A DNA stretch of 64,000 nucleotides from Magnetococcales bacterium WMHbinv6 (GCA_002753135.1 PDZV01000001.1:62001-126000); one strand, 5' to 3'. Shown: positions 1-64,000, numbered from the stretch's first letter. Numbers and translations: made by a program. Notes: a model not told the origin generated them from the sequence alone.

Positions 1-829
1 CGGCAATGATCACCTTGTCGCGAATCCAGCGCTGGTTGACAAACAGATGCATACTGCGGGCATTGCTGCGATGCAGGGTCGGCAAGCCCAGCCAGCCGAG
101 GACCCTGACATCCTCCTGTTCGCTGTTCACCTCCAGACAATTGTCCACAAAATCGGCACCAAAAACGGCAGAGAGACGTTGGGCCAACAGATATTCACTG
201 TTGCCGGGACGAATATCCAACGTCATTTTGCCGTTGTTGGTCAGGGTGAAATGGCAGTGCGGATAGGCCAGGGCCAACCGTTGCACCAGTTCGGTGATGT
301 GTTGGGCTTCGGTGTTGTCGGAGCTGAGAAATTTCAGGCGGGCCGGGGTGTTGTAGAACAGATTGCGCACCACAATGCGGCTGCCGACCGGCATGACCAG
401 CCGTTGCTGCTGTTGCAACTGCCCGCCGTGCAGCACGAGGCGGATGCCATCGCTTTGCGCGGCGCTGCGGCTGTGCAACTCCAGGTGCGAAACCGAGGCG
501 ATGGAAGGCAATGCTTCGCCGCGAAAACCCAAGGTGTGGATGGCAAACAGATCCTCAAGGGAGGCAATTTTTGAGGTGGCATGTCGTTCCAAGGCCAACA
601 GGGCCTGATCGTCATCCATGCCATGCCCGTTATCGACGATCTGCAGCAGCCGTCTGCCACCCTGTTCGATGGTGACCTCGATGCGCTCGGCGGCGGCGTC
701 CAGGCTGTTTTCAATCAGCTCTTTGGCCACCGAGGCGGGTCGTTCCACCACCTCCCCGGCGGCAATCTGGTTGGCAAGCTGTTCGGGCAGGCGACGGATG
801 GGACGCTGAAGCGGCGGCAGGGTGGACAT
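1..829 (-). CDS. mutL: DNA mismatch repair protein MutL, N-terminal part (runs off the window)
   Basis: The minus-strand frame is open from the ATG at 829 to the window edge and gives 276 residues of the MutL ATPase half. Visible GHKL motifs are the Asn-bearing LIENSLDA helix, DNGHGM, and GFRGEALPSI with the HATSK segment before it. The N-terminal QIAAGEVVERPASVAKEL block is the classic MutL signature. MutL couples MutS mismatch recognition to strand excision and repair. The C-terminal dimerisation or endonuclease domain lies outside the window, so it cannot be said whether the protein carries the nicking motif. Confidence 0.97.
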   Translation of the reverse strand, partial: MSTLPPLQRPIRRLPEQLANQIAAGEVVERPASVAKELIENSLDAAAERIEVTIEQGGRRLLQIVDNGHGMDDDQALLALERHATSKIASLEDLFAIHTLGFRGEALPSIASVSHLELHSRSAAQSDGIRLVLHGGQLQQQQRLVMPVGSRIVVRNLFYNTPARLKFLSSDNTEAQHITELVQRLALAYPHCHFTLTNNGKMTLDIRPGNSEYLLAQRLSAVFGADFVDNCLEVNSEQEDVRVLGWLGLPTLHRSNARSMHLFVNQRWIRDKVIIA

Positions 830-835
830 CAACGA

Positions 836-1471
836 TTACCTTTCATACGCCGGGCAAAAGAGGAGCGGGCAGCCGATGCAGACGGGTTGTTTGCGGCAAT
901 GGTTTTTGCCATGTTCAACGATCAGGGCATGCAGCTCTCCCAAGAGATCCGGATCGGCGGGCAGGGCGCGATGCACCAGTTGTTGTATGCTATCATAGTC
1001 GCTTGCGGTGGTACACCATCCCAGGCGGCTAAACAGACGTTTGGCGTAGGCATCGACGACAAAGAGAGGGCGGTGTGCCCCGTAGCAGAGAATGGCGTCG
1101 GCGGTCTCTTTGCCGATGCCGGGCACAGCCAGCAGTTGTTGGCGCAGCGACAGGGTGTCGAGTTGGAACAACGCCTCCGTTTGATCGTCATAAGCGGCCA
1201 TAAAATCGGCCAAGGCTTTGAGCCGTTGCTGTTTGACCCGAAAAAAGCCCACCGGGCGCAGTCGTTGCCACCAGGCTGCAGCGGGCAGTTGGCGGAGAGG
1301 GGCCATGGCGAGCAATTGCTCTTGCTTGAGTCGGGCTATGACCTGCGCCACCTGTTGCCAGGAGGTGTTTTGCACCAGAATGGCCCCGATCATCATCTCT
1401 TCCACCGAGTGGGCAGGCCACCAGTGTTGTGGTCCGTAGGCGGCAATCAGGGTGTCGAACAGACGGCGCAT
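836..1471 (-). CDS. HhH-GPD DNA glycosylase, endonuclease III-like
   Basis: A 211-residue base-excision repair protein. The helix-hairpin-helix VPGIGKETA is at residues 116-124 and the catalytic aspartate is D140 in FVVDAYAKRL. Four cysteines near the C-terminus (192, 198, 201, 206) should hold the [4Fe-4S] cluster. The position equivalent to the Schiff-base lysine K120 of E. coli Nth is a glutamate (E122), so a monofunctional glycosylase, as in the MagIII-type branch, is more likely than a true endonuclease III. The gene ends a few bases from the mutL start on the same strand, so the two may share a transcript. Confidence 0.85.
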   Translation of the reverse strand: MRRLFDTLIAAYGPQHWWPAHSVEEMMIGAILVQNTSWQQVAQVIARLKQEQLLAMAPLRQLPAAAWWQRLRPVGFFRVKQQRLKALADFMAAYDDQTEALFQLDTLSLRQQLLAVPGIGKETADAILCYGAHRPLFVVDAYAKRLFSRLGWCTTASDYDSIQQLVHRALPADPDLLGELHALIVEHGKNHCRKQPVCIGCPLLFCPAYER

Positions 1472-1563
1472 GGCCCCTCTCCGGGGGTGGATGGTTGTAC
1501 TTGTGGTTGGCGCATATTATAGTCCGAGGCAGAGAGGGTTTGCACTGGAGGAGGAATAAAGGG

Positions 1564-2448
1564 ATGTCCACACTGGAAGAGTGTATCGGCAATACGCCGA
1601 TGGTAGAGTTGAGCCGGATTGGGGCAAGCTGCCCCGGGGTGCAGATTTTGGCCAAGCTGGAGGGGAACAATCCTGCCGGATCGGTCAAGGATCGAGCGGC
1701 GCACAGCATGTTCATGGGGGCTTTGGCCTCCGGTCGCTTGCAGGAGGGGCAGCGGATTATCGAGCCCACCAGTGGCAATACCGGCATTGCCTTGGCGATG
1801 ATGGCCGCCCGCTTGAAAATTCCGATCACCCTGGTGATGCCGGAATCAATGTCGGTGGAGCGGCGGGCGGTGATGGCTGCCTACGGGGCGGATTTGGAAT
1901 TGACTTCGGATGAGACCGGCATGGAGGGGGCGATCGATCGGGCCTGGGAGATGGTGCGGGCCGGAGAGGGGATTATTTTTGACCAATTTTCCAACGATGA
2001 TAACTGGAAAGCACACTATCGGAGTACCGGCCCGGAAATTTGGCGTGATACGGAAGGCAAAGTGAGCCATTTTGTCAGTTCGATGGGCACCACCGGCACC
2101 ATCATGGGGGTGTCGCGTTTTTTGAAGGAGCGCAATCCGGCGATTCAGATTGTCGGCGTCCATCCGGAAGAGGGATCAAAAATACCGGGCATTCGCCGTT
2201 GGCCGCAGGAATATTTGCCGAAAATTTTTGATGCGTCGCGGGTTGACCGGATCATGGATGTCTCGGCGGAGGCGGCCCAGGAGATGACCCGGCGTTTGGC
2301 GCGGGAGGAGGGACTTTTTGCCGGACATTCGGCGGGGGGTGCAACGGTCGCCGCCCTGACGCTGGCTGAGTCATTGCGCCAGGGCGGTTGTGTGGTGGTA
2401 ATCTTGCCGGATCGGGGCGACCGTTATGTCTCGACCGATCTGTTTTGA
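1564..2448 (+). CDS. cysM: cysteine synthase B (O-acetylserine sulfhydrylase, CysM type)
   Basis: A 294-residue fold-type II PLP enzyme making cysteine from O-acetylserine (or phosphoserine) and sulfide or thiosulfate. The PLP lysine is K42 in NPAGSVKDR. The substrate loop PTSGNTG is at 68-74, and a glycine-rich phosphate loop SSMGTTGT lies near residue 175. The short C-terminus and the PGIRRWPQEYLP segment fit the CysM rather than the CysK branch. The start at 1564 is chosen because a strong Shine-Dalgarno (GGAGGAGG) lies just upstream and the N-terminus then matches the family. Longer in-frame starts would add an unrelated extension. Confidence 0.95.
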   Translation: MSTLEECIGNTPMVELSRIGASCPGVQILAKLEGNNPAGSVKDRAAHSMFMGALASGRLQEGQRIIEPTSGNTGIALAMMAARLKIPITLVMPESMSVERRAVMAAYGADLELTSDETGMEGAIDRAWEMVRAGEGIIFDQFSNDDNWKAHYRSTGPEIWRDTEGKVSHFVSSMGTTGTIMGVSRFLKERNPAIQIVGVHPEEGSKIPGIRRWPQEYLPKIFDASRVDRIMDVSAEAAQEMTRRLAREEGLFAGHSAGGATVAALTLAESLRQGGCVVVILPDRGDRYVSTDLF

Positions 2449-2459
2449 GGCCGCTTCGG

Positions 2460-3203
2460 TTATTTGCTCCGTTCCTGAATCTCCTGCCACAGGGTGCGGA
2501 AATTGTCGGCTTCGCTGGAGTCGCGGGCATAGGTGAAAATGGGGGAACGTTTGACGCCCATGGCTTCCATCATGGTTGATTCAGGAATGCTGTTTTTCAG
2601 GAAGATGGGATGTTTTTCGCCGATGTTGCGGGTGACGACGCGATGGATCGGTTTTTCCTGATTGACCATGTTGAAGAAGGGCAGCACGCGCAATTTTTTG
2701 GTGCGGCGTTTGACCAAAAATTGCACCAGACGGTTGTAGGCGCGCAGCGACAAGGGGGTCGGGATCATCGGTACCAGGAGAACATCGGTCATTTGAAAAA
2801 CATTTTCGATCACCAGAGAGAGACCAGGTGGGCAGTCGATGAACAGGTGATCATATTGTTTGCCCAAGGGGGCCACCAGCCGTTCCAGACCCATGATGGG
2901 TTTGGAAGCTTTGGCCAGTTGGGCATCCAGATGACGATAGGAGATGTCGGAGGGGAGCAGGTCCAGGTTCGGGTAACCGGTCATGCGCAGTTGCGCCATG
3001 GTGCGGGATTTACTTTGCAGCAACTCATCCGATCCGCCTTTGATTTTGGGCTTGACGCAGAGATAGTAGCTGGTGCCACCCTGCGGATCCAGATCCCAGA
3101 TCAGGGTTTGCGCCCCGGCAGCAGCGGAAAGATAGGCCAGATTGACCGAGGTCGTTGTTTTGCCGACGCCGCCTTTAATATTGTAAACAGAAAAAATTTT
3201 CAT
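2460..3203 (-). CDS. ParA/MinD-family ATPase
   Basis: A 247-residue deviant Walker ATPase with KGGVGKTT at 10-17, WDLDPQGG around 40-47 and FIDCPPG around residue 115. Members of this family position DNA, chemoreceptor arrays or other cargo. No parB-like partner is adjacent: cysM faces it and rnfH is divergent. The cargo is therefore unknown. The start at 3203 puts the strand-1/Walker A block directly at the N-terminus. No good ribosome-binding site is visible, and an in-frame extension to 3272 looks unrelated to the family. Confidence 0.85.
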   Translation of the reverse strand: MKIFSVYNIKGGVGKTTTSVNLAYLSAAAGAQTLIWDLDPQGGTSYYLCVKPKIKGGSDELLQSKSRTMAQLRMTGYPNLDLLPSDISYRHLDAQLAKASKPIMGLERLVAPLGKQYDHLFIDCPPGLSLVIENVFQMTDVLLVPMIPTPLSLRAYNRLVQFLVKRRTKKLRVLPFFNMVNQEKPIHRVVTRNIGEKHPIFLKNSIPESTMMEAMGVKRSPIFTYARDSSEADNFRTLWQEIQERSK

Positions 3204-3401
3204 GGATACCGAACCTGGTAAGGAGGTTTGACGGAGGGTCGGAAGGGCAAGAACGCGGATCAACTTCCGCAAGGTGTCTTGAAAGGCGACCGACCAGAGG
3301 GTATTCTATACGGGTCGTCGAGAAAGCGCAAAAAGTATCTGTCGGCTCTGCGTGGTCCAGGTGAGCGACGGCGGACAAACCTATAGCAGGGGGAGAGTTT
3401 G

Positions 3402-3695
3402 ATGAAAGTATCCGTAACCTATGCCGAGGCCAAGCAGCAGGTTGTCGTTGACACCGAAGTGGATGAGGGGGCCACGGTGGAACAGGCAATCAACAAATCC
3501 GGGATTTTAAAAAAATTTGGTGGCTTGGATTTGTCGGCGCTCAAAACAGGCATTTATGGCAAGTTGGCTCCGTTGACGCAGGTGTTGGCAGCCGGAGACC
3601 GGGTGGAGTTGTATCGTCCGGCGTTAGGCAAACCGCCGAAAAAGAGCGCGGCAGCCGCCAAAGAGGAGGCGGCAGCAGAAGAGGAAGCAGCTTGA
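3402..3695 (+). CDS. RnfH-like ubiquitin-fold protein (UPF0125)
   Basis: A 97-residue protein opening with a beta-grasp strand (MKVSVTYAEAKQQVVVDTEV) and containing the GIYGKLAPLTQVLAAGDRVELYRPA block typical of RnfH/UPF0125. The family's role is unsettled. The C-terminus ends in a low-complexity Lys/Ala/Glu tail. The ATG at 3402 follows GGGGGAGAG. The usual neighbours (ratA, smpB) are absent, and truA follows 48 bp downstream on the same strand. Confidence 0.8.
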   Translation: MKVSVTYAEAKQQVVVDTEVDEGATVEQAINKSGILKKFGGLDLSALKTGIYGKLAPLTQVLAAGDRVELYRPALGKPPKKSAAAAKEEAAAEEEAA

Positions 3696-3743
3696 TCTTT
3701 TTGCATTTTTTGCAGTCAGCGGAACGATCGGGGATGTTGCGGC

Positions 3744-4496
3744 GTGGCACGGTATCGGTTGTTATTGGAGTATGACGGAACCGGTTTCCGAGGTTGGCAG
3801 CGGCAACGGGAGGGGATCGTTACGGTTCAGGGGGTGCTGGAGGAGGCGCTTGCCCGTCTGTTTGGGGAGGCGGTCACCCTCATTGGTGCCGGTCGTACCG
3901 ATACCGGGGTGCATGCCACCGGTCAGGTGGCCCATTTTGATGTGTCGCGACCGCGTGAGGGGTGGGTCATTTTGCGTGCCCTGAATGTGTTGACGCCGGA
4001 GACGGTGACGGTGTTGGCGGTCGAGGAGGTGGACGCAACCTTTCATGCCCGTTTTTCGGCGATCTATCGGGAGTATCTTTTTCGCATCGTCGCCGGTCGC
4101 AGTGCGATGCCGGCCCTGGACCGGCGGCGGGTGTGGCATCATCCGCGTCCTTTGCAGTTGGAGTTGATGGCGGAGGCGGCAGCGGTATTATTGGGCACCC
4201 ACGATTTTTCCGCCTTCAGGGCCTCTTTTTGTCAATCCAAGGAGCCGGTCAAGACGGTAAGCCGTCTGGATTTGACCTCGACAGGCTCTGAGATTCACCT
4301 GCGGATCGGTGCCAACGGTTTTTTGCAACACATGGTGCGCAACATTGTCGGCACCTTGAGCCTGATCGGTCGCGGTGAATGGCCGGTGGCCCAGATGGCA
4401 GAAATTTTAGCCAGCCGCGACCGCCGCCGCGCCGGTCCCACCGTCCCCCCCTGGGGTCTCTACCTGCACAAGGTGTTGTATCCCGGCGAACTCTGA
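3744..4496 (+). CDS. truA: tRNA pseudouridine(38-40) synthase TruA
   Basis: A 250-residue enzyme converting U38-U40 of tRNA anticodon stems to pseudouridine. The catalytic aspartate is D53 in GAGRTDTGVHA. The N-terminal LEYDGTGFRGWQRQ, the central FSAIYREYLFRI and the C-terminal FLQHMVRNIVGTLSLIGRGE blocks are all family signatures. The start is a GTG at 3744. An upstream ATG at 3734 is out of frame. Confidence 0.97.
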   Translation: MARYRLLLEYDGTGFRGWQRQREGIVTVQGVLEEALARLFGEAVTLIGAGRTDTGVHATGQVAHFDVSRPREGWVILRALNVLTPETVTVLAVEEVDATFHARFSAIYREYLFRIVAGRSAMPALDRRRVWHHPRPLQLELMAEAAAVLLGTHDFSAFRASFCQSKEPVKTVSRLDLTSTGSEIHLRIGANGFLQHMVRNIVGTLSLIGRGEWPVAQMAEILASRDRRRAGPTVPPWGLYLHKVLYPGEL

Positions 4497-4524
4497 GAAA
4501 AAAGCTCTCCTCGCGGATCAATCC

Positions 4525-4553
4525 TTGCCTTCCAGCACAAAAACAGCGACAAT
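4525..4553 (+). promoter_or_regulatory. sigma-70-type promoter of the tRNA-Ala gene
   Basis: TTGCCT at 4525-4530 and GACAAT at 4548-4553 are separated by 17 bp, which places the start of transcription a few bases before the tRNA. Identified by eye. Confidence 0.5.
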
Positions 4554-4567
4554 GCCCCTTCGACAGT

Positions 4568-4643
4568 GGGGCCGTAGCTCAGATGGGAGAGCGACGCGTT
4601 CGCAATGCGTAGGCCAGGGGTTCGATTCCCCTCGGCTCCACCA
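4568..4643 (+). tRNA. tRNA-Ala (anticodon CGC)
   Basis: A complete 76-nt cloverleaf. The acceptor is GGGGCCG paired with CGGCTCC and includes the G3-U70 pair that identifies alanine tRNAs. The D stem is GCTC/GAGC. The anticodon loop TTCGCAA reads GCG codons. The T arm is AGGGG-TTCGATT-CCCCT, and CCA is encoded in the DNA (4641-4643). The anticodon stem closes with a G-U pair. An accessory gene pair follows within 85 bp of its 3' end. Confidence 0.97.
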
Positions 4644-4726
4644 AGCCCGCAAATTGTTTTCTTCTGGCCCTCGTGCCGATTCTTGACCGCCTTCCCGACT
4701 GAGCAATCACAATGCAAGGAGAGGCC

Positions 4727-5692
4727 ATGCTCGATTCTTTGTCCATCTCCAACTTCCGCCTGTTCAAAAAACTGCTTATTCCCCGCCTGGGACGGGTCAA
4801 TCTTTTTTCCGGCAAAAACGGGACAGGGAAAAGCTCCATTCTGGAAGCGGTGATGATTTATGCTTCGAATGCTAATTTTAAAATACTTGATTCTTTGGTG
4901 AAAGCAAGAAATGAGGATGTTAAAGGGTTAAATAGTGTTTATGTGCATAATTATTTCAGGTTTAGGCATTTGTTTAATGGTCGTAACCCGGCTGCAATTG
5001 AAGAAAATCCTGTCTTAATTTGTGTGGACGAGAATTCTAGGATTGTTCCTAGGTCATTTGTGATACAAGATACTGATTGGACAATTAAAATAGGAAATAA
5101 AGATGGGTCATCAGTAACTGTTCCCCACAAATATGTTTCAATCAATAAAAACCACCCTGATTCGGCAGCAGAGTTGTGGGATGAAATTAATTTGCTTCCC
5201 ATTGAGGATGATGTGATTGAAGCCCTGCAAATCATTCATCCTGGGGTAAAACGGATTGGTTTTGTTGATTTTACAGAAAATAACCGCCCTGAACGGGTGC
5301 CCGTTGTTGTTCTGAAAGATATGGCAGAACGTATTCCTCTCAAAAGTCTTGGAGAGGGGGTTGTCCATCTTCTGCATATTGTTTTAGCCTTGGTCAATGC
5401 CAAGCAAGGTTTTTTCCTTCTGGATGAGGCCGAAAACGGGCTGCATTGGTCCGTGCAGGAAAAATTGTGGCAGATCATTTTTCAATTGGCCAACAAGTTG
5501 GACATCCAGGTATTGGCCACTACCCACAGCAAAGATTGTATCGCCGCCTTTCAAGCAGCCTGGGCAGAGCGGGCTGAGGAAGAAGGGGGCTTTTATCGCC
5601 TCGATCCCGATCCTGAGTGGGGTGCAAAATGTACGCCCTACTCCTTGCGCACCCTGAGCAATGCCCTGAAGAATCATGTGGAGATGCGTTGA
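4727..5692 (+). CDS. AAA ATPase of the SMC/OLD type (defence-like)
   Basis: A 321-residue ABC-class ATPase. Walker A GKNGTGKS is at 29-36, an ABC-like signature is in LKSLGEGVVHLL, Walker B is FFLLDEAENGLH and the switch histidine is in VLATTHSKD. The spacer between Walker A and the signature is short, as in AAA_15/AAA_21 proteins of OLD, PARIS and related defence systems. The start at 4727 has AAGGAGAGG ahead of it; an ATG at 4712 has none. Its stop shares one base with the start of the TOPRIM gene, so the two are co-translated partners. Bases about 4860-5330 are visibly more AT-rich than the neighbourhood, which suggests transfer. Confidence 0.85.
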   Translation: MLDSLSISNFRLFKKLLIPRLGRVNLFSGKNGTGKSSILEAVMIYASNANFKILDSLVKARNEDVKGLNSVYVHNYFRFRHLFNGRNPAAIEENPVLICVDENSRIVPRSFVIQDTDWTIKIGNKDGSSVTVPHKYVSINKNHPDSAAELWDEINLLPIEDDVIEALQIIHPGVKRIGFVDFTENNRPERVPVVVLKDMAERIPLKSLGEGVVHLLHIVLALVNAKQGFFLLDEAENGLHWSVQEKLWQIIFQLANKLDIQVLATTHSKDCIAAFQAAWAERAEEEGGFYRLDPDPEWGAKCTPYSLRTLSNALKNHVEMR

Positions 5693-6345
5693 TGGTAGCG
5701 CAAAGCGATGCGCAGGTTGGAAAAGGGATTTTGCTGGTCGAAGGAAAAAACGATAAGCATGTCATCTTGGCTCTGTGTCAACATTTTTCCATTCCAGAAA
5801 CGTTTACCATCAAGGAATGCATCGGCGATGACCGTCTGTTTGAAATGGCCGATGCCTTGATTCCGGCTCCCGGCTATGCCGATGCGATCATTGGACTGGT
5901 GGTCGATGCCGACGAGCGTGGGGTAAGCAGTCGCTGGCAGCAGCTTGTCAGCATGCTGCAAACACACGGATATGATCTGTCGTCGTTACGGCCTGATCCA
6001 GAGGGCAGTGTGCTTGCTGCACCAGCGGGTTGTCCGCGTTTAGGCTTGTGGATCATGCCCAACAATCGGGATACGGGGCGGTTGGAAGATTTTTTGTTGG
6101 CGATGGTGCAGCAACAAGGCGATGGATTGGAGATCGCCAGTCGTTGCCTGAGCAATGCGGAAGAGGCAGGCATTACCACCTTCAAAGCAACCCACCGCAG
6201 CAAAGCGGTGTTGCATACCTATCTGGCCTGGCAGGATGAGCCCGGCATGCCGATGGGACAATCCATCACCCGTCAGGTTCTCCAGCCAACCACAACCACC
6301 TGTCACGCCTTTATCCACTGGTTGAAACGCTTATTTCATACCTGA
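5692..6345 (+). CDS. DUF3226-like TOPRIM protein, partner of the AAA ATPase
   Basis: A 217-residue protein with the TOPRIM acidic triad: E17 in ILLVEGKND and D72/D74 in GLVVDADE. The remaining sequence (SLRPDPEGSVLAAP, LGLWIMPNNRDTGRLEDFL) matches the DUF3226 layout. The TOPRIM fold occurs in OLD nucleases, primases and topoisomerases. Fused or paired with an AAA ATPase it acts as the nuclease arm of anti-phage modules. Its ATG overlaps the ATPase stop codon (TGATG), so the pair very probably forms one complex. The defence role is inferred from the architecture only. Confidence 0.8.
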   Translation: MVAQSDAQVGKGILLVEGKNDKHVILALCQHFSIPETFTIKECIGDDRLFEMADALIPAPGYADAIIGLVVDADERGVSSRWQQLVSMLQTHGYDLSSLRPDPEGSVLAAPAGCPRLGLWIMPNNRDTGRLEDFLLAMVQQQGDGLEIASRCLSNAEEAGITTFKATHRSKAVLHTYLAWQDEPGMPMGQSITRQVLQPTTTTCHAFIHWLKRLFHT

Positions 6346-6533
6346 AACCTTGGGCAAATCGGGGTACACACCGCCACATTCGAATACACCAGAGACTGCC
6401 TGTTGATCAGTGTATTCAAGGAATCTAGCCCATGTTTAACACTGCATTTTGTTTTTCGTGTGATATCAATATATTGCCACACTGTTTTTCCGCAAGTGGC
6501 ACTACAAAGTTGCGGGCTTATCTGTTTCTGTGA
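6346..6533. other. non-coding gap after the AAA/TOPRIM pair
   Basis: No gene or terminator is evident. The gap contains one copy (6497-6509) of the 13-bp direct repeat TGGCACTACAAAG that recurs at 7053-7065 on the far side of the transposase remnant. Confidence 0.4.
6497..6509 (+). repeat. 13-bp direct repeat, left copy
   Basis: TGGCACTACAAAG is exactly repeated at 7053-7065. The two copies bracket the transposase remnant and could be a target duplication. IS1634-type elements are known for unusually long and variable duplications. Confidence 0.4.
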
Positions 6534-7008
6534 TCACACGATCATTTTTTTCACGCCACCCGGACTGGAATCAAGAGCGAGAGCCTGGTAGATCAGTTTC
6601 TGGTTTGGCTCCGCTTTTGTGGTCTTGCGCACGTGCAGAACCCGGTCATCAGCCCGCCGGAAAGTGGCGGTGATACGGCACTGTCCACTGAGCGTCTCAC
6701 GCAGGCTGCTCCAACGATCGTTGATCCCTTGCGCACGCAATCGCCGACGGATGACTTGCACCAGTTGGTAGGCAAGCACAGTAATGAACAAGTGGCCGTC
6801 GCTACGCTCTTCTTTTTGGTGAAAAACCGGGCGCAAACCCAATTCCCCCTTGAGCGAGCGAAATACGAAAGAACCGTCCGAGGTTCAGGAGAGTTACCTG
6901 TCGAACCTGATGACCGCTTCGCTGGGAACGCACCAAACGGTGGGTGAAGTAGGACTCGCCCGTGGTGCTGTTGCGGGTATGTGTGCGTCGAATGTACATA
7001 CCGGCCAT
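6534..7008 (-). pseudogene. IS1634-type transposase remnant with large internal deletion
   Basis: The N-terminus MYIRRTHTRNSTTGESYFTHRLV...QVTLLNLG (from about 7008 to 6885) and the C-terminus GLRPVFHQKEERSDGHLFITVLAYQLV...LIYQALALD (about 6845 to 6534) are typical of the two ends of IS1634-family DDE transposases of about 550-600 residues. Here they are joined directly, with a frame change near 6870. Most of the catalytic core is missing, so the copy is dead. It lies just after the AAA/TOPRIM pair. Confidence 0.8.
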
Positions 7009-7052
7009 TCTATCGCAATGCGCCAATTAATACAAGGTATCCATAAATATTA

Positions 7053-7065
7053 TGGCACTACAAAG
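7053..7065 (+). repeat. 13-bp direct repeat, right copy
   Basis: The second exact copy of TGGCACTACAAAG. No convincing terminal inverted repeats were found just inside the two copies. Confidence 0.4.
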
Positions 7066-7260
7066 CGTTTTTAAAAGTGCCATCTATAAATTTCAATCAG
7101 TTGCGAAACCAAGAACCGCCATTTTGGCAAAAATGTGTTAAACCTGGGCTAACACCCAACCTGCCGATTGGCTGGGTTCCTGGAAATTTCATCATGGATA
7201 GGTGGCTGCTTTCTGCTCCAAGGCAATTTACTCTCGGTAATTGATAAAGGAGGGTTGCCA

Positions 7261-7341
7261 ATGGCTGTCTGGCGTGGTAGTTTCGTCCCCACTGATTGCG
7301 TGAGCGATCTCACTGCAATACATAAGAAAATTAGAAAATAA
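7261..7341 (+). CDS. possible 26-residue small protein
   Basis: An ATG preceded by AAAGGAGGG at good spacing opens a 26-codon frame (MAVWRGSFVPTDCV..., ending IHKKIRK) closed by TAA. No family is recognised. The strong ribosome-binding site in an otherwise empty stretch (7009-7500) is the only support. An imperfect hairpin (ACCCA/TGGGT arms, about 7154-7178) lies upstream. It may be a chance frame. Confidence 0.25.
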   Translation: MAVWRGSFVPTDCVSDLTAIHKKIRK

Positions 7342-7500
7342 TCAAATTGTAAAATAGGGGTGCGAATCGTATTGATCGATTACCGCATCGCTCATTTACG
7401 GTTGGTCAGCAGCCGGTGATCCATTGCCAGCCTGTGGTGTGGTATGACCCGTTGTTTGACTTCAAAATACCAGACTAATGTACAAAGGGAGTTTACCGTC

Positions 7501-8676
7501 ATGACCGAGATTGTCATTGCCAGTGCCGTCCGTACCGCAGTAGGTGCTTTTTCCGGGGGTTTGAGCAGCCTTCCGGCTGCCAAGCTGGGTGAAGTGGCGA
7601 TTGTGGAGGCTTTAAAACGGGCCGGTGTGGCACCGGGCGACGTGGATGAGGTGGTGATGGGTCAAATTCTGACTGCCGGAGTGGGACAAAATGCGGCCCG
7701 TCAGGCCGCAGTCAACGCCGGTATTCCCGTCGAAAAAACCGCCTATGTCATCAATCAATTGTGTGGTTCCGGCCTGCGTTCGGTGGCGCTTGGTTATCAG
7801 TCGATCCTGCTGGGTGATGCAGAAATTGTCGTGGCTGGCGGTCAGGAGAGCATGAGCTTGGCACCGCATTTGATCCATCTGCGTAACGGCACCAAAATGG
7901 GCAGCGCCGAAATGCAGGACAGCATGATCCGCGATGCGCTGACCGACGCCTTTCACAACTATCACATGGGCAATACGGCAGAAAATGTAGCCAAAAAATG
8001 GGGATTGACCCGTGCCGAGCAGGATGCCTTTGCTGCCCACTCGCAGCAAAAAGCCGAAGCGGCACAAAAGGCGGGCAAATTCCGGGAAGAGATTGTCCCG
8101 GTCGTCATTCCCAGCAAAAAGGGTGACATTATTATCGATACCGATGAGCATCCCAAACATGGCACCACGACAGAGACCTTGGCCAAACTGCGGGCCGCCT
8201 TCGATAAAGAGGGAACGGTCACGGCAGGTAACGCCTCTGGCATCAACGATGGCGGTGCTGCTCTGGTATTGATGACAGCAGAAAATGCGGCCAAGCGTGG
8301 CATCACCCCGCTGGCACGGATTGTCTCCTGGGCCTCCTGTGGGGTGGATCCGTCGATCATGGGCACCGGCCCGATTCCCTCCAGCCGCAAAGCCTTGGCC
8401 AAAGCCGGTTGGACCATTGATGATCTGGATTTGATCGAGGCAAACGAAGCCTTTGCCGCGCAGGCTTTGGCAGTCAACAAAGATATGGGCTGGGATTTGA
8501 ACAAGGTCAATGTCAACGGAGGTGCCATCGCCCTGGGCCATCCGGTCGGAGCCTCCGGTGCCCGCGTCCTGGTCACCCTGCTCTATGAAATGAAACGCCG
8601 CCAGGCCAAAAAAGGTTTGGCCACGCTGTGCATCGGCGGTGGCATGGGCATTGCCCTGTGTGTCAGTCGTGATTGA
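7501..8676 (+). CDS. acetyl-CoA C-acetyltransferase (thiolase)
   Basis: A 391-residue degradative/biosynthetic thiolase condensing or cleaving acetoacetyl-CoA. The nucleophile is C88 in [11 protein letters not shown]347 is in GHPVGASG and the second active cysteine C377 is in CIGGGMG. Length and motifs fit the AtoB/PhaA group. No phaB, phaC or fad genes are adjacent, so the pathway (polyhydroxybutyrate, acetoacetate or mevalonate) cannot be assigned. The start at 7501 has AAAGGGAG upstream. The gene is a single unit closed by a strong terminator. Confidence 0.95.
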
Positions 8677-8736
8677 TGATCTGTTCGCACTTGGCAGCTC
8701 CTTTTCGTAGCTGCCGGGTATTGCCGTAACACTGTG

Positions 8737-8778
8737 AAAAAAGTCTGGAAGTTGCAAGTTGACTTCCAGACTTTTTTT
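8737..8778 (+). terminator. strong intrinsic terminator of the thiolase gene
   Basis: A perfect 16-bp stem (AAAAAAGTCTGGAAGT at 8737-8752 with ACTTCCAGACTTTTTT) and a 9-nt loop end in a run of seven T. Because of the matching A run it could work on both strands. Confidence 0.9.
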
Positions 8779-9318
8779 ATGCAGCATGCGGGTCGCCTCA
8801 GTTGGAAAAGGCAGAACGGTATTTCAACCAAGAGATATCCCTGTATCGGAAGATCGTTGAACACACAGGTAGGTAAGGCGGAAAGAGGATGGTCCTGCAA
8901 GAGCAACTGTCCAGCGCAGACAGAGACACTGTACCAAGAGGCTCTCGCCCCGTTTCAGCTTTACGGCTATCGGTATGACGCCAACAAGGTATCGCAAGCT
9001 CTGGAAAAACTCGTCTGACTTCTATTCCCCCACAGGGGTGCAGCATATTCTGCACTGCACAATTGATTGTTTATCGAGTTTTTTATTCCATTTCAAACAG
9101 TTAAACAATCAATTACCATTCGATAAGCTGTTTTGCTGCACATTAGCCATTACATGCTACAGGGAACAAACGATCTGATCTATTTGATTATCAATAGAAT
9201 TCTAACAAAAAATATCATGGCATACTTCCTGATGTATGGAATAGCGTCGGACAGTTCTTCATAAAGCAAACTGGGACCGACACTTGATACACTTTATCCC
9301 TACAGAGGAGTCTATAGC
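8779..9318. other. 540-bp gap with inverted repeats, no gene
   Basis: No convincing coding frame is present. It holds a perfect inverted repeat GTGCAG-N6-CTGCAC at 9038-9055 and, directly after it, a second one with AATTGATTGTTTA (9061-9073) facing TAAACAATCAATT (9102-9114). The 10-mer TGCACTGCAC (9051-9060) overlaps the first and recurs three times near 43770-43970. The pattern looks regulatory, probably for the membrane protein gene at 9319. Confidence 0.4.
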
Positions 9319-9639
9319 ATGAAAAAAACCATTCGTCCGGCGTATCGTTTATTGGCAGCCTTGGTGGCCGTGTTGGGCATGGTGGTCATGGCCCGTTTGC
9401 AGATGAAGGGTGCTTTGCCGTTGTTGGCAGGTATTCTGTTCAGTGCGGTTGCTGCTGGTATGTTGTTGCGTTTTTCCGCCTCCTCGCTGTTTAACCGGGT
9501 GCGCCGCCCCCTGTTTACCCTGACTGCGAAACCGGTGGCAGTGGTTGCTGAGGCTGCAGAAGCGAGGGTGGAACACATGCACTTTGCAGTACCCGCAACT
9601 TCCGTGGGCGAAATGAAAGCGGTGGCTACCTCGGCCTGA
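9319..9639 (+). CDS. small two-helix membrane protein, unknown function
   Basis: A 106-residue protein with a short basic N-terminus (MKKTIRPAYR) and two hydrophobic segments at about 11-27 and 33-50, followed by a polar, alanine-rich C-terminal half. GAGGAG stands at a good distance before the ATG. No family is recognised. It is a single gene behind the inverted-repeat region. Confidence 0.6.
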   Translation: MKKTIRPAYRLLAALVAVLGMVVMARLQMKGALPLLAGILFSAVAAGMLLRFSASSLFNRVRRPLFTLTAKPVAVVAEAAEARVEHMHFAVPATSVGEMKAVATSA

Positions 9640-9961
9640 CCTCTTCTCTTGCCGCTTCGTCACTATCGCCAATCGATGGGGTCAGTGATGGAGCGGCAAA
9701 GCGCTGCGTCCGCTTCACCTGCTCTTGGCTATCGGCTAATTTCTCAACGATCAGGCAACAGGCGGCAGCGGCATCCAAGCAATGCCTACACCACAAACCA
9801 CTTATGGACCTAGCAACAATAACTTGGGCATCTTGCCTGTCTTTTGCTCCTCCTGCGTCGTTGCAAAAACGCTTACACACTAAAAGCATGCGCAGATTTT
9901 TGCGCCTGGCAGGCGAAGCAAAATCCGGCGCAATCTGCACAAGTTGTTTTCGCCAGGCTCC
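9640..9961. other. 322-bp gap between convergent units, hairpins only
   Basis: Contains an imperfect hairpin just after the membrane protein gene (TTGCCGCT at 9649-9656 with AGCGGCAA at 9692-9699, inner TCACT/AGTGA), and a second possible hairpin after the transporter operon (GCCTGGC near 9905 with GCCAGGC near 9955). Neither has a proper T run. No coding frame is convincing. Confidence 0.35.
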
Positions 9962-10690
9962 TTACCGGGAAAGAAGTCGGGAAAGAAACTGCACGGCCCG
10001 CTCCGACTTTGGGGCAGCAAAAAAATCAGCACTGGGGCTGTCTTCGAGAATTTGCCCCTGATCCATAAAAATGACCCGATCCGCCACCCGGCGGGCAAAG
10101 CCCATCTCGTGGGTGACACACATCATCGTCATTCCCTCCTTGGCCAGTTCCACCATCACATCCAACACTTCATTGATCATCTCAGGATCCAGGGCGGAGG
10201 TGGGTTCATCAAACAACATGCAGATCGGATCCATGCACAAAGCCCGGGAGATGGCTACCCGCTGTTGCTGACCACCCGAAATTTGCCCGGGATATTTCAG
10301 CGCCTGATCGCGCAAACCTACCCGGTCGAGCAGTCGCATCCCCTTCTCTTCCGCCTCGGCTCGGCTACGCTTCAAAACCTTCACCTGTGCCAGACAAAGA
10401 TTATCCAAAACGGTCATTTGCGGAAACAGCTCGAAGTGCTGAAAAACCATCCCGACCCGGGCACGCAACAGGTTTAAATTGGTCTTCGGATCCCGAACCG
10501 AGACGCCATCCACCACAATTTCCCCCTTTTGAAAGGGTTCCAAGGCGTTGACACATTTGATCAGGGTGGATTTGCCAGAACCGGATGGGCCACATACCAC
10601 CACAACTTCCCCTTTATCCACTTCAGCACTGCACTGAAAAAGAACACGGAAATCACCATAATATTTGGAAATGTTGCGGATGGAAATCAT
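9962..10690 (-). CDS. gltL: amino-acid ABC transporter ATPase (GltL/GlnQ type)
   Basis: A 242-residue polar-amino-acid ABC ATPase with Walker A GPSGSGKS at 34-41, signature SGGQQQR at 138-144, Walker B MLFDE at 158-162 and the H-loop in VTHEMGF. It energises uptake, probably of glutamate or aspartate given the GltJ-like permease in the same operon. The ATG at 10690 overlaps the stop of the upstream permease (ATGA), which fixes the start. Confidence 0.93.
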
Positions 10691-11361
10691 CGTATCCTCT
10701 TTTTCTGCAGTCGGGCAACCCACTGTGAAGCCATAAAGCTGATCAGAAAGTAGACGGTGCCCGCAATCAGCATCATTTCAACCAGATGCCCATCACGATC
10801 ACCTATCTTGTAGGCAGAACCAAAAAAGTCAGACAAGCCAATCACATAGACCAAAGAGGTGTCCTGAAACAAAATTACCGCCTGGGTCAACAACAGGGGC
10901 AACATATTGCGGAAGGCCTGCGGTAAAATAATGATACGCATCGTCTCCCGGCGACTGAAACCAAGCGCCAAACCGGCATCAAACTGACCACGAGGTATGC
11001 TCAAGATGCCGGCACGCATAATTTCTGAATAATAGGCGGCCTCAAAGAGAGAGAAAGCTACCAGGGCAGAGGTAAAACGAATATCCTCTACGGTATTGCC
11101 GAACAAAGCGTGCATCAATTGTGGCACAACCAGAAAAAACCAAAGGATAACCATCACTAAAGGAACGGAGCGGAACAGATTGACATAGGCGGCAGCCAAC
11201 CAGGATACCCAACGAATGCGCGATAGACGCAGAGCAGCCAACAGTGTACCCCATAAAATGCCAACAACGATGGCAATCAAGGCAATACGCGCCGTCATCC
11301 ACAAACCACTCAACAAAACCGGCGCAACTGATGTCCAATGCTGGCTCTCCAACAGGATCAT
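10687..11361 (-). CDS. gltK: amino-acid ABC transporter permease (GltK type)
   Basis: A 224-residue His/Glu/Gln/Arg-type permease with about five membrane helices and the conserved cytoplasmic EAA-like loop ([23 protein letters not shown]) that docks the ATPase. It overlaps the genes on both sides by ATGA (10687-10690 and 11358-11361), so the three are translationally coupled. It should pair with the GltJ-like permease half of the upstream fusion protein. Confidence 0.9.
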
Positions 11362-13067
11362 GACTTGCCTCCGCTGGTAAAACGAGGAATGCGTATAGCA
11401 GTTTCCAAGTGGCGCATCGCAAGCATGACCAGCACATTGATCAGTAAATAGAGGGTGGTAACGGCAATAAAGGCTTCGTAGGGTTGTGCGGTATAATCGA
11501 CCAACTGTTGAGCCTGCCGGGAAAGTTCAATAAAACCAATGGTAGTAGCCACTGCGGAATTTTTGAAAATGTTCAAAAACTCACTGGTCAAAGGAGGCAG
11601 GGTAATTCGCAGGGCAACAGGCAATAAAACATAGCGATACACCTGTGGCAAGGTCATGCCAAGAGCCAACCCGGCATTTTTACGCCCTGGAGGCAAAGAT
11701 TCAATCGCCGTGCGTACTTGTTCGGTGATGCGGGCGGCGGTAAACAAACTCAAACAGAGCCAAGCAGCAAAAAATTGCTGCGAGAGTGGGTGCCATTGTT
11801 TGAAGGCCTGACCCCATGCTTCCGGCAGCAATTCCGGCAATACAAAGTACCAGCAAAACAGCTGAACCAACAACGGAATGTTTCTAAATATCTCTACATA
11901 GGCTTTGGCGACCATCACCAATCCAGGTTTGCTTTCCGCTGTGCGCATTACACCCAACAACAAACCTAGCAGCAGGGCCAAACACCAGGCACTCAAAGAA
12001 AGCAACACCGTCCACTGCAACCCTTCCAGCAACCATTGCAAATAGGTATCTCCGCTGGGGGTACGTGTCAATAAAATGCCCCAGTTCCACTGATACCCTT
12101 TCGTGGTTGAATCAGCGGTTGCAGCGACCTTCTCCGACTCATCTGGCGGTTCAAACGAGGTATCGTTTGGCTCTTCATACAACAATCGCATCGGCTCAGA
12201 AAGGGGGAAATCCAGATTGAGGTTTTTGGGCGGAATCGGGCTGGTAAACCATTTGTAGTAGATGCGCTCCGCTTCCCCGGAGAGCATCATCCGGGTAACC
12301 ACCGCATTGACCAGTCGACGAAAATCGGGATCATCCTTGCGCAAAGTACAGCCATAAGCCTCTAACGTGACCGGCGGCCCGGCAATGGCCCAATCCTGAG
12401 GATTTTTGGCTTTGGCTCGTTCTCCATACAGCAAAGCATCATCCATCATGAAAGCGACCGCACGACCCGTTTCCAGAATCAGAAATGATTCGCCATGATC
12501 TTTGGCACTGATGATGTTCATGCCCATTTTTTTGTCGTCGTTCATGCGACGCAGCAACCGCTCGGAGGTGGTTCCGGCGGTGGTTACAACCGTTTTACCA
12601 ACCAGGTCAGGAAAATCACGCAGGCCAGAGTTGCTGCGGGTCATGAAACGGGTGCTAACCACAAACAGACTGTTGGAAAAAGCCACCTGCTTGCGACGTT
12701 CCGCATTGTTGGTAGTAGAACCGCACTCCAGATCAACTGTACCATTTTGAACCAAGGTAATGCGATTTGCGGAAGTTACCGGCATCAGGCGCACAGTCAA
12801 GTCAGGAAGATTGAGGCGATTTTTGATCGCTTCAACAATTTTTAGGGCAAAAACATGGGAATAACCGATTACCTGTTGGTTTTCACCATAATAGGAAAAG
12901 GGCATCGACGATTCTCGATGGCCCAAGGTAATCACTTTACTTTCCTTGATTTTGAGCAACGTACCGCCATCTGCCTGCAACGTACTGACTGGGAGCAGGC
13001 ATGGGTAGATAATGCCAAGGATCAGGAGCCACAATGGTTTCAAATTCATTAAGACCGTCAGCAGCAT
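11358..13067 (-). CDS. fused amino-acid-binding protein and permease (GltI-GltJ fusion)
   Basis: A 569-residue protein that normally would be two. A signal-like hydrophobic N-terminus is followed by a type-3 solute-binding domain (about 36-270: ITLGHRESSMPFSYY, VDLECGSTTNNAERR, VVTTAGTTSERLL, ending ERIYYKWFTSPIPP). An acidic linker leads to a permease (about 325-560) starting YQWNWGILL, close to the N-terminus of GltJ, with FRNIPLLVQLFCWYFVLPELLP and EQVRTAIESLPPGRKNAGLALG. The reading frame is continuous across the join. Tethering should give each transporter its own receptor. The substrate is probably glutamate/aspartate. The start could also be 13049; neither has a clear ribosome site. 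Confidence 0.88.
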   Translation of the reverse strand: MLLTVLMNLKPLWLLILGIIYPCLLPVSTLQADGGTLLKIKESKVITLGHRESSMPFSYYGENQQVIGYSHVFALKIVEAIKNRLNLPDLTVRLMPVTSANRITLVQNGTVDLECGSTTNNAERRKQVAFSNSLFVVSTRFMTRSNSGLRDFPDLVGKTVVTTAGTTSERLLRRMNDDKKMGMNIISAKDHGESFLILETGRAVAFMMDDALLYGERAKAKNPQDWAIAGPPVTLEAYGCTLRKDDPDFRRLVNAVVTRMMLSGEAERIYYKWFTSPIPPKNLNLDFPLSEPMRLLYEEPNDTSFEPPDESEKVAATADSTTKGYQWNWGILLTRTPSGDTYLQWLLEGLQWTVLLSLSAWCLALLLGLLLGVMRTAESKPGLVMVAKAYVEIFRNIPLLVQLFCWYFVLPELLPEAWGQAFKQWHPLSQQFFAAWLCLSLFTAARITEQVRTAIESLPPGRKNAGLALGMTLPQVYRYVLLPVALRITLPPLTSEFLNIFKNSAVATTIGFIELSRQAQQLVDYTAQPYEAFIAVTTLYLLINVLVMLAMRHLETAIRIPRFTSGGKS

Positions 13068-13290
13068 TTTTTATTGAAAGCCAGCAGGATGGCCTATTTA
13101 CCACCCTCACTGACCGTATGGATAACACACTTCCCTGGAGTATTGCACTGTTTTACGCGCATCGTTCGCCGAAAAATCGCACCTGTCGTCCTGCAGGTAA
13201 TCCCATAGCTTTTTCCTTGCGTGCCATGGCCTTTTGGCTTTATCTACCGATCATGCTTCTTCGTTCCGCTCAAAACCGGCGGGGGTTGCC

Positions 13291-15357
13291 ATGTCCCGAC
13301 TCACAAACACGCTTCTGTGGGGTAGTGTCTCCGTGCTGGGTGCCTTTGCTCTGGCAACCATCGCCTTGCATCAAGGGGAACGCATCAACGCACTATGGAT
13401 GGTGGTGGTTACGCTCTGTGTATTTTTGATTGCTTACCGCTTCTACAGCCGTTTTATCGCACAAAAGGTGATGGAACTGGATGCCAGCCGTTTGACACCT
13501 GCCGTAAGGCTTAACGACGGTCTGGATTATGTGCCAACCAATCGCATCGTTCTGTTTGGTCATCATTTTGCCGCCATTGCCGGGGCTGGTCCTTTGGTCG
13601 GACCGGTATTGGCGGCACAAATGGGTTATTATCCCGGCATGTTATGGTTACTGGCAGGTGTGGTGCTGGCCGGTGCGGTACAGGATTTCATGATTCTCTT
13701 TCTCTCTTTGCGTCGCGACGGTAAATCTCTGGGAGAGATGATCAAAAGCGAATTGGGAGAGACAGCAGGACTGGCAGCCTTGTTTGGCACCTTCATGATC
13801 ATGGTGATTCTGCTGGCCGTACTGGCTTTGATCGTGGTCAAAGCGTTGGAATCCAGTCCCTGGGGCACCTTCACGGTTGCTGCAACCATCCCAATCGCCT
13901 TGTACATGGGCGTTCATCTGCGCTACCTGCGCCCCGGTCGCATCGGGGAAGTCTCTCTGCTTGGCTTCGTGTTGCTGATTGCCGCTATTGTGCTGGGCGG
14001 GCAGATCGCCGAACATCCGACTCTGGCCCCACTCTTTACCTTTAACGGCACCCAATTGGCCTGGATGCTGATTTTCTACGGCGGTGTAGCCTCCGTTCTG
14101 CCGGTTTGGCTGTTATTGGCACCCCGAGACTATCTTTCTACCTTTTTGAAAATAGGCACCATCGTTGCCCTGGCCGTCGCCATTGTCGTGGTGGCACCTG
14201 AGATGAAAATGCCTGCCATCACCCGCTTTAGCGACGGAACAGGGCCGGTGTGGGCGGGTACACTTTTTCCCTTTTTGTTCATTACCATAGCCTGCGGTGC
14301 CGTATCCGGTTTTCACTCACTGATCGCCTCTGGCACAACGCCGAAAATGGTTGATAACGAAACAAATACCCGTTTAATCGGCTACGGTGCAATGTTAATG
14401 GAATCTTTTGTCGCTTTGATGGCCTTGGCTACCGCGGCCTGTATTGATCCCGGTATCTATTTTGCCATGAACAGTCCGCTCGCCATACTCGGCGGCTCTG
14501 TGGATAGTGCAGTAAAAACCATTACGGAATGGGGATTTGTTGTTACCCCGGAGATGATTCGGCAAGCGGCGCAGGATGTGGGAGAACAAACCATCCTCGC
14601 CCGCACCGGTGGTGCCCCAACCTTGGCCATTGGCATGGCGCAAATTTTTGCTCAGTTGCTGGGCGGCAAAGCGATGATGGGCTTCTGGTACCATTTTGCC
14701 ATCCTTTTTGAAGCGATGTTCATTCTCACCGCCGTGGATGCCGGTACGCGGGCTGGACGTTTCATGTTGCAAGATTTGTTGGGCCTGTTCCATGCGCCAT
14801 TACGAAATACCGCTTCTTTACCCGCCAACCTGCTGGCCACGGTTATTTGTGTTGGCGGTTGGGGTTATTTTCTTTACCAAGGGGTCACTGATCCCTTCGG
14901 GGGTATCAATACGCTTTGGCCACTGTTTGGTATCGCCAACCAAATGTTGGCAGCCGTTGCCCTGATTCTGGCCACTACCGTACTCTTCAAAATGAAAAAA
15001 GAGCGCTATGTGTTGGTCACTGCCATTCCGATGGTCTGGCTGTTGATTACCACCTTTACTGCCGCCAGCCAAAAACTCTTTCACGATCATGTTCGTATCG
15101 GCTTTTTTGCCCACGCGGCCAAATACCAGGCAGCCATTGATACCGGTACCATTTTGGCACCGGCCAAAAGCATGGAGCAGATGGCACAAATTGTCTTCAA
15201 TGACCGTATTGATGCCTTTTTAACCATCTTTTTTATGTGTTTTGTCTGCATTATATTTTTTTATGGTCTGCGCACCTGCTGGTTGGCCAGACAGGCGGAA
15301 CATGTCACCACCAGGGAAACAGCTGCCATTCTTGCCCAACCAGCCTCAGTGAGGTAA
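13291..15357 (+). CDS. cstA: CstA-family peptide/pyruvate transporter
   Basis: A 688-residue membrane protein with about 16 hydrophobic segments and the CstA signatures VLFGHHFAAIAGAGPLVGPVLAAQ near residue 90 and ACGAVSGFHSLIASGTTPK in the middle. E. coli CstA (701 residues) takes up peptides or pyruvate under carbon starvation, and BtsT is the pyruvate paralogue. The ATG at 13291 after GGCGGGGG is preferred to an in-frame ATG 57 bp upstream. A DUF466 protein follows 3 bp after the stop, as in the cstA-ybdD and btsT-yjiX pairs. Confidence 0.95.
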   Translation: MSRLTNTLLWGSVSVLGAFALATIALHQGERINALWMVVVTLCVFLIAYRFYSRFIAQKVMELDASRLTPAVRLNDGLDYVPTNRIVLFGHHFAAIAGAGPLVGPVLAAQMGYYPGMLWLLAGVVLAGAVQDFMILFLSLRRDGKSLGEMIKSELGETAGLAALFGTFMIMVILLAVLALIVVKALESSPWGTFTVAATIPIALYMGVHLRYLRPGRIGEVSLLGFVLLIAAIVLGGQIAEHPTLAPLFTFNGTQLAWMLIFYGGVASVLPVWLLLAPRDYLSTFLKIGTIVALAVAIVVVAPEMKMPAITRFSDGTGPVWAGTLFPFLFITIACGAVSGFHSLIASGTTPKMVDNETNTRLIGYGAMLMESFVALMALATAACIDPGIYFAMNSPLAILGGSVDSAVKTITEWGFVVTPEMIRQAAQDVGEQTILARTGGAPTLAIGMAQIFAQLLGGKAMMGFWYHFAILFEAMFILTAVDAGTRAGRFMLQDLLGLFHAPLRNTASLPANLLATVICVGGWGYFLYQGVTDPFGGINTLWPLFGIANQMLAAVALILATTVLFKMKKERYVLVTAIPMVWLLITTFTAASQKLFHDHVRIGFFAHAAKYQAAIDTGTILAPAKSMEQMAQIVFNDRIDAFLTIFFMCFVCIIFFYGLRTCWLARQAEHVTTRETAAILAQPASVR

Positions 15358-15360
15358 ATC

Positions 15361-15594
15361 ATGCCTGCGGAGACAATCTCACCCCCAAACAGAGTAGCGA
15401 GAGCTACTGCCTGGTTGGCTTTGCTGAAGGCAACATTGCGTTCAATGATCGGACTGCCAGATTATCAGGTGTATGTTGCCCATAGACAACAACACCATCC
15501 CGATCAACCGATTTTAAGCGAGGCAGAATTCATTCGGGAACGACAAGAAGCACGCTATGGAAACCGGCAAGGAAAAATGATCCGCTGTTGCTGA
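15361..15594 (+). CDS. DUF466 (YbdD/YjiX) family protein
   Basis: A 77-residue soluble protein with the family core: IGLPDYQVYVAHRQQHHPDQPILSEAEFIRERQEARYG and a terminal Cys-Cys. YbdD and YjiX are nearly always encoded directly after CstA or BtsT and are thought to support the transporter. The role is not firmly established. AGTGAGG ahead of the ATG and the 3-bp spacing indicate co-expression with cstA. Confidence 0.93.
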   Translation: MPAETISPPNRVARATAWLALLKATLRSMIGLPDYQVYVAHRQQHHPDQPILSEAEFIRERQEARYGNRQGKMIRCC

Positions 15595-15614
15595 AAATAT
15601 TACTGTAACACTCT

Positions 15615-16031
15615 CTATTGCTGATTGCAGCGATGGTTTTCGCACTTCCTGCGCGCATCTTTGTTGTGTTGCGAGACACGCTGTGCTGTATGCTGCTGTA
15701 ATCCTCTGTCGAATGAACTGGGCTTTACCAAAGGATGATGGTGGCGTTGTGGATGGTAACCATGAGGGTGGGAACGCATGGCAACGGCGCGCTCTTGGAC
15801 AACGATGGGTTTTTCTACCACGACAACCGCAGGAGCGGCAAAACGTCTTACTACCGGTTGTACCACGACGGATTCATAGGAGGGTCGCGCATAAAGCGGA
15901 ACCTGCGCCACCATGGGAGGTGACGCATAAGCCAATGCCCCCCCTTCTCCAGACATTGCATAATATTGGGCATGATAGCAACCGGGCAGTATCATCAGTA
16001 AGGGCAAAAGAATGAGCAAGCGTATTAACAT
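15615..16031 (-). CDS. putative lipoprotein, His-rich C-terminus
   Basis: A 138-residue protein. With the start at 16031 it opens with MLIRLLILLPLLMILPGC, a lipoprotein signal with a lipobox-like LPGC. The mature part has a Val/Pro stretch and then many histidines (HPHGYHPQRHHHPL) and a basic tail. No family is recognised. The histidines might bind metal, but nothing nearby supports this. An earlier start at 16088 would bury the signal peptide. Confidence 0.55.
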   Translation of the reverse strand: MLIRLLILLPLLMILPGCYHAQYYAMSGEGGALAYASPPMVAQVPLYARPSYESVVVQPVVRRFAAPAVVVVEKPIVVQERAVAMRSHPHGYHPQRHHHPLVKPSSFDRGLQQHTAQRVSQHNKDARRKCENHRCNQQ

Positions 16032-16250
16032 GGCATTTCTCGCTTTATATCCAGTTAGAGAAAAATCGCTTGGCAACACAAGCCGCACTTGCTCAATTGG
16101 ACGGACAGCCCATCGAACATTGTCGAAGCAAGGAAAAATTGATCTACAAGCACTGCAGAATCTGCCTTGAAGCCTCCTCTAACCATTGTTAAACTGATTT
16201 TTCTGTAATGTTTCAGGAAATGAAAATTTTGCCGCAGTGAGGGGTGGAAA

Positions 16251-16946
16251 GTGGGTGCGCACGATAGATTTGTTTGGCTGTTGTTTTCCGTTTGCCTGTG
16301 CGTTGCCCGACCTGCGGCAGCGGTAGACATTCGCTGCGGAGAGGTTCAAGCCAACACAGCCATTGGTGAACGGCTTTACGGACCCACACGTCCAGGGGAA
16401 TCGTTAACCACCATTGCCCGACCAATGGCCAAAAAATTGGGGGTTTCTCCTTTTCAAGCACAAGTCGTCATCTGGCAACGTAATGCTGGTCAGTTTGTCC
16501 TGCAGAATATGCACGGTTTAAAAAGTGGTTGCCAACTGGTGATCCCAGCGGCAGAAGAGTTTACCAGAATCAGCCCGGAGAGTGCGGGCAATTTGTTGCT
16601 TGCCCATGCCATCGAGTGGAGAAAGCCCTACTCCGCCCGGAAAACCATGACCGACTCTTTTTCTGCCACAGACAAAGATACCACCAACAATAACAAAGCA
16701 TTCTCCGAAGAACGTCCGGTTTTGCAGACTCCGGAAAGCGCAGACAGTAGTCAAAACAGCGCAAGAATGGAAAATTTTCCGATAGAACAAATTACTTCTC
16801 GTTTACAATCGATCGTGCAACTGCTTGAAAAAAACCAACACCAGATGGATTCGCTGATGCAGAGGGTATCAGCCATGGAGAGTAAACAGGAAATGTTCAA
16901 GCAGTTTGATCAGCGTTTGTCGGTATTGGAAGGGCGCCTCAAATAA
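16251..16946 (+). CDS. secreted protein with FimV/LysM-like domain and coiled coil
   Basis: A 231-residue protein with a signal peptide ending near ARPAAA. Residues about 43-101 (YGPTRPGESLTTIARPM...QAQVVIWQRNAGQF...GLKSGCQLVIP) follow the pattern of the FimV N-terminal LysM-like domain (YGPV..GETLWSIA..., LYRANPEAF, L+.G..L.IP). A polar linker follows, then a C-terminal heptad-rich segment (about 175-231). FimV-type proteins bind peptidoglycan and organise polar machinery such as type IV pili. Here there is no pilus gene nearby, so the role is open. The start is GTG with GAGGGGTGG upstream. Confidence 0.65.
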   Translation: MGAHDRFVWLLFSVCLCVARPAAAVDIRCGEVQANTAIGERLYGPTRPGESLTTIARPMAKKLGVSPFQAQVVIWQRNAGQFVLQNMHGLKSGCQLVIPAAEEFTRISPESAGNLLLAHAIEWRKPYSARKTMTDSFSATDKDTTNNNKAFSEERPVLQTPESADSSQNSARMENFPIEQITSRLQSIVQLLEKNQHQMDSLMQRVSAMESKQEMFKQFDQRLSVLEGRLK

Positions 16947-16956
16947 CTGAACAGGA

Positions 16957-17787
16957 TCAAGAGAGCAAAGCGGTAAGAGCAGCACACTCTTGCTCAGACA
17001 ACGAAAAAGAGAAAACAGCCAAATCTTCCTGCATGTGCCGTAACGAAGTCGTTCCCGTCAGGGGCGTCACCCCAATTTGCGTCAAATACCGAAACAACAC
17101 TTGCGCTCTGCTTTTCTGATAAGCTCCGGACAATCTTGCCAGAAGCGGATGGGACAACAGGTCCGGGTTGGCTGTCAGAGTCCAAAAGCTTTGGTAACGG
17201 AGACCATGTTGAGTACAAAAGGCGCGAATCAAATGATCATACTGCGTGGCGGCATAAAAACGATTCTGTACAACAGCAGGTTTAATCCGTACCGAGGTCC
17301 AGATATATTCCAAAAGAGACGGATTGTAACAGTTACTGATACCAAGTTGTAACACATCCCCTTTGTCTACATTTTCTTCCATAACACTCCATACTTGCAA
17401 TGTTTCTGTAACGGTCGGCATCGGGGAATGTAGTAACAAACAGTCCAAATAATCGGTATGCAAATTGTTTAACGATACCTGTATGGATTGTTGCACCTGT
17501 GTTGCAAGGGGTGCTTGTGGATCATAGGGCACGCTTTGCGGATCCTGCCCGTTTAACGAAGTGAACTTTGTCTGCAGATAGAGAGTGGAGCGAGCAATTC
17601 CCTGTTGTACTGCGGCCTGGATACCTTCGCCAACCCCTGCTTCGTGGTAATGTTTGGGCTGGCATGCCGTATCGATACCACGGAAACCCTGCAGCAACGC
17701 CTGTTCCACCAGGGGTGAAGTCATCTCTTTTTTCCATGCCGTACCATAAAGCATGGCTGGCATTGCTGTCGTCTGCATATTTTTCAT
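16957..17787 (-). CDS. aldo/keto reductase
   Basis: A 276-residue NAD(P)H-dependent AKR-fold protein. The tetrad is present: Asp in GFRGIDTA, Tyr in QPKHYHEAGVG, Lys in YLQTKF and His in LLLHSP. The GISNCYNPSLLEYI segment is also typical. The C-terminal part is shorter and less conserved than in classical AKRs. The substrate is unknown. Its ATG overlaps the stop of the MFS transporter gene (17784-17787), so the two are coupled and may handle the same compound. Confidence 0.88.
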   Translation of the reverse strand: MKNMQTTAMPAMLYGTAWKKEMTSPLVEQALLQGFRGIDTACQPKHYHEAGVGEGIQAAVQQGIARSTLYLQTKFTSLNGQDPQSVPYDPQAPLATQVQQSIQVSLNNLHTDYLDCLLLHSPMPTVTETLQVWSVMEENVDKGDVLQLGISNCYNPSLLEYIWTSVRIKPAVVQNRFYAATQYDHLIRAFCTQHGLRYQSFWTLTANPDLLSHPLLARLSGAYQKSRAQVLFRYLTQIGVTPLTGTTSLRHMQEDLAVFSFSLSEQECAALTALLS

Positions 17788-18989
17788 GTTTTACTCCTGT
17801 ACGGCAATTGTGTGCCAGACGCCCTTTTTCGGCTACGGATCATTAACCAGATGGTCGCTGAAAGGGTCAACAGAATAACCGGTACAGCGAAAGCGTTCAA
17901 CCACTGCCACCCTTTTTGGTTGGCAATCACTCCAGAAGCAAACGAGGTGATGATCTGGCTGAGAAAGATGAGCAACTCATTCAAACCTTGCGCTTTGGCC
18001 TTTTCTTCCGGCAGATACGTTGTGGTCAGCAACGTGGTGCCACCAATATACAAAAAGTTCCAACCAATTCCCAACAAGAGTGAGGCACCCCAGAAATGGA
18101 GCAAGGAAACACCTGCCATGGCAATGGTCACGCAAAGCAGGTTGACGAGCGCACCGAGGATCAGTATCGGCAAAACGCCAAAACGCAGGATTAACGTTCC
18201 GGTAACAAATGAGGGAACAAACATGCCCAGCACATGCCATTCCAAAACAAACGCCGCATCCTGGAAAGGAAGTTGACACCCTTTCATCACCAATGGGGTA
18301 GCAGTCATCAGCAGATTCATGATGCCTGAACCACTTACTGCGGCAATAACAGCAACAAGATAAGCCGGTTGGCGAATGATTTGCCCTAATGGGCGTCCAG
18401 TGAGTTTTTTTTCATCGCTCTCTGCTTGAGGCAGGTGCAGTTGCCCCATAACCATCCAGGAAAGCAAAGCCACCAGGGTCAGAGTGAGATAAGAGGCGGT
18501 AAAAGGAACAGGTAAAACGTTCCAGGTCAATTTACTCAATTCCGGCCCCAGAACACCGCCAAGAATCCCGCCAGTCAATGTATAAGAGACGGCACGACTC
18601 TTCCACTCTTCGGAAGCGGCATCTGCGGCAGCAAAACGGTATTGTTGACCAAACGCATTATAAAAGCCGGCAAAGAGGCAACCTGCACAAAGCAACCAAA
18701 ACTGATGGATCCACAAAGCCAGAGCGCATAACAAACTGCCACACAGTCCCAACCCGGAACCAAGTCGGAAACCAAAACGACGCCCCATGCGCTGCATGAT
18801 CCAGGAGGCAGGCACGGTGGACATGGCCGCCCCCAGCGCATATCCGGTAACTGGCAGGGTGGCATAGGCTGGATTGTCTGCCAACATGGCACCAGCCAAA
18901 CCACTGACAGCAATCAGGGTGACCCCATTGATTGACAACAATCCTTGTCCCGTGGCCAGCAACAGAATGGTGCTGCGGATAGGCGGCAT
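17784..18989 (-). CDS. MFS transporter
   Basis: A 401-residue membrane protein with about 12 hydrophobic segments and the MFS loop 2-3 motif (SWIMQRMGRRFGFRLGSGLG). It resembles YxaM/Ynf-type exporters of small molecules. The substrate is not predictable. It is the first gene of a two-gene operon with the aldo/keto reductase. Confidence 0.88.
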   Translation of the reverse strand: MPPIRSTILLLATGQGLLSINGVTLIAVSGLAGAMLADNPAYATLPVTGYALGAAMSTVPASWIMQRMGRRFGFRLGSGLGLCGSLLCALALWIHQFWLLCAGCLFAGFYNAFGQQYRFAAADAASEEWKSRAVSYTLTGGILGGVLGPELSKLTWNVLPVPFTASYLTLTLVALLSWMVMGQLHLPQAESDEKKLTGRPLGQIIRQPAYLVAVIAAVSGSGIMNLLMTATPLVMKGCQLPFQDAAFVLEWHVLGMFVPSFVTGTLILRFGVLPILILGALVNLLCVTIAMAGVSLLHFWGASLLLGIGWNFLYIGGTTLLTTTYLPEEKAKAQGLNELLIFLSQIITSFASGVIANQKGWQWLNAFAVPVILLTLSATIWLMIRSRKRASGTQLPYRSKT

Positions 18990-19050
18990 GAACTCTCGTC
19001 TTCGCTCCTCACCTGTTAATCATCGTTACAGAAACAGTTTCTTGCTTTTA

Positions 19051-20565
19051 CTAAACCATTAATTGCACGATTTGCTTATTACATACATGCAACAGTTGCT
19101 CTGTGCTACAAAAGGGAGCAAACAAGGTGAGTCCTGTTTGCGACATGCCATCTTTACGCAATATATTGGCGGTGACCCGATAAGAGCGAACTGCCTGAGG
19201 TTTACACGCCAACTGCAAATAGGCCTCTGCCATATAGTAATGCGCCAACCAGTTGTGTGGAGACAAAAAACAGACCTCTTTGAACTGCTGCAAAGCCTGC
19301 TCATGATCTGCTTGCCGCTTGGCAATAACCCCCAATAGCATGCGGGCCTCGATATGCCAGGATTGATGTCGCAAGATAAGCTGGCAAACCTCTTTTGCTT
19401 CTGAATAGCGCTGCATCTCCACGAAAACAGCGGCCTGCAAGGCATGAGCCTGGCAGTTTTGCGCGAGATTTTCCTGCGCAACCTCTTTTTCCAGACATGA
19501 GAGTGCCGCCGGATAATTCTGTTGCTGCGCCAAGTCGATCGCCAACGGTATCCCGGATTGAGTCTGTTTGCTGCCGGGAGATTTGCCGGTCGAGGAGAGA
19601 CGTTGGCTTATGGACGCGGGCAAGACGGAAGAAGTGTGTGGTAATCGTGGCAACGACAAAGAGTTATTCGCAGACTCCTTGCCCAAAAAGGACTGTTGCC
19701 GTTTTTTACTCTGCGATGGTGGAGGGGGCAGCCAACCTTTTTTTTGCGAACTCTTTGGTTCCCCTTTTTGAAAGAAAAAGAGCCCTTCATCTTCCAGCAG
19801 ATGCAATACCCCAAAATCATGCAATAAACTTTCTACTGAACCGACCACAACATAGCCAGGATCTTGCAAAATAGAGGAAAAATGGTTGAAAATAGTGCGG
19901 CGTGCCGGTTCATCGAAATAGATGGAAACGTTGCGATAAAAAATGATGTCAGCCTTGATGGCCAGTTTGAGTATATCCTGTTGGTTAAGAATATTACAAT
20001 TTTGAAAAGTGACCAATTGGCGGTATTGCTCTTTAATTCGGTAGCGCAAATCCGCTTCTCTTGCAAAGTGGCTCTCAGGAAAACTGTGCGGCAACCCCCG
20101 AAATGCGTTACGGCCATACAATCCCTCTTTGGCTATGGACAAAGCCTTAACATCCACATCGATGCCGATAATTTCGATCAATTGTCCCACTGAGCCCGCA
20201 TATTTTTCGACAAGAGAAATGGCCAGAGAATAAGGCTCCTCACCGGTTGCGCACCCGGCACTGAGAATGACAATTTTTTTCTGCATTCGATAGCGATTGA
20301 TCAACTCCGGCACCAACCGATCAACCACATACCGAATCTGCACAGGTTCGCGCATAAAATAGGTTTCGTTAACGGTCAAGAGAGAGATCAATTGTTCCCG
20401 TTCCCGACTCTCCTCCGACAGTTTTTCGGCATAGTTGGCCAACTGGCGTACCGCCAAAGCCTCCATCCGTTCCTGCACGGCCCGTTCCAGGGTAACTTTC
20501 CGTTCGCCCTGGAAGGTCAGTCCCGAATGCAGTTGCACCAATTGTTCAATTCGTGGCAGTGCCAT
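19051..20565 (-). CDS. CheR-type MCP methyltransferase with TPR domain (WspC-like)
   Basis: A 504-residue protein. The N-terminal CheR alpha domain (1-70) and SAM-methyltransferase domain (about 75-275) carry NETYFMREP, ILSAGCATGEEPYSLA and IIFYRNVSIYFD. A low-complexity linker leads to TPR-like repeats (about 370-490). CheR methylates receptor glutamates. The TPR tail is the hallmark of WspC in the Wsp surface-sensing system. It is the last gene of the chemosensory operon; its ATG overlaps the cheB stop by one base (TAATG). Confidence 0.92.
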   Translation of the reverse strand: MALPRIEQLVQLHSGLTFQGERKVTLERAVQERMEALAVRQLANYAEKLSEESREREQLISLLTVNETYFMREPVQIRYVVDRLVPELINRYRMQKKIVILSAGCATGEEPYSLAISLVEKYAGSVGQLIEIIGIDVDVKALSIAKEGLYGRNAFRGLPHSFPESHFAREADLRYRIKEQYRQLVTFQNCNILNQQDILKLAIKADIIFYRNVSIYFDEPARRTIFNHFSSILQDPGYVVVGSVESLLHDFGVLHLLEDEGLFFFQKGEPKSSQKKGWLPPPPSQSKKRQQSFLGKESANNSLSLPRLPHTSSVLPASISQRLSSTGKSPGSKQTQSGIPLAIDLAQQQNYPAALSCLEKEVAQENLAQNCQAHALQAAVFVEMQRYSEAKEVCQLILRHQSWHIEARMLLGVIAKRQADHEQALQQFKEVCFLSPHNWLAHYYMAEAYLQLACKPQAVRSYRVTANILRKDGMSQTGLTLFAPFCSTEQLLHVCNKQIVQLMV

Positions 20566-21629
20566 TAAACACTCCTCGTCACAGGTGATTGCCTACAATT
20601 TTCGTCCTGACTCTTGGATGACAACAAACGCACTATCATACCGTCAATCTCGCCAGCTGGCAGAATATGGTGCGCAAAGCCGGCATCTGCAACCGCTTTG
20701 GGCATGCCATAGACAATTGAGGTTGCCGCATCCTGGGCAATGACGACGCCACCCGCTGCATGCACGGCTCCTGCGCCACGAGCCCCATCTTCGCCAATGC
20801 CAGTTAAAACAATGGCGATGGTACGTTTGCCATAAACTTGCGCCGCTGAGGTCAACAGTTTATCTCCGGCAGGACAAAAAAATTCCACAGCAGTTGGCGC
20901 TGTCAGGACAAACTCCCCCCTTTCATTCAAAGTCAGATGATATTCTGGCTGCGCATAATAGATGGTCCCTGCCTGGGGGCGTTCTCCTGCTTTGGCCAGG
21001 ACAATGGGTAATGGTGTCAAGCCGCTGTGCCATTTGATCAAACTGTGGATGAAGCCGGGCACGATGTGCTGGGCAATCAGTACTGGGCAGGGAAATCCTT
21101 TGGGCAATCCACGCAATATTGCCGCCAACACTTTAGGACCACCGGTTGATGACGCAATTACCACCACTCCGATCCGTGGGAAGAGAGGTTGCACGTTGCC
21201 CGGCGGAGTGGGTGCCGGTTCCACCTTAGCCGCTGTCTGTTGCTTTACCTTGACGGTACTCAGCAACATAATTTTGCGTCGAAAAACCTGCGGGTGTTCA
21301 TAATCGATCTCATCTTTGGCGATTACCTCCAAAGCACCTCTCGACAAAGCCTTGAACGCCGTCTCCGAACCAGCCGTACCAGAGATCACCACAATCGGCA
21401 AAGGCTTGCAGGCCATAATGCGGGTAATGGTCTCCAAGCCATCCATCACCGGCATATTTATGTCCAGACTGAGCAAATCGATCGACTCTTTTTGCACCCA
21501 ATGCAACGCTTCCTGTCCGTTACCCACAGCGGCGACAACTTTGATGCGTGGATCCTGCTCCAGGATCGACTGAATCAATCCTCGCGCAATTGGACAATCA
21601 TCGGCAACCAACACCCGAATCGGCCACAT
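20565..21629 (-). CDS. cheB: CheB protein-glutamate methylesterase
   Basis: A 354-residue protein with a receiver domain (phospho-acceptor D56 in LLSLDINMPVMDG) and a C-terminal methylesterase domain with the Ser-His-Asp triad in ASSTGGP, LIAQHI and TGIGEDGA. It removes methyl groups added by CheR when phosphorylated by CheA. It corresponds to WspF in a Wsp-type layout. Confidence 0.95.
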   Translation of the reverse strand: MWPIRVLVADDCPIARGLIQSILEQDPRIKVVAAVGNGQEALHWVQKESIDLLSLDINMPVMDGLETITRIMACKPLPIVVISGTAGSETAFKALSRGALEVIAKDEIDYEHPQVFRRKIMLLSTVKVKQQTAAKVEPAPTPPGNVQPLFPRIGVVVIASSTGGPKVLAAILRGLPKGFPCPVLIAQHIVPGFIHSLIKWHSGLTPLPIVLAKAGERPQAGTIYYAQPEYHLTLNERGEFVLTAPTAVEFFCPAGDKLLTSAAQVYGKRTIAIVLTGIGEDGARGAGAVHAAGGVVIAQDAATSIVYGMPKAVADAGFAHHILPAGEIDGMIVRLLSSKSQDENCRQSPVTRSV

Positions 21630-21646
21630 GGTTGGCTTTCCTCCGG

Positions 21647-22060
21647 CTATACTAACAGATCCAATGTTTCTGTTTCAGTTTCCGTAACAGAAATTCCCTG
21701 TAAATCCAGTAACAAAACCGGCTCACCTTCCGGGGTCAGCATGACACCAAAGTAGGCCTGTGGAAACCGCCGACTGCGGGTATAATCGGCCAAAAATTGT
21801 ATCTCTGCCGGATCAATGCTCACAATTCGTTCCGGATTGTCGATCATCACGCCAACATCCCGCTCTTTGACCCAAACAATTCTTGGTGCTAAATAGGTTA
21901 CTTTCCTATCCTGAAAAGCAAGGCGTTCTGGCAATTGGATAACTTCAACACCTGCATCAGCCTCGACCGGATATGTTATCGCCATGATCTGGGCAACCAC
22001 AACACCGAAAGGAACATCAGCCAAGTGAAAAAGCAGAATATTCCAGCGGCTACTGTTCAT
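21647..22060 (-). CDS. CheW-like coupling protein, short
   Basis: A 137-residue single CheW domain (FHLADVPFGVVVAQIMAITYP near the start, VLLLDLQGI near the end). It is divergent and lacks the usual VRG/INVRG segment between subdomains. The start at 22060 is fixed by the ATGA overlap with the upstream cheW. With the next gene it makes two CheW proteins, as WspB and WspD do in Wsp systems. Confidence 0.8.
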   Translation of the reverse strand: MNSSRWNILLFHLADVPFGVVVAQIMAITYPVEADAGVEVIQLPERLAFQDRKVTYLAPRIVWVKERDVGVMIDNPERIVSIDPAEIQFLADYTRSRRFPQAYFGVMLTPEGEPVLLLDLQGISVTETETETLDLLV

Positions 22061-22596
22061 CGTTGGATAAGCTGCGCCATTTTCGCCACATCCAATACAG
22101 CAACATGACGATCTCGGTAGGTAAAGGCGTAATGCACCAACTCGCGCAACGTATCGTTGATTGCCCATTCATTGCCTGGTTGCAAGGCGCTTTGCGGTAT
22201 ATCCATCACCTCTTCGATAAAATCAACTCGAATGCCGGTTTGAAACGCTTCGTGATGAATAATGATAGCGTGCCGCTCGGTATTCTCTTTTTCTCGTGCC
22301 AGGCCAAGCAATCGATAAGGATCAATAATTGATTGAATGATGCCACGAACGTTGATGATGCCAGCGATAAAATGGGGTGAACCCGGAACAAAAATCACTG
22401 TCCGTTTGCTGATGTCAAGAATTTCCCGCACGTTGCTACAGAAAAAGGCGTACCAGACACCCGCCAGGGAAAACAGAACCATCTTGACCTTCTGTTCCTG
22501 GACAGGCACGGTCTTGGTGCGTTCACGTCTCTGCTTGACCCACTCCTGCAACTGCTCCCGGGAAACCATACCCGCTATCGGCTGCTGTTCTTCCAT
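22057..22596 (-). CDS. CheW coupling protein
   Basis: A 179-residue protein: a 35-residue charged N-terminal extension followed by a canonical CheW domain (VLFSLAGVWYAFFCSNVREIL, FIAGIINVRGIIQSIIDPYRLL, HVAVLDVAKMA). It links CheA to the MCP encoded immediately upstream. The Arg of NVRG, needed for receptor/kinase contact, is present. Confidence 0.93.
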   Translation of the reverse strand: MEEQQPIAGMVSREQLQEWVKQRRERTKTVPVQEQKVKMVLFSLAGVWYAFFCSNVREILDISKRTVIFVPGSPHFIAGIINVRGIIQSIIDPYRLLGLAREKENTERHAIIIHHEAFQTGIRVDFIEEVMDIPQSALQPGNEWAINDTLRELVHYAFTYRDRHVAVLDVAKMAQLIQR

Positions 22597-22626
22597 CTTA
22601 CCCTCGCCTGCACCTGGAGGAGGTCA

Positions 22627-24489
22627 TCAAATCGATTTAAACTGACCAACCTGTTCGCTCAAATGGTTGGCAAGCTGCATCAGAGCCGTACAGGTATCAT
22701 GGGTGGTATGGATAGAGACCGAAATTTGCTGAGATCCCATTTCAATCTCTTTGAGTGCAAAAACAATCTGGGTAGTCGCCGTCTTCTGCTGCTGGGTGGA
22801 AAGTGAAATTTGTTTGGCGGCATCGTTGGTTGCTTGCGCCCCAGAAAAAATATCGTTGAGAAATCCGACCGTCTCTTCCGTCAAGGAGCTTCCAGACTGA
22901 ATCCCTTTGGCACCTGCTTCCGAGGCAATCACCAAGCGATTGACGCTCTCCTGAATCTCTTTCAGATTGTCGCTGATCTCCCGTGTTGACTCCATCACGC
23001 TGTCGGCCAGTCGACGAATCTCCACGGCAACCACCCCGAAGCGCGCCCCAGCCTCTCCAGCACTGGAGGCCTCAATCGCTGCATTGAAGGCAATCAATTT
23101 GGTCTGATCGGCAATACCGTTGATAATCTCCATCACCCGGTTGATCTCTTGCGACTTGCGTCCCAGTTCTACCACATCGCTGATGGTTTTTTGATTATCG
23201 TCGTTGATCTGTTTCATGGTTCGCATCACCTGTTCGGCGGCAATGCGACCCTGATCAGCGACTTCCAACGTCTGGGTAGATACGGACAGCACTGAACCGG
23301 CATTTTCGTTGATCTGGTTGGAAGTAGCAGAGAGCTCTTCCATGGATGCGGTAATTTCTGTCACCGCTGCCGATTGTTCTGTGGCGATTGCCACTTCATC
23401 ACTGACCGCCGCTGCAATGCCGTTGGCCGACGAGAGCACCTGCCCGGTTGCCGTTGCGACCAACTCCACCATGCTGCGAATATTTTTCACGATTGATCGG
23501 GTCAGCAAAAAACCGAGAAAGACGGAGATGGTGGCAAATATCGCTGTAATACCAAACCCAAAATAGAGGGAACGGTTGCTGTCTTCCCGCATCTGATTGG
23601 CATTTTGCGCAATAACCAGTGAGCCGAAGGGAATCGTCTGCCCTAAACGGACCGGTACGGCAGCATAAATGAGCAGATCGTCTCCTACCTCCTTCATCCA
23701 GACGCGCAGCTGGGGCTTTTGGCAGGAAGCAGCGTTGACATCCCGCTCACATGCCACTTTAACCTGTTGATACAACTCGTTCATTTCCCCGAGATTGACC
23801 GCTTGCATGGCTGCATAACTGGCATTGCTGCCAACAACCGCTGCCAGAGCCCCCCCATCCACACTTTTGCTCGTATCATCCTGCTTGATTAAAAACACAT
23901 CACCATGATTGGCCAACTCTTTGAGCTTTTCTGCGTCCAAAACAAAACCACCCAGTAACATGCCAACAGGTGCGTTGTGGTACTTAATTAGTGAACCGGT
24001 TAATATTATATATTGTTTCTTAATATCGTCGTAGACAAACTGGGTAGCCCAACCCTCTTTCTCTTTGCTCGCCCGTTGAAAAATATCTTGTTGACTGAGA
24101 TTCACATTGTTCCGATGGGCAGAAGAACTGAACAACATGGTACCATCCATGGCCACCACTTCCATGATCGACAACCCCACGTCATCACGAATCTCAGTGA
24201 CAATCTCACGCACGCCTTGCGCGTTACCACTCTTTCTGTCGCGTATCGCCGCCTCGACCGCCGCCACCAAACGGGGATCTTTGGCCACATCCTTGATATA
24301 ATTTTGTGACGAACGCATTAACCCGGGAAAATCAACCGAAATGACATTGATCGCCGCACTGCGTAAGGACTCTTGATAATATTCCGTGATTGATCGTCTC
24401 ATTTCCGAATGGTTGATGGCCAAGGTGGCCAGCATCGGCGAAAGCACCAGAAACAAAAAGCCACTCCCCAGTTTCTGAATCAGATTCAT
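22627..24489 (-). CDS. methyl-accepting chemotaxis protein with Cache-like sensor
   Basis: About 620 residues: TM1 near the N-terminus, a large periplasmic domain of about 270 residues with Cache-like features (MEVVAMDGTMLFSSSAH, TGSLIKYHNAPVGMLLGGFVLD), TM2 at about 300-320 and a cytoplasmic MCP signalling helix pair. The hairpin tip is GIADQTKLIAFNAAIEASSAGEAGARFGVVAVEIRRLAD, slightly off the consensus. No clear HAMP domain and no CheR-docking pentapeptide at the C-terminus. The ATG at 24489 has AGGAG eight bases before it, whereas a GTG at 24498 has none at proper spacing. Confidence 0.93.
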   Translation of the reverse strand: MNLIQKLGSGFLFLVLSPMLATLAINHSEMRRSITEYYQESLRSAAINVISVDFPGLMRSSQNYIKDVAKDPRLVAAVEAAIRDRKSGNAQGVREIVTEIRDDVGLSIMEVVAMDGTMLFSSSAHRNNVNLSQQDIFQRASKEKEGWATQFVYDDIKKQYIILTGSLIKYHNAPVGMLLGGFVLDAEKLKELANHGDVFLIKQDDTSKSVDGGALAAVVGSNASYAAMQAVNLGEMNELYQQVKVACERDVNAASCQKPQLRVWMKEVGDDLLIYAAVPVRLGQTIPFGSLVIAQNANQMREDSNRSLYFGFGITAIFATISVFLGFLLTRSIVKNIRSMVELVATATGQVLSSANGIAAAVSDEVAIATEQSAAVTEITASMEELSATSNQINENAGSVLSVSTQTLEVADQGRIAAEQVMRTMKQINDDNQKTISDVVELGRKSQEINRVMEIINGIADQTKLIAFNAAIEASSAGEAGARFGVVAVEIRRLADSVMESTREISDNLKEIQESVNRLVIASEAGAKGIQSGSSLTEETVGFLNDIFSGAQATNDAAKQISLSTQQQKTATTQIVFALKEIEMGSQQISVSIHTTHDTCTALMQLANHLSEQVGQFKSI

Positions 24490-24652
24490 CCGTATCACTC
24501 CTGTTGAATATTACCCATTACCCCAAACGTTCTGCCCACTCATTACGGCTTGGCACCAGATTGTTCACCCTTGCCTCGTCGTTGCTCTGCTCAAGGCTAA
24601 CGTGCCTGCTCACAGGCCCTTTGCAACACAATCGTCAGCACGCCACCCGGTA

Positions 24653-26137
24653 TCATACCTGGCTGACACCATCCCAGCCCTGTCCCGGCTTTTCCTGTTT
24701 CAATCGTCGGCAGCGTTCCAAATAGATGCGACAAACCTGATCACTGGGCATTTCCCGGTATAAATCGGCAAAAACCGCCTCTGCCAAGCTCCATTCCTGG
24801 GTCTTGTACCAGTAGAGAGCCTCTTGATATTGCGCCAGACTGGCACGAATCTGCTCCTGGCGCTGTTCATTGGCACCATCGACCACCTCCCAGACAGTCA
24901 CAGCCTCAGATTTGCCTTTCACCCGGACCGTATCGATCTCCCGCATACAGTATCCCCTGTTTTTGTCGAGCAGATCGTAAGATGGCTGGGAAATGGCGAT
25001 GGTGATGCCATAATATTTGGTCAAGGTTTCCAGACGCGAAGCCAGGTTGACCGTATCGCCCACGGCAGTGGTATCCATCCGTTTCTCAAACCCTACCGTA
25101 CCCAAATATACCGGCCCGGCATGAATACCGACTCCGACACGGATCGGCTTGTAACCCGATTTGTGGCGATACTGATTGTAGACCTTCAAAATATGCCCCA
25201 TCTCGATGGCCGCATCCACTGAACCGTTATGAAAGTTGGCCAACTCCAATGGAAACAAAGCCATGATGCAGTCACCGATAAATTTATCGATAAAACCGCC
25301 GTGCTTTTGTATCATCGGAGCCACAAAGGTCAGGTAATTGTTAATGAAATTAAAATTTTCCACATGCGTCATGCACTCCGACAAAGAGGTAAAATCCCGA
25401 ATGTCGGAAAAAAAGACCGACATGGTCTTGGCTACCGCATCGCCGTAATGGACATCCTCAATTCCTTCCCTACCGATATAGGTCAGAAAATTTTTCGGTA
25501 CAAAACATTCAATCGCCTTGGTTTTGCGTTCAATGCGTTCGATCGCCTGGCGCAGTTTTTCCGATTCGGCCCTGAGTTGGGCGTTGGAATGGTCCAGACG
25601 CACCAAATCTTGGTAAGAGCGTAAGGAGGATACCACCGTCGTAAACAATTTTTGATAGGTTAAATCGTTTTTCTCTTTATAATCATTTATTTGGTATTTG
25701 AGGACCATCTCTTTTTCCGGGGCCATACCCGGTTGTCCGGTACGCAAAATAATCCGCACCAAATGGTTGTGCAGCGTATCGCGAATGGCGCGTACTACCT
25801 GCAAACCACTGTCATCCTCCTCCATCACCACATCCAACAAAATCAAAGAAATGTCCTGGTTGGCGGCCAAAACGGACAACGCTTCGTCCCGCGAACGGGC
25901 GCTTAAAAATTGCAGCGGACGCCCCTCTATTTTGGCACCTTCCAAAGAGAGTCGAGTCACCACATGGACGCTCTCTTCATCATCGACAATCAAAATTTTC
26001 CAACCATCCGCCACTGCATCGCTGACACTCGCCTCCTCCTCGTCAGCAAAAAACAGCTCCTCTTCCTCTGTTTCCTGCGCTGCAGGTGGGGAAACAACAT
26101 GGATGCGTTCTTCGTTTTCTGTCGGTTCTGTTGTCAT
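24653..26137 (-). CDS. response regulator with class III adenylate/guanylate cyclase output
   Basis: A 494-residue protein: acidic N-terminal 45 residues, receiver domain (about 47-165, ILIVDDEESVHVV, SLILLDVVM), coiled linker, cyclase homology domain (about 235-420) and a short helical C-terminus. The metal aspartates are in FFSDIRDFTSLSE and KFIGDCIMALF. The lysine in IDKFIGD is the residue that favours ATP. The TTAVGDTVNLASRLE block is conserved. It should make cAMP when phosphorylated, so the chemosensory kinase could control a second messenger. It overlaps the upstream kinase gene by ATGA. Confidence 0.93.
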   Translation of the reverse strand: MTTEPTENEERIHVVSPPAAQETEEEELFFADEEEASVSDAVADGWKILIVDDEESVHVVTRLSLEGAKIEGRPLQFLSARSRDEALSVLAANQDISLILLDVVMEEDDSGLQVVRAIRDTLHNHLVRIILRTGQPGMAPEKEMVLKYQINDYKEKNDLTYQKLFTTVVSSLRSYQDLVRLDHSNAQLRAESEKLRQAIERIERKTKAIECFVPKNFLTYIGREGIEDVHYGDAVAKTMSVFFSDIRDFTSLSECMTHVENFNFINNYLTFVAPMIQKHGGFIDKFIGDCIMALFPLELANFHNGSVDAAIEMGHILKVYNQYRHKSGYKPIRVGVGIHAGPVYLGTVGFEKRMDTTAVGDTVNLASRLETLTKYYGITIAISQPSYDLLDKNRGYCMREIDTVRVKGKSEAVTVWEVVDGANEQRQEQIRASLAQYQEALYWYKTQEWSLAEAVFADLYREMPSDQVCRIYLERCRRLKQEKPGQGWDGVSQV

Positions 26138-27390
26138 GGCACGCTTGTCCCAATCACACGGGGCAACATCAGTGTAAACTTCACCCCTTGACCAGGTTGA
26201 CTGCTACAACTGATCGTTCCCCCCAACGTTTGCTCCACCGTGTTATGAATGATATTCAACCCCAACCCCAGTCCCCCTTGGTTTCTTTTGGTGGTAAAAA
26301 ATGGATCAAAAATCTGTTTCAAATGTTCGGCAGCAATCCCTTTGCCATCATCCTGATAGAGAAATTCCACCCGATCACCCTGGACATTGACCTGAATATG
26401 GATTGACCCGCTGTCACGCCCTTCAAAACCGTGGATCAATGAGTTCATGATCAGATTGGTAAATATCTGGGCGATGGCCCCAGGCATCGACACAATTTCC
26501 AGCCCCTCTTCACACGCAATGACGACAGAAAAACGTTGATCCTTTAATTTTGGTCCCAGACTGAGTACCACATCCTCCAAATATGATTTTACACGTATCG
26601 CCCGTTTTTCCAAATTAGTCTGATCCGCCGATACCATTTTGAAGCTGCGAATCAACTCGGCAGTACGCGACAAATTCATTTGAATCAAGCGGGCCATCTC
26701 ATCGGCTTTGCGAAAGTAGAGTTCCAAATCCGACCGTTTCATGCTTTTATCTTGATAGGCAGTGGAAATTTGGCGAGTATCCTCTGCCCAATAGGAGGCG
26801 GCGGTTACACAGACGCCAACCGGCGTATTGATTTCGTGGGCAACTCCCGCAACCAAGCGTCCCAGGGAGGCCATCTTTTCAGACTGAATCAACGCCTCCT
26901 TTTTCTGTTTCAAGTCATCATAGGTTTGCTGCAACTCTTCCAGCGTATTTTCCAGACGTTTATTCTGCTCTTCCAGAGCCCGCATCAACTGCCGGTTCTT
27001 GCGAGCAATCAAGCGCATTTCCAGCACTTTACGTACCGAGATTAACACCATGTCGGTAATGTTTTCGTCTTTGATCAAATAGTCGTCTGCCCCTTTATTG
27101 ATCGCCTCGATGGCTACGGACATTTCGTTGCTGGAGGTCAAAATAATGATTGGCAGTTCTGCCCGAAGGGTTCGGACCTGGGCCATAAACTGCAGGCCAT
27201 TCATGCGCGGCATATTGATATCGGAAATGACCAGTGCAATCGTATCATCCTGCTGGACCATTTCCCACCCTTCGGCACCATCTTCCGCCGAAACGACTTC
27301 ATAGCCGACACTGCTGAGTATATCGCCCAGAATGCCGCGCACGATCATTTCGTCGTCGACCACCAACAGTTTTAATTGCGCATCCGCCAT
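26134..27390 (-). CDS. receiver-histidine kinase hybrid (REC-HK)
   Basis: A 418-residue cytoplasmic protein: N-terminal receiver (D57 in VISDINMPRMNG), coiled coil (about 125-170), DHp helix with H185 in GRLVAGVAHEINTPVG, and a full HATPase domain (N box NLIMNSLIHGF, G boxes DDGKGI and GGLGLGLNI). The REC-first order lets a CheA signal switch a second kinase. It lies between cheA and the cyclase gene, and a phosphorelay CheA to REC-HK to REC-cyclase is possible. Confidence 0.93.
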   Translation of the reverse strand: MADAQLKLLVVDDEMIVRGILGDILSSVGYEVVSAEDGAEGWEMVQQDDTIALVISDINMPRMNGLQFMAQVRTLRAELPIIILTSSNEMSVAIEAINKGADDYLIKDENITDMVLISVRKVLEMRLIARKNRQLMRALEEQNKRLENTLEELQQTYDDLKQKKEALIQSEKMASLGRLVAGVAHEINTPVGVCVTAASYWAEDTRQISTAYQDKSMKRSDLELYFRKADEMARLIQMNLSRTAELIRSFKMVSADQTNLEKRAIRVKSYLEDVVLSLGPKLKDQRFSVVIACEEGLEIVSMPGAIAQIFTNLIMNSLIHGFEGRDSGSIHIQVNVQGDRVEFLYQDDGKGIAAEHLKQIFDPFFTTKRNQGGLGLGLNIIHNTVEQTLGGTISCSSQPGQGVKFTLMLPRVIGTSVP

Positions 27391-27417
27391 CTTGCTTATC
27401 TCCGTCTCAGCACGCCG

Positions 27418-29811
27418 TCAACCAATCAATGTCCTGACCGTGTCCAACAACGTGGTCTGCTGAAAATCGCCTTTGACAATATAGGCATTGGCACCGACCA
27501 ACATGCCACGCCGTTTATCCTCTTCTTTCTCCAGCGAAGTCACCATAATTACGGGCAACTCTGCGTAACGACTGCTTTCGCGTACCGTTTTCACCAGCGT
27601 AAACCCATCCATACGAGGCATCTCCACATCCGTGATCAACAAATCAAACGATCCTTTTTGCAGCTTGCCCCAGGCAGCCAACCCATCGTTGGCCACCTCC
27701 ACCTGATAGCCATAGGATTCCAGAATACTCCGTTCGATCTCACTGGTATTGATCGAGTCATCCGCCACCAGAATACGTATCGTTTGCCGATGATCGCTAC
27801 TCTCTGTCAATGCGGTTCTTTGTTGTGATAAATTTTCCCGTTTGGCTCGACTGATCAACCCCGGCACATGCAACAGACAAATGGCATCCTGATTCCCCGA
27901 TTGCGTTACCCCGGAAACCCAGGAATTGCTCTGCATATGAGCCGGCAACGGTTTGATCATCATGGCCCCCTGATCCACCAGGGTGTCGATCACGATCCCT
28001 AACCGTTCGGCTCCATTGCTGACAATCAATACTGCCAACTTTTTCTTGCGCGCATCCTGCTCCCAACCAGGCTGTTCCAACAATTCTGCCATGGTGGTCA
28101 CGGGTACAAACTGTTCGCGCAAACGAATGGCCGCATAACCGGCCATCGGCAAAATTTCATCGGGGGCAATGTGGATAATTTCATCAACAAAGTCAGATAA
28201 AAAGGCAAACATGGATCCTCCGGCGGTTACCACCAGAAGGTTACGCACGGCCAATGTTGCTGGCAAACGAATGGTAAAGCGGCTCCCTTGTCCGGCAACC
28301 GTTTCCACCGCAATTTCTCCTTTGAGATCATCGACAATATTTTTGCGTACCACATCCATACCGACACCACGACCGGAAATGTCGGTAATAAACGAACTGG
28401 TACTGAGTCCGGGGTGAAAGATCAACTGTACCACTTCCCGATCCGACATTAATGGCAACAGTGCTTCATCCACCAATTTGAGTTTGAGCGCTTTTTCCTT
28501 GATTTTTGTCAGAGGAATGCCCGCACCATCATCGGAAAGTTCGATAATGACATTGCCCCCCTCATAACCGGCAAACAAACGCACCAACCCTGCCGCTGGC
28601 TTACCAGCAGCCAATCGCTGTTCCACGCCCTCTATACCGTGATCGATGGCGTTGCGAATCATATGCATCAATGGTTCGCCCAACCTTTCGATAATTTTTT
28701 TATCCAACGATGCCTCGCCCCCATCCACCACAAAGCGTACCTCTTTGGCCAGGGATGTCGCCACATCCCGCACGGAACGGGCCAGCGAGTTGAACAGGTT
28801 TGACAAGGGTAACATTCTCAGATGCAACGTTTTACTTTGCAAATGTTCAACCAGGAATGACTGCAGATCGGCATCGGCAGAAAAAGCGCTGGCAGTCTGA
28901 TAGGCCAGATGCCGCATCTCCTGCAGAGGCTCTCCTAAGCTGAACCACAAATCCCGATCTGTCGGCTCCTGAAGATCATTCTCCAATTTTTGAAAATGTT
29001 TTCCTAATTTGCGAGCGGAAGAAGCCAGTTGCCGCAACTCAACCGCCCGTTGCAGTTGACGTCGATGCAAGAGGGCAATTTCCCCGGAAAGATTGATCAA
29101 TTCATCCAGGCGTTCGGCAGGAATGCGAATGGTAGCCGAATCCATACGTGGCGCACTTTCCCGTACTTTGCCACTGGTGGATTCAGGAGAGTGGCCGACG
29201 GCGGCGTTGTTGAACCCATCGGCTTTGCCAGCCTGGGCAACAACCACCGGCTTGCTCGGCGGTGGAGAGGACAGGTCAGAACTCTCCTGCACTGCGGAAG
29301 AGACCACCTGAAGTAACGGAGACTCTTCAGAAGATTGTCCAGTCGTCGTTTCCGAGGCAAATGCGATCGCCTCTTCCTCCTGCGGGGCTTCTGTGCCTGC
29401 TTGTTCCGCAGAGGCCTGCCAAGGTTGCCCTTGCGCCGCCAAACTGAATTGTTGGCAAAATTCCTCCAAATCGGCGGCAACTTCCACACCGGTGCGGCTC
29501 TCTTCCACCAGAACCGTCAATAAATCTGCACCATGAAACAATAAATTACTTAATTCCCGACTGTGTGCAATTCGTCCACTGCGCAAAGCGTCGAGTACAT
29601 CTTCCATCGCATGGGCCACCTTGTTGATGCGTAACAGCTTCAACATGCGTGATGTACCCTTCATGGAGTGTACAGCACGAAAAACGGTATTTATCCGTTC
29701 GACATCGCCTGGATCCTGCTCCAACAAAAGCAGTTCATCATTGACCGTCCGTAAATGATCCATCGCCTCATTGAGAAAACTGACACGATATTTGGCAATG
29801 TCCAATGACAT
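27418..29811 (-). CDS. CheA histidine kinase with C-terminal receiver (WspE-like)
   Basis: A 797-residue hybrid CheA: HPt domain with H48 in AVHSMKGTSRM, linker with a low-complexity Pro/Ser region, dimerisation helices, HATPase (N box LMHMIRNAIDHGIEG, DDGAGIPL, GRGVGMDVVRKNI), CheW-like domain and a receiver domain at about 675-797 (ILVADDSINTS, ITDVEMPRMDG). CheA fused to REC is typical of Wsp and other alternative cellular function systems rather than flagellar chemotaxis. No flagellar gene is nearby. It is the first gene of the operon. Confidence 0.95.
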   Translation of the reverse strand: MSLDIAKYRVSFLNEAMDHLRTVNDELLLLEQDPGDVERINTVFRAVHSMKGTSRMLKLLRINKVAHAMEDVLDALRSGRIAHSRELSNLLFHGADLLTVLVEESRTGVEVAADLEEFCQQFSLAAQGQPWQASAEQAGTEAPQEEEAIAFASETTTGQSSEESPLLQVVSSAVQESSDLSSPPPSKPVVVAQAGKADGFNNAAVGHSPESTSGKVRESAPRMDSATIRIPAERLDELINLSGEIALLHRRQLQRAVELRQLASSARKLGKHFQKLENDLQEPTDRDLWFSLGEPLQEMRHLAYQTASAFSADADLQSFLVEHLQSKTLHLRMLPLSNLFNSLARSVRDVATSLAKEVRFVVDGGEASLDKKIIERLGEPLMHMIRNAIDHGIEGVEQRLAAGKPAAGLVRLFAGYEGGNVIIELSDDGAGIPLTKIKEKALKLKLVDEALLPLMSDREVVQLIFHPGLSTSSFITDISGRGVGMDVVRKNIVDDLKGEIAVETVAGQGSRFTIRLPATLAVRNLLVVTAGGSMFAFLSDFVDEIIHIAPDEILPMAGYAAIRLREQFVPVTTMAELLEQPGWEQDARKKKLAVLIVSNGAERLGIVIDTLVDQGAMMIKPLPAHMQSNSWVSGVTQSGNQDAICLLHVPGLISRAKRENLSQQRTALTESSDHRQTIRILVADDSINTSEIERSILESYGYQVEVANDGLAAWGKLQKGSFDLLITDVEMPRMDGFTLVKTVRESSRYAELPVIMVTSLEKEEDKRRGMLVGANAYIVKGDFQQTTLLDTVRTLIG

Positions 29812-30027
29812 AAACCCAGATCCTTAGCTCCAGTTGATGCTGTTTCCCCATTCATTTTCCGCTTTCACACCCATTTTGTGGCATGGTAGTCGTGGCTGCA
29901 ACGGGTAAGCAAGCAGTTTTTCAAATCCGAACAATTTTTCGTTGCTTTCTACTGGCTATCAGGTTCACACTTTCGGGGAGTCTCGGAAGGTGGGGTAAAA
30001 CAGCCTTAGTCTGTCAAGGAGTAATCA

Positions 30028-30339
30028 ATGAGTGTCTTGCTGGAATTTTCCATGACCCCTCTCGACAAAGGGGAAAGCGTCAGCACCTATGTCGCTCGAT
30101 CGCTGGATATCATTGATCGCAGCGGTATTTCCTACCAACTTGGTCCCATGGGAACATGTCTGGAAGGAGATTGGGACCACTGTATGGCCGTGGTCAAGGA
30201 GTGCCTTACCACCATGCAATCGGATTGCAAACGGATTTCCATTGCCATGCGCATCGATTACCGACAAGGCAAAGAGAATCGTCTGGCAGGCAAAATTGCC
30301 AGTGTTGAGGAAAAATTGGGACGCACCGTCCGCAAATAA
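30028..30339 (+). CDS. MTH1187/YkoF-family thiamine-binding-like protein
   Basis: A 103-residue protein of the UPF0045/MTH1187 family (SVLLEFSMTPLDKGESVSTYVARSLDII, YQLGPMGTCLEGDWDHCMAVVKEC). Members bind thiamine-like pyrimidines, but the physiological role is unclear. CAAGGAG precedes the ATG. It is followed 14 bp later by the globin diguanylate cyclase gene, so they are probably co-transcribed. Confidence 0.9.
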   Translation: MSVLLEFSMTPLDKGESVSTYVARSLDIIDRSGISYQLGPMGTCLEGDWDHCMAVVKECLTTMQSDCKRISIAMRIDYRQGKENRLAGKIASVEEKLGRTVRK

Positions 30340-30353
30340 CCACGAGACACCCC

Positions 30354-31733
30354 ATGAACATGCGGGATATTCTCTTTTCCAGGCTGGCCAATATCTATTA
30401 TGGCAGCTTGCGCTATTTAATGGTGGAGATGCGGGATATTGTTCTGCCGGAAATTCCCGCCGTTGTACACTCTTTTTTTAAAGAGATCCACGAAATCGAT
30501 GAATTAGCCTCCTTGATCGATAATTCCATCGTGACCCGCAACCTGTTGGAAGCCATGGACCAGTGGTGGGGCGACCTTTTTCGTCCCAGCAATCCGGCAG
30601 AGGTAGAGCAGTTTATTCTTCGTCAACTGGAAATCGGTAGCAAACATGCAGATTTGAATATCAACCTGCACTATATCCACCATGCCATCCGCATTTTTAA
30701 ACGGGAGATTCACAGTCGCCTTGATTTTCAGGTTGAATTACCGGAAAAACAGGTCGCCATGGCCCAGTTACTCGATGAATTGCTGGATATTATCAGTTCA
30801 TTGATGTCAGACAGTTATTTCAAAAATCTGGTCAAATATGAAACCGATACCCTGTCGTTGCGCATGAATGCCCTTAGTCAAAATGTGGCCATTGAATGCG
30901 AAAGGGTCCGTTCCCAGTTGTTGGAGTGGTCAAAAGGGATACTTTTCAACCTGTTCCAAAACCGCCGGATCGATCCAGACACGTTAATCTATGCCGAATA
31001 TTCCATGTTTGGCATGTGGGTGTTTCACAAAGCCGATTTGTTGTTGCCAGAACCGTCCATGGTGGACAAACTCAAACAACATCTGCGCCATATTGATATG
31101 GAACTCAGCCAGGTTGCCACCTTGCGCAGTGAGGGGCTAAAACCAAAATTTCTTAATAAAGTCCGAGCATTTGACAGCCATGTCAATCAAACAGCATGGT
31201 ACCTCAGCAGCCTGGTGGAACAAATCGTTAAGCTGGACGCCGGTCGGGATTCCCTGACCAGCCTGTACAATCGACGCTACCTGGATACCGTGTTACGCCG
31301 TGAAACTGAGATCAGCATGAAACAGGGCTATTCCTACAGCGTTCTGCTGTTGGATATTGATTTTTTCAAAAAAATCAATGACACCTATGGCCATGATGCC
31401 GGTGATGCCATTTTGCGCCAATTCAGTGAATTGTTGGTCGGCAGTCTGCGTATCAGCGACTTTTTGTTTCGACTGGGAGGAGAAGAGTTTCTCGCGGTTC
31501 TCGGCAATACCAACCGCAAACATGCTGTCCCCATCGCTGAAAAAATCCGTCGTGAATGTGAACAAAAACCATTTGTCGTACATCACGATCAGATCATCCG
31601 TGTCACCTGCAGCATCGGTATCGCCATCTATAAAGGCCATCCCGATTATAACCTGTTGATCAAACAGGCCGATCAGGCCCTTTATGCCGCCAAGCAAAGC
31701 GGTCGCAACCGACATTGCGTTTTTGGGGAATAG
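30354..31733 (+). CDS. globin-coupled diguanylate cyclase (DosC-like)
   Basis: A 459-residue protein, almost exactly the length of E. coli DosC (460), with the same layout: globin sensor (1-150), middle helical domain (about 170-300, with FGMWVFHKAD like the DosC FGLWFNHKG segment) and GGDEF domain (about 300-459). The candidate haem-ligating proximal histidine H98 (GSKHADLN) falls at the number of the DosC ligand. The catalytic motif is GGEEF, and the inhibitory RxxD site (RISD) stands five residues before it. It should make cyclic di-GMP in response to O2 or another haem ligand. It is divergent from cheA. Confidence 0.9.
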   Translation: MNMRDILFSRLANIYYGSLRYLMVEMRDIVLPEIPAVVHSFFKEIHEIDELASLIDNSIVTRNLLEAMDQWWGDLFRPSNPAEVEQFILRQLEIGSKHADLNINLHYIHHAIRIFKREIHSRLDFQVELPEKQVAMAQLLDELLDIISSLMSDSYFKNLVKYETDTLSLRMNALSQNVAIECERVRSQLLEWSKGILFNLFQNRRIDPDTLIYAEYSMFGMWVFHKADLLLPEPSMVDKLKQHLRHIDMELSQVATLRSEGLKPKFLNKVRAFDSHVNQTAWYLSSLVEQIVKLDAGRDSLTSLYNRRYLDTVLRRETEISMKQGYSYSVLLLDIDFFKKINDTYGHDAGDAILRQFSELLVGSLRISDFLFRLGGEEFLAVLGNTNRKHAVPIAEKIRRECEQKPFVVHHDQIIRVTCSIGIAIYKGHPDYNLLIKQADQALYAAKQSGRNRHCVFGE

Positions 31734-31965
31734 TTCCGAACATTTGGTCTCACGGTTGCCTTGCAGCAATCAGCAGCCTGTTGGCACCATCCTGTTGCCC
31801 ACTGCTGCCAGAGTGCTGGACCTCAGAGTAAATAGCTGGGAAAACACGCAAAGAGTGTGCCCACAAAACAATCTTGCTGACACACCTGTAAAAGAACAGA
31901 AAACGAGGTTGTCTTGTCGCAGACCGTGTTGTAAGCTGGGGTAAACTGTCTGCCTGAATCGAACC

Positions 31966-33621
31966 ATGGCACCGAATTGGCGGCGGGATGTCTTTTCGGA
32001 AGAGGCAAACGGTTATTCCGAAACGAGGCTAGGCCTGGATGTTATCGCAAGTCAATCGGCAAGCTGGAAAATTTGTCTATCCGACTGGAATTACTGGATG
32101 AAACTACCGCAATCCCTGGGTGTACGGCTTTTGTTGGGCATCTGGTTCGCCGGTTTGTTGTTGCTGTCTGCCTTTTATTTCCTGGCCGTGGAAGCGCGAC
32201 AAATCCATCGCGAGGCCATGGAAGACCATTTTTTTATGAACTTTCTCAACACGGTATTGGAAACACGGCGTTACGAAAAAAGCTATTTCCAATTCCATAA
32301 CAAACACGACTGGGAAAACGCGCTGAACTATCTGGACCAGGTGGACAGGCAGTTGCGGGTAGAACGTAAATCCTTCCTGGAACGAATCAATGGCTCAACC
32401 ATTCATGCCAATCTGACCAAACTGACCAACGAATATCGAGAAAAACTGTTGCAGACCCCACGTCTTCTGGAAAACGATCCAAAACTCATTCATGATCTTG
32501 AACTGGTTCTGCATCAAAACGGGCGGCAATTTCTCACGATTGCAGAACAGTTGGCCTCCGACACCAAAAATGATATATCGGCAGCATTGCAACACAGCTA
32601 TTCGGTGATTTTTTACATCTGTTGTTTATGGATAGCGATATTGATTGCCGCCAGCCATTTTGTCTGGAAACGTGTTCATTCCCCTATCAATCGTTTACGC
32701 AATCAATTGTTGCACACCATCGAAGGCGACTTGCAACCGATTTCTTCTTTCGACGATCAAGAGTGGCAGCGTTTGCTTGAACCGATCAACTACTTGATCT
32801 CCTGTGCGGAACGGGGGAAAAGCAGGCACACTGCCGGTCAGCAACAGGCTATGGTCACGACCCTGCTTTTGCCGTTCAGCAAAACCTTGGCGCAACCGAT
32901 GGCCAATCTATCCACCACTTGTCAAATTCTTTTGGAAGAAGAAAACACGGAAACTTCGGCCAGCCGGAGTGTCATGTTGCTGCAGTTGCGCCACTTGGCC
33001 GAACAAAGCAATCGCATTGTAGCCACTATCCAGCAGCATGCCCTGTTGAGTTTGCAACCGTTCACGACCATCCAGTTGCAACAGTGGCTGCACAAGGTGT
33101 TGGCTCAGCAACACCTGCCGTTACCTGCTCTGCAAGCGTGGCAGCACCAGTTGGATCAGGATATAAACCTGCATGGCAATCCGGCGTTGTTGGAGCTGGT
33201 ACTGGTTGCACTTCTGCAACATGCCGTCCATCGCTCACCACCTGCAGCGTTGCAGAGCCTCTCAGTTTGCCGCCAGCACCGCGCAACGCTTTTCCCGGAA
33301 GCCACGCCAAGCCAAGATGAAATTTTTTATTGGTTGCCAGAAGATGCGCAGGAAGTGATCCTTTTCACTCTGCCGTTGGCCAGTGAACTCGCGGATCAAC
33401 CAAGCTGGTCCACAACAGATTTGCCACTGCTTTTTTTGCCACAAGCAGAAGAAAACCCGGCACTATGCCTGTTGCCGGAAATTGTCCGGCTGCATAATGG
33501 CTTTTTGCGTGTGGAGCCATGGCAACCATCCTGGTTGCGATTACAGATTGGTTTTCCGCTGCCCGGCAAACTGCTCAACCAGCGCCCCAGTCACCCCTAT
33601 CAGGGAACCGTTTCCGCATGA
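31966..33621 (+). CDS. membrane histidine-kinase-like protein lacking the H-box histidine
   Basis: Up to 551 residues: TM1 near 52-73, a helical periplasmic region of about 130 residues, TM2 near 211-232, a HAMP-like stretch, and a kinase-like half. Where the DHp helix should read AHEINNPL the sequence is PFSKTLAQPMANL, with no histidine. The ATPase half keeps only traces and lacks clear N and G boxes. It overlaps the sigma-54 activator gene by ATGA (33618-33621), in the position of a cognate kinase. It may therefore sense and signal by binding rather than phosphorylation. An alternative start at 32098 would begin just before TM1; neither start has a clear ribosome site. Confidence 0.7.
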   Translation: MAPNWRRDVFSEEANGYSETRLGLDVIASQSASWKICLSDWNYWMKLPQSLGVRLLLGIWFAGLLLLSAFYFLAVEARQIHREAMEDHFFMNFLNTVLETRRYEKSYFQFHNKHDWENALNYLDQVDRQLRVERKSFLERINGSTIHANLTKLTNEYREKLLQTPRLLENDPKLIHDLELVLHQNGRQFLTIAEQLASDTKNDISAALQHSYSVIFYICCLWIAILIAASHFVWKRVHSPINRLRNQLLHTIEGDLQPISSFDDQEWQRLLEPINYLISCAERGKSRHTAGQQQAMVTTLLLPFSKTLAQPMANLSTTCQILLEEENTETSASRSVMLLQLRHLAEQSNRIVATIQQHALLSLQPFTTIQLQQWLHKVLAQQHLPLPALQAWQHQLDQDINLHGNPALLELVLVALLQHAVHRSPPAALQSLSVCRQHRATLFPEATPSQDEIFYWLPEDAQEVILFTLPLASELADQPSWSTTDLPLLFLPQAEENPALCLLPEIVRLHNGFLRVEPWQPSWLRLQIGFPLPGKLLNQRPSHPYQGTVSA

Positions 33622-35048
33622 ACGATCCTCTCCGGATTTTGGTTGTCAATCGTGACAAGGTTGCCGTGCAAAACCTGGAACATATTTTGGCACGGGATGA
33701 ATGCGCGTTTATGAAAGCCTTCGGCAGCAGTGAAGCCATCTTGCTGTTGAATACACCACACTATGCCACAACTCCTTTTGATGTCATCATTGTCGATCTG
33801 GAACGAGACGCACTGAATGAAAACCATTTTTTCCAACTTTGCCAACGGTTGCAACCCACGGCAGAAGTGATCTTTTTTGCCGACCCCTTGACCGTACCCA
33901 ATGTGGTGCAAACCATTCGGCAAGGAGCGTTTCACTATCTGGTCAAACCTCTGCGACCGGCAGAACTGCGGCACAGTGTCTCCCTGGCCGGAGAACAAAG
34001 CCGACACAAACAACGACAACGAGGTTTGCGGCAGGCAGTCTCTCATCAGCATGGCTCTATGCCGCTGCTGACCCGTGATCCACAGATGTTGCGCCTTCTG
34101 GAACAGGCCAAACGGGCGGCGGCGATGGATTTGCCAGTATTGATTACCGGTTCTACCGGCACGGGCAAGGAAATTTTAGCCCGCCTGTTGCACGACGAAA
34201 GCCCTCGTGCCCAGCGCCCTTTTGTCGCGGTCAACTGTGGTGCATTTCATGAAGAGTTACTCGCCAACGAACTGTTCGGACATGGACGAGAAGCCTATAC
34301 AGGTGCAGTCCGAGACCGCAAAGGATTGATTGAAGCGGCTCATGGCGGCACCCTGTTTCTGGACGAAATTACAGAAATGCCCCTGAATATGCAGGTAAAG
34401 CTGCTGCGGGTGATTCAGGAAAAGGAGCTGCGTCGTCTGGGTGTCACCACGACCATTTCAGTGGATGTCCGCTTTATTGCCGCCACCAACCGGCCGATTC
34501 GTCAAGAGGTGGAAGAAGGTCGGTTTCGGCAGGATCTCTATTACCGTTTGAATGTCATTGACCTGCATTTACCTCCTCTGGCGCAACGACAGGGAGACAT
34601 TCCTTTGTTGGTCAATCATTTTCTCGACAAATACGGCAACAAGCACCAAGGCCAACCACTCGGGATCAGTCAAGCCGCCTTGCAACGTTTGCAACAACAC
34701 TCTTTTCCCGGCAATGTGCGGGAATTGGAAAATATTATGCAACGCGCCGCCGCCTTCGCCTGCCATGCAGAAGTTACTGAAGAGCTGTTGCCCGATTATC
34801 TTGATAAACAAAAATCATACTATTTTCAATACAGCAACACCAGAATGCTTCCTTTAGCTGAAATGGAACAGCAATATATTTTATGGGTTTGCGAACAAAT
34901 GAATGGCAATCAAACACTGGCCGCCAAAGTGTTGGGGTTGGATCGCATCTCCTTGTGGCGCCGTTTGAAAAAAATTCAATCTTCGCCTTTGTTCGACGGG
35001 GGGGATATTTTGGAGGCTCCCCCCTCAATGGAACCGCTCATCCAGTGA
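33618..35048 (+). CDS. sigma-54-dependent response regulator (NtrC family)
   Basis: A 476-residue activator: receiver domain (1-120; conserved Asp in IIVDLERD, although the acidic pocket reads NRDK instead of DD), AAA+ domain (Walker A GSTGTGKE, Walker B GGTLFLDE, RQDLYYRLNVIDL) and a Fis-type HTH (NGNQTLAAKVLGLDRISLWRRLKK). The sigma-54 contact loop reads EAYTGA instead of GAFTGA. The start is fixed by overlap with the kinase-like gene. Two -24/-12 promoters and two matching dyads lie within 1 kb downstream and are its likely targets. Confidence 0.94.
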   Translation: MNDPLRILVVNRDKVAVQNLEHILARDECAFMKAFGSSEAILLLNTPHYATTPFDVIIVDLERDALNENHFFQLCQRLQPTAEVIFFADPLTVPNVVQTIRQGAFHYLVKPLRPAELRHSVSLAGEQSRHKQRQRGLRQAVSHQHGSMPLLTRDPQMLRLLEQAKRAAAMDLPVLITGSTGTGKEILARLLHDESPRAQRPFVAVNCGAFHEELLANELFGHGREAYTGAVRDRKGLIEAAHGGTLFLDEITEMPLNMQVKLLRVIQEKELRRLGVTTTISVDVRFIAATNRPIRQEVEEGRFRQDLYYRLNVIDLHLPPLAQRQGDIPLLVNHFLDKYGNKHQGQPLGISQAALQRLQQHSFPGNVRELENIMQRAAAFACHAEVTEELLPDYLDKQKSYYFQYSNTRMLPLAEMEQQYILWVCEQMNGNQTLAAKVLGLDRISLWRRLKKIQSSPLFDGGDILEAPPSMEPLIQ

Positions 35049-35097
35049 CAACAGAACCCTTTGGCCCTCTTGCAACCTGCCAGAACTGCGCACAGGA

Positions 35098-35111
35098 TTG
35101 CATTAATGCAA
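35098..35111 (+). promoter_or_regulatory. dyad operator upstream of the first sigma-54 promoter
   Basis: A perfect 14-bp palindrome TTGCATTAATGCAA, continued by CAC. It matches the second dyad at 35811-35824 in the form TTGCRYTAAYGCAACAC. It lies about 80 bp before a -24/-12 promoter, as expected of an activator-binding site. Confidence 0.6.
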
Positions 35112-35185
35112 CACCGAGACTGAATCAAATCAAAACCATTTATATCAACCTTTCAATTTCATTATAATTATTTATACCTTCTCTT

Positions 35186-35201
35186 TGGCTTACATATTGC
35201 T
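35186..35201 (+). promoter_or_regulatory. sigma-54 promoter for the small protein gene at 35334
   Basis: TGGCTTACATATTGCT matches the sigma-54 consensus TGGCACN5TTGCW: GG and GC are separated by exactly 10 bp and TTGC is complete. It lies between the sigma-54 activator gene and the next gene. The predicted RNA start is near 35213. Confidence 0.7.
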
Positions 35202-35333
35202 GAACGGCTTGATCATGCGCTCGTGTATAAGGCGAAGCATCTCATTCGTCCTGTACCGATTCTCTGATCACCAAGCAATGTGTGCGACACAACTCATTGC
35301 CGTTGCAGCAAAAGGCAGACAAGGAGAGGGGAT

Positions 35334-35708
35334 TTGAATCCATCATGGGAAGATGAGCCGAATGAACCAATTGCCCTTATCTCGACCCTACCTGATTTCA
35401 ACCTACCACAGCAATGTGAACCGGAGCGAAAATTGTGGATTGCGGTATTAACCACTGCGATCAACGATGCACTGGGAGGGGATAATTATCTGACACGACA
35501 AACGGCGCGCCGTTGGTTCCAGCATGGGGGCAGAAGTTTTGAATTGGTGTGTGATCTGGCCAATTTTAATCCAGACTTTGTGCGGCAGAAAATATTGCAG
35601 GCCATTGCTGTCATCGATACACAACCCTCGCTACCGGTCCATGTACGCCGTTTGCCAGGCCGACCTCCTCGACAAAAAGCGGCCTTAACCGTATTGACCC
35701 GGGCATAA
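35334..35708 (+). CDS. small protein of unknown function, paralogue of the 44018 gene
   Basis: A 124-residue protein. The core (ERKLWIAVLTTAINDA...ARRWFQHGGRSFELVCDLANFNPDFVRQKIL) aligns with the protein at 44018-44251 (KLW.AVL..AI.D..., F..V.D..N..P...RQ.IL). The two are therefore one family, here with extra acidic N-terminal and basic Pro/Arg C-terminal tails. The helical pattern may be DNA-binding, but no named domain is recognised. The TTG at 35334 is chosen because AAGGAG stands seven bases before it; an in-frame ATG at 35280 has no ribosome site. It sits behind a sigma-54 promoter. Confidence 0.65.
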   Translation: MNPSWEDEPNEPIALISTLPDFNLPQQCEPERKLWIAVLTTAINDALGGDNYLTRQTARRWFQHGGRSFELVCDLANFNPDFVRQKILQAIAVIDTQPSLPVHVRRLPGRPPRQKAALTVLTRA

Positions 35709-35810
35709 TCGGCGAGTCGTTCCTGAGTCTTTAGCGAAAGATTATGACCAAGCCGGTGCAGAGAGTAACACAGACAGCGAGAATACTGTTGCGCAATTAT
35801 GATGCAGCTG

Positions 35811-35824
35811 TTGCGCTAACGCAA
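35811..35824 (+). promoter_or_regulatory. dyad operator upstream of the second sigma-54 promoter
   Basis: TTGCGCTAACGCAA is the core of the perfect inverted repeat TGTTGCG-CTAA-CGCAACA (35809-35826). It has the same arms and the same TAA centre as the dyad at 35098. A further TGTTGCG half-site lies at 35787. It precedes the promoter at 36038 by about 210 bp, a plausible activator-site distance. Confidence 0.6.
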
Positions 35825-36037
35825 CACTTAGGCTAACATATTTCCATTATAATACCGTACATTTCAGTTGCCATTCGCAAAAAGAATCATCAAGCCAAGC
35901 AATTTAATAATAATTAACTCTGCATTATCAATGATATTTTGCTTTTTGTCAAACTGATTGCCAAATCATGCACCAACAGTCAACCTTAGCCATGGATTGT
36001 TGGACTGCATCCGACAAATATAAAATTCTCTGTTGAT

Positions 36038-36053
36038 TGGCTTGCATTTTGCT
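36038..36053 (+). promoter_or_regulatory. sigma-54 promoter for the dlt-like cassette
   Basis: TGGCTTGCATTTTGCT has the exact -24 GG/-12 GC spacing and a full TTGC block, and its first six bases equal those of the 35186 promoter. RNA should begin near 36065, giving a leader of about 375 nt before the carrier-protein gene or about 215 nt before the small frame at 36281. Confidence 0.7.
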
Positions 36054-36280
36054 TAGCACTCATATTCATTTCTGATGGTGCTGATGTTACACCCTGTTCA
36101 AGATGGAGAACCCGTCACACTTTTTACCGAAATTTTCCTCCCGGGGCAGAAAAAATTTTTCCTTTTTCCCTGCTTACTTTGCAAAAGTCGCGGATTGGTT
36201 CCTGGTAAAGAGCGTTTGTCTCTGTTAGAATGTTGGGCGGTGGATGGTTATCTATTCATCTCTGTGTCATCCCTGGCGAA

Positions 36281-36421
36281 ATGTTTTACGCCTGGATTGT
36301 TTGGTTTAATTGGTACGTCGCTTTCCCCGTTGCACCACTGGCCCTGGCGGGAAGAGTACAAAACGGCGCGCCCGCAACAAGCCAAAATCTGACCAAATAT
36401 TCTTGGTTGGCTTATTTTTAA
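36281..36421 (+). CDS. possible single-helix membrane microprotein (DltX-like position)
   Basis: A 46-residue frame (MFYAWIVWFNWYVAFPVAP...) with one strongly hydrophobic, aromatic N-terminal segment and a C-terminus ending KYSWLAYF. In Gram-positive dlt operons a one-helix protein, DltX, with an aromatic C-terminal motif precedes dltA and partners the MBOAT. The position here, directly before the carrier-protein and MBOAT-like genes, is similar, but the C-terminal motif does not match FxYxxF exactly. The frame extends upstream to an ATG at 36230. The ribosome site is weak in both cases. Confidence 0.35.
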   Translation: MFYAWIVWFNWYVAFPVAPLALAGRVQNGAPATSQNLTKYSWLAYF

Positions 36422-36430
36422 CCGGTTAAA
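36417..36430. promoter_or_regulatory. 14-bp palindrome abutting the carrier-protein gene
   Basis: TTTAACCGGTTAAA is a perfect palindrome 8 bp before the ATG at 36439, where a ribosome-binding site would be expected and none is seen. It could be an operator or an RNA hairpin that controls translation. Confidence 0.35.
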
Positions 36431-36438
36431 CGATTCCT

Positions 36439-36702
36439 ATGAGCAACCAACGCGAAAGCATTGTCACCTTCCTGCAAACGATTCTGCGCCCATCAGCCTC
36501 CCTGGACAGGCTGCAGGACCATGAAAATCTGGTGCAATTCGGCTATATAGATTCGTTGGCCATGCTGGAACTGGTCGCCTTTCTCGAATCCGAATTCGCC
36601 ATTGATTTTTCCGAAACCGGCGTCAATCCGGCTGATCTGGAATCCATCGACGCCATTTTGGCCCTGATTGCCAGACACCATGCCCCAGCGGTCAAACATT
36701 AA
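36439..36702 (+). CDS. acyl/aminoacyl carrier protein (DltC-like)
   Basis: An 87-residue four-helix carrier protein. The phosphopantetheine serine is in GYIDSLAMLELVAFLE, with the DSL motif. The sequence and the adjacent adenylation and MBOAT-like genes suggest that it carries an activated amino acid as DltC does, rather than a fatty acid. No clear Shine-Dalgarno is seen. Confidence 0.88.
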   Translation: MSNQRESIVTFLQTILRPSASLDRLQDHENLVQFGYIDSLAMLELVAFLESEFAIDFSETGVNPADLESIDAILALIARHHAPAVKH

Positions 36703-36722
36703 TTGCCTGCAAGCAATTGACG

Positions 36723-38198
36723 ATGACCACTCCCCTGCAGCGGCTTTCATTTACATGGCAAAAACTGTCCCAATGGCATGAGGATCATCGCCTGATCAAC
36801 TTTTCTGCCACCCTTTCTGGACAACTGCTGCTCTGGAGCTTCTGCCTGCTTCTGCTTTATCCCGGTGAATATCTGCCACTGCTTCCATTGATGATTCTTG
36901 CCAGCCGTTTGCCAACGCATCGGCTGACCATTCTGGCTGTTGGTGGTGGCGGGCTTTTTTTGTGGAAACGATTTGAGCAAATGCACGTTGTTGATCCGTT
37001 CTGGATCATCAGCAACACGCTGTTTCTGATCGGTCTTTTGTGGCTTTTTTTTCAATTGGCACGCAACTACAGCTCGCTTCCGCAATGGCTGCGCAACTCA
37101 CCGCAAATTGCCCTGCACGGCTTGCTGTGGCTTTGCATTGCCACTGTCCCATTTTTTCCAACTGACTTTCGCAGCAACCCGGAACAAGCTGTATTCCTGA
37201 ACGTCTCTGTTTTTTTGGTTTTGTTCTCTTTTCTGATCTGGCGTATCGGCATACTCTTCTATGCCGGAAAACGTGGACTGCTAAAAAAAAGCAGTTTTCT
37301 CGATCATATGGCTTACTGCATGCCCTATTTGGGTTCAACTCAGGTTCCCTACGGCAAAGGGCTGGACTATCTGCTTGCCAAACAGGCCAAACAGAGCCCA
37401 GATCTGAGCAAATCGCAACTGGCCGGCATCAAATTGCTGCTTCTCGCCCACCTCTGGCAAGCACTGCTTCCAGTTTTGGATCGTTTCACCTTTGCCTCTT
37501 CGGGTCAGACCATTAACCCGCAGCCATTGCTGGTCAAACTCTACCACATTGACAGCCTGACCATTCTGCCAGTGGATCAACTCCCCTCCTGGCCGATTCT
37601 CTGGGGCAGCCTTTTCGTCGACATGATCTATGAAACCATGCAGTTGGCCATCACCGGGCATATGATTGTTGGCTGTCTGCGTCTGTTTGGCTTTAACGTT
37701 TTTCGTAACACCTATCGACCTCTGCTGACGCAAACCCTGGTCGATTTCTGGAACCAATATTATTATTATTTCAAAGAGCTGTTGGTTGATTTTTTCTTTT
37801 TTCCCGCCTACGTCTCCCTGTTCAAAAACAACCTGAAACTGCGCATTTTTACCGCAACCATGGCCTCGGCGTGCCTTGGCAACTTTTATTACCATTTATT
37901 GCAACATTTTGATGTGTATCTGGCGCATGGTGTCAATATCACCTTTGAAAAATTTGTTTCCTATTTTTTTTACTCCATCGTACTTGGTATCGGCATCTAC
38001 CTCAGTATGTTGAAAGCACAGCAACGTCGCACGCTTACCCCCCCCAATCATCCACCACTGGTTGCCAACCTGCTTGTGGTACGTAATATTGCCGAAGTCT
38101 GGCTGTTTTTCTCTCTGCTGCGCATCTGGGATCACCCCAGTTCCACATTTTTGCAGGATACCCGCTTTTTCTTTGCCCTGTTCGGCATCACTTTCTGA
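36723..38198 (+). CDS. MBOAT-like multi-spanning membrane acyltransferase (DltB-like)
   Basis: A 491-residue protein with about 11-12 hydrophobic segments. The part at about 315-405 resembles the MBOAT core of DltB and AlgI: GFNVFRNTYRPLLTQTLVDFWNQYYYYF (compare the xxFWRRWH.SL block) followed by ACLGNFYYHLLQHF, whose histidine aligns with the invariant MBOAT histidine. DltB moves D-alanine from DltC across the membrane. This protein is longer than DltB (about 400 residues) and divergent, so the assignment is by pattern and context. The ATG at 36723 is preferred to a TTG at 36717. Confidence 0.65.
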   Translation: MTTPLQRLSFTWQKLSQWHEDHRLINFSATLSGQLLLWSFCLLLLYPGEYLPLLPLMILASRLPTHRLTILAVGGGGLFLWKRFEQMHVVDPFWIISNTLFLIGLLWLFFQLARNYSSLPQWLRNSPQIALHGLLWLCIATVPFFPTDFRSNPEQAVFLNVSVFLVLFSFLIWRIGILFYAGKRGLLKKSSFLDHMAYCMPYLGSTQVPYGKGLDYLLAKQAKQSPDLSKSQLAGIKLLLLAHLWQALLPVLDRFTFASSGQTINPQPLLVKLYHIDSLTILPVDQLPSWPILWGSLFVDMIYETMQLAITGHMIVGCLRLFGFNVFRNTYRPLLTQTLVDFWNQYYYYFKELLVDFFFFPAYVSLFKNNLKLRIFTATMASACLGNFYYHLLQHFDVYLAHGVNITFEKFVSYFFYSIVLGIGIYLSMLKAQQRRTLTPPNHPPLVANLLVVRNIAEVWLFFSLLRIWDHPSSTFLQDTRFFFALFGITF

Positions 38199-38208
38199 CA
38201 GGTTCACG

Positions 38209-39855
38209 ATGTCGACAACGCTCTCATCTTCGCAGAATCGTCTACCATTCAACCCTGCAGCCATCGTCAATCCGGCCTCCTGGTTTCACCGGAATGCACT
38301 TTGTCAACCGGAAAGGCCGGCCCTGTTTGTCAATGAGACCATCCATCTCTATCGGGATCTTCTCGATTATCTGCTGCCGATTGCCAACAGCATAGTGCAA
38401 CAGGATCCTGATCCGGCACACCCGATCGTTGCTCTGTTCGCCTCCCGTTCGCTGACAGCCTATGCCTCCGTTTTGGCCATCCACTATGCTGGCAAAGGAT
38501 ATGCTGCCTTAAATCCCCTGTTTCCAAGCGAACGTAACCGCCTTATTCTCAACCTGACCGATGCCACCATTTTGGTCGCAGATGCCGCCTGTGCCAATGC
38601 GCTGGCTGAATTGCTCAGCCATTGTGAAAAAAGCCGTTTGATTCTGTTGCCCGACCACCCTGCCCTGCCCGACTGGTGCTACACCCTGCCGCAGCATCGT
38701 TTTTTTTGCCAGAAAGATATTCAGAGTTCCCCTGCACTTCTCCAGGAACCACGTGTGGTCGCTGGGCAATTGGCTTATCTGTTGTTTACTTCTGGTTCGA
38801 CCGGCATTCCCAAGGGTATTGCCGTGCCGGCAAGCAGTCTGAATGTGTTTGTTGCCAATATGATGCATCGTTATCTGCCCACCCCGGAGGACCGTTTTTC
38901 CCAGCACAGTGATTTGACTTTCGACGCTTCGGTCTATGACCAGTTTCTCTGTTGGGCTGCCGGAGCAACCTTGTACTGTCTGCCGCAAAGCGTTCGATTT
39001 GCGCCGGCGCAGTTCATCCGCCAACATGCTCTGACTTTCTGGGAGTCGGTTCCATCCGTGGTCCATTTCATGAAGCGGATGCACCAACTGAAAGCCGGTT
39101 CTTTTCCATCGTTGCGCTGTTCGGTTTTCGGCGGTGAACGGTTGAGTCAGGAGACGGTCCATCTTTGGCAACAGGCGGCCACGAACAGCCTGATTGACAA
39201 CTCTTATGGACCAACGGAAAGCACGATCTGCATTACCGGTTATATCTGGCGTCCCGGCCACTCCGAATCAGAATGTCTGGAAGGGATGGTCCCGATTGGC
39301 CTACCTTATCCCGGTCAGCAAGTGGCCATCCTGCGGGATAATGTTTTGCATCAAGAGGAAGAAGAGGTCGTCGGAGAACTCTGCCTGAGCGGACCGCAAG
39401 TGGATACCTACTATTGGCGCAATGAAAGTGAAACCGAACGGCGCTATCCCATCTTGACCGACGCACACGGCAAACGGCAACGCTGGTACAAAACCGGCGA
39501 CCGTGTCTTTTGGCAAAAAGGGATCGGGTTGTACTACCTGGATCGCATGGACCGACAACTGAAAATTCGCGGATACCGGGTAGAACTGGCTGAAATTGAA
39601 CAGGTACTGCAACAAGTTGCCCAAACCGATCAGGTGGCGGTGATAGGCTGGAACAAACCCGGCACTCAAGTTGCGTCCATTGTTGCTTTTGTTGCCGACA
39701 GCAAAATAAGCGTAGCGGATCTGCTGGCAGGCAGCAGCGAAAGATTACCGCCTTACATGGTACCCAATGCCGTACACCTGATCAGCGAACTGCCACGCAA
39801 CGCCAACGGCAAAACCGATCTGCAACAACTTGCCGCACTCCTTGACGGCGAATGA
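38209..39855 (+). CDS. amino-acid adenylation enzyme (DltA/NRPS A-domain type)
   Basis: A 548-residue stand-alone adenylation enzyme. Core motifs: A3 LLFTSGSTGIPKGI, A4 FDASVYDQF (its Asp binds the substrate amino group), A5 NSYGPTESTI, A7 YKTGD, A8 KIRGYRVELAEIE and A10 NANGKTD with the catalytic lysine. The A4 aspartate says the substrate is an amino acid, and with the carrier protein two genes upstream it plays the DltA role. The exact amino acid cannot be read by eye. The start at 38209 lies 10 bp after the MBOAT-like gene; longer frames overlap it. Confidence 0.88.
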   Translation: MSTTLSSSQNRLPFNPAAIVNPASWFHRNALCQPERPALFVNETIHLYRDLLDYLLPIANSIVQQDPDPAHPIVALFASRSLTAYASVLAIHYAGKGYAALNPLFPSERNRLILNLTDATILVADAACANALAELLSHCEKSRLILLPDHPALPDWCYTLPQHRFFCQKDIQSSPALLQEPRVVAGQLAYLLFTSGSTGIPKGIAVPASSLNVFVANMMHRYLPTPEDRFSQHSDLTFDASVYDQFLCWAAGATLYCLPQSVRFAPAQFIRQHALTFWESVPSVVHFMKRMHQLKAGSFPSLRCSVFGGERLSQETVHLWQQAATNSLIDNSYGPTESTICITGYIWRPGHSESECLEGMVPIGLPYPGQQVAILRDNVLHQEEEEVVGELCLSGPQVDTYYWRNESETERRYPILTDAHGKRQRWYKTGDRVFWQKGIGLYYLDRMDRQLKIRGYRVELAEIEQVLQQVAQTDQVAVIGWNKPGTQVASIVAFVADSKISVADLLAGSSERLPPYMVPNAVHLISELPRNANGKTDLQQLAALLDGE

Positions 39856-39869
39856 TAGCCCCATTCGTG

Positions 39870-40976
39870 TCAACCGATTGTTTTGCTCTCCTCTGACGGC
39901 ACAATCCAGCCCCCCCCCAACAGACGTTCTTCCTGATAAAACACCGCTGCCTGCCCTGGCGCGATGGCCCGTTGCGCGCTATCAAAGAGGAGTGCTGCCC
40001 GCTGCTCACCGAGTGGTGTCAACCAACAGGGTTGTGCTTCGGCAGCATAGCGAATCTGTGCCGCAATGCGGCGCGGTTTACACAACGGCTCTTCCGCCAA
40101 CCAGTTCACTTTTTCAACCTGCAAGCTCTCTTGCCACAAACCACTCTCAGGGCCAACCAGTAAACGATTCTGCCGCCGGTCAATGGCCAACACATACAGC
40201 GGCACCGCATGGGCGATGCCCAATCCCTTGCGCTGACCGATGGTATAGCGGGCCAACCCGGCATGGCGTCCGAGAATCGCTCCCTGTTGATCAACAATGG
40301 CCCCCGGTTGAAACATGGAAGGATCACTTTGCCGCAAAAATTGATCCTTATCGCCATCTGGCACAAAACAGAGATCTTGGCTCTCGCTTTTTTCCGCCAA
40401 ATGCAGACCAAATTGCTGCGCCAAGGCACGGGTTTCTGCCTTGCTCAATGCACCTAACGGGAAACGCAGCTGGGCCAGTTGGGCAGAGGTGACGGTAAAC
40501 AAAAAGTAGGATTGATCCTTGCTGGCATCACGACCGCGCCAGAGTTGCACCCCCTCCGGCGTCTCCATGCGGCGGGCATAGTGACCGGTCGCCAAAAAGT
40601 CGGCCTGCAGGGCCTGCGCCCGTTGCAACAGGGAAACAAATTTCAGATGTTGATTGCAGCGCACACAGGGATTGGGCGTTAACCCCTGCGCATAAGCCTG
40701 GACAAAATCATCCACCACCGCCCGACGGAACTCTGTCTCCAGGTCCACGACATAAAAAGGGATACCCAGCGTTTGCGCCACCCGGCGGGCATCCTGGGTA
40801 TCTTCCGTACTGCAGCAGGTACGACGAGCAGGTTCTCCCGGCTTGCCACTCCACAAACGCATGGTCAAACCAATCACTTCATAGCCCTGCTGCAACAGTA
40901 GCGCCGCCACGACGGAAGAGTCCACGCCACCCGACATGGCGACCGCGACCCGTGTTTTCCCTGTACTTGCAGCCAT
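39870..40976 (-). CDS. mnmA: tRNA 2-thiouridylase MnmA
   Basis: A 368-residue enzyme forming 2-thiouridine at the wobble U34 of Lys, Glu and Gln tRNAs. PP-loop AMSGGVDSSV at about 13-22, first catalytic cysteine in NPCVRCNQ and second in SESQDLCFVP, with TIGQRKGLGI and PLYVLAID in the central domain. The ATG at 40976 is preferred to an in-frame TTG 9 bp upstream. It converges with the adenylation gene, with only 14 bp between stops. Confidence 0.97.
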   Translation of the reverse strand: MAASTGKTRVAVAMSGGVDSSVVAALLLQQGYEVIGLTMRLWSGKPGEPARRTCCSTEDTQDARRVAQTLGIPFYVVDLETEFRRAVVDDFVQAYAQGLTPNPCVRCNQHLKFVSLLQRAQALQADFLATGHYARRMETPEGVQLWRGRDASKDQSYFLFTVTSAQLAQLRFPLGALSKAETRALAQQFGLHLAEKSESQDLCFVPDGDKDQFLRQSDPSMFQPGAIVDQQGAILGRHAGLARYTIGQRKGLGIAHAVPLYVLAIDRRQNRLLVGPESGLWQESLQVEKVNWLAEEPLCKPRRIAAQIRYAAEAQPCWLTPLGEQRAALLFDSAQRAIAPGQAAVFYQEERLLGGGWIVPSEESKTIG

Positions 40977-40990
40977 GATTACCAATCAAA

Positions 40991-42082
40991 TCAAGGAAGA
41001 AATGGGGTAATATCCAGCACCGACTGACGTCCGAGGATGCGGTCGGTGATGATTTCTGCGCTGATCGGTGTCAGCAGAATGCCATTGCGGTAGTGGCCAG
41101 TGGCCAAAAACAGACCGGGCAACGAGGCTTCACCCAACAGAGGCAGATTATCTCCAGAAGCCGGTCGCAAGCCAGCCCAGGTTCGATCCAAACGTGCCTG
41201 CTGTAACCCCGGTACCATGGCCATCGCCATGCCGGTAATACGGTGAATACCTTCACAGGTGACCGCCTTGTCAAAACCACGATCCTCCAGGGTGGAACCC
41301 AACAGGACGCGGCCATCCGTTCGTGGCACAATATACCCTTTGAAACCATAAACGATATGACGAAAAAACGCTGGGCGGCACTCCAGTTGCACGATTTGAC
41401 CGGCGACCGGTTTCAGTGTGGTCCGCAACGGCGGCATGCCGGCCAAACGACTGCTCCAGGCACCTCCGGCAATCAGGAGCGCGCCAGCAGTCAGTGTGCC
41501 CTGGTCGCTGTGGATACCGATCACCCGCCCATTGTCAATCGCCACTCCCAGAGCCTGCACGCCAGAGAGTATACGACCGCCACGCCGCACCACCGCCGCC
41601 GCCAAAGCCCGTACCAGCCGTTCCGGATCCACCTGATGATCGTCTGGATAGTAGTTGGCCCCGACCAGTGCGGGATGCAAGGCCGGTTCCAGGCGCAGAG
41701 CCTCCTGGCGATCCAACACTTCCACCCGCAATCCCCGTTCCAGCATCCACTCCACCCGGCCTGCTGCCAAATGGCCTTCGTTGGCATCCAAAGCCACTTC
41801 CAAGACACCAGATCGTTCAGTGCCGATGGCAATATCTGTCAGCTCTTCCAATTCACGCAATAAATCAGGAAAACGGTCGCGACTGGCCAGACAGAGTTCA
41901 AAAAAAGGACCGGCAGCGGAGACTTCCGATTGCGCCCCCAATATTCCTGCCGCCGCTGCCGAAGATTCCACCCCTGGCAGTGCCCGTTCCAACACGGTCA
42001 CCTGCAGACCCGCTTGCAACAAACGATAGGCACAGGCACACCCCATCACACCAGCCCCAACGATCAACACGTCCGTGGCCAT
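40991..42082 (-). CDS. thiO: FAD-dependent glycine oxidase ThiO
   Basis: A 363-residue flavoprotein with the dinucleotide-binding motif VGAGVMGCACAYRL at the N-terminus, the GxxxxR-type VLERALPGVESSAAAAGILG block and the C-terminal TWAGLRPASGDNLPLLG and ATGHYRNGILL segments of ThiO. It oxidises glycine to the imine used to build the thiazole of thiamine. No other thi gene is adjacent. ATG at 42082 has GGGAG six bases upstream. Confidence 0.9.
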   Translation of the reverse strand: MATDVLIVGAGVMGCACAYRLLQAGLQVTVLERALPGVESSAAAAGILGAQSEVSAAGPFFELCLASRDRFPDLLRELEELTDIAIGTERSGVLEVALDANEGHLAAGRVEWMLERGLRVEVLDRQEALRLEPALHPALVGANYYPDDHQVDPERLVRALAAAVVRRGGRILSGVQALGVAIDNGRVIGIHSDQGTLTAGALLIAGGAWSSRLAGMPPLRTTLKPVAGQIVQLECRPAFFRHIVYGFKGYIVPRTDGRVLLGSTLEDRGFDKAVTCEGIHRITGMAMAMVPGLQQARLDRTWAGLRPASGDNLPLLGEASLPGLFLATGHYRNGILLTPISAEIITDRILGRQSVLDITPFLP

Positions 42083-42084
42083 GC

Positions 42085-43287
42085 TCACTCTCCCAAATTC
42101 AACCGCACACAGATGATTGCCCTTTTGCGTTCCGGATCATAGGCATGCCATTTGGCAGCTGGCAACGCTTCCGGCTCCACCCGGTGAAAGGCATGTCGAT
42201 GTCGCCCCAAACGGCAGCGCAGAAAAAATTCTGCTACCCGTTCATGGCGCGTACAAGCAAATAAATGGTGCAGGCCCAGTTGTCGGCCTTCCTGCACCAG
42301 ATGACTGAGCAGTTGCCCACCCACACCCACACCCTGGAAACGGGTCAAGGTATAGAGTGAGACAATCTCGCCCATTTTTTCCTCCTGGTAGCCTGTCGTT
42401 TGCAACGCGCAAATACCGGCCAGACGATCCTCCAGAATAAACGCGCCAAAACTTCCCCCCAGCACCTGGGCCAATGAACGATCCGAGCGGGGCAACAAAA
42501 AACCCTCCTGCTCCCCTTTGCGTATGATTGCCAGCGACTGTTCAAAATCATCCAAACCCAGACGGCGAACACGACAATAGGGGTGGCGTGAAAAAAAAGA
42601 ACCCATGCCCGTGTAGGTAAACAGTTCCTGTTCCAGTTCGCTCAGACGGCACAAAACAATCGCCTTGACGCCTCCGGCGAGCAACTGTTGAAATTGGCTC
42701 AGTAAAGTGGCTCTGGCAACCTCTTTGTTGCGCAGCAAATCGGCCAAACGGGCACTGTTGAAAAAACCTTGCAGCACCCCTGCTTCGTCGCGCATTCCCC
42801 CTTGCCGATCCAACCAGATCAGACGGGACATGCGTACCAGCAACCCCAACTGCAACACCTGCCCGGCAAATGGATCGGCTGGAGTGGGTGGAAATGCGAG
42901 GGCGATGATTGGTTTGCCGGCGCTGGTGGCACCATTTTGCCACAGCGCCGATGGGATACTGTTATCCCATTGAGCCAGAATGACCTGTTGCAACTCTGCC
43001 CTACAGCTTGCCCAGAGCGGGGATAAGGCCTGTTGCACTTGCGGGTCGGCTTCATAGAGCAACAGAATACGACTGCCATCGCGACCATTGCGTCGGGGCT
43101 GGATCACCAATTGCGAAAAGACACTCTGAAGAACTGCCACGCTCTGTGCGGTCAAATCCGTTGCACGGGAGATCACAAAGGTCAAAAAGCGCCCCTGGAA
43201 AGCTTTAAGAAAAAATGAACGTTCGGAAAATTCGCTATCGATAGCCGCCGAGACGCCGCCGCACGCGATTGCGGGGATGACATCCAT
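42085..43287 (-). CDS. N-acetylglutamate-synthase-like protein (degenerate kinase fold plus GNAT)
   Basis: A 400-residue protein in the ArgA layout. The N-terminal ~270 residues resemble an amino-acid-kinase fold in spacing and in RLIWLDRQGGMRDEAGV, LLAGGVKAIVL and the junction ELEQELFTYTGMGSFF, but lack clear kinase glycine loops. The C-terminal GNAT domain (about 265-400) has the acetyl-CoA loop RFQGVGVGGQLLSHL. In ArgA the first domain binds arginine as an inhibitor. It is followed 2 bp later by thiO. Arginine synthesis is likely, but another acyl acceptor is possible. Confidence 0.7.
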   Translation of the reverse strand: MDVIPAIACGGVSAAIDSEFSERSFFLKAFQGRFLTFVISRATDLTAQSVAVLQSVFSQLVIQPRRNGRDGSRILLLYEADPQVQQALSPLWASCRAELQQVILAQWDNSIPSALWQNGATSAGKPIIALAFPPTPADPFAGQVLQLGLLVRMSRLIWLDRQGGMRDEAGVLQGFFNSARLADLLRNKEVARATLLSQFQQLLAGGVKAIVLCRLSELEQELFTYTGMGSFFSRHPYCRVRRLGLDDFEQSLAIIRKGEQEGFLLPRSDRSLAQVLGGSFGAFILEDRLAGICALQTTGYQEEKMGEIVSLYTLTRFQGVGVGGQLLSHLVQEGRQLGLHHLFACTRHERVAEFFLRCRLGRHRHAFHRVEPEALPAAKWHAYDPERKRAIICVRLNLGE

Positions 43288-43342
43288 GCAGGAACAACCC
43301 GGATAACAGGAAAACCAGAAGGAATATACGGCAAGAGATTTT

Positions 43343-43370
43343 CTTGCTGCCGGAAAGATCCGGCAGCAAG
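43343..43370 (-). terminator. hairpin after the cold-shock gene
   Basis: A perfect 12-bp stem (CTTGCTGCCGGA/TCCGGCAGCAAG) with a 4-nt loop lies between the cold-shock gene and the next leftward gene. No T run follows on either strand, so termination may need Rho, or the stem may stabilise the mRNA. Confidence 0.5.
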
Positions 43371-43393
43371 AGCAAGTCTTATTCCGTGCGAAA

Positions 43394-43606
43394 TCAGGCT
43401 TGGGTTACGTTGGCAGCTTGCAAGCCTTTTTGGCCGCGCACAACTTCAAAGGTAACTTTTTGCCCCTCTTCCAAAGACTTAAACCCCTCCGCTTGGATTG
43501 CGGAAAAATGTACGAAAACATCTTCACCGCCGTCATCCGGGGCCAAAAAACCGAAGCCCTTGGAGTTATTGAACCATTTTACAGTACCCGATATTTTTTG
43601 CGACAT
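43394..43606 (-). CDS. cold-shock protein (CspA family)
   Basis: A 70-residue OB-fold RNA chaperone with both RNA-binding motifs ([11 protein letters not shown] and DVFVHFSAI). GGAG precedes the ATG at 43606. An in-frame extension to 43702 is not part of the family. A repeat-bearing upstream region suggests regulation at the 5' end. Confidence 0.97.
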
Positions 43607-44017
43607 GCCTTGCTCCATTAAATTAACAACCGACCTATCTTGTTTTACACCTTGAAGCGCGTTTTTTTGCCGGAAAATCCGACCACGGCCAACAGTTTGC
43701 ACAGATTAGGAAAAAGATCAGGTAAAAGCAAGCAATATCTTTTCCTCCTGTTCATTTTTCATTATTTTGCACTGCACACAAATCTATTGCACTGCACAAT
43801 TTTTTTATTTTCGCTGCCGACTGATCGCTCTCTTGGCCAGGTAAAGCGCAAGCGTGTATGTGGCTCTGGTGTATCTTTTGCGAAGAAAAGCTAAGAAGAG
43901 TGCAAAAGGGACGATAACCCCTGCTTTAACCAGGATGGCCGCCAAAACGATGACAATCGTTGCACTGCACCGATTACTATTGCCAATCCCTTTCCCAACA
44001 CCGTACAGGGGGGTATC
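43607..44017. other. 410-bp divergent intergenic region with TGCACTGCAC repeats
   Basis: No gene. It separates the cold-shock gene (left) from the small gene at 44018 (right) and contains three copies of TGCACTGCAC (43768, 43788, 43961), the first two exactly 20 bp apart. T-rich blocks lie around 43735-43765 and 43798-43808. Confidence 0.5.
43768..43797. repeat. tandem TGCACTGCAC pair, 20-bp period
   Basis: Two exact copies (43768-43777 and 43788-43797) spaced two helical turns apart in the upstream region of the cold-shock gene, with a third at 43961-43970 and a fourth at 9051-9060 beside other inverted repeats. This arrangement is typical of protein-binding sites. Confidence 0.5.
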
Positions 44018-44251
44018 ATGAAAACGCAGCCCGAAGCCAAACTCTGGTTGGCTGTCTTGAGCCGAGCCATTCTGGATCTGGATCATCCTGAAGAGGGGGC
44101 CAGAGCCGGAGCCTGGATTCGTTCCAACAACGAAGGTCCGGGCTCATTTTTGTATGTCGCCGATGTACTCAACCAGGAACCACGGATGTTGCGGCAACGC
44201 ATTCTCGATTGGTACAAACGAAAAAATCAATCCTGGCCTTGCGCGGCCTGA
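44018..44251 (+). CDS. small protein of unknown function, paralogue of the 35334 gene
   Basis: A 77-residue protein (EAKLWLAVLSRAILDLDHPEEG..., FLYVADVLNQEPRMLRQRILDW) sharing KLW.AVL..AI.D and the RQ.IL end block with the protein at 35334, minus its tails. The start is ATG with GGGGGG a few bases upstream. It stands alone, divergent from the cold-shock gene. No named domain is recognised. Confidence 0.65.
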   Translation: MKTQPEAKLWLAVLSRAILDLDHPEEGARAGAWIRSNNEGPGSFLYVADVLNQEPRMLRQRILDWYKRKNQSWPCAA

Positions 44252-44418
44252 CACCAAGCCGCAATCGAACGGGTAGCTGCGTTGGCTGCGTCGTCGACTC
44301 CTCACCGTGCTGTTTGCACTGTCTCGTCGCCCCCTCCCTGCCGCCTTGTTCCCCATTCGATTGCGACTTGCTATAAGTCTGTTGACATCACCTTTGCCGG
44401 CGAGAGAAAAGCGCGTCG

Positions 44419-45156
44419 TCAATAACGTCGCCGCAGTAAAACACTTGGCCATGCCATCAGCGTTCTGACTCGCGCATCCACAAAGGGAGCTGCCGCCTCT
44501 GCCGATTGACGCAATGCCCGGCGGGCGTCTTGATGAAAAGTATCAAATTCGGCACTGACCAAAGCATATTCCCGCAACACTTCCGCCAAGACGCACCGGT
44601 CAGTGATTTCCGGTTGGCAGCGTTCAATGATTCTTTCCAACAAGTGCAGATGTTCCAGTTTCCGGTCGCCATCCTCCATAAAGCGGATATGGGCAATATG
44701 AAGCAAAATTTCCGTCCGACTGTCGGTGCCCATACCACTGCTGGCCAGGGCCTGGGCAACCATACCCTGTACCCGCTGCAGGCGCTGCCAATCCTGCCAG
44801 ACATGGCTCAGGGCACTACGCTCACCCATAGTGCGACGATGGAGAAAAAGCGACACGGTTGCCAAAGCGGCAACCTGTTCTCCGACCAAGGGTCTCCTGG
44901 TCGGATGGTCCACCACCGACTTGGCCAAAAAGGAGAGATATTCAATCCAGGAGGCGCGGCGCATGGCCCATGGCAAACGCACGTAAACATAAACGCTGAC
45001 CATGGTCTGCAGAAACGAGGCAGGATTGTAATATTCAGATTGCCACTCTTCGTCGTTGGATTTTTGCCAAGTGCGATTGATCCCGGACGTACTGATGACA
45101 CCGCAGCAGGGGATGCGCAAGCGGCTTTTTTTCGCATTCGGTTCGTTTTCCCCCAT
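44419..45156 (-). CDS. hypothetical protein, mostly helical
   Basis: A 245-residue soluble protein with Arg-rich helices (WIEYLSFLAKSVVDHPTRRPLVGEQVAALATVSLFLHRR, ILLHIAHIRFMEDGDRKLEHLHLLERII). No family is recognised. CGGGAGG stands before the ATG at 45156. It lies 36 bp after the hydrolase gene on the same strand and could be the last gene of that cluster. Confidence 0.6.
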   Translation of the reverse strand: MGENEPNAKKSRLRIPCCGVISTSGINRTWQKSNDEEWQSEYYNPASFLQTMVSVYVYVRLPWAMRRASWIEYLSFLAKSVVDHPTRRPLVGEQVAALATVSLFLHRRTMGERSALSHVWQDWQRLQRVQGMVAQALASSGMGTDSRTEILLHIAHIRFMEDGDRKLEHLHLLERIIERCQPEITDRCVLAEVLREYALVSAEFDTFHQDARRALRQSAEAAAPFVDARVRTLMAWPSVLLRRRY

Positions 45157-45192
45157 CCTTAACCTCCCGCAATGAGTTGTCTGCCCAACTCT

Positions 45193-46167
45193 TTACGACC
45201 TGTTGCCATGCAGCAGGGGATCTTGTTGGCGTACTATTTTTTGAAAAAACTGGGCACTTTCGCGAATCACCTCGTGCCGCTGCCGGTCGATGGTGATGAT
45301 GTGATAACAATCATCCAACAGCACCTTGCGTACCGGTCCCGCCAAATGGCGCTGCAAATAGTCGGCATTGCTGCTGCTGGTCATGTCATCATCCCGGGCA
45401 TGCACGACCAAAGTGGGTACGGTCACCTGTGACATCTCTTGTTTGACCACCCGCACCAAACGTTGCAGCTCACGCAACGAACGTCCGGTGGTGCCCAAAT
45501 TGCCCGCCAGGGTGCTGTTGCCGGAGTGCATGCTGTCCACCACCCATTGCCGCAACCGTTCATCCTTGATTCCATAAGGAAAATTTTCCACAAAACGGTA
45601 ACGATCAGCCAACGGGGTTGCCAACACCAACGGCAGCAAAAATTGCAGCTTGGGTATCGCCCAACCATCATACCATAAGGTGGTGGAATAACAGGCAATC
45701 CCTTGCAAGCGCGCTGGCCGGCTGGCAGCCAGATGAATGGCCAACACCGCCCCCATCGACAAACCGGCCACAAACACAACCGGATATTCAGCTGCCAGTT
45801 CCTGATAGGCCTCTTCGACACTGGCATACCAATCGGGCCAGCGTGTGCGCAGCAACGCCTCTTCGGAACCACAATGCCCCGCCAGTTGCATGCCGTAGAC
45901 AGCAAACCCCTCTGCCGCCAACCCTTTACCAATATAGCGCATTTCCGTCGGCGTACCGGTCAGACCATGGATCAGGAGAACCGCCGCCTCCTGGCCCGGA
46001 TAACGAAAGCGCACATCGGCAAATGATTCTGCGGCACCCGTTTCTGCCTCCGCTCGCGGTGACCAAAATTGGCTGCCAAACCAGCGATTTACCCAGGTTT
46101 GCCAGGCTTGACGACTTTTCCGCCACCACGACGGGGCATCCGTCAGCGCTCGCGTCTGCTCCGTCAC
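45193..46167 (-). CDS. alpha/beta hydrolase, carboxylesterase/monoacylglycerol-lipase type
   Basis: About 324 residues. The oxyanion motif is LLIHGLTGTPTEMRY, the nucleophile serine is in VAGLSMGAVLA, the acid is in VVHARDDDMTSS and the histidine is in DCYHIITID. A basic, Trp-rich N-terminal stretch precedes the fold. Est30-like enzymes cleave short acyl esters, and here it may release or edit the product of the adjacent carrier-protein/ketosynthase cluster. The start is taken as GTG 46167, behind GAGGTGAAGAGG and just after the aminotransferase stop; the N-terminus is uncertain. Confidence 0.85.
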   Translation of the reverse strand: MTEQTRALTDAPSWWRKSRQAWQTWVNRWFGSQFWSPRAEAETGAAESFADVRFRYPGQEAAVLLIHGLTGTPTEMRYIGKGLAAEGFAVYGMQLAGHCGSEEALLRTRWPDWYASVEEAYQELAAEYPVVFVAGLSMGAVLAIHLAASRPARLQGIACYSTTLWYDGWAIPKLQFLLPLVLATPLADRYRFVENFPYGIKDERLRQWVVDSMHSGNSTLAGNLGTTGRSLRELQRLVRVVKQEMSQVTVPTLVVHARDDDMTSSSNADYLQRHLAGPVRKVLLDDCYHIITIDRQRHEVIRESAQFFQKIVRQQDPLLHGNRS

Positions 46168-46177
46168 CCTCTTCACC

Positions 46178-47551
46178 TCACCCGTTGCTGCCGATGACCC
46201 GCTGTAACAGTTGTTCCAACAGTTGCAGAGCCAAATCCATCTCCTCGCGGCTGATTTCCAGCGAAGGAGCCAGGGTGACGACATTTTTGTAATAACCACC
46301 AATGTCTAACACCAAGCCGTAACGGCGACCACCACTCTGCAGATCGCCCTTCATCCCTTCGTTGAACAGGCGGTCCGCCAGCTCTCTGGAGGGGGTAAAA
46401 CCATCGTCGCCGCAGATTTCCATCCGTAACGCCAAACCCAAACCATCCACATCACCCACCTGCCGGAAACGACGCTGCAGGTCACGCAACCCTGCCAACA
46501 GATAGGCCCCCTTCTCCTGCACCTGCGCCGCATAATCTGTTTCCTGCAGCATGCGCACCGTCTCCAGAGCCACTGCGGTGCCCAAAGGATTGGCGGCAAA
46601 GGTGGAGTGGGTGGAACCCGGGGGAAACCTCTCTGGCGTAATCAAGGCCTCTTTGGCCCACAAACCGGCCAGTGGATTCATGCCGTTGGTCATCGCCTTG
46701 CCGAAGACGATCACATCCGGCTGCAGGGCAAACTGCTCGGCGGCCCAAAATGTTCCGGTGCGATAAAATCCCATCTGGATCTCATCATCGACCAACAAAA
46801 TAGCGCGCTCACGCAGAATCGCCTGCAGGCGTGGAAAATAGCCGGCTGGCGGAATCACATAACCGCCGGTACCCTGTATCGCCTCAACATAAAAAGCGGC
46901 ATATTCCGCCTGCTCGGCTTTGCCATCCCATACCCCATGATACTCGGTATCAAACAAGCGAGCAAACTGATTAACGCAATACAGATCACAGCTGTCCCGT
47001 TTTTTCTCGTACGGACAACGGAAACAGTAGGGATAGGGAATAAAATGGGCCCGATCGCCAAAGTGGCCATAACGACGCCGGTAGCGATAAGAGGAGGTTA
47101 TCGCGGAAGCACCCAATGTGCGGCCATGGTAACCCCCTTCAAAAGCAAACATCAGCCCCTTGCCGCCACTGGCGTTGCGCACCAGTTTCAACGAATCTTC
47201 GACCGACTGACTGCCCCCGACATTGAAATGAACCCGTCCTTTTTGACCGAAGGTTTGCTCGATATTTTGCGCCAGTGCTTTGGCCAGTTCAATTTTTTCC
47301 CGATGCAGATATTGTGAAGCCAGTTGTGGCAAGGTATCGATCTGCCGTTTCAGCGCCTGGTTCAAGCGGGGGTTGGCATAACCGAAATTGCAGGCGGAAT
47401 ACCACATTTGCAGATCAAGATACGGACAATCTTCCTCATCATAGAGCCAGGAACCGGCGCAACGACTGAACAGTTTGGGAGGTTCCAGATAGTGGACCGT
47501 ATCGCCAAAGGAGCAATAGGTCGCCTCATCGCGCATCAACTCTTTGTCCAC
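46178..47551 (-). CDS. class III PLP aminotransferase
   Basis: A 457-residue fold-type I aminotransferase. The PLP lysine is in VIVFGKAMTNG and the cofactor Asp in LLVDDEIQMGF. VHFNVGGSQSVEDSLKLVR and FEGGYHGRTLGASAIT are typical of the 4-aminobutyrate/omega-amino group. An insert YCFRCPYEKKRDSCDLYC carries four cysteines, as in some lysine/omega aminotransferases. It lies 2 bp after the phosphatase gene in the carrier-protein/ketosynthase cluster, so it may transaminate a carrier-bound or released keto/aldehyde product. Confidence 0.9.
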   Translation of the reverse strand: MDKELMRDEATYCSFGDTVHYLEPPKLFSRCAGSWLYDEEDCPYLDLQMWYSACNFGYANPRLNQALKRQIDTLPQLASQYLHREKIELAKALAQNIEQTFGQKGRVHFNVGGSQSVEDSLKLVRNASGGKGLMFAFEGGYHGRTLGASAITSSYRYRRRYGHFGDRAHFIPYPYCFRCPYEKKRDSCDLYCVNQFARLFDTEYHGVWDGKAEQAEYAAFYVEAIQGTGGYVIPPAGYFPRLQAILRERAILLVDDEIQMGFYRTGTFWAAEQFALQPDVIVFGKAMTNGMNPLAGLWAKEALITPERFPPGSTHSTFAANPLGTAVALETVRMLQETDYAAQVQEKGAYLLAGLRDLQRRFRQVGDVDGLGLALRMEICGDDGFTPSRELADRLFNEGMKGDLQSGGRRYGLVLDIGGYYKNVVTLAPSLEISREEMDLALQLLEQLLQRVIGSNG

Positions 47552-47553
47552 TT

Positions 47554-48270
47554 CTACTCTCTCCCTTGAGCGTTCTGACCATTATTCACCAACTCAGACA
47601 ACCATTCCCGACCTTGCAAGCGCCGCACTGCTTCAGCAAAACCGGTAAACGGCCAATGAGGCAGTCCCTGTTGCTGACAGTAGCGCAGCAAGCGATCTTT
47701 GGCCCACACCTGCCGCACCTGGTGGGCCAAACAATAATCGGAAGAACCATCACCCAGCAAAATCGGCACCACCGACTCGCCGAGACTTTTTTCGGCGACG
47801 GCACATTTGCAGGTTCCAGAACCGGAACGACAGGCACTCTCCTGATGAGGAAAGCTCAGTTGATAGCGATCCGTGTCCAGCAATTGCAAATGGTTGGCAA
47901 AAACCGGCAGTTGCGTCAAACCGTAACGCCGAAAAATACGCCAGATGGCATAATCCAGCCCGTCACTGACCACACGAAGCTGCCAACCCCGGGCAGAAAC
48001 CTGCCGGACAAACTCCGGAAAATCGGGATCCATCTCCACCTGGTCCAAAAAGGCATCCAATTGCCCATGCTCCACGCGCAGCAAAGAGACTTGCTGCTGC
48101 ATACACTCCCGGGCGGTCAAACGACCTTCGCGCCAGGCGGTTTCGATGTCATGCCACTCTGGCAAAGCAAAACGGCCCAACAGGGCATCACTGACATCCT
48201 GTGGAATAATTGTTCCATCAAAATCGCAGAGAAAAAGGCAGGTTACGGCAGGCGGCGCTAACAAAGACAT
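47554..48270 (-). CDS. HAD phosphatase (MtnX/SerB-like)
   Basis: A 238-residue HAD-IB phosphatase: motif I DFDGTI near the start, motif II in VVSDGLDY, and motif IV LLGDGSSDYCLA. The cap and sequence resemble MtnX and phosphoserine phosphatases. The MtnX methionine-salvage partners are not nearby, and the gene is tightly packed between the ketosynthase and aminotransferase genes (gaps of 12 and 2 bp), so a role in that pathway is more likely. Confidence 0.88.
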   Translation of the reverse strand: MSLLAPPAVTCLFLCDFDGTIIPQDVSDALLGRFALPEWHDIETAWREGRLTARECMQQQVSLLRVEHGQLDAFLDQVEMDPDFPEFVRQVSARGWQLRVVSDGLDYAIWRIFRRYGLTQLPVFANHLQLLDTDRYQLSFPHQESACRSGSGTCKCAVAEKSLGESVVPILLGDGSSDYCLAHQVRQVWAKDRLLRYCQQQGLPHWPFTGFAEAVRRLQGREWLSELVNNGQNAQGRE

Positions 48271-48282
48271 TGGAAAAAATCG

Positions 48283-49500
48283 TCAGGAGGGTGGGGATTT
48301 AAATATCAAGGAGGTATTCAAACCACCAAAGGCAAAGGAGTTGTTCATCACGGCACCTATGGCCATCGACTGAGCCTGGTTTTGCACGATATTTAACGCA
48401 CAGTGCGGGTCTGGATCGAGAAAATGGATTGTCGGCGGCACTTTTTGCTGTTGCAGGGCGGCCAGACAGGCCATCGACTCAACCGCCGATGCGGCCCCCA
48501 AGGTATGTCCGTGCATGGATTTGGTCGAAGAGACCGCCACGGTACGCGCATGCTCGGCAAACACGGTCTGAATGGCTTGTGTTTCCACCTGATCATTCAG
48601 GGTGGTGCCCGTGCCGTGTGCATTGATATAGTCGATCTGTTCCGGCAACAGGCCCGCGTCGGCCAAGGCAGCGCGCATGGCCGCCACTGGACCATCCACA
48701 TGGGCCTGGACCAGATTGTGGGCATCAGAACTCATGCCAAACCCGACCAACTCGGCCAGAATCGGCACTCCCCTGGCTTGTGCCGACTCCAGGGTCTCCA
48801 GAACCAACACCGCAGCCCCTTCTCCCAACACCATGCCATCCCGTTGTTTGCAGAAAGGGCGACAAACGGAACGGGCCATGACGCGCAACCCCTCCCAGGC
48901 CCGCACCGTGGCAAAAGTGATACAGGCCTCGGTGCCACCGGTAATCGCCATATCCACCATCCCGGCCCGCAACATCAACAGCGACATGCCGATCGCGTGT
49001 CCCGCTGAAGAACAGGCTGATGAGGTGGTAAAAACCGGTCCGGTAACCTTATGGGCGATGCTGATCTGGCTGGCAACCGCACTGTGGATCAATTTGGGTA
49101 CGGTAAAGGGATGAAACCGTTTGGCACCTTGCACATAGAGACGATGGTAGCCCTGCTCCTGGGTCTCCTGCCCACCGCAGCCGGTACCAATCAAAACGGC
49201 TGTTCTCCGGGCAATCGCCTCATCTTGCAACGGCAAACGGGCATCGGCAATGGCCTGGCGTGCAGCCAACATACCGTACTGGGCAAAACGGTCCAACTGA
49301 CTCAACTGGCCTTCGTCAAACCAATCCGCTTCCTGATAACCGGGAATCTGGGCGGCAATTTGAATTTGTAGCGCGGAGGGATCAAAACGGCTGATTGGAC
49401 CGATTCCGCACGCACCACTCATCAAACGCTGATCAAAGGTAGCGCAATCCATCCCTAATGCGGTCAATGAACCTCTGCCGGTGACAACCACGCGCTTCAT
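48283..49500 (-). CDS. beta-ketoacyl-ACP synthase, FabF-like
   Basis: A 405-residue thiolase-fold condensing enzyme. The catalytic Cys is in TTSSACSSAGHA, the two histidines in INAHGTGT and KSMHGHTLGA, and the FabF end GAVMNNSFAFGG is present. The cysteine motif differs slightly from the TACATS of housekeeping FabF, and the gene sits in a special-purpose cluster, so it probably makes a dedicated acyl chain or head group. It overlaps the carrier-protein gene by ATGA. Confidence 0.92.
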   Translation of the reverse strand: MKRVVVTGRGSLTALGMDCATFDQRLMSGACGIGPISRFDPSALQIQIAAQIPGYQEADWFDEGQLSQLDRFAQYGMLAARQAIADARLPLQDEAIARRTAVLIGTGCGGQETQEQGYHRLYVQGAKRFHPFTVPKLIHSAVASQISIAHKVTGPVFTTSSACSSAGHAIGMSLLMLRAGMVDMAITGGTEACITFATVRAWEGLRVMARSVCRPFCKQRDGMVLGEGAAVLVLETLESAQARGVPILAELVGFGMSSDAHNLVQAHVDGPVAAMRAALADAGLLPEQIDYINAHGTGTTLNDQVETQAIQTVFAEHARTVAVSSTKSMHGHTLGAASAVESMACLAALQQQKVPPTIHFLDPDPHCALNIVQNQAQSMAIGAVMNNSFAFGGLNTSLIFKSPPS

Positions 49501-49757
49501 GGGGTTGATTCGCTCTCTTTGGCTGCGACCAGGGAGGTCACCAGTTGTACCACATCGCCAAAAGTGGCTTCGGTAACGCTGGAGGGATTGGGAATAGTGA
49601 TATCGAAACGATCCTCGAGGGCAAACAAAATTTCTACCGCATCCAGGGAGTCCATACCGGCTGCCAGCAGCGAAGTCTCCAGCGTGAACTCCTCCCGTTT
49701 CAGGGTGGCATATTTGGCAAAAATGTCAAAAACGGTCTCTTGGATGTTTTCCGACAT
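49497..49757 (-). CDS. acyl carrier protein
   Basis: An 86-residue acyl carrier protein with the phosphopantetheine serine in AAGMDSLDAVEILFALE. ATG at 49757 follows CCGGAGAGAG. It is first in the leftward cluster with the ketosynthase, phosphatase, aminotransferase and hydrolase, and is distinct from the DltC-like carrier at 36439. Confidence 0.93.
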   Translation of the reverse strand: MSENIQETVFDIFAKYATLKREEFTLETSLLAAGMDSLDAVEILFALEDRFDITIPNPSSVTEATFGDVVQLVTSLVAAKESESTP

Positions 49758-49810
49758 CAACTCTCTCCGGGAAAAACCGGCAAACAACCACCGGTCGATA
49801 GCAAATTTCG

Positions 49811-49839
49811 TTTATAGCACGACTGTTGCACCGATGCAA
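49811..49839 (-). promoter_or_regulatory. promoter of the carrier-protein/ketosynthase cluster with dyad over -35
   Basis: On the minus strand TTGCAT (49839-49834) and TATAAA (49816-49811) stand 17 bp apart, a good sigma-70 promoter about 55 bp before the ATG. An inverted repeat TTGCA-N4-TGCAA (49826-49839) overlaps the -35 box and extends by ACA on one side, the same arms as the dyads at 35098 and 35811 but with a different centre. Confidence 0.6.
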
Positions 49840-49858
49840 CGCACCGCCAAGGAAAAAA

Positions 49859-52800
49859 TCATAATAAAACCCGTTCCCACTCCGCCTGTTGCAAGGGCGC
49901 ACGCCACGATTCGCCCAAAATCCGTTCCGCCAGTTCTACCACCAAAAAACGGGGTTCGACCGCCCGACTTTCCCGCTGACGCGACAATCCCTGAAAACAG
50001 GAGGGGCAGGAAGTCAACAAGGTTGTTGCCTGCTGTGTTGGCCGATCTGCCGATTTTTCCTGGATGAGCGGCAGGGTCAAACTTTTGCGGTAGCGCACTT
50101 GGGTCGCAATATCGGGTCGTGACAAGGCAAACAGACCGGATTCGCCACAACAGCGATCGGTCAACTGTACCGAACCACCCAACAATTTTCCGGTCACCTG
50201 ACGAGGATCATAATATTTCATCGGCGAGTGGCAGGGATCGTGGAATAAAAAGGTCTCATTTTCGCTTTTCGGCTTGGCCTGCACCCCTTTTTCCAACAAA
50301 TATTCGTGAATATCCATCAAACGGCATCCCGGAAAAATTTTATCGAAGGCGTAGCCTTGCAACTGACGCAAGCAGGTGCCACACGAGACCAGCACCGTTT
50401 TGATCTCCATGTCACTGAGCGCATCCGCCATGCGATGAAACAACACCCGGTTGCGAATAGCCATCGCCTTGCCCACATCATCCTCTCCGGAAGCGCTCTG
50501 TGGAAAACCGCAACAGAGATAGCCCGGCGGCAAAACCGTCTGCACCCCGATGTGGCGCAACATGGCCAAAGAGGCCAAGGCTATTTCGGAAAAGAGTCGT
50601 TCGCAGCCACAACCGGGAAAATAAAATACCGTCTCCGGCGGGTTGATCTGGCAACTCCCCTGCAAAATGGGAATGGCGTCACTCTCCTCCATACGCAAAA
50701 TGGCCCGGGCCGGTTGCGACACTTCCGGTTTGGGTAACGGTGCGGCCAACAAATGGCGTACATGGCTGGCCGGTGAGGCTTTGCCACGGGTGGCATAGGG
50801 TAATGCGGATGGTTGCGGCGGATCCATCTGTTGCAGCCAGCGATAGCCCAGGCGCTGGGCGGCATAGCCGCTTTGCAATAACGTGCGCCGCGTCCAATGG
50901 ATCAATTTGGCATCGGTGGTGGTCAAAAAGGCCATCGCCAGCCGTTTATTCGGATTTTTTTCTTTGCGTCCCCGGGTGCGCAATACCTCGCGAATGCGGA
51001 TGGTCACCGCACCAAAATCAATATTTACCGGACAGGGTTTCAGGCAGCGGTGGCATACCGTGCAGTGGTCGGCCAAATCCTGCAACTCATCACAATGATG
51101 CAGCGCATTGCCCCCGGTCGGGCGACTGATGCGGCGGGTCTGTTCGTCGTAGAGAAAGGCTTCGATCACCAACCCGGTGGCAAGAATTTTGTTGCGCGGT
51201 GAATAGAGCAGATTGGCCCGTGGCACATGCGTCGAACAGACTGCCTTGCATTTGCCGCAGCGCAAACAGTGGCGCATATCGTTGTTGAGCGCCTCCATGG
51301 CACTCTCTTTCAAAATCAAGGCCTCTTTTTGCACCAAACGCAACGAGGGGGTAAAGGCATTGTCCAAACCGGACCCGGGCAACAATTTGCCATGGTTAAA
51401 ATAACCGTTGGGATCCACCTTCTGCTTGTAGCGAACAAAATGGTCGATGAGAGTCGGCTCAAGAAAACGGAATTTGGTCAAACCGATGCCATGCTCCCCA
51501 GAGATGCACCCTCCCAGGGACTGAGCCAGAAACATGATCCGTTCCACCATCTGCTCGGCAGAGCGCAACATATCGTAATCATTCGAGTTGACCGGAATAT
51601 TGGTATGCACGTTGCCGTCACCGGCATGCATGTGCAAGGCCGCAAACAAGCGGCTGGAACGAATGCGGCCATGAATGGCGTCCAATTGCTCACGCACCCC
51701 TTGCCACAAATCGCCGCCAAAAAGATTGCGCAAAGGCATCGCCACTTCGTTGCGGTAGGAAATACGCATCCCCCGCCGCAGCAACAGTTGAAAAACGGTC
51801 TCACCCGCCTTGGCCTGCCTGCGCTCCTCTTCCTCCAGAGGCAGATCGGGGTCACTGACCAGCCCATCCAATCGCTGCAGAATGGTCTGCCAACGGTATA
51901 GCACCCGCGCCAGCAATCCTAACGCCACCTCCTGTTTGCCGCCGAGAATGGCTGCATTCTCCTGCTCAAAACTGCCGGAACTGCCACCCGTCAACCACTG
52001 CCGCCACTCATCCCCCTGCAGAAAACGGTGTACCGCCTGCAGAATACGCACCTTGTTGCCAAGCGATTGCTCAATGTTCAACCGTTCGATGCCTTCGTTG
52101 TATTCGGCCAGTTTTTCCAGCGGAATCACCACATCTTCGTTGATTTTAAAGGCATTGGTATGGGCGGCGATGGCAGCTGTGCGCGAACGGTCGGACCAGA
52201 AGCGTTCCCGCCCTTCCGGGGTGGTCGCCACAAACCCTTCGCCACCTCGTGGCTGAGCCATGCGAACAATCTGCTCTGCCGCCGCAGTCACTGCCGACAG
52301 ATCGTCGCCCACCACGTCAGCCAACAAAACCATTTTTGGCCGCTCACGACGGGTTGCCTTGCTGTTGTAGCCCACCGCCCGCACATAGCGTTCATCCAAA
52401 TGTTCCAATCCGGCACAACCAACAACCGGATGACTGTCGAGAAAATTTTTAATTTCGACGATTGCCGGTACCGCCCGGCTCAAATCGGGGTCATAAAATT
52501 CCAGACAGACCGTATGCGTATGCCGGGGCATCGGATGCAGAACAAACACGGCACTGGTCACCAGCCCGTCGCACCCCTCTTTCTGGACCCCTGGCAATCC
52601 GCCCAACCATTTGTTGGTGACATCCTTGCCCAACCCTTCCTTGCGGATCTCCCTACGGGAAAGGGTAATAATCTCCGGTTCACCGATCACCGTTCGACCG
52701 TCGATGGCCAGACGTGTTACCTGAAAGCGGGCCTCCGGCAAATCATGAATTTTGCCCAAATTATGTTCCAGTCGCTGCACCTCCAGCAACTCAACACTTT

Positions 52801-53779
52801 TGCCACCATCCGCTGCCGGTACCACCATGCGCCAGGAGAGCAAATTGTCCAGGGTCGTCCCCCAGCGTACCGCCTTTTTTCCCCCGGCATTCATGGCAAT
52901 ATTGCCGCCAATGGTCGAAGCACTCTGCGAGGTGGGATCCACCGCAAAAATGGCACCGGACGCCTCGGCTGCCGCCGCCACATTTTTGGTCACCGCTCCC
53001 GCTTCGACCCGAATCGTCGTCACCTCCTGCGCCAGACCCAAGGCGGTGCGTGGCATCACCGGATCAATGGCATCCAAGGCTTCCAGATTGAACACCACCG
53101 TATCCGGTGACAACGGCACACCCGAACCGGTGTAGCCGGTGCCACCTCCCCGGGGAATAATATTCAACCCCAATTCAATACAGGCTGCCGCCAGGGGGGC
53201 CACCTCCGCCTCGCTGCCGGGGGTGAGAACCAATAATGGACACTCCACCCGCCAGTCAGTCGCATCGGTCATATGCGACACCCGACCTGTCACGGTAAAA
53301 TCGATGTGATCGGCACGAGTGATCATCTCCAGACGACGGCGAATCTCTTCCCGACGTTCCGGCAACGTGTGAAACCGTTTGGCAAAAGCATGCACCTCTG
53401 CCGCTGCCCGATCAATCAGCTGAAACACCCACTGCTGGGTATTCGGATCGGTCGCCCGCGCACGAATACGGCTCAGTCTATCCTCCATGGCCGACAACAA
53501 GGCCTGCAAACGCCGCACATCGGCCAACAAATCTTCCTGCAAGAGCGGATTGCGGGTAAACACCCACAAATCCCCCAACACCTCAAAGAGCATGCGGGCC
53601 GAACGACCGGTTTGTCGTCGACCGCGCAGACGATTCAAAATTGACCAGCTCTCTTCTCCCAGAAAGCGGATGACAATCTCTCGATCGGAAAAAGAGGTAT
53701 AATTATAGGGTATTTCCCGAATATTGGGTTCCTCACCGACGTTTTGTTGCGTCGGCTCGAACATAGCTGGCAGGGTCAT
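49859..53779 (-). CDS. giant FAD-linked/Fe-S dehydrogenase (DUF3683, GlcD-GlcF fusion type)
   Basis: A 1306-residue protein: N-terminal DUF3683-like part (REIPYNYTSFSDREIVIRFLG, GRSARMLFEVLGDLWV), FAD-binding PCMH domain (about 165-370, IPRGGGTGYTGSG and IGGNIAMNAGGKKAVRWG), FAD-linked C-terminal domain with HMHAGDGNVHTNIPV, then a ferredoxin-like part (LRCGKCKAVC, CTVCHRCLKPCP) and two CCG motifs (YLCCGFP, RCCGESG). It joins what are two subunits in glycolate or D-lactate oxidase. It probably oxidises a 2-hydroxy acid and passes electrons to quinone. A single gene. Confidence 0.92.
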   Translation of the reverse strand: MTLPAMFEPTQQNVGEEPNIREIPYNYTSFSDREIVIRFLGEESWSILNRLRGRRQTGRSARMLFEVLGDLWVFTRNPLLQEDLLADVRRLQALLSAMEDRLSRIRARATDPNTQQWVFQLIDRAAAEVHAFAKRFHTLPERREEIRRRLEMITRADHIDFTVTGRVSHMTDATDWRVECPLLVLTPGSEAEVAPLAAACIELGLNIIPRGGGTGYTGSGVPLSPDTVVFNLEALDAIDPVMPRTALGLAQEVTTIRVEAGAVTKNVAAAAEASGAIFAVDPTSQSASTIGGNIAMNAGGKKAVRWGTTLDNLLSWRMVVPAADGGKSVELLEVQRLEHNLGKIHDLPEARFQVTRLAIDGRTVIGEPEIITLSRREIRKEGLGKDVTNKWLGGLPGVQKEGCDGLVTSAVFVLHPMPRHTHTVCLEFYDPDLSRAVPAIVEIKNFLDSHPVVGCAGLEHLDERYVRAVGYNSKATRRERPKMVLLADVVGDDLSAVTAAAEQIVRMAQPRGGEGFVATTPEGRERFWSDRSRTAAIAAHTNAFKINEDVVIPLEKLAEYNEGIERLNIEQSLGNKVRILQAVHRFLQGDEWRQWLTGGSSGSFEQENAAILGGKQEVALGLLARVLYRWQTILQRLDGLVSDPDLPLEEEERRQAKAGETVFQLLLRRGMRISYRNEVAMPLRNLFGGDLWQGVREQLDAIHGRIRSSRLFAALHMHAGDGNVHTNIPVNSNDYDMLRSAEQMVERIMFLAQSLGGCISGEHGIGLTKFRFLEPTLIDHFVRYKQKVDPNGYFNHGKLLPGSGLDNAFTPSLRLVQKEALILKESAMEALNNDMRHCLRCGKCKAVCSTHVPRANLLYSPRNKILATGLVIEAFLYDEQTRRISRPTGGNALHHCDELQDLADHCTVCHRCLKPCPVNIDFGAVTIRIREVLRTRGRKEKNPNKRLAMAFLTTTDAKLIHWTRRTLLQSGYAAQRLGYRWLQQMDPPQPSALPYATRGKASPASHVRHLLAAPLPKPEVSQPARAILRMEESDAIPILQGSCQINPPETVFYFPGCGCERLFSEIALASLAMLRHIGVQTVLPPGYLCCGFPQSASGEDDVGKAMAIRNRVLFHRMADALSDMEIKTVLVSCGTCLRQLQGYAFDKIFPGCRLMDIHEYLLEKGVQAKPKSENETFLFHDPCHSPMKYYDPRQVTGKLLGGSVQLTDRCCGESGLFALSRPDIATQVRYRKSLTLPLIQEKSADRPTQQATTLLTSCPSCFQGLSRQRESRAVEPRFLVVELAERILGESWRAPLQQAEWERVLL

Positions 53780-53828
53780 GGTGCCCTCTGTGGCGTTATG
53801 CAGTGATCAGCCTTTCAGCAACAGGCTG

Positions 53829-54380
53829 TTAATCCCGCCACTTCAAACTACATCCCATGGCGGCATGTTGTGGTTCCGGCACCGGCTCACCGGCCAATAA
53901 AGCCTGGATAGCCCGTTTCATCTCTTGATGACGTACCGCAGCCGGATTGCGCGGGGAATCATCCAATCGACCCCGATAACGCAGTTTTCGTTCCTGATCA
54001 TAAACAAAAAAATCGGGGGTACAGACCGCACCGTAAGCCCGAGCCACATCCTGGCTTTCATCCAGCAGATAATCAAAAGGATAGCCGCGTTCTTTGGCCC
54101 GTTTTTTCATGTTGTCCATGTTGTCTTCCGGATAACTGACCGCATCGTTACTGCTGATGGCGACAAAGGCAACACCCTGTGGTTGCAGCGCGTTGGCCAA
54201 ATCGACCAAACGTCCTTCAATCGCCTGCACATACGGGCAATGGTTGCAGATGAACATCACCACCAACACCTGCGCCGCTGCATAATCAGAGAGGGCATGC
54301 TGCTTGCCGTCCACTCCCGGCAAAGAAAAATCTGCCGCCGTCACCCCCATCGTTCCAGGCGCACTGTACAATAAAACCAT
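53829..54380 (-). CDS. thioredoxin-like redox protein
   Basis: A 183-residue AhpC/TSA-like thioredoxin-fold protein with CNHCPYV as the redox CxxC, FSLPGVDGKQHALSDY at the start and VCTPDFFVYD with the cis-proline. It resembles the cyanobacterial/proteobacterial thioredoxin-family proteins of this length, probably reducing disulfides or peroxide. No signal peptide. A very strong ribosome site (GGAGAGGAGGAG) precedes the ATG. Confidence 0.88.
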   Translation of the reverse strand: MVLLYSAPGTMGVTAADFSLPGVDGKQHALSDYAAAQVLVVMFICNHCPYVQAIEGRLVDLANALQPQGVAFVAISSNDAVSYPEDNMDNMKKRAKERGYPFDYLLDESQDVARAYGAVCTPDFFVYDQERKLRYRGRLDDSPRNPAAVRHQEMKRAIQALLAGEPVPEPQHAAMGCSLKWRD

Positions 54381-54421
54381 GGTTTCTCCTCCTCTCCAGA
54401 ACCCGGCTTGGCAAAAAAAGT

Positions 54422-55405
54422 TTATCCGGCAGCCACCGGAAAGGCCATGACATCCTGAATCCGCTCAGCCTGCATGGCCAACATCAGCAAACGATCCACC
54501 CCCAACGCCACCCCGGCACAGGGTGGCAAACCTGCCTGCAGTGCCTGCAAAAAGGCGGTATCGATCGGCAACGACGCTTTGCCAGCCAACCGACGTTGCC
54601 GATTGATCTCCTGCAGTCGCAGCCGCTGTTGCTCGGCGTCGCGCAACTCCTGGTAGCCATTGGCCAATTCGATACCGTTGACATAGACCTCAAAACGACG
54701 TGCCGTCGCCGGAGGTCCGGGATCAATCTCGGCCATGGCGGCGGCAGTGGCCGGAAAAGCGGTCAGAAAAATCATGCCCCCCTGCGCACGCATGGCCGGC
54801 TCCACCCGTTGCACCATCAACCAATCCAACACCCCCTGACGATCCAACCCCGTCGGCGGTGACGCTTGCTGATCACCTGGCAGCTGACAGGCCTCTGCCA
54901 GTTGTGGCAAGGAGTCCTGCCACGGGTCAACCCCGGCATAACGACGCATCGCCTCATCATAACGCCAAACGGTCAACTGACCGCTGCTGCCGCAACAACC
55001 GACACTGGCTGGCAATTCCAGAATGGTCAGCAACAACGCCGCCACCTCCTGCACCAACTGTTCCAGACTCCAGCCGACACGATACCACTCCAGCATGGTA
55101 AACTCTGGATTATGCAAACGCCCCACCTCCCCACAGCGAAACGCCCGACCTATTTGGTAGATATCACCGCAGCCTGCCGCCAGCAATCGTTTCATCGCTG
55201 TTTCCGGAGAACCTTGCAGATACCCGTCGGCACAAACCATGGGATCCTGATGCAGCTCTGGGGCCACGGCAGACAACAGCAACGGGGTCTCCACCTCTAC
55301 CACCCCCCGCTGCTGAAAAAAGGCTCGAATCTGTCGCAATACGCTGGCGCGCCGCCGCAAGGTCAACCAGGTGGCGGCAGGCTGCCACGCGACCGATCCA
55401 CTCAT
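54422..55405 (-). CDS. epmA: EF-P lysine ligase EpmA
   Basis: A 327-residue class II lysyl-tRNA-synthetase paralogue without the tRNA-binding domain, matching EpmA (325 residues in E. coli). Motif 2-type segment IGRAFRCGEVGRLHNPEFTMLEWYR and the motif 3 end GVALGVDRLLML are clear. It attaches (R)-beta-lysine to EF-P. The target gene efp is next on the same strand and epmB follows divergently, so the whole pathway is encoded within 2.7 kb. Confidence 0.95.
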   Translation of the reverse strand: MSGSVAWQPAATWLTLRRRASVLRQIRAFFQQRGVVEVETPLLLSAVAPELHQDPMVCADGYLQGSPETAMKRLLAAGCGDIYQIGRAFRCGEVGRLHNPEFTMLEWYRVGWSLEQLVQEVAALLLTILELPASVGCCGSSGQLTVWRYDEAMRRYAGVDPWQDSLPQLAEACQLPGDQQASPPTGLDRQGVLDWLMVQRVEPAMRAQGGMIFLTAFPATAAAMAEIDPGPPATARRFEVYVNGIELANGYQELRDAEQQRLRLQEINRQRRLAGKASLPIDTAFLQALQAGLPPCAGVALGVDRLLMLAMQAERIQDVMAFPVAAG

Positions 55406-55528
55406 CGCCAGTCACCAGCAAATGGTGCGCAAAAGGGCAGGAAAAGGGCAAAACAAGAGCGCAAACCGCCCGGCAAGGAGCCAAGCCCCCCAGCCACGCC
55501 GTTATCCGTGCGCTGGCCGCTTGGGAGA

Positions 55529-56089
55529 CTATTTGGCCCGTTCCACATACTCTCCGGTCCGGGTATCGACACGAATTCGTTCCCCTTCGTTGACAAACAA
55601 AGGCACCTTGACCGTTGCCCCTGTCTCCAACACCGCCGGTTTGTTCGCCCCGGAGACTGTATCCCCTTTGACGCCGGGTTCACATTGGCTGATGGTCAGA
55701 ATCACGAACTGGGGAGCCTGAACGGCAATGGCCTTGCCTTTCCAAAGGGTAACCTGATAGGCTTCCTGCTCCTTGAGCCAGTTGAGAGCATCGCCGACCT
55801 GTACGCTGGTCAAGGCAACCTGATCGCAACTGCCCGGATCCATAAAATGCCAGAATTCACCGTCGCTGTATAAATATTGCATTTCGGTATCGATGACATC
55901 GGCTTTGGCAACCGTTTCACTGGACTTAAAGGTCCGTTCGATCACCCGGCCATCAATCAAATTTTTGATCCGGATTTTGGTAAAAGCTTGCCCTTTGCCC
56001 GGTTTGACAAAATCGGCTCCGACAATAATCCAGGGCAAACCGTCGATTTCGACCCGCGAGCCCTGCCGCAATTGATTATGGGTTAGCAT
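55529..56089 (-). CDS. efp: translation elongation factor P
   Basis: A 186-residue three-domain factor. The modified lysine is K32 in KPGKGQAF (equivalent to E. coli K34), and the presence of epmA and epmB indicates beta-lysylation. It relieves ribosome stalling at polyproline stretches. The ATG lies only 15 bp from the first possible epmB start on the other strand. Confidence 0.97.
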   Translation of the reverse strand: MLTHNQLRQGSRVEIDGLPWIIVGADFVKPGKGQAFTKIRIKNLIDGRVIERTFKSSETVAKADVIDTEMQYLYSDGEFWHFMDPGSCDQVALTSVQVGDALNWLKEQEAYQVTLWKGKAIAVQAPQFVILTISQCEPGVKGDTVSGANKPAVLETGATVKVPLFVNEGERIRVDTRTGEYVERAK

Positions 56090-56104
56090 TGTTTTCCCTT
56101 ACGC

Positions 56105-57154
56105 ATGTTTTGTGTAACAAAAAATAAACCGACTCTTGCGCCGACACTTATAAACGATATGCCGCCCATCGCCAAGGAACAGGCTGCAATTGTGCAGCAG
56201 AAAATCAACCCATCTTCCCGCCAGAAAAGCCAACCGCTCCTTTCTCTGGGGCCTTCGCTTTATCCCGAACGGATTCCCTCTCATTGGCGACAGCGCATCG
56301 ACTGGAACAATTCCGACGATCCGCTGCTGCGTCAGGTTGTAGCGACGGCGGCAGAGCAAGAGCAGATCACAGGCTATGTGACCGATCCGTTGGCCGAGGA
56401 GCAGGCGCAACCCCTGCCCGGCCTGTTGCACAAATATGCCGGACGCGCCCTGCTGCTGCTCAGTCACAGCTGCCCGATTCACTGTCGCTATTGTTTTCGA
56501 CGGCACAGTAACGAAGCGACACCTACCCGCAAAGAGCCATCCTGGCAAGCCGCCCTGGAGTGGATTGCCCAAGAAAACTCCCTGCAGGAAATCATCTTCT
56601 CTGGTGGTGATCCGTTGATGCGTTCAGATCAGGAGCTGAGCCGTTTGGTACAACAACTGGCTGCCATTCCCCACCTGCAACGGCTGCGCATCCACAGCCG
56701 CATGCCGGTCGTGACGCCCAAACGGATTGGCAAAGGGTTGTTGCACTGGTTGACCGGCAGCCGTCTGACGCCGATTCTGGTCATCCACTGCAACCATCCG
56801 GCAGAATTGGATGCCACCGTACTGCAGGCGTTGCGACGATTGAAAGAGGCCGGTGTTCTGCTGCTCAATCAGGCCGTTTTGCTCAAAGGGATCAACGATT
56901 CGGTCGAAACCCTGGCCACCCTGTGTGAACGGCTGGTCAACCATCAGGTGTTGCCCTACTATCTGCATCAACTGGATCCGGTAGCCGGTGCTGCCCATTT
57001 CCAGGTGAGCAACAGCGACGCGCACCGTTTATGGTGCCAGTTGCAGGCACGGCTGCCCGGCTACGCCTTGCCCCGCCTGGTATGGGAACAGCCGGGTTAT
57101 CCCAGCAAACGGCTGCTTGAGCCGACCGCTGCCGAGAGTGGATCTGGCTGTTGA
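56105..57154 (+). CDS. epmB: EF-P lysine 2,3-aminomutase EpmB
   Basis: A 349-residue radical SAM enzyme. The cluster motif is CPIHCRYCFRRH, followed by EIIFSGGDPLM, RLRIHSRMPVV and the PLP lysine region ALLLLNQAVLLKG. It converts (S)-alpha-lysine to (R)-beta-lysine for EpmA. The conserved part begins near residue 40. Starting at 56105 would leave 15 bp to the divergent efp gene, so the ATG at 56159 is a good alternative. Neither has a ribosome-binding site. Confidence 0.93.
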   Translation: MFCVTKNKPTLAPTLINDMPPIAKEQAAIVQQKINPSSRQKSQPLLSLGPSLYPERIPSHWRQRIDWNNSDDPLLRQVVATAAEQEQITGYVTDPLAEEQAQPLPGLLHKYAGRALLLLSHSCPIHCRYCFRRHSNEATPTRKEPSWQAALEWIAQENSLQEIIFSGGDPLMRSDQELSRLVQQLAAIPHLQRLRIHSRMPVVTPKRIGKGLLHWLTGSRLTPILVIHCNHPAELDATVLQALRRLKEAGVLLLNQAVLLKGINDSVETLATLCERLVNHQVLPYYLHQLDPVAGAAHFQVSNSDAHRLWCQLQARLPGYALPRLVWEQPGYPSKRLLEPTAAESGSGC

Positions 57155-57198
57155 CAGGCAACCGGCTGCCCATGCAGCAAGCCGGCTGCCTGTGTTTG

Positions 57199-58233
57199 TT
57201 ACAGATAATCGCTGATCAACCGCTCGGCAATCTGTACTGCGTTCAACGCCGCCCCTTTGCGCAGGTTGTCGGCAACCACCCACATCTGCAACCCGTTTTC
57301 GACGCTTTCGTCGGCCCGGATGCGGGAGATATAGGTTGCATCCTTGCCGGAAGCCTCACGGGGGGTGATATAGAGCCCTTGTGACGGATCATCCACCACT
57401 TCCACCCCTGGCGCTTTGGCTAAAATTTCTCTCGCTTGCGCCGGAGAGAGGGGACGTTCCGTCTCGATGGTTACCGATTCGGAGTGGGCATTGAAAACCG
57501 GTACCCGTACCGTGGTTGCCGTTACCCGAATGGCCGGATCGAGAATTTTTTTGGTCTCGTTGACCATTTTCATCTCTTCCTTGGTGTAGCCATTGTCCAG
57601 GAATACATCAATTTGCGGAATCAAATTGAAGGCAATCTCTTTGGGAAACTTTTTCGGTGGCACACGCATGGTGGTGGCATAGACCGCACGTGTCTGCTCG
57701 AACAGCTCATCCATGGCCTCCTTGCCCGCTCCCGAGACGGCCTGATAGGTGGAGACCACCACCCGGCGAATGGTGGCTGCATCGTGTATCGGCTTCAAGG
57801 CAACCACCATCTGAATGGTAGAGCAGTTGGGATTGGCGATAATCCCTTTATGGGTGTACTGGGCAATGGCACCCGGATTGACCTCCGGCACCACCAGCGG
57901 CACTTCGGGATCCATCCGGAAAAAGGAGGTGTTATCCACCACCACACAACCGGCTGCCGCCGCTTTCGGCGCATAGACGCTTGACACCTTGGCCCCAATC
58001 GAAAACAGACCAATCTGCACGCCAGTAAAGTCAAATTCAGCCAGATCGCGCACCACCAGTTCACGTCCGGCAAAATTCATCGTGCTGCCCGCCGAACGAC
58101 TGGAGGCCAACAGGAACACCTCGTTGACCGGAAAATTCCGCTCTTCAAGAATATTCAAAATTTCCCGTCCCACATTGCCGGTGGCACCCACCACCGCCAC
58201 GTTGTACTTCTTGTTACTGCCCTGGGAACTCAT
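57199..58233 (-). CDS. asd: aspartate-semialdehyde dehydrogenase
   Basis: A 344-residue NADPH enzyme of the lysine/threonine/methionine branch. It has VVGATGNVGREIL at the N-terminus, the active cysteine in NPNCSTIQMVVAL, and FNAHSESVTIETERP. It is the last gene of a leuC-leuD-leuB-asd series on the same strand, an order common in proteobacteria. Confidence 0.97.
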   Translation of the reverse strand: MSSQGSNKKYNVAVVGATGNVGREILNILEERNFPVNEVFLLASSRSAGSTMNFAGRELVVRDLAEFDFTGVQIGLFSIGAKVSSVYAPKAAAAGCVVVDNTSFFRMDPEVPLVVPEVNPGAIAQYTHKGIIANPNCSTIQMVVALKPIHDAATIRRVVVSTYQAVSGAGKEAMDELFEQTRAVYATTMRVPPKKFPKEIAFNLIPQIDVFLDNGYTKEEMKMVNETKKILDPAIRVTATTVRVPVFNAHSESVTIETERPLSPAQAREILAKAPGVEVVDDPSQGLYITPREASGKDATYISRIRADESVENGLQMWVVADNLRKGAALNAVQIAERLISDYL

Positions 58234-58255
58234 TTTTCCACCCTTCCAAACCTGC

Positions 58256-59338
58256 TTAAGAACCTGACAAAGCGGCTACCACAGCATCACCCATGGCCAC
58301 CGTACCCACTTTTTGCATCCCCGACTGCATGATATCCGGGGTGCGCAACCCTTGATCCAACACCTGGTTGACGGCAGCTTCCACCCGATCGGCCATCTCC
58401 GGCAGAGCCAAAGAGTGGCGCAACATCATCGCCGCCGATAAAATGGTCGCCAACGGATTGGCTACCCCCAGGCCAACAATATCCGGAGCCGAACCATGAA
58501 TCGGCTCATAGAGCGCTGCCGACTCGCCCAACGAGGCAGAGGGAAGCATGCCGATCGAACCGGTCAACATGCTGGCCTCATCGGAAAGAATATCGCCAAA
58601 CATGTTGGTGGTGACAATCACATCGAACTGGCGGGGATAACGGATCAACTGCATGGCCGCGTTATCGACATACATATGCGACAGGGCCACGTCCGGATAC
58701 TCTTTGCCCACCTGGATCACCACTTCCCGCCACAATTCAGTTGCTTCCAGCACATTGGCCTTGTCCACCGAACAGAGTTTTTTCTGCCGTTTACGGGCCA
58801 CTTCAAAGGCGGAACGGGCAATCCGTTCAATCTCCCGGGTGGTGTAGTACAAGGTGTTGATGCCGACACGGCTGCCATCGTCTTGCGTGGAAACGCCCCG
58901 TGGCTGGCCGAAATAGATACCGGAGGAGAGTTCCCGCACCACCATGATATCGGTGCCTTCCACCACTTCCCGTTTCAGGGTAGAGGCATCGACCAATTGG
59001 GAAAAAAGTTTTGCCGGGCGCAAATTGCAATAGAGATCCAAGGCTTTGCGAATCCCCAGCAACCCCCGTTCCGGGCGCACTTCATAAGGCAATGGCTCCC
59101 ATTTCGGACCACCCACAGCCCCCAGTAGAACGGCATCGGCTTGACGGGCACGAATCAAGGTTTCATCCGGTAACGGATTGCCGGTTGCATCGTAGGCGGC
59201 CCCGCCGATCAAACCCTCTTCCATGAAAAATGAGATGGCCGTCTGTTGACTGACCCACTCCAACACCTTACGCGCTTCGGCAACAATTTCCGGTCCGATG
59301 CCGTCGCCCGGCAACAACAAAATGGTTTTTCTCGACAT
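58256..59338 (-). CDS. leuB: 3-isopropylmalate dehydrogenase
   Basis: A 360-residue decarboxylating dehydrogenase of leucine synthesis: [63 protein letters not shown] and [10 protein letters not shown] are all present. It lies 3 bp after leuD and 22 bp before asd. Confidence 0.98.
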
Positions 59339-59341
59339 GAC

Positions 59342-60013
59342 TCAGGCTCCCTGTGACAAAAACGCCCAGGGAGAGGCCTGGCGTCTTTGCTGTTCATAGT
59401 GTTCTATTGCAGAAAGATGTTGCAAAGTCAGACCAATATCATCCAGACCATTGAGCAGACAATGACGGCGGAAAGAATCCACCGCAAAAGAGAGGATTGT
59501 TCCACCTGGGGTAAGAACGGTTTGTGCCTCCAGATCGATGGTCAACTGATACCCTTCCTGGGCAAAGGTCTCCTGCATCAACCGTTCGACCACGTCGGCG
59601 GCAAGAACGATGGGCAGAATACCGTTTTTGAAACAGTTATTGAAAAAAATATCGGCAAAGCTCGGCGCGATCACCGCCCGAATGCCATAATCGAGCAGCG
59701 CCCAGGGGGCATGTTCGCGGCTGGAGCCACAGCCGAAATTATCCCGCGCCAAAAGAATGCGCGCCCCCTGGTAGCGGGGTTGATTGAGAACAAAATCGGC
59801 GTTGAGTGGACGACCGGCACAGGATTGACCCGGCTCACCCCGATCCAGGTAACGCCATTCATCAAACAGATTGGGGCCAAAACCACTGCGGTTGATCGAT
59901 TTCAAAAACTGTTTGGGGATGATGGCATCGGTATCCACATTGGCCCGGTCGATCGGCACCACCACTGCCTGCAAACGATTAAAAGGTTCCATTTTTTGCT
60001 TCTCCGTACTCAA
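59342..60013 (-). CDS. leuD: 3-isopropylmalate dehydratase small subunit
   Basis: A 223-residue swivel domain with the [14 protein letters not shown] and [19 protein letters not shown] signatures. It pairs with LeuC to isomerise 2- to 3-isopropylmalate. The start overlaps the leuC stop by ATGA (60010-60013); a second ATG 21 bp downstream is possible. Confidence 0.97.
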
Positions 60014-61416
60014 TGGCTGGTGCGAATATCGACAAAATGACCGGCAACGGCAGCCGCTGCCGCCATGGCCGGGCTCACCAGATGGGTGCGACCACCCGGA
60101 CCTTGCCGACCTTCAAAGTTGCGATTGGAGGTAGAGGCGCAGCGGTCGCCTGCTGCCAAACTGTCGGCATTCATCGCCAGACACATCGAACAACCCGGTG
60201 CCCGCCATTCAAAACCAGCCTCCTTGAAGATGCGATCCAACCCTTCCGCTTCGGCCTGTTGTTTGACCAGACCAGTCCCGGGTACCACCATGGCCAGTTT
60301 GACCGTTGCGGCCACTTTTTTGCCCGCCACCTGCTCGGCAGCCTGGCGCAAATCTTCGATGCGTCCGTTGGTGCAGGAACCGATAAAAACCGTATCCACG
60401 GCAATATCCTGCACTGCCGTCCCCGGCTCCAATCCCATGTAGGCCAAGGCTTTGCTGATCGAATTGCGACGCACGGCATCGCCCTCTTGCGCCGGGTCGG
60501 GCACCCGGCCATGAATCGGCAGAGTCATTTCCGGAGAGGTTCCCCAGGAAACCTGCGGTGCCACCTCCTGGGCGGAAAAACTCAAGGTCCGATCATAACC
60601 CGCGCCCGGATCGGCTTTGAGTTGCCGCCACGCCTCCTCGGCCCGATCCCAGGCTGACCCTTTGGGGGCAAAAGGACGACCATGCAAATAGTCGATGGTT
60701 TTGTCATCCACCGCCACCAAACCGGCTCTAGCCCCTCCTTCAATGGCCATATTGCACAGGGTCATTCTCCCTTCCATCGACAGCGCAGCGATACCAGAAC
60801 CGGTAAATTCGATGACATGTCCGGTACCACCAGCCGTACCGATTCGGGAAATAATATACAAGATCAGATCTTTGGCCGTCACACCGGCAGACAACTCACC
60901 TTCGACATGAATCCGCATCGTCTTTGGTTTTTTTTGCGGCAAGGTCTGGGTTGCCAACACATGCTCCACCTCAGAAGTGCCGATACCAAAAGCCAGGGCA
61001 GCAAACGCTCCATGCGTGGCGGTATGCGAATCACCGCATACCACGGTCAGACCGGGCAGAATCAACCCCTGCTCCGGAGCCATGACATGAACAACCCCCT
61101 GGCGAATATCTCCCATGCCGAATTGGCGAATGCCAAAACTGCGGCAGTTGTCATCCAGGGTTTCCACCTGTAGACGGGCAATCGGATCGGTAATCCCCTG
61201 CTCAAGAAATTTGGTCGGCACGTTATGATCTGGAACCGCATAGGTTGCCTCCGGTCGACGCACCTTGCGTCCTGCCAGTCGCAGCCCTTCAAAAGCCTGC
61301 GGGCTGGTCACTTCATGCACCAGATGCCGGTCGATATACAACAAAACCGTACCATCCGCATCGGTGCGGATGACATGGGCATCCCATATTTTCTCAAACA
61401 AATTTTGCGGTTTCAT
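60010..61416 (-). CDS. leuC: 3-isopropylmalate dehydratase large subunit
   Basis: A 468-residue aconitase-family subunit. The [4Fe-4S] cysteines are in [10 protein letters not shown] and GCSMCLAMN, and [32 protein letters not shown] is the family signature. It is first in the leuCDB-asd operon, behind a clear sigma-70 promoter. TAAGGAA stands before the ATG. Confidence 0.98.
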
Positions 61417-61474
61417 CGCTTAATTCCTTAACCCGATTGGTTTCCTTCGCATCCCCAGAACTGCCAAGCCCCCC

Positions 61475-61504
61475 ATTATAGCCAAAGCCGGGCATGCCAG
61501 ACAA
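61475..61504 (-). promoter_or_regulatory. sigma-70 promoter of leuC
   Basis: On the minus strand TTGTCT (61504-61499) and a perfect TATAAT (61480-61475) are separated by 18 bp, about 60 bp before the leuC ATG. It lies just after the terminator of the upstream gene. Confidence 0.65.
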
Positions 61505-61545
61505 GTTTTCTGTAACACTCTTTTTTTCTGCGTTGACAACACGGT

Positions 61546-61580
61546 AAAAAAAAACTCCACCGGATCAACCAATGGAGTTT
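61546..61580 (-). terminator. intrinsic terminator between the kinase-like gene and leuC
   Basis: On the minus strand an 8-bp stem AAACTCCA/TGGAGTTT (61580-61573 and 61559-61552) is followed by T's to 61546. A second 10-bp perfect stem CCGGATCAAC/GTTGATCCGG (61560-61569 and 61585-61594) interlocks with it, so the RNA can form one or the other. Confidence 0.75.
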
Positions 61581-61636
61581 ATACGTTGATCCGGAAGCAG
61601 CCTGGCTCCCGGATCCATCTCGGTCAAGGGCTGCTG

Positions 61637-62332
61637 CTATATCTGCATTAAAAATTCGGGAATGCTCTTGATAAAATCTTTGGGAATCAGATGACGTTTT
61701 TCCAACAGCTCCAGGCTGAGTTTCAACATTTTTTTGGACGACAGTTTCTCGGCATCCATAACCAGATCAAACTGAATCACATGACTCATGACATCTTCAA
61801 ACATGGTGTGCATCAACTCTTGCCGCTGCGACTCCAATTCAGTGAACACTTTTTTGGCTTCATTCTCATCAATGCCATGTTTTTTGGCCAGACGGTTGGC
61901 ACAAAATTTGGCGTCAGCCTTGACTTGAATGCGCACCAGTTTGTCACCAGGCAGGACAATATGCGGGCAAATTCCTGCCACGACTCCCCCTTCCCGGGCA
62001 ATTTCATGGATCGTTGTGGTCAACCGTTCCAAATGTTCGCTGGGAGTAATGCCCGGCTGCTCATAAATATGCCCCAACCAATAATCAAAAAAATCCCCTT
62101 CGGAGGCCTGCAACTCCTGCCAGATCCGTTTATGGCGCTCCTTGTCACTGGCCAACTCTTCCAATTTGTGTGGATTATAATATTGTACCTTCAGTGTTTC
62201 GGCCAAGCGGGCGGCCAAATCCCCCATCCCTGATCCAAACGGACCAGAGACCATCACCAACGGTTGGGTTGCAACAATGCCCTGTTTTTGTTTTTTCGGT
62301 TTGGGCATATGTACGACATATTTGTTAACCAT
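61637..62332 (-). CDS. cytidylate-kinase-like protein with altered P-loop
   Basis: A 231-residue protein of the cytidylate-kinase-like family (LVMVSGPFGSGMGDLAARLAETL, CANRLAKKHGIDENEAKKVFTELESQRQELM, LVMDAEKLSS). The P-loop reads GPFGSGMG: the Walker lysine is a methionine and the following Ser/Thr is a glycine, so ATP binding is doubtful. AGAGGAA precedes the ATG. It is a single gene closed by a terminator. A regulatory or nucleotide-sensing role is possible. Confidence 0.75.
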   Translation of the reverse strand: MVNKYVVHMPKPKKQKQGIVATQPLVMVSGPFGSGMGDLAARLAETLKVQYYNPHKLEELASDKERHKRIWQELQASEGDFFDYWLGHIYEQPGITPSEHLERLTTTIHEIAREGGVVAGICPHIVLPGDKLVRIQVKADAKFCANRLAKKHGIDENEAKKVFTELESQRQELMHTMFEDVMSHVIQFDLVMDAEKLSSKKMLKLSLELLEKRHLIPKDFIKSIPEFLMQI

Positions 62333-62633
62333 ACGAGTTCCTCTGTTTCACAAGCAAACAATCAACACCATGCACGATCTGTCATCACAACGGCACCGGT
62401 TACGCTCAAAACAAACTGGCAGCAGCACATTAAACAAACATTACATGTAATTACAAGCAGCTCCCGCACCGTTACAATACACGAACAGTCTGTGGAGTCA
62501 ATTAAAATCTCTTCTTGCCAAACGAAGAAGAAGGAACCTGTCATTGCTCAAAAACAGCCTGGTTGCTTGCTGGTCATCCTGCTGCCAAACGACTTAATGC
62601 CGCAACAGGGGCCTCTCTCGTGGCCAACAGCCA
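62333..62633. other. 301-bp gap with a 12-bp palindrome
   Basis: No gene. ATTACATGTAAT at 62440-62451 is a perfect palindrome. On the minus strand TTGTAA and TTTAAT with 16 bp between them flank part of it and could be the promoter of the kinase-like gene, with the palindrome as operator. Confidence 0.4.
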
Positions 62634-64000
62634 CTAGGAAGCGGTTGCCATGATCACCCGGTTGCGACCGCTGTGCTTGGCCTGATAAAGGGCTACATCG
62701 GCTTTTTCCATCACCGATTCCAAACTCTCTTTGGGCTGACGCATACTCACCCCGGCGCTAATGGTAAAGCGGCGACCATGCAAGGCCCCGGGCAGGGTGA
62801 GTTGTTCAACACGCACGCGGATTCTTTCGGCCACTTCCATGGACTCTTGCATTCCTGAGCCAACCATCAAAAGCAAAAACTCCTCGCCCCCCAATCGCAC
62901 CGGAATATCCATGGTGCGCGTCTCCGAGAGCAAAATCTGCCCCAGAGCGCGCAGGACATCGTCCCCGGCCCCGTGCCCGTAAGTATCATTGACACTTTTG
63001 AAAAAATCCAGATCAAAGGCGGCAAACGAAAGTTGGGTATGGGAATCCCGATCTTGAATGTCGAACAAGCGGCTTGCAGACTCACGCAGATAAAAGCGGG
63101 TATACAAATTGGTCAACGGATCACGAATCGACCGTTCGTAGTAGCGTTGACGTTCGCCTTCCAATTGGTAGTGCAAAATTTCCCGCATCGCGGCGACACT
63201 GAGGGCATCTCCCATGCGATGCAAAATCTGCCCCTCTTCCTGGGAAATGGCGATGGCGCGTTGCAGTCGGAACAAAGCCAACCCTTTGACACCACCACTT
63301 TCAGAATCACGCAGGTGCAGCAACAAAGCCGGTTTTTGCTCTTCGGGAAGAAAACAGATATAGACCCCCCGCACCGACCAATCGCTATCCTGCTCGGTCA
63401 GTTGAAAGAGTGCCTCCACCTCTTGGTTCGGGGCAATTTGTCGACGCTGGTAGTGGTTATCCTGTGCCCAGAGCAGATACTCCTGCTCATCCAACTGCCA
63501 ATGGATGTCCAAACTGACCAACGGCAACAGTTGACCGGCCAATTGGGCCAACGTCTCCAGTACAGAGCGAAACTCGCGAACAAAAACAAGATCTTTAAAA
63601 AATTTTCGCAACAACAGATTCAGACGAGACAAGCGCTGAATGTCGGTACTGCTTTGCGCCAGCGAAAACAGACCGCAATCCAAATCCTTCAAGCGGTCAA
63701 TCATGAAACGAACCAGATGCTCAGGAATGATCGAACCGTGCTGCGGCGCAATCATGCGGATCGGCAACGGTGAGAGTTTCAGCAAACCATCAAACAAGAT
63801 GGTTTGCGATGGCATGTAATGCTCATGAAACGGACGCATTGCCTCAAAATAGCTCTCATCCTGGGCAAACAGATGCCACTGTTCCGTAAAGCCTCCGAAC
63901 AAATCGCTGGAAAAAAGAATACCGCTATTTTCATCGAAGGTGCAGAAGGCACCAGGAAAATGCAAATAGGGGGTAAAGACAAACTGAATATGGCACTGCC
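62634..64000 (-). CDS. ODP (diiron beta-lactamase fold)-GGDEF diguanylate cyclase, C-terminal part
   Basis: The frame runs beyond the window end; about 455 residues are visible. The N-terminal visible part (FVFTPYLHFPGAFCTFD, ILFSSDLFGGF, MIAPQHGSIIP) is the end of an ODP/FprA-like metallo-beta-lactamase fold with metal-ligand Asp and His. A middle GAF-like region follows, then GGDEF (RLGGEEF) with an RxxD inhibitory site (RTMD) five residues before it. ODP domains bind O2 at a diiron centre, so this should be an oxygen-responsive diguanylate cyclase, the second in the window after the globin type. Confidence 0.88.
   Translation of the reverse strand, partial: QCHIQFVFTPYLHFPGAFCTFDENSGILFSSDLFGGFTEQWHLFAQDESYFEAMRPFHEHYMPSQTILFDGLLKLSPLPIRMIAPQHGSIIPEHLVRFMIDRLKDLDCGLFSLAQSSTDIQRLSRLNLLLRKFFKDLVFVREFRSVLETLAQLAGQLLPLVSLDIHWQLDEQEYLLWAQDNHYQRRQIAPNQEVEALFQLTEQDSDWSVRGVYICFLPEEQKPALLLHLRDSESGGVKGLALFRLQRAIAISQEEGQILHRMGDALSVAAMREILHYQLEGERQRYYERSIRDPLTNLYTRFYLRESASRLFDIQDRDSHTQLSFAAFDLDFFKSVNDTYGHGAGDDVLRALGQILLSETRTMDIPVRLGGEEFLLLMVGSGMQESMEVAERIRVRVEQLTLPGALHGRRFTISAGVSMRQPKESLESVMEKADVALYQAKHSGRNRVIMATAS

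Follow-up and report, generated by a model that had tools for sequence, protein, structure and literature searches.

A proposed carrier-dependent three-gene module with a divergent MBOAT-related membrane protein and a predicted lysine- or ornithine-activating enzyme in a Magnetococcales genome

The window analysed here, a 64,000-nucleotide stretch of the genome of Magnetococcales bacterium WMHbinv6, carries adjacent genes for a carrier protein, a membrane protein and a stand-alone adenylation enzyme. Together these may form a self-contained, carrier-dependent module for the activation and transfer of a basic aminoacyl group, with a membrane lipid as the most likely acceptor, a reading to which we give roughly an even chance. 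The host genome (3.84 Mb, 96% complete) has Candidatus Magnetaquicoccus inordinatus UR-1 and two Magnetococcales MAGs as its nearest named relatives, and the host is a magnetotactic-type bacterium of the Magnetococcales close to Candidatus Magnetaquicoccus. The genes of the module and of its neighbourhood that are discussed below are:

31966..33621, plus strand: probable membrane sensor partner of the regulator, judged by position (syntenic in L021 and L031)
33519..35048, plus strand: sigma-54 response regulator that probably activates the operon (PF00158, PF00072, PF02954)
36038..36053, plus strand: sigma-54 type -24/-12 site TGGCTTGCATTTTGCT, 401 bp before the start of the carrier gene
36439..36702, plus strand: carrier protein, 87 aa, with Ppant Ser39 in IDSL (PF00550 above cut-off)
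36723..38198, plus strand: MBOAT-related membrane protein, 491 aa, presumed aminoacyltransferase (hhalign against MBOAT profiles)
38209..39855, plus strand: stand-alone adenylation enzyme of 548 aa with lysine or ornithine as predicted substrate (PF00501/PF13193)

The carrier, membrane protein and A-domain genes run in the same direction in one tight operon with gaps of 20 bp and 10 bp, and the initial annotation was right to treat them as a unit, all three being present and intact; the start at 36281 that it gave falls in the 5' leader, and the carrier gene truly begins at 36439. Compared with two relatives, all three genes showed dN of 0.14-0.19 against dS of 1.0-2.1, and the DS motif (Ppant) of the carrier was preserved in all homologues aligned. 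All three are genuine, intact genes that evolve under purifying selection. The viral contigs and plasmids searched contained no homologue of the membrane protein.

Homologues of the membrane protein were gathered from relatives and from a phylum sample, and 20 loci were compared. The carrier adjoins the membrane protein in every one of them and the A-domain does so in 17, so that a search for the same three genes together in other genomes, proposed earlier as a check on the unit, bore it out with all three linked at 17 of the 20 loci. Two of the other three loci have an orthologous A-domain on another contig, and the third (L027) starts at a contig edge just before the carrier. The loci span several Pseudomonadota lineages with a gene order that varies by lineage, and outside Magnetococcales the membrane-protein family is rare (a single match among the 385 genomes from one class and another single match among the 78 from a second). 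A conserved fourth gene, sought across the 20 loci, was not found beyond local synteny, the annotated flanking genes being variable, nor was any exporter or tailoring gene common to the module loci. Our literature search found no Dlt-like MBOAT module without an SGNH enzyme. At L025 and L026 the module lies near a sulfatase-family protein and, at L026, also near a membrane spermidine-synthase-like protein.

The membrane protein had been described as MBOAT-like and longer than DltB, and at 491 aa it indeed exceeds the 425-aa DltB chain in the PDB. The MBOAT likeness does not extend to a Pfam match: no family was matched by the 36723 protein, PF03062 included, which was above cut-off in none of the seven module proteins scanned and nowhere in the host genome, and the PDB searched by sequence and by profile gave no match. 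It is profile comparison that upholds the likeness. The profile of the 36723 family retrieved canonical MBOATs over residues 286-370, and hhalign gave 95.2% (E 2.7e-8) against 28 canonical MBOATs and 96.5% (E 1e-9) against two DltB-like proteins (alignment A3). In an alignment of these two with DltB 6BUG, His289 and His336 fall in register. Of the controls, a reversed MBOAT profile and ten membrane proteins unrelated to the family all remained at or below 0.6%, while an eleventh control reached 16.7% at a place that PF03062 also matches and is therefore itself an MBOAT. By remote homology, as judged from these profiles, the 36723 protein is assigned to the MBOAT superfamily. AlphaFold runs with a four-sequence input, on the full-length protein and on residues 150-491, gave a pLDDT of 39.6 both times. 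In the tree the 36723 family formed its own clade (support 100/100), separate from the Dlt-like MBOATs that occur elsewhere in the tree in other Magnetococcales (L029, L040). In L029 the region 9016-13269 makes up a cassette closer to Dlt, in which such a DltB-like MBOAT, with an intact His pair and an FVYHQF tail, has a 363-aa protein and an A-domain of the DltA/AlmE-like type (DLMFLCLIA) as neighbours.

Comparison of 17 module membrane proteins with the 28 canonical MBOATs revealed a preserved core and an altered catalytic region. The window protein keeps the MBOAT core residues G323, N329, P333, F342, W343 and P361, and at position 345 it has Gln where most relatives have Arg. Position 313 is Asp in 25 of the 28 canonical proteins and His in all 17 module proteins, and position 347, which corresponds to DltB His289, is His in 27 of the 28 as against Tyr or Thr throughout the module set (Tyr347 in the window protein). 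Position 351 is Ser in canonical MBOATs and Lys or Arg in module proteins, and both Glu352 and H391 are invariant in the latter (17/17). The equation of H391 with DltB H336 was made by invariance and spacing alone (44 against 47 residues), the profile alignment ending before H391. The best reading of these residues is that the 36723 protein may be a diverged MBOAT whose active site has been rebuilt.

The adenylation enzyme has intact core motifs A3, A5, A7, A8 and A10 and carries the amino-group-binding aspartate, as annotated, at PheA position 235. Its pocket, read in PheA numbering that was checked against 1AMU, is DAYEVGSIC; the pattern DA[YH]E[VI]G[ST]IC holds for every Magnetaquicoccaceae A-domain in the alignment and for two unlinked copies, and each aligned Magnetaquicoccaceae sequence has D235 together with E278, the Lys/Orn-type acidic residue. 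The residues D, E, G, S, I and K also occur in the published ornithine code DVGEIGSIDK (PMC3992020). In module 2 of BacB, of bacitracin synthetase, ornithine is held by a Glu at code position 4, and Ala at code position 2 accompanies lysine in Pls and suits the longer Lys chain (PMC10522769). Ala236 and Gly301 of the window enzyme and its close homologues stand against Leu and Cys in DltA (D-Ala, DLMTMCTVA) and AlmE (Gly, DLHLFCLIA), whose pockets were read from the alignment. The closest solved structures include 4OXI, which also matches the pocket segment better than any other PDB entry; it is AlmE with pocket residues L248/C316 (PMC11253843). The pocket resembles those for ornithine or lysine and not those of DltA or AlmE, and one of these two amino acids is the predicted substrate, bearing in mind that pocket codes can mispredict the substrate, the more so in stand-alone A-domains.

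In other lineages the A-domains that accompany relatives of the transferase have different pockets, and some lack Asp235; the transferase therefore appears to be used with several acids. At L024 (4855-8354) and L083 (266-3137) the family transferase and carrier accompany an acyl-type enzyme without Asp235 (SDQFKGHRS), whose substrate is therefore probably not an amino acid. Other stand-alone A-domains were also observed. A second one in the host genome, on contig C74 (L123, 6619-8214), has the pocket DLHVLCLVA and lies close to genes of the O-antigen ligase, glycosyltransferase and flippase-like kinds. Solidesulfovibrio plasmids (L120, L121) encode one (DLHFLCLIA in L120) close to CDP-glycerol glycerophosphotransferase genes, accompanied by a carrier and by two hypothetical proteins.

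In the systems that have been characterised, a Tyr of DltX or of the MBOAT's C-terminal hexapeptide is acylated by the MBOAT, after which the group is handed on by an SGNH enzyme (PMC12148441). Among the canonical MBOATs listed, 26 of 28 end in an F-x-Y-x-x-F-type tail, and in those of Magnetococcales the C-terminus is mostly F[IL]Y[FY]QF or a near variant; this shuttle-Tyr motif is absent from the C-terminus of all 17 module membrane proteins. No DltX-like ORF ending in F.Y..F was found in the window at 30-46 kb or in ten related loci. The absence of dltD noted for the window was confirmed and extends to the whole 96% complete host genome, in which DltD (PF04914) had 0 matches while control genomes were positive; the absence of an SGNH enzyme is that of the Pfam DltD family, as the ALGX search gave no match to any positive control. 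Since the SGNH partner, DltX and the shuttle Tyr were not found, export of the aminoacyl group to a surface polymer, as originally suggested, is less likely than its transfer to a membrane lipid.

To place the module, we compared it with known systems. The AlmEFG system for lipid A glycylation in Vibrio cholerae likewise has a stand-alone A-domain, a separate carrier and a transferase with no SGNH enzyme, and differs in the AlmE pocket, with its Leu236/Cys301; AlmG is, to our knowledge, not an MBOAT. The AlmE pathway hands the carrier-bound amino acid to lipid A (PMC12930378). DltABCD-X, for teichoic acid D-alanylation, has in common with the module an A-domain, a carrier and an MBOAT-superfamily protein in one operon, but its DltA pocket has Leu236/Cys301, its DltB has His289 where the 36723 protein has Tyr and falls outside the 36723 clade, and it includes DltD and DltX, neither of which was found for the window module. 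Of the Dlt-like unit in the initial annotation, the logic of activation, carrier and membrane transferase is retained, while membership of Dlt is not supported, given the pocket, the Tyr at the His289 position and the separate clade. The module would work like AlmEFG or Dlt and is a member of neither, and the best reading is that it resembles AlmEFG rather than Dlt. PatA/AlgI-type MBOATs with an SGNH partner have the six core residues in common with the 36723 protein, which lacks both their shuttle motif and their first His; PatA works with acetyl-CoA and with a Tyr shuttle at its C-terminus (PMC12148441). The synthetases of epsilon-poly-lysine and delta-poly-ornithine (Pls, PosA) resemble the module in a cationic pocket that feeds a carrier and a membrane part, but they are single fused proteins with the acid at code position 3, against position 4 in the module (PMC10522769). 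An ornithine-lipid OlsHI reading was dropped: the module carrier scored 33.5 bits against the OlsH/OlsI carrier model NF052616 (NCBIfam), far below the cut-off of 130 bits, and the GH3-like enzyme and alpha/beta hydrolase used in that pathway (PMC12493201) are not in the operon.

The genes had also been placed under apparent sigma-54 control, which is supported in the three closest genomes, where the site is conserved, but not in ten other genomes, in which it is absent upstream of the module; sigma-54 control is therefore local, and it was rejected as a family-wide trait. The site is similar in L021 and identical in L022, where the exact 16-mer occurs twice, before the counterparts of the genes behind window sites 36038 and 35186. 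The only window matches to the sigma-54 pattern were 36038 and a two-mismatch copy at 35186, with about one expected by chance and a background of 0.05 sigma-54-type sites (two mismatches at most) per 600 nt. The evidence is thus carried by position and conservation and not by the motif match itself. The response regulator adjoins the module also in L021, L022 and L031 but not in other family members, and a Pfam scan of the 31966..33621 product gave no kinase match. Within the long 5' leader a block at 36147-36230 (CCTGCCAACTTTGCAAAAG...GGTTCCTGGTCAA) is conserved in three genomes, and Rfam gave nothing above threshold on the leader, this block included. Nearby, the genes at 35280-35708 and 44018-44251 encode small proteins that are related to each other (38% identity over 65 aa) and have no Pfam match; the former, with a sigma-54-like site of its own at 35186, is retained in L021, L022 and the genome of L031. 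The window further has a cspA thermoregulator RNA above the Rfam gathering score (43340-43801, minus strand) and a Protoglobin-GGDEF protein (30354-31733), a probable oxygen-sensing diguanylate cyclase.

From the integrity and linkage of the genes, the MBOAT homology, the pocket residues and the relay parts missing where searched, we infer a substrate, a direction of transfer, an acceptor and a purpose, namely surface charge. The 38209 enzyme would adenylate a basic diamino acid, lysine or ornithine, and load it onto Ser39-Ppant of the 36439 carrier. At the inner membrane the 36723 protein would then receive the aminoacyl group from the carrier and transfer it to an acceptor that resides in the membrane and is most likely a lipid. 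The product would be a cationic aminoacyl-lipid, made without tRNA and without a periplasmic SGNH relay.

Other roles for the membrane protein were weighed against this scheme. Dlt-type export, with the group moved to a surface polymer by the MBOAT and the SGNH enzyme and shuttle peptide encoded elsewhere, would account for the enzyme classes, for a step order as in DltA-DltC-DltB and for the remote homology to DltB; we consider it unlikely, as the genome has no DltD, the loci scanned have no F.Y..F-ending ORF near the module, the shuttle Tyr common in canonical MBOATs is missing, DltB His289 is replaced and no fourth gene is common to the loci. Loss of catalysis, with the 36723 protein as an anchor or transporter only and transfer carried out by an unlinked enzyme, could explain why the first MBOAT His is gone and the canonical Asp313 and Ser351 are replaced. 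It seems very improbable to us given that the replacements are themselves invariant (H313, E352 and H391) and that dN/dS of the 36723 gene is about 0.12-0.14; the first position varies in eukaryotic MBOATs too.

The membrane protein might instead serve a small-molecule pathway, in which the carrier-bound amino acid is released as a secreted amide, ester or short isopeptide chain, much as the synthetases of poly-lysine and poly-ornithine do by means of a membrane domain. Against this, the MBOATs that have been characterised are known to act on lipids, proteins or polymers as acylation targets, the loci have no exporter or tailoring gene in common, and the MBOAT-related 36723 protein is, going by description, not obviously the tandem-domain membrane part of homopolymer synthetases. 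Such synthetases do have a membrane domain joined to their A and carrier domains (PMC10522769), which together with the Lys/Orn-type pocket speaks for the pathway, as does the pairing of other family transferases with A-domains of unrelated pocket, some without Asp235, the transferase therefore not being tied to one envelope polymer. On balance this too appears unlikely.

Returning to transfer onto a membrane lipid, we tentatively suggest, as a possibility short of an even chance, that the module represents an MBOAT-derived aminoacyltransferase family not described before, in which the first catalytic His is replaced and a new His/basic/Glu site would make cationic aminoacyl-lipids from carrier-bound Lys/Orn, a counterpart of MprF/AlmG without tRNA or SGNH, with relatives that pair the transferase with A-domains for other acids. 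If so, carrier-fed aminoacylation of envelope components would have evolved with an MBOAT core outside Dlt, and the MBOAT site would tolerate replacement of a residue kept in nearly all canonical bacterial members examined. The compact three-protein system would open carrier-to-membrane transfer to study without an SGNH partner, and it is a candidate pathway by which magnetotactic-type bacteria could make cationic lipids.
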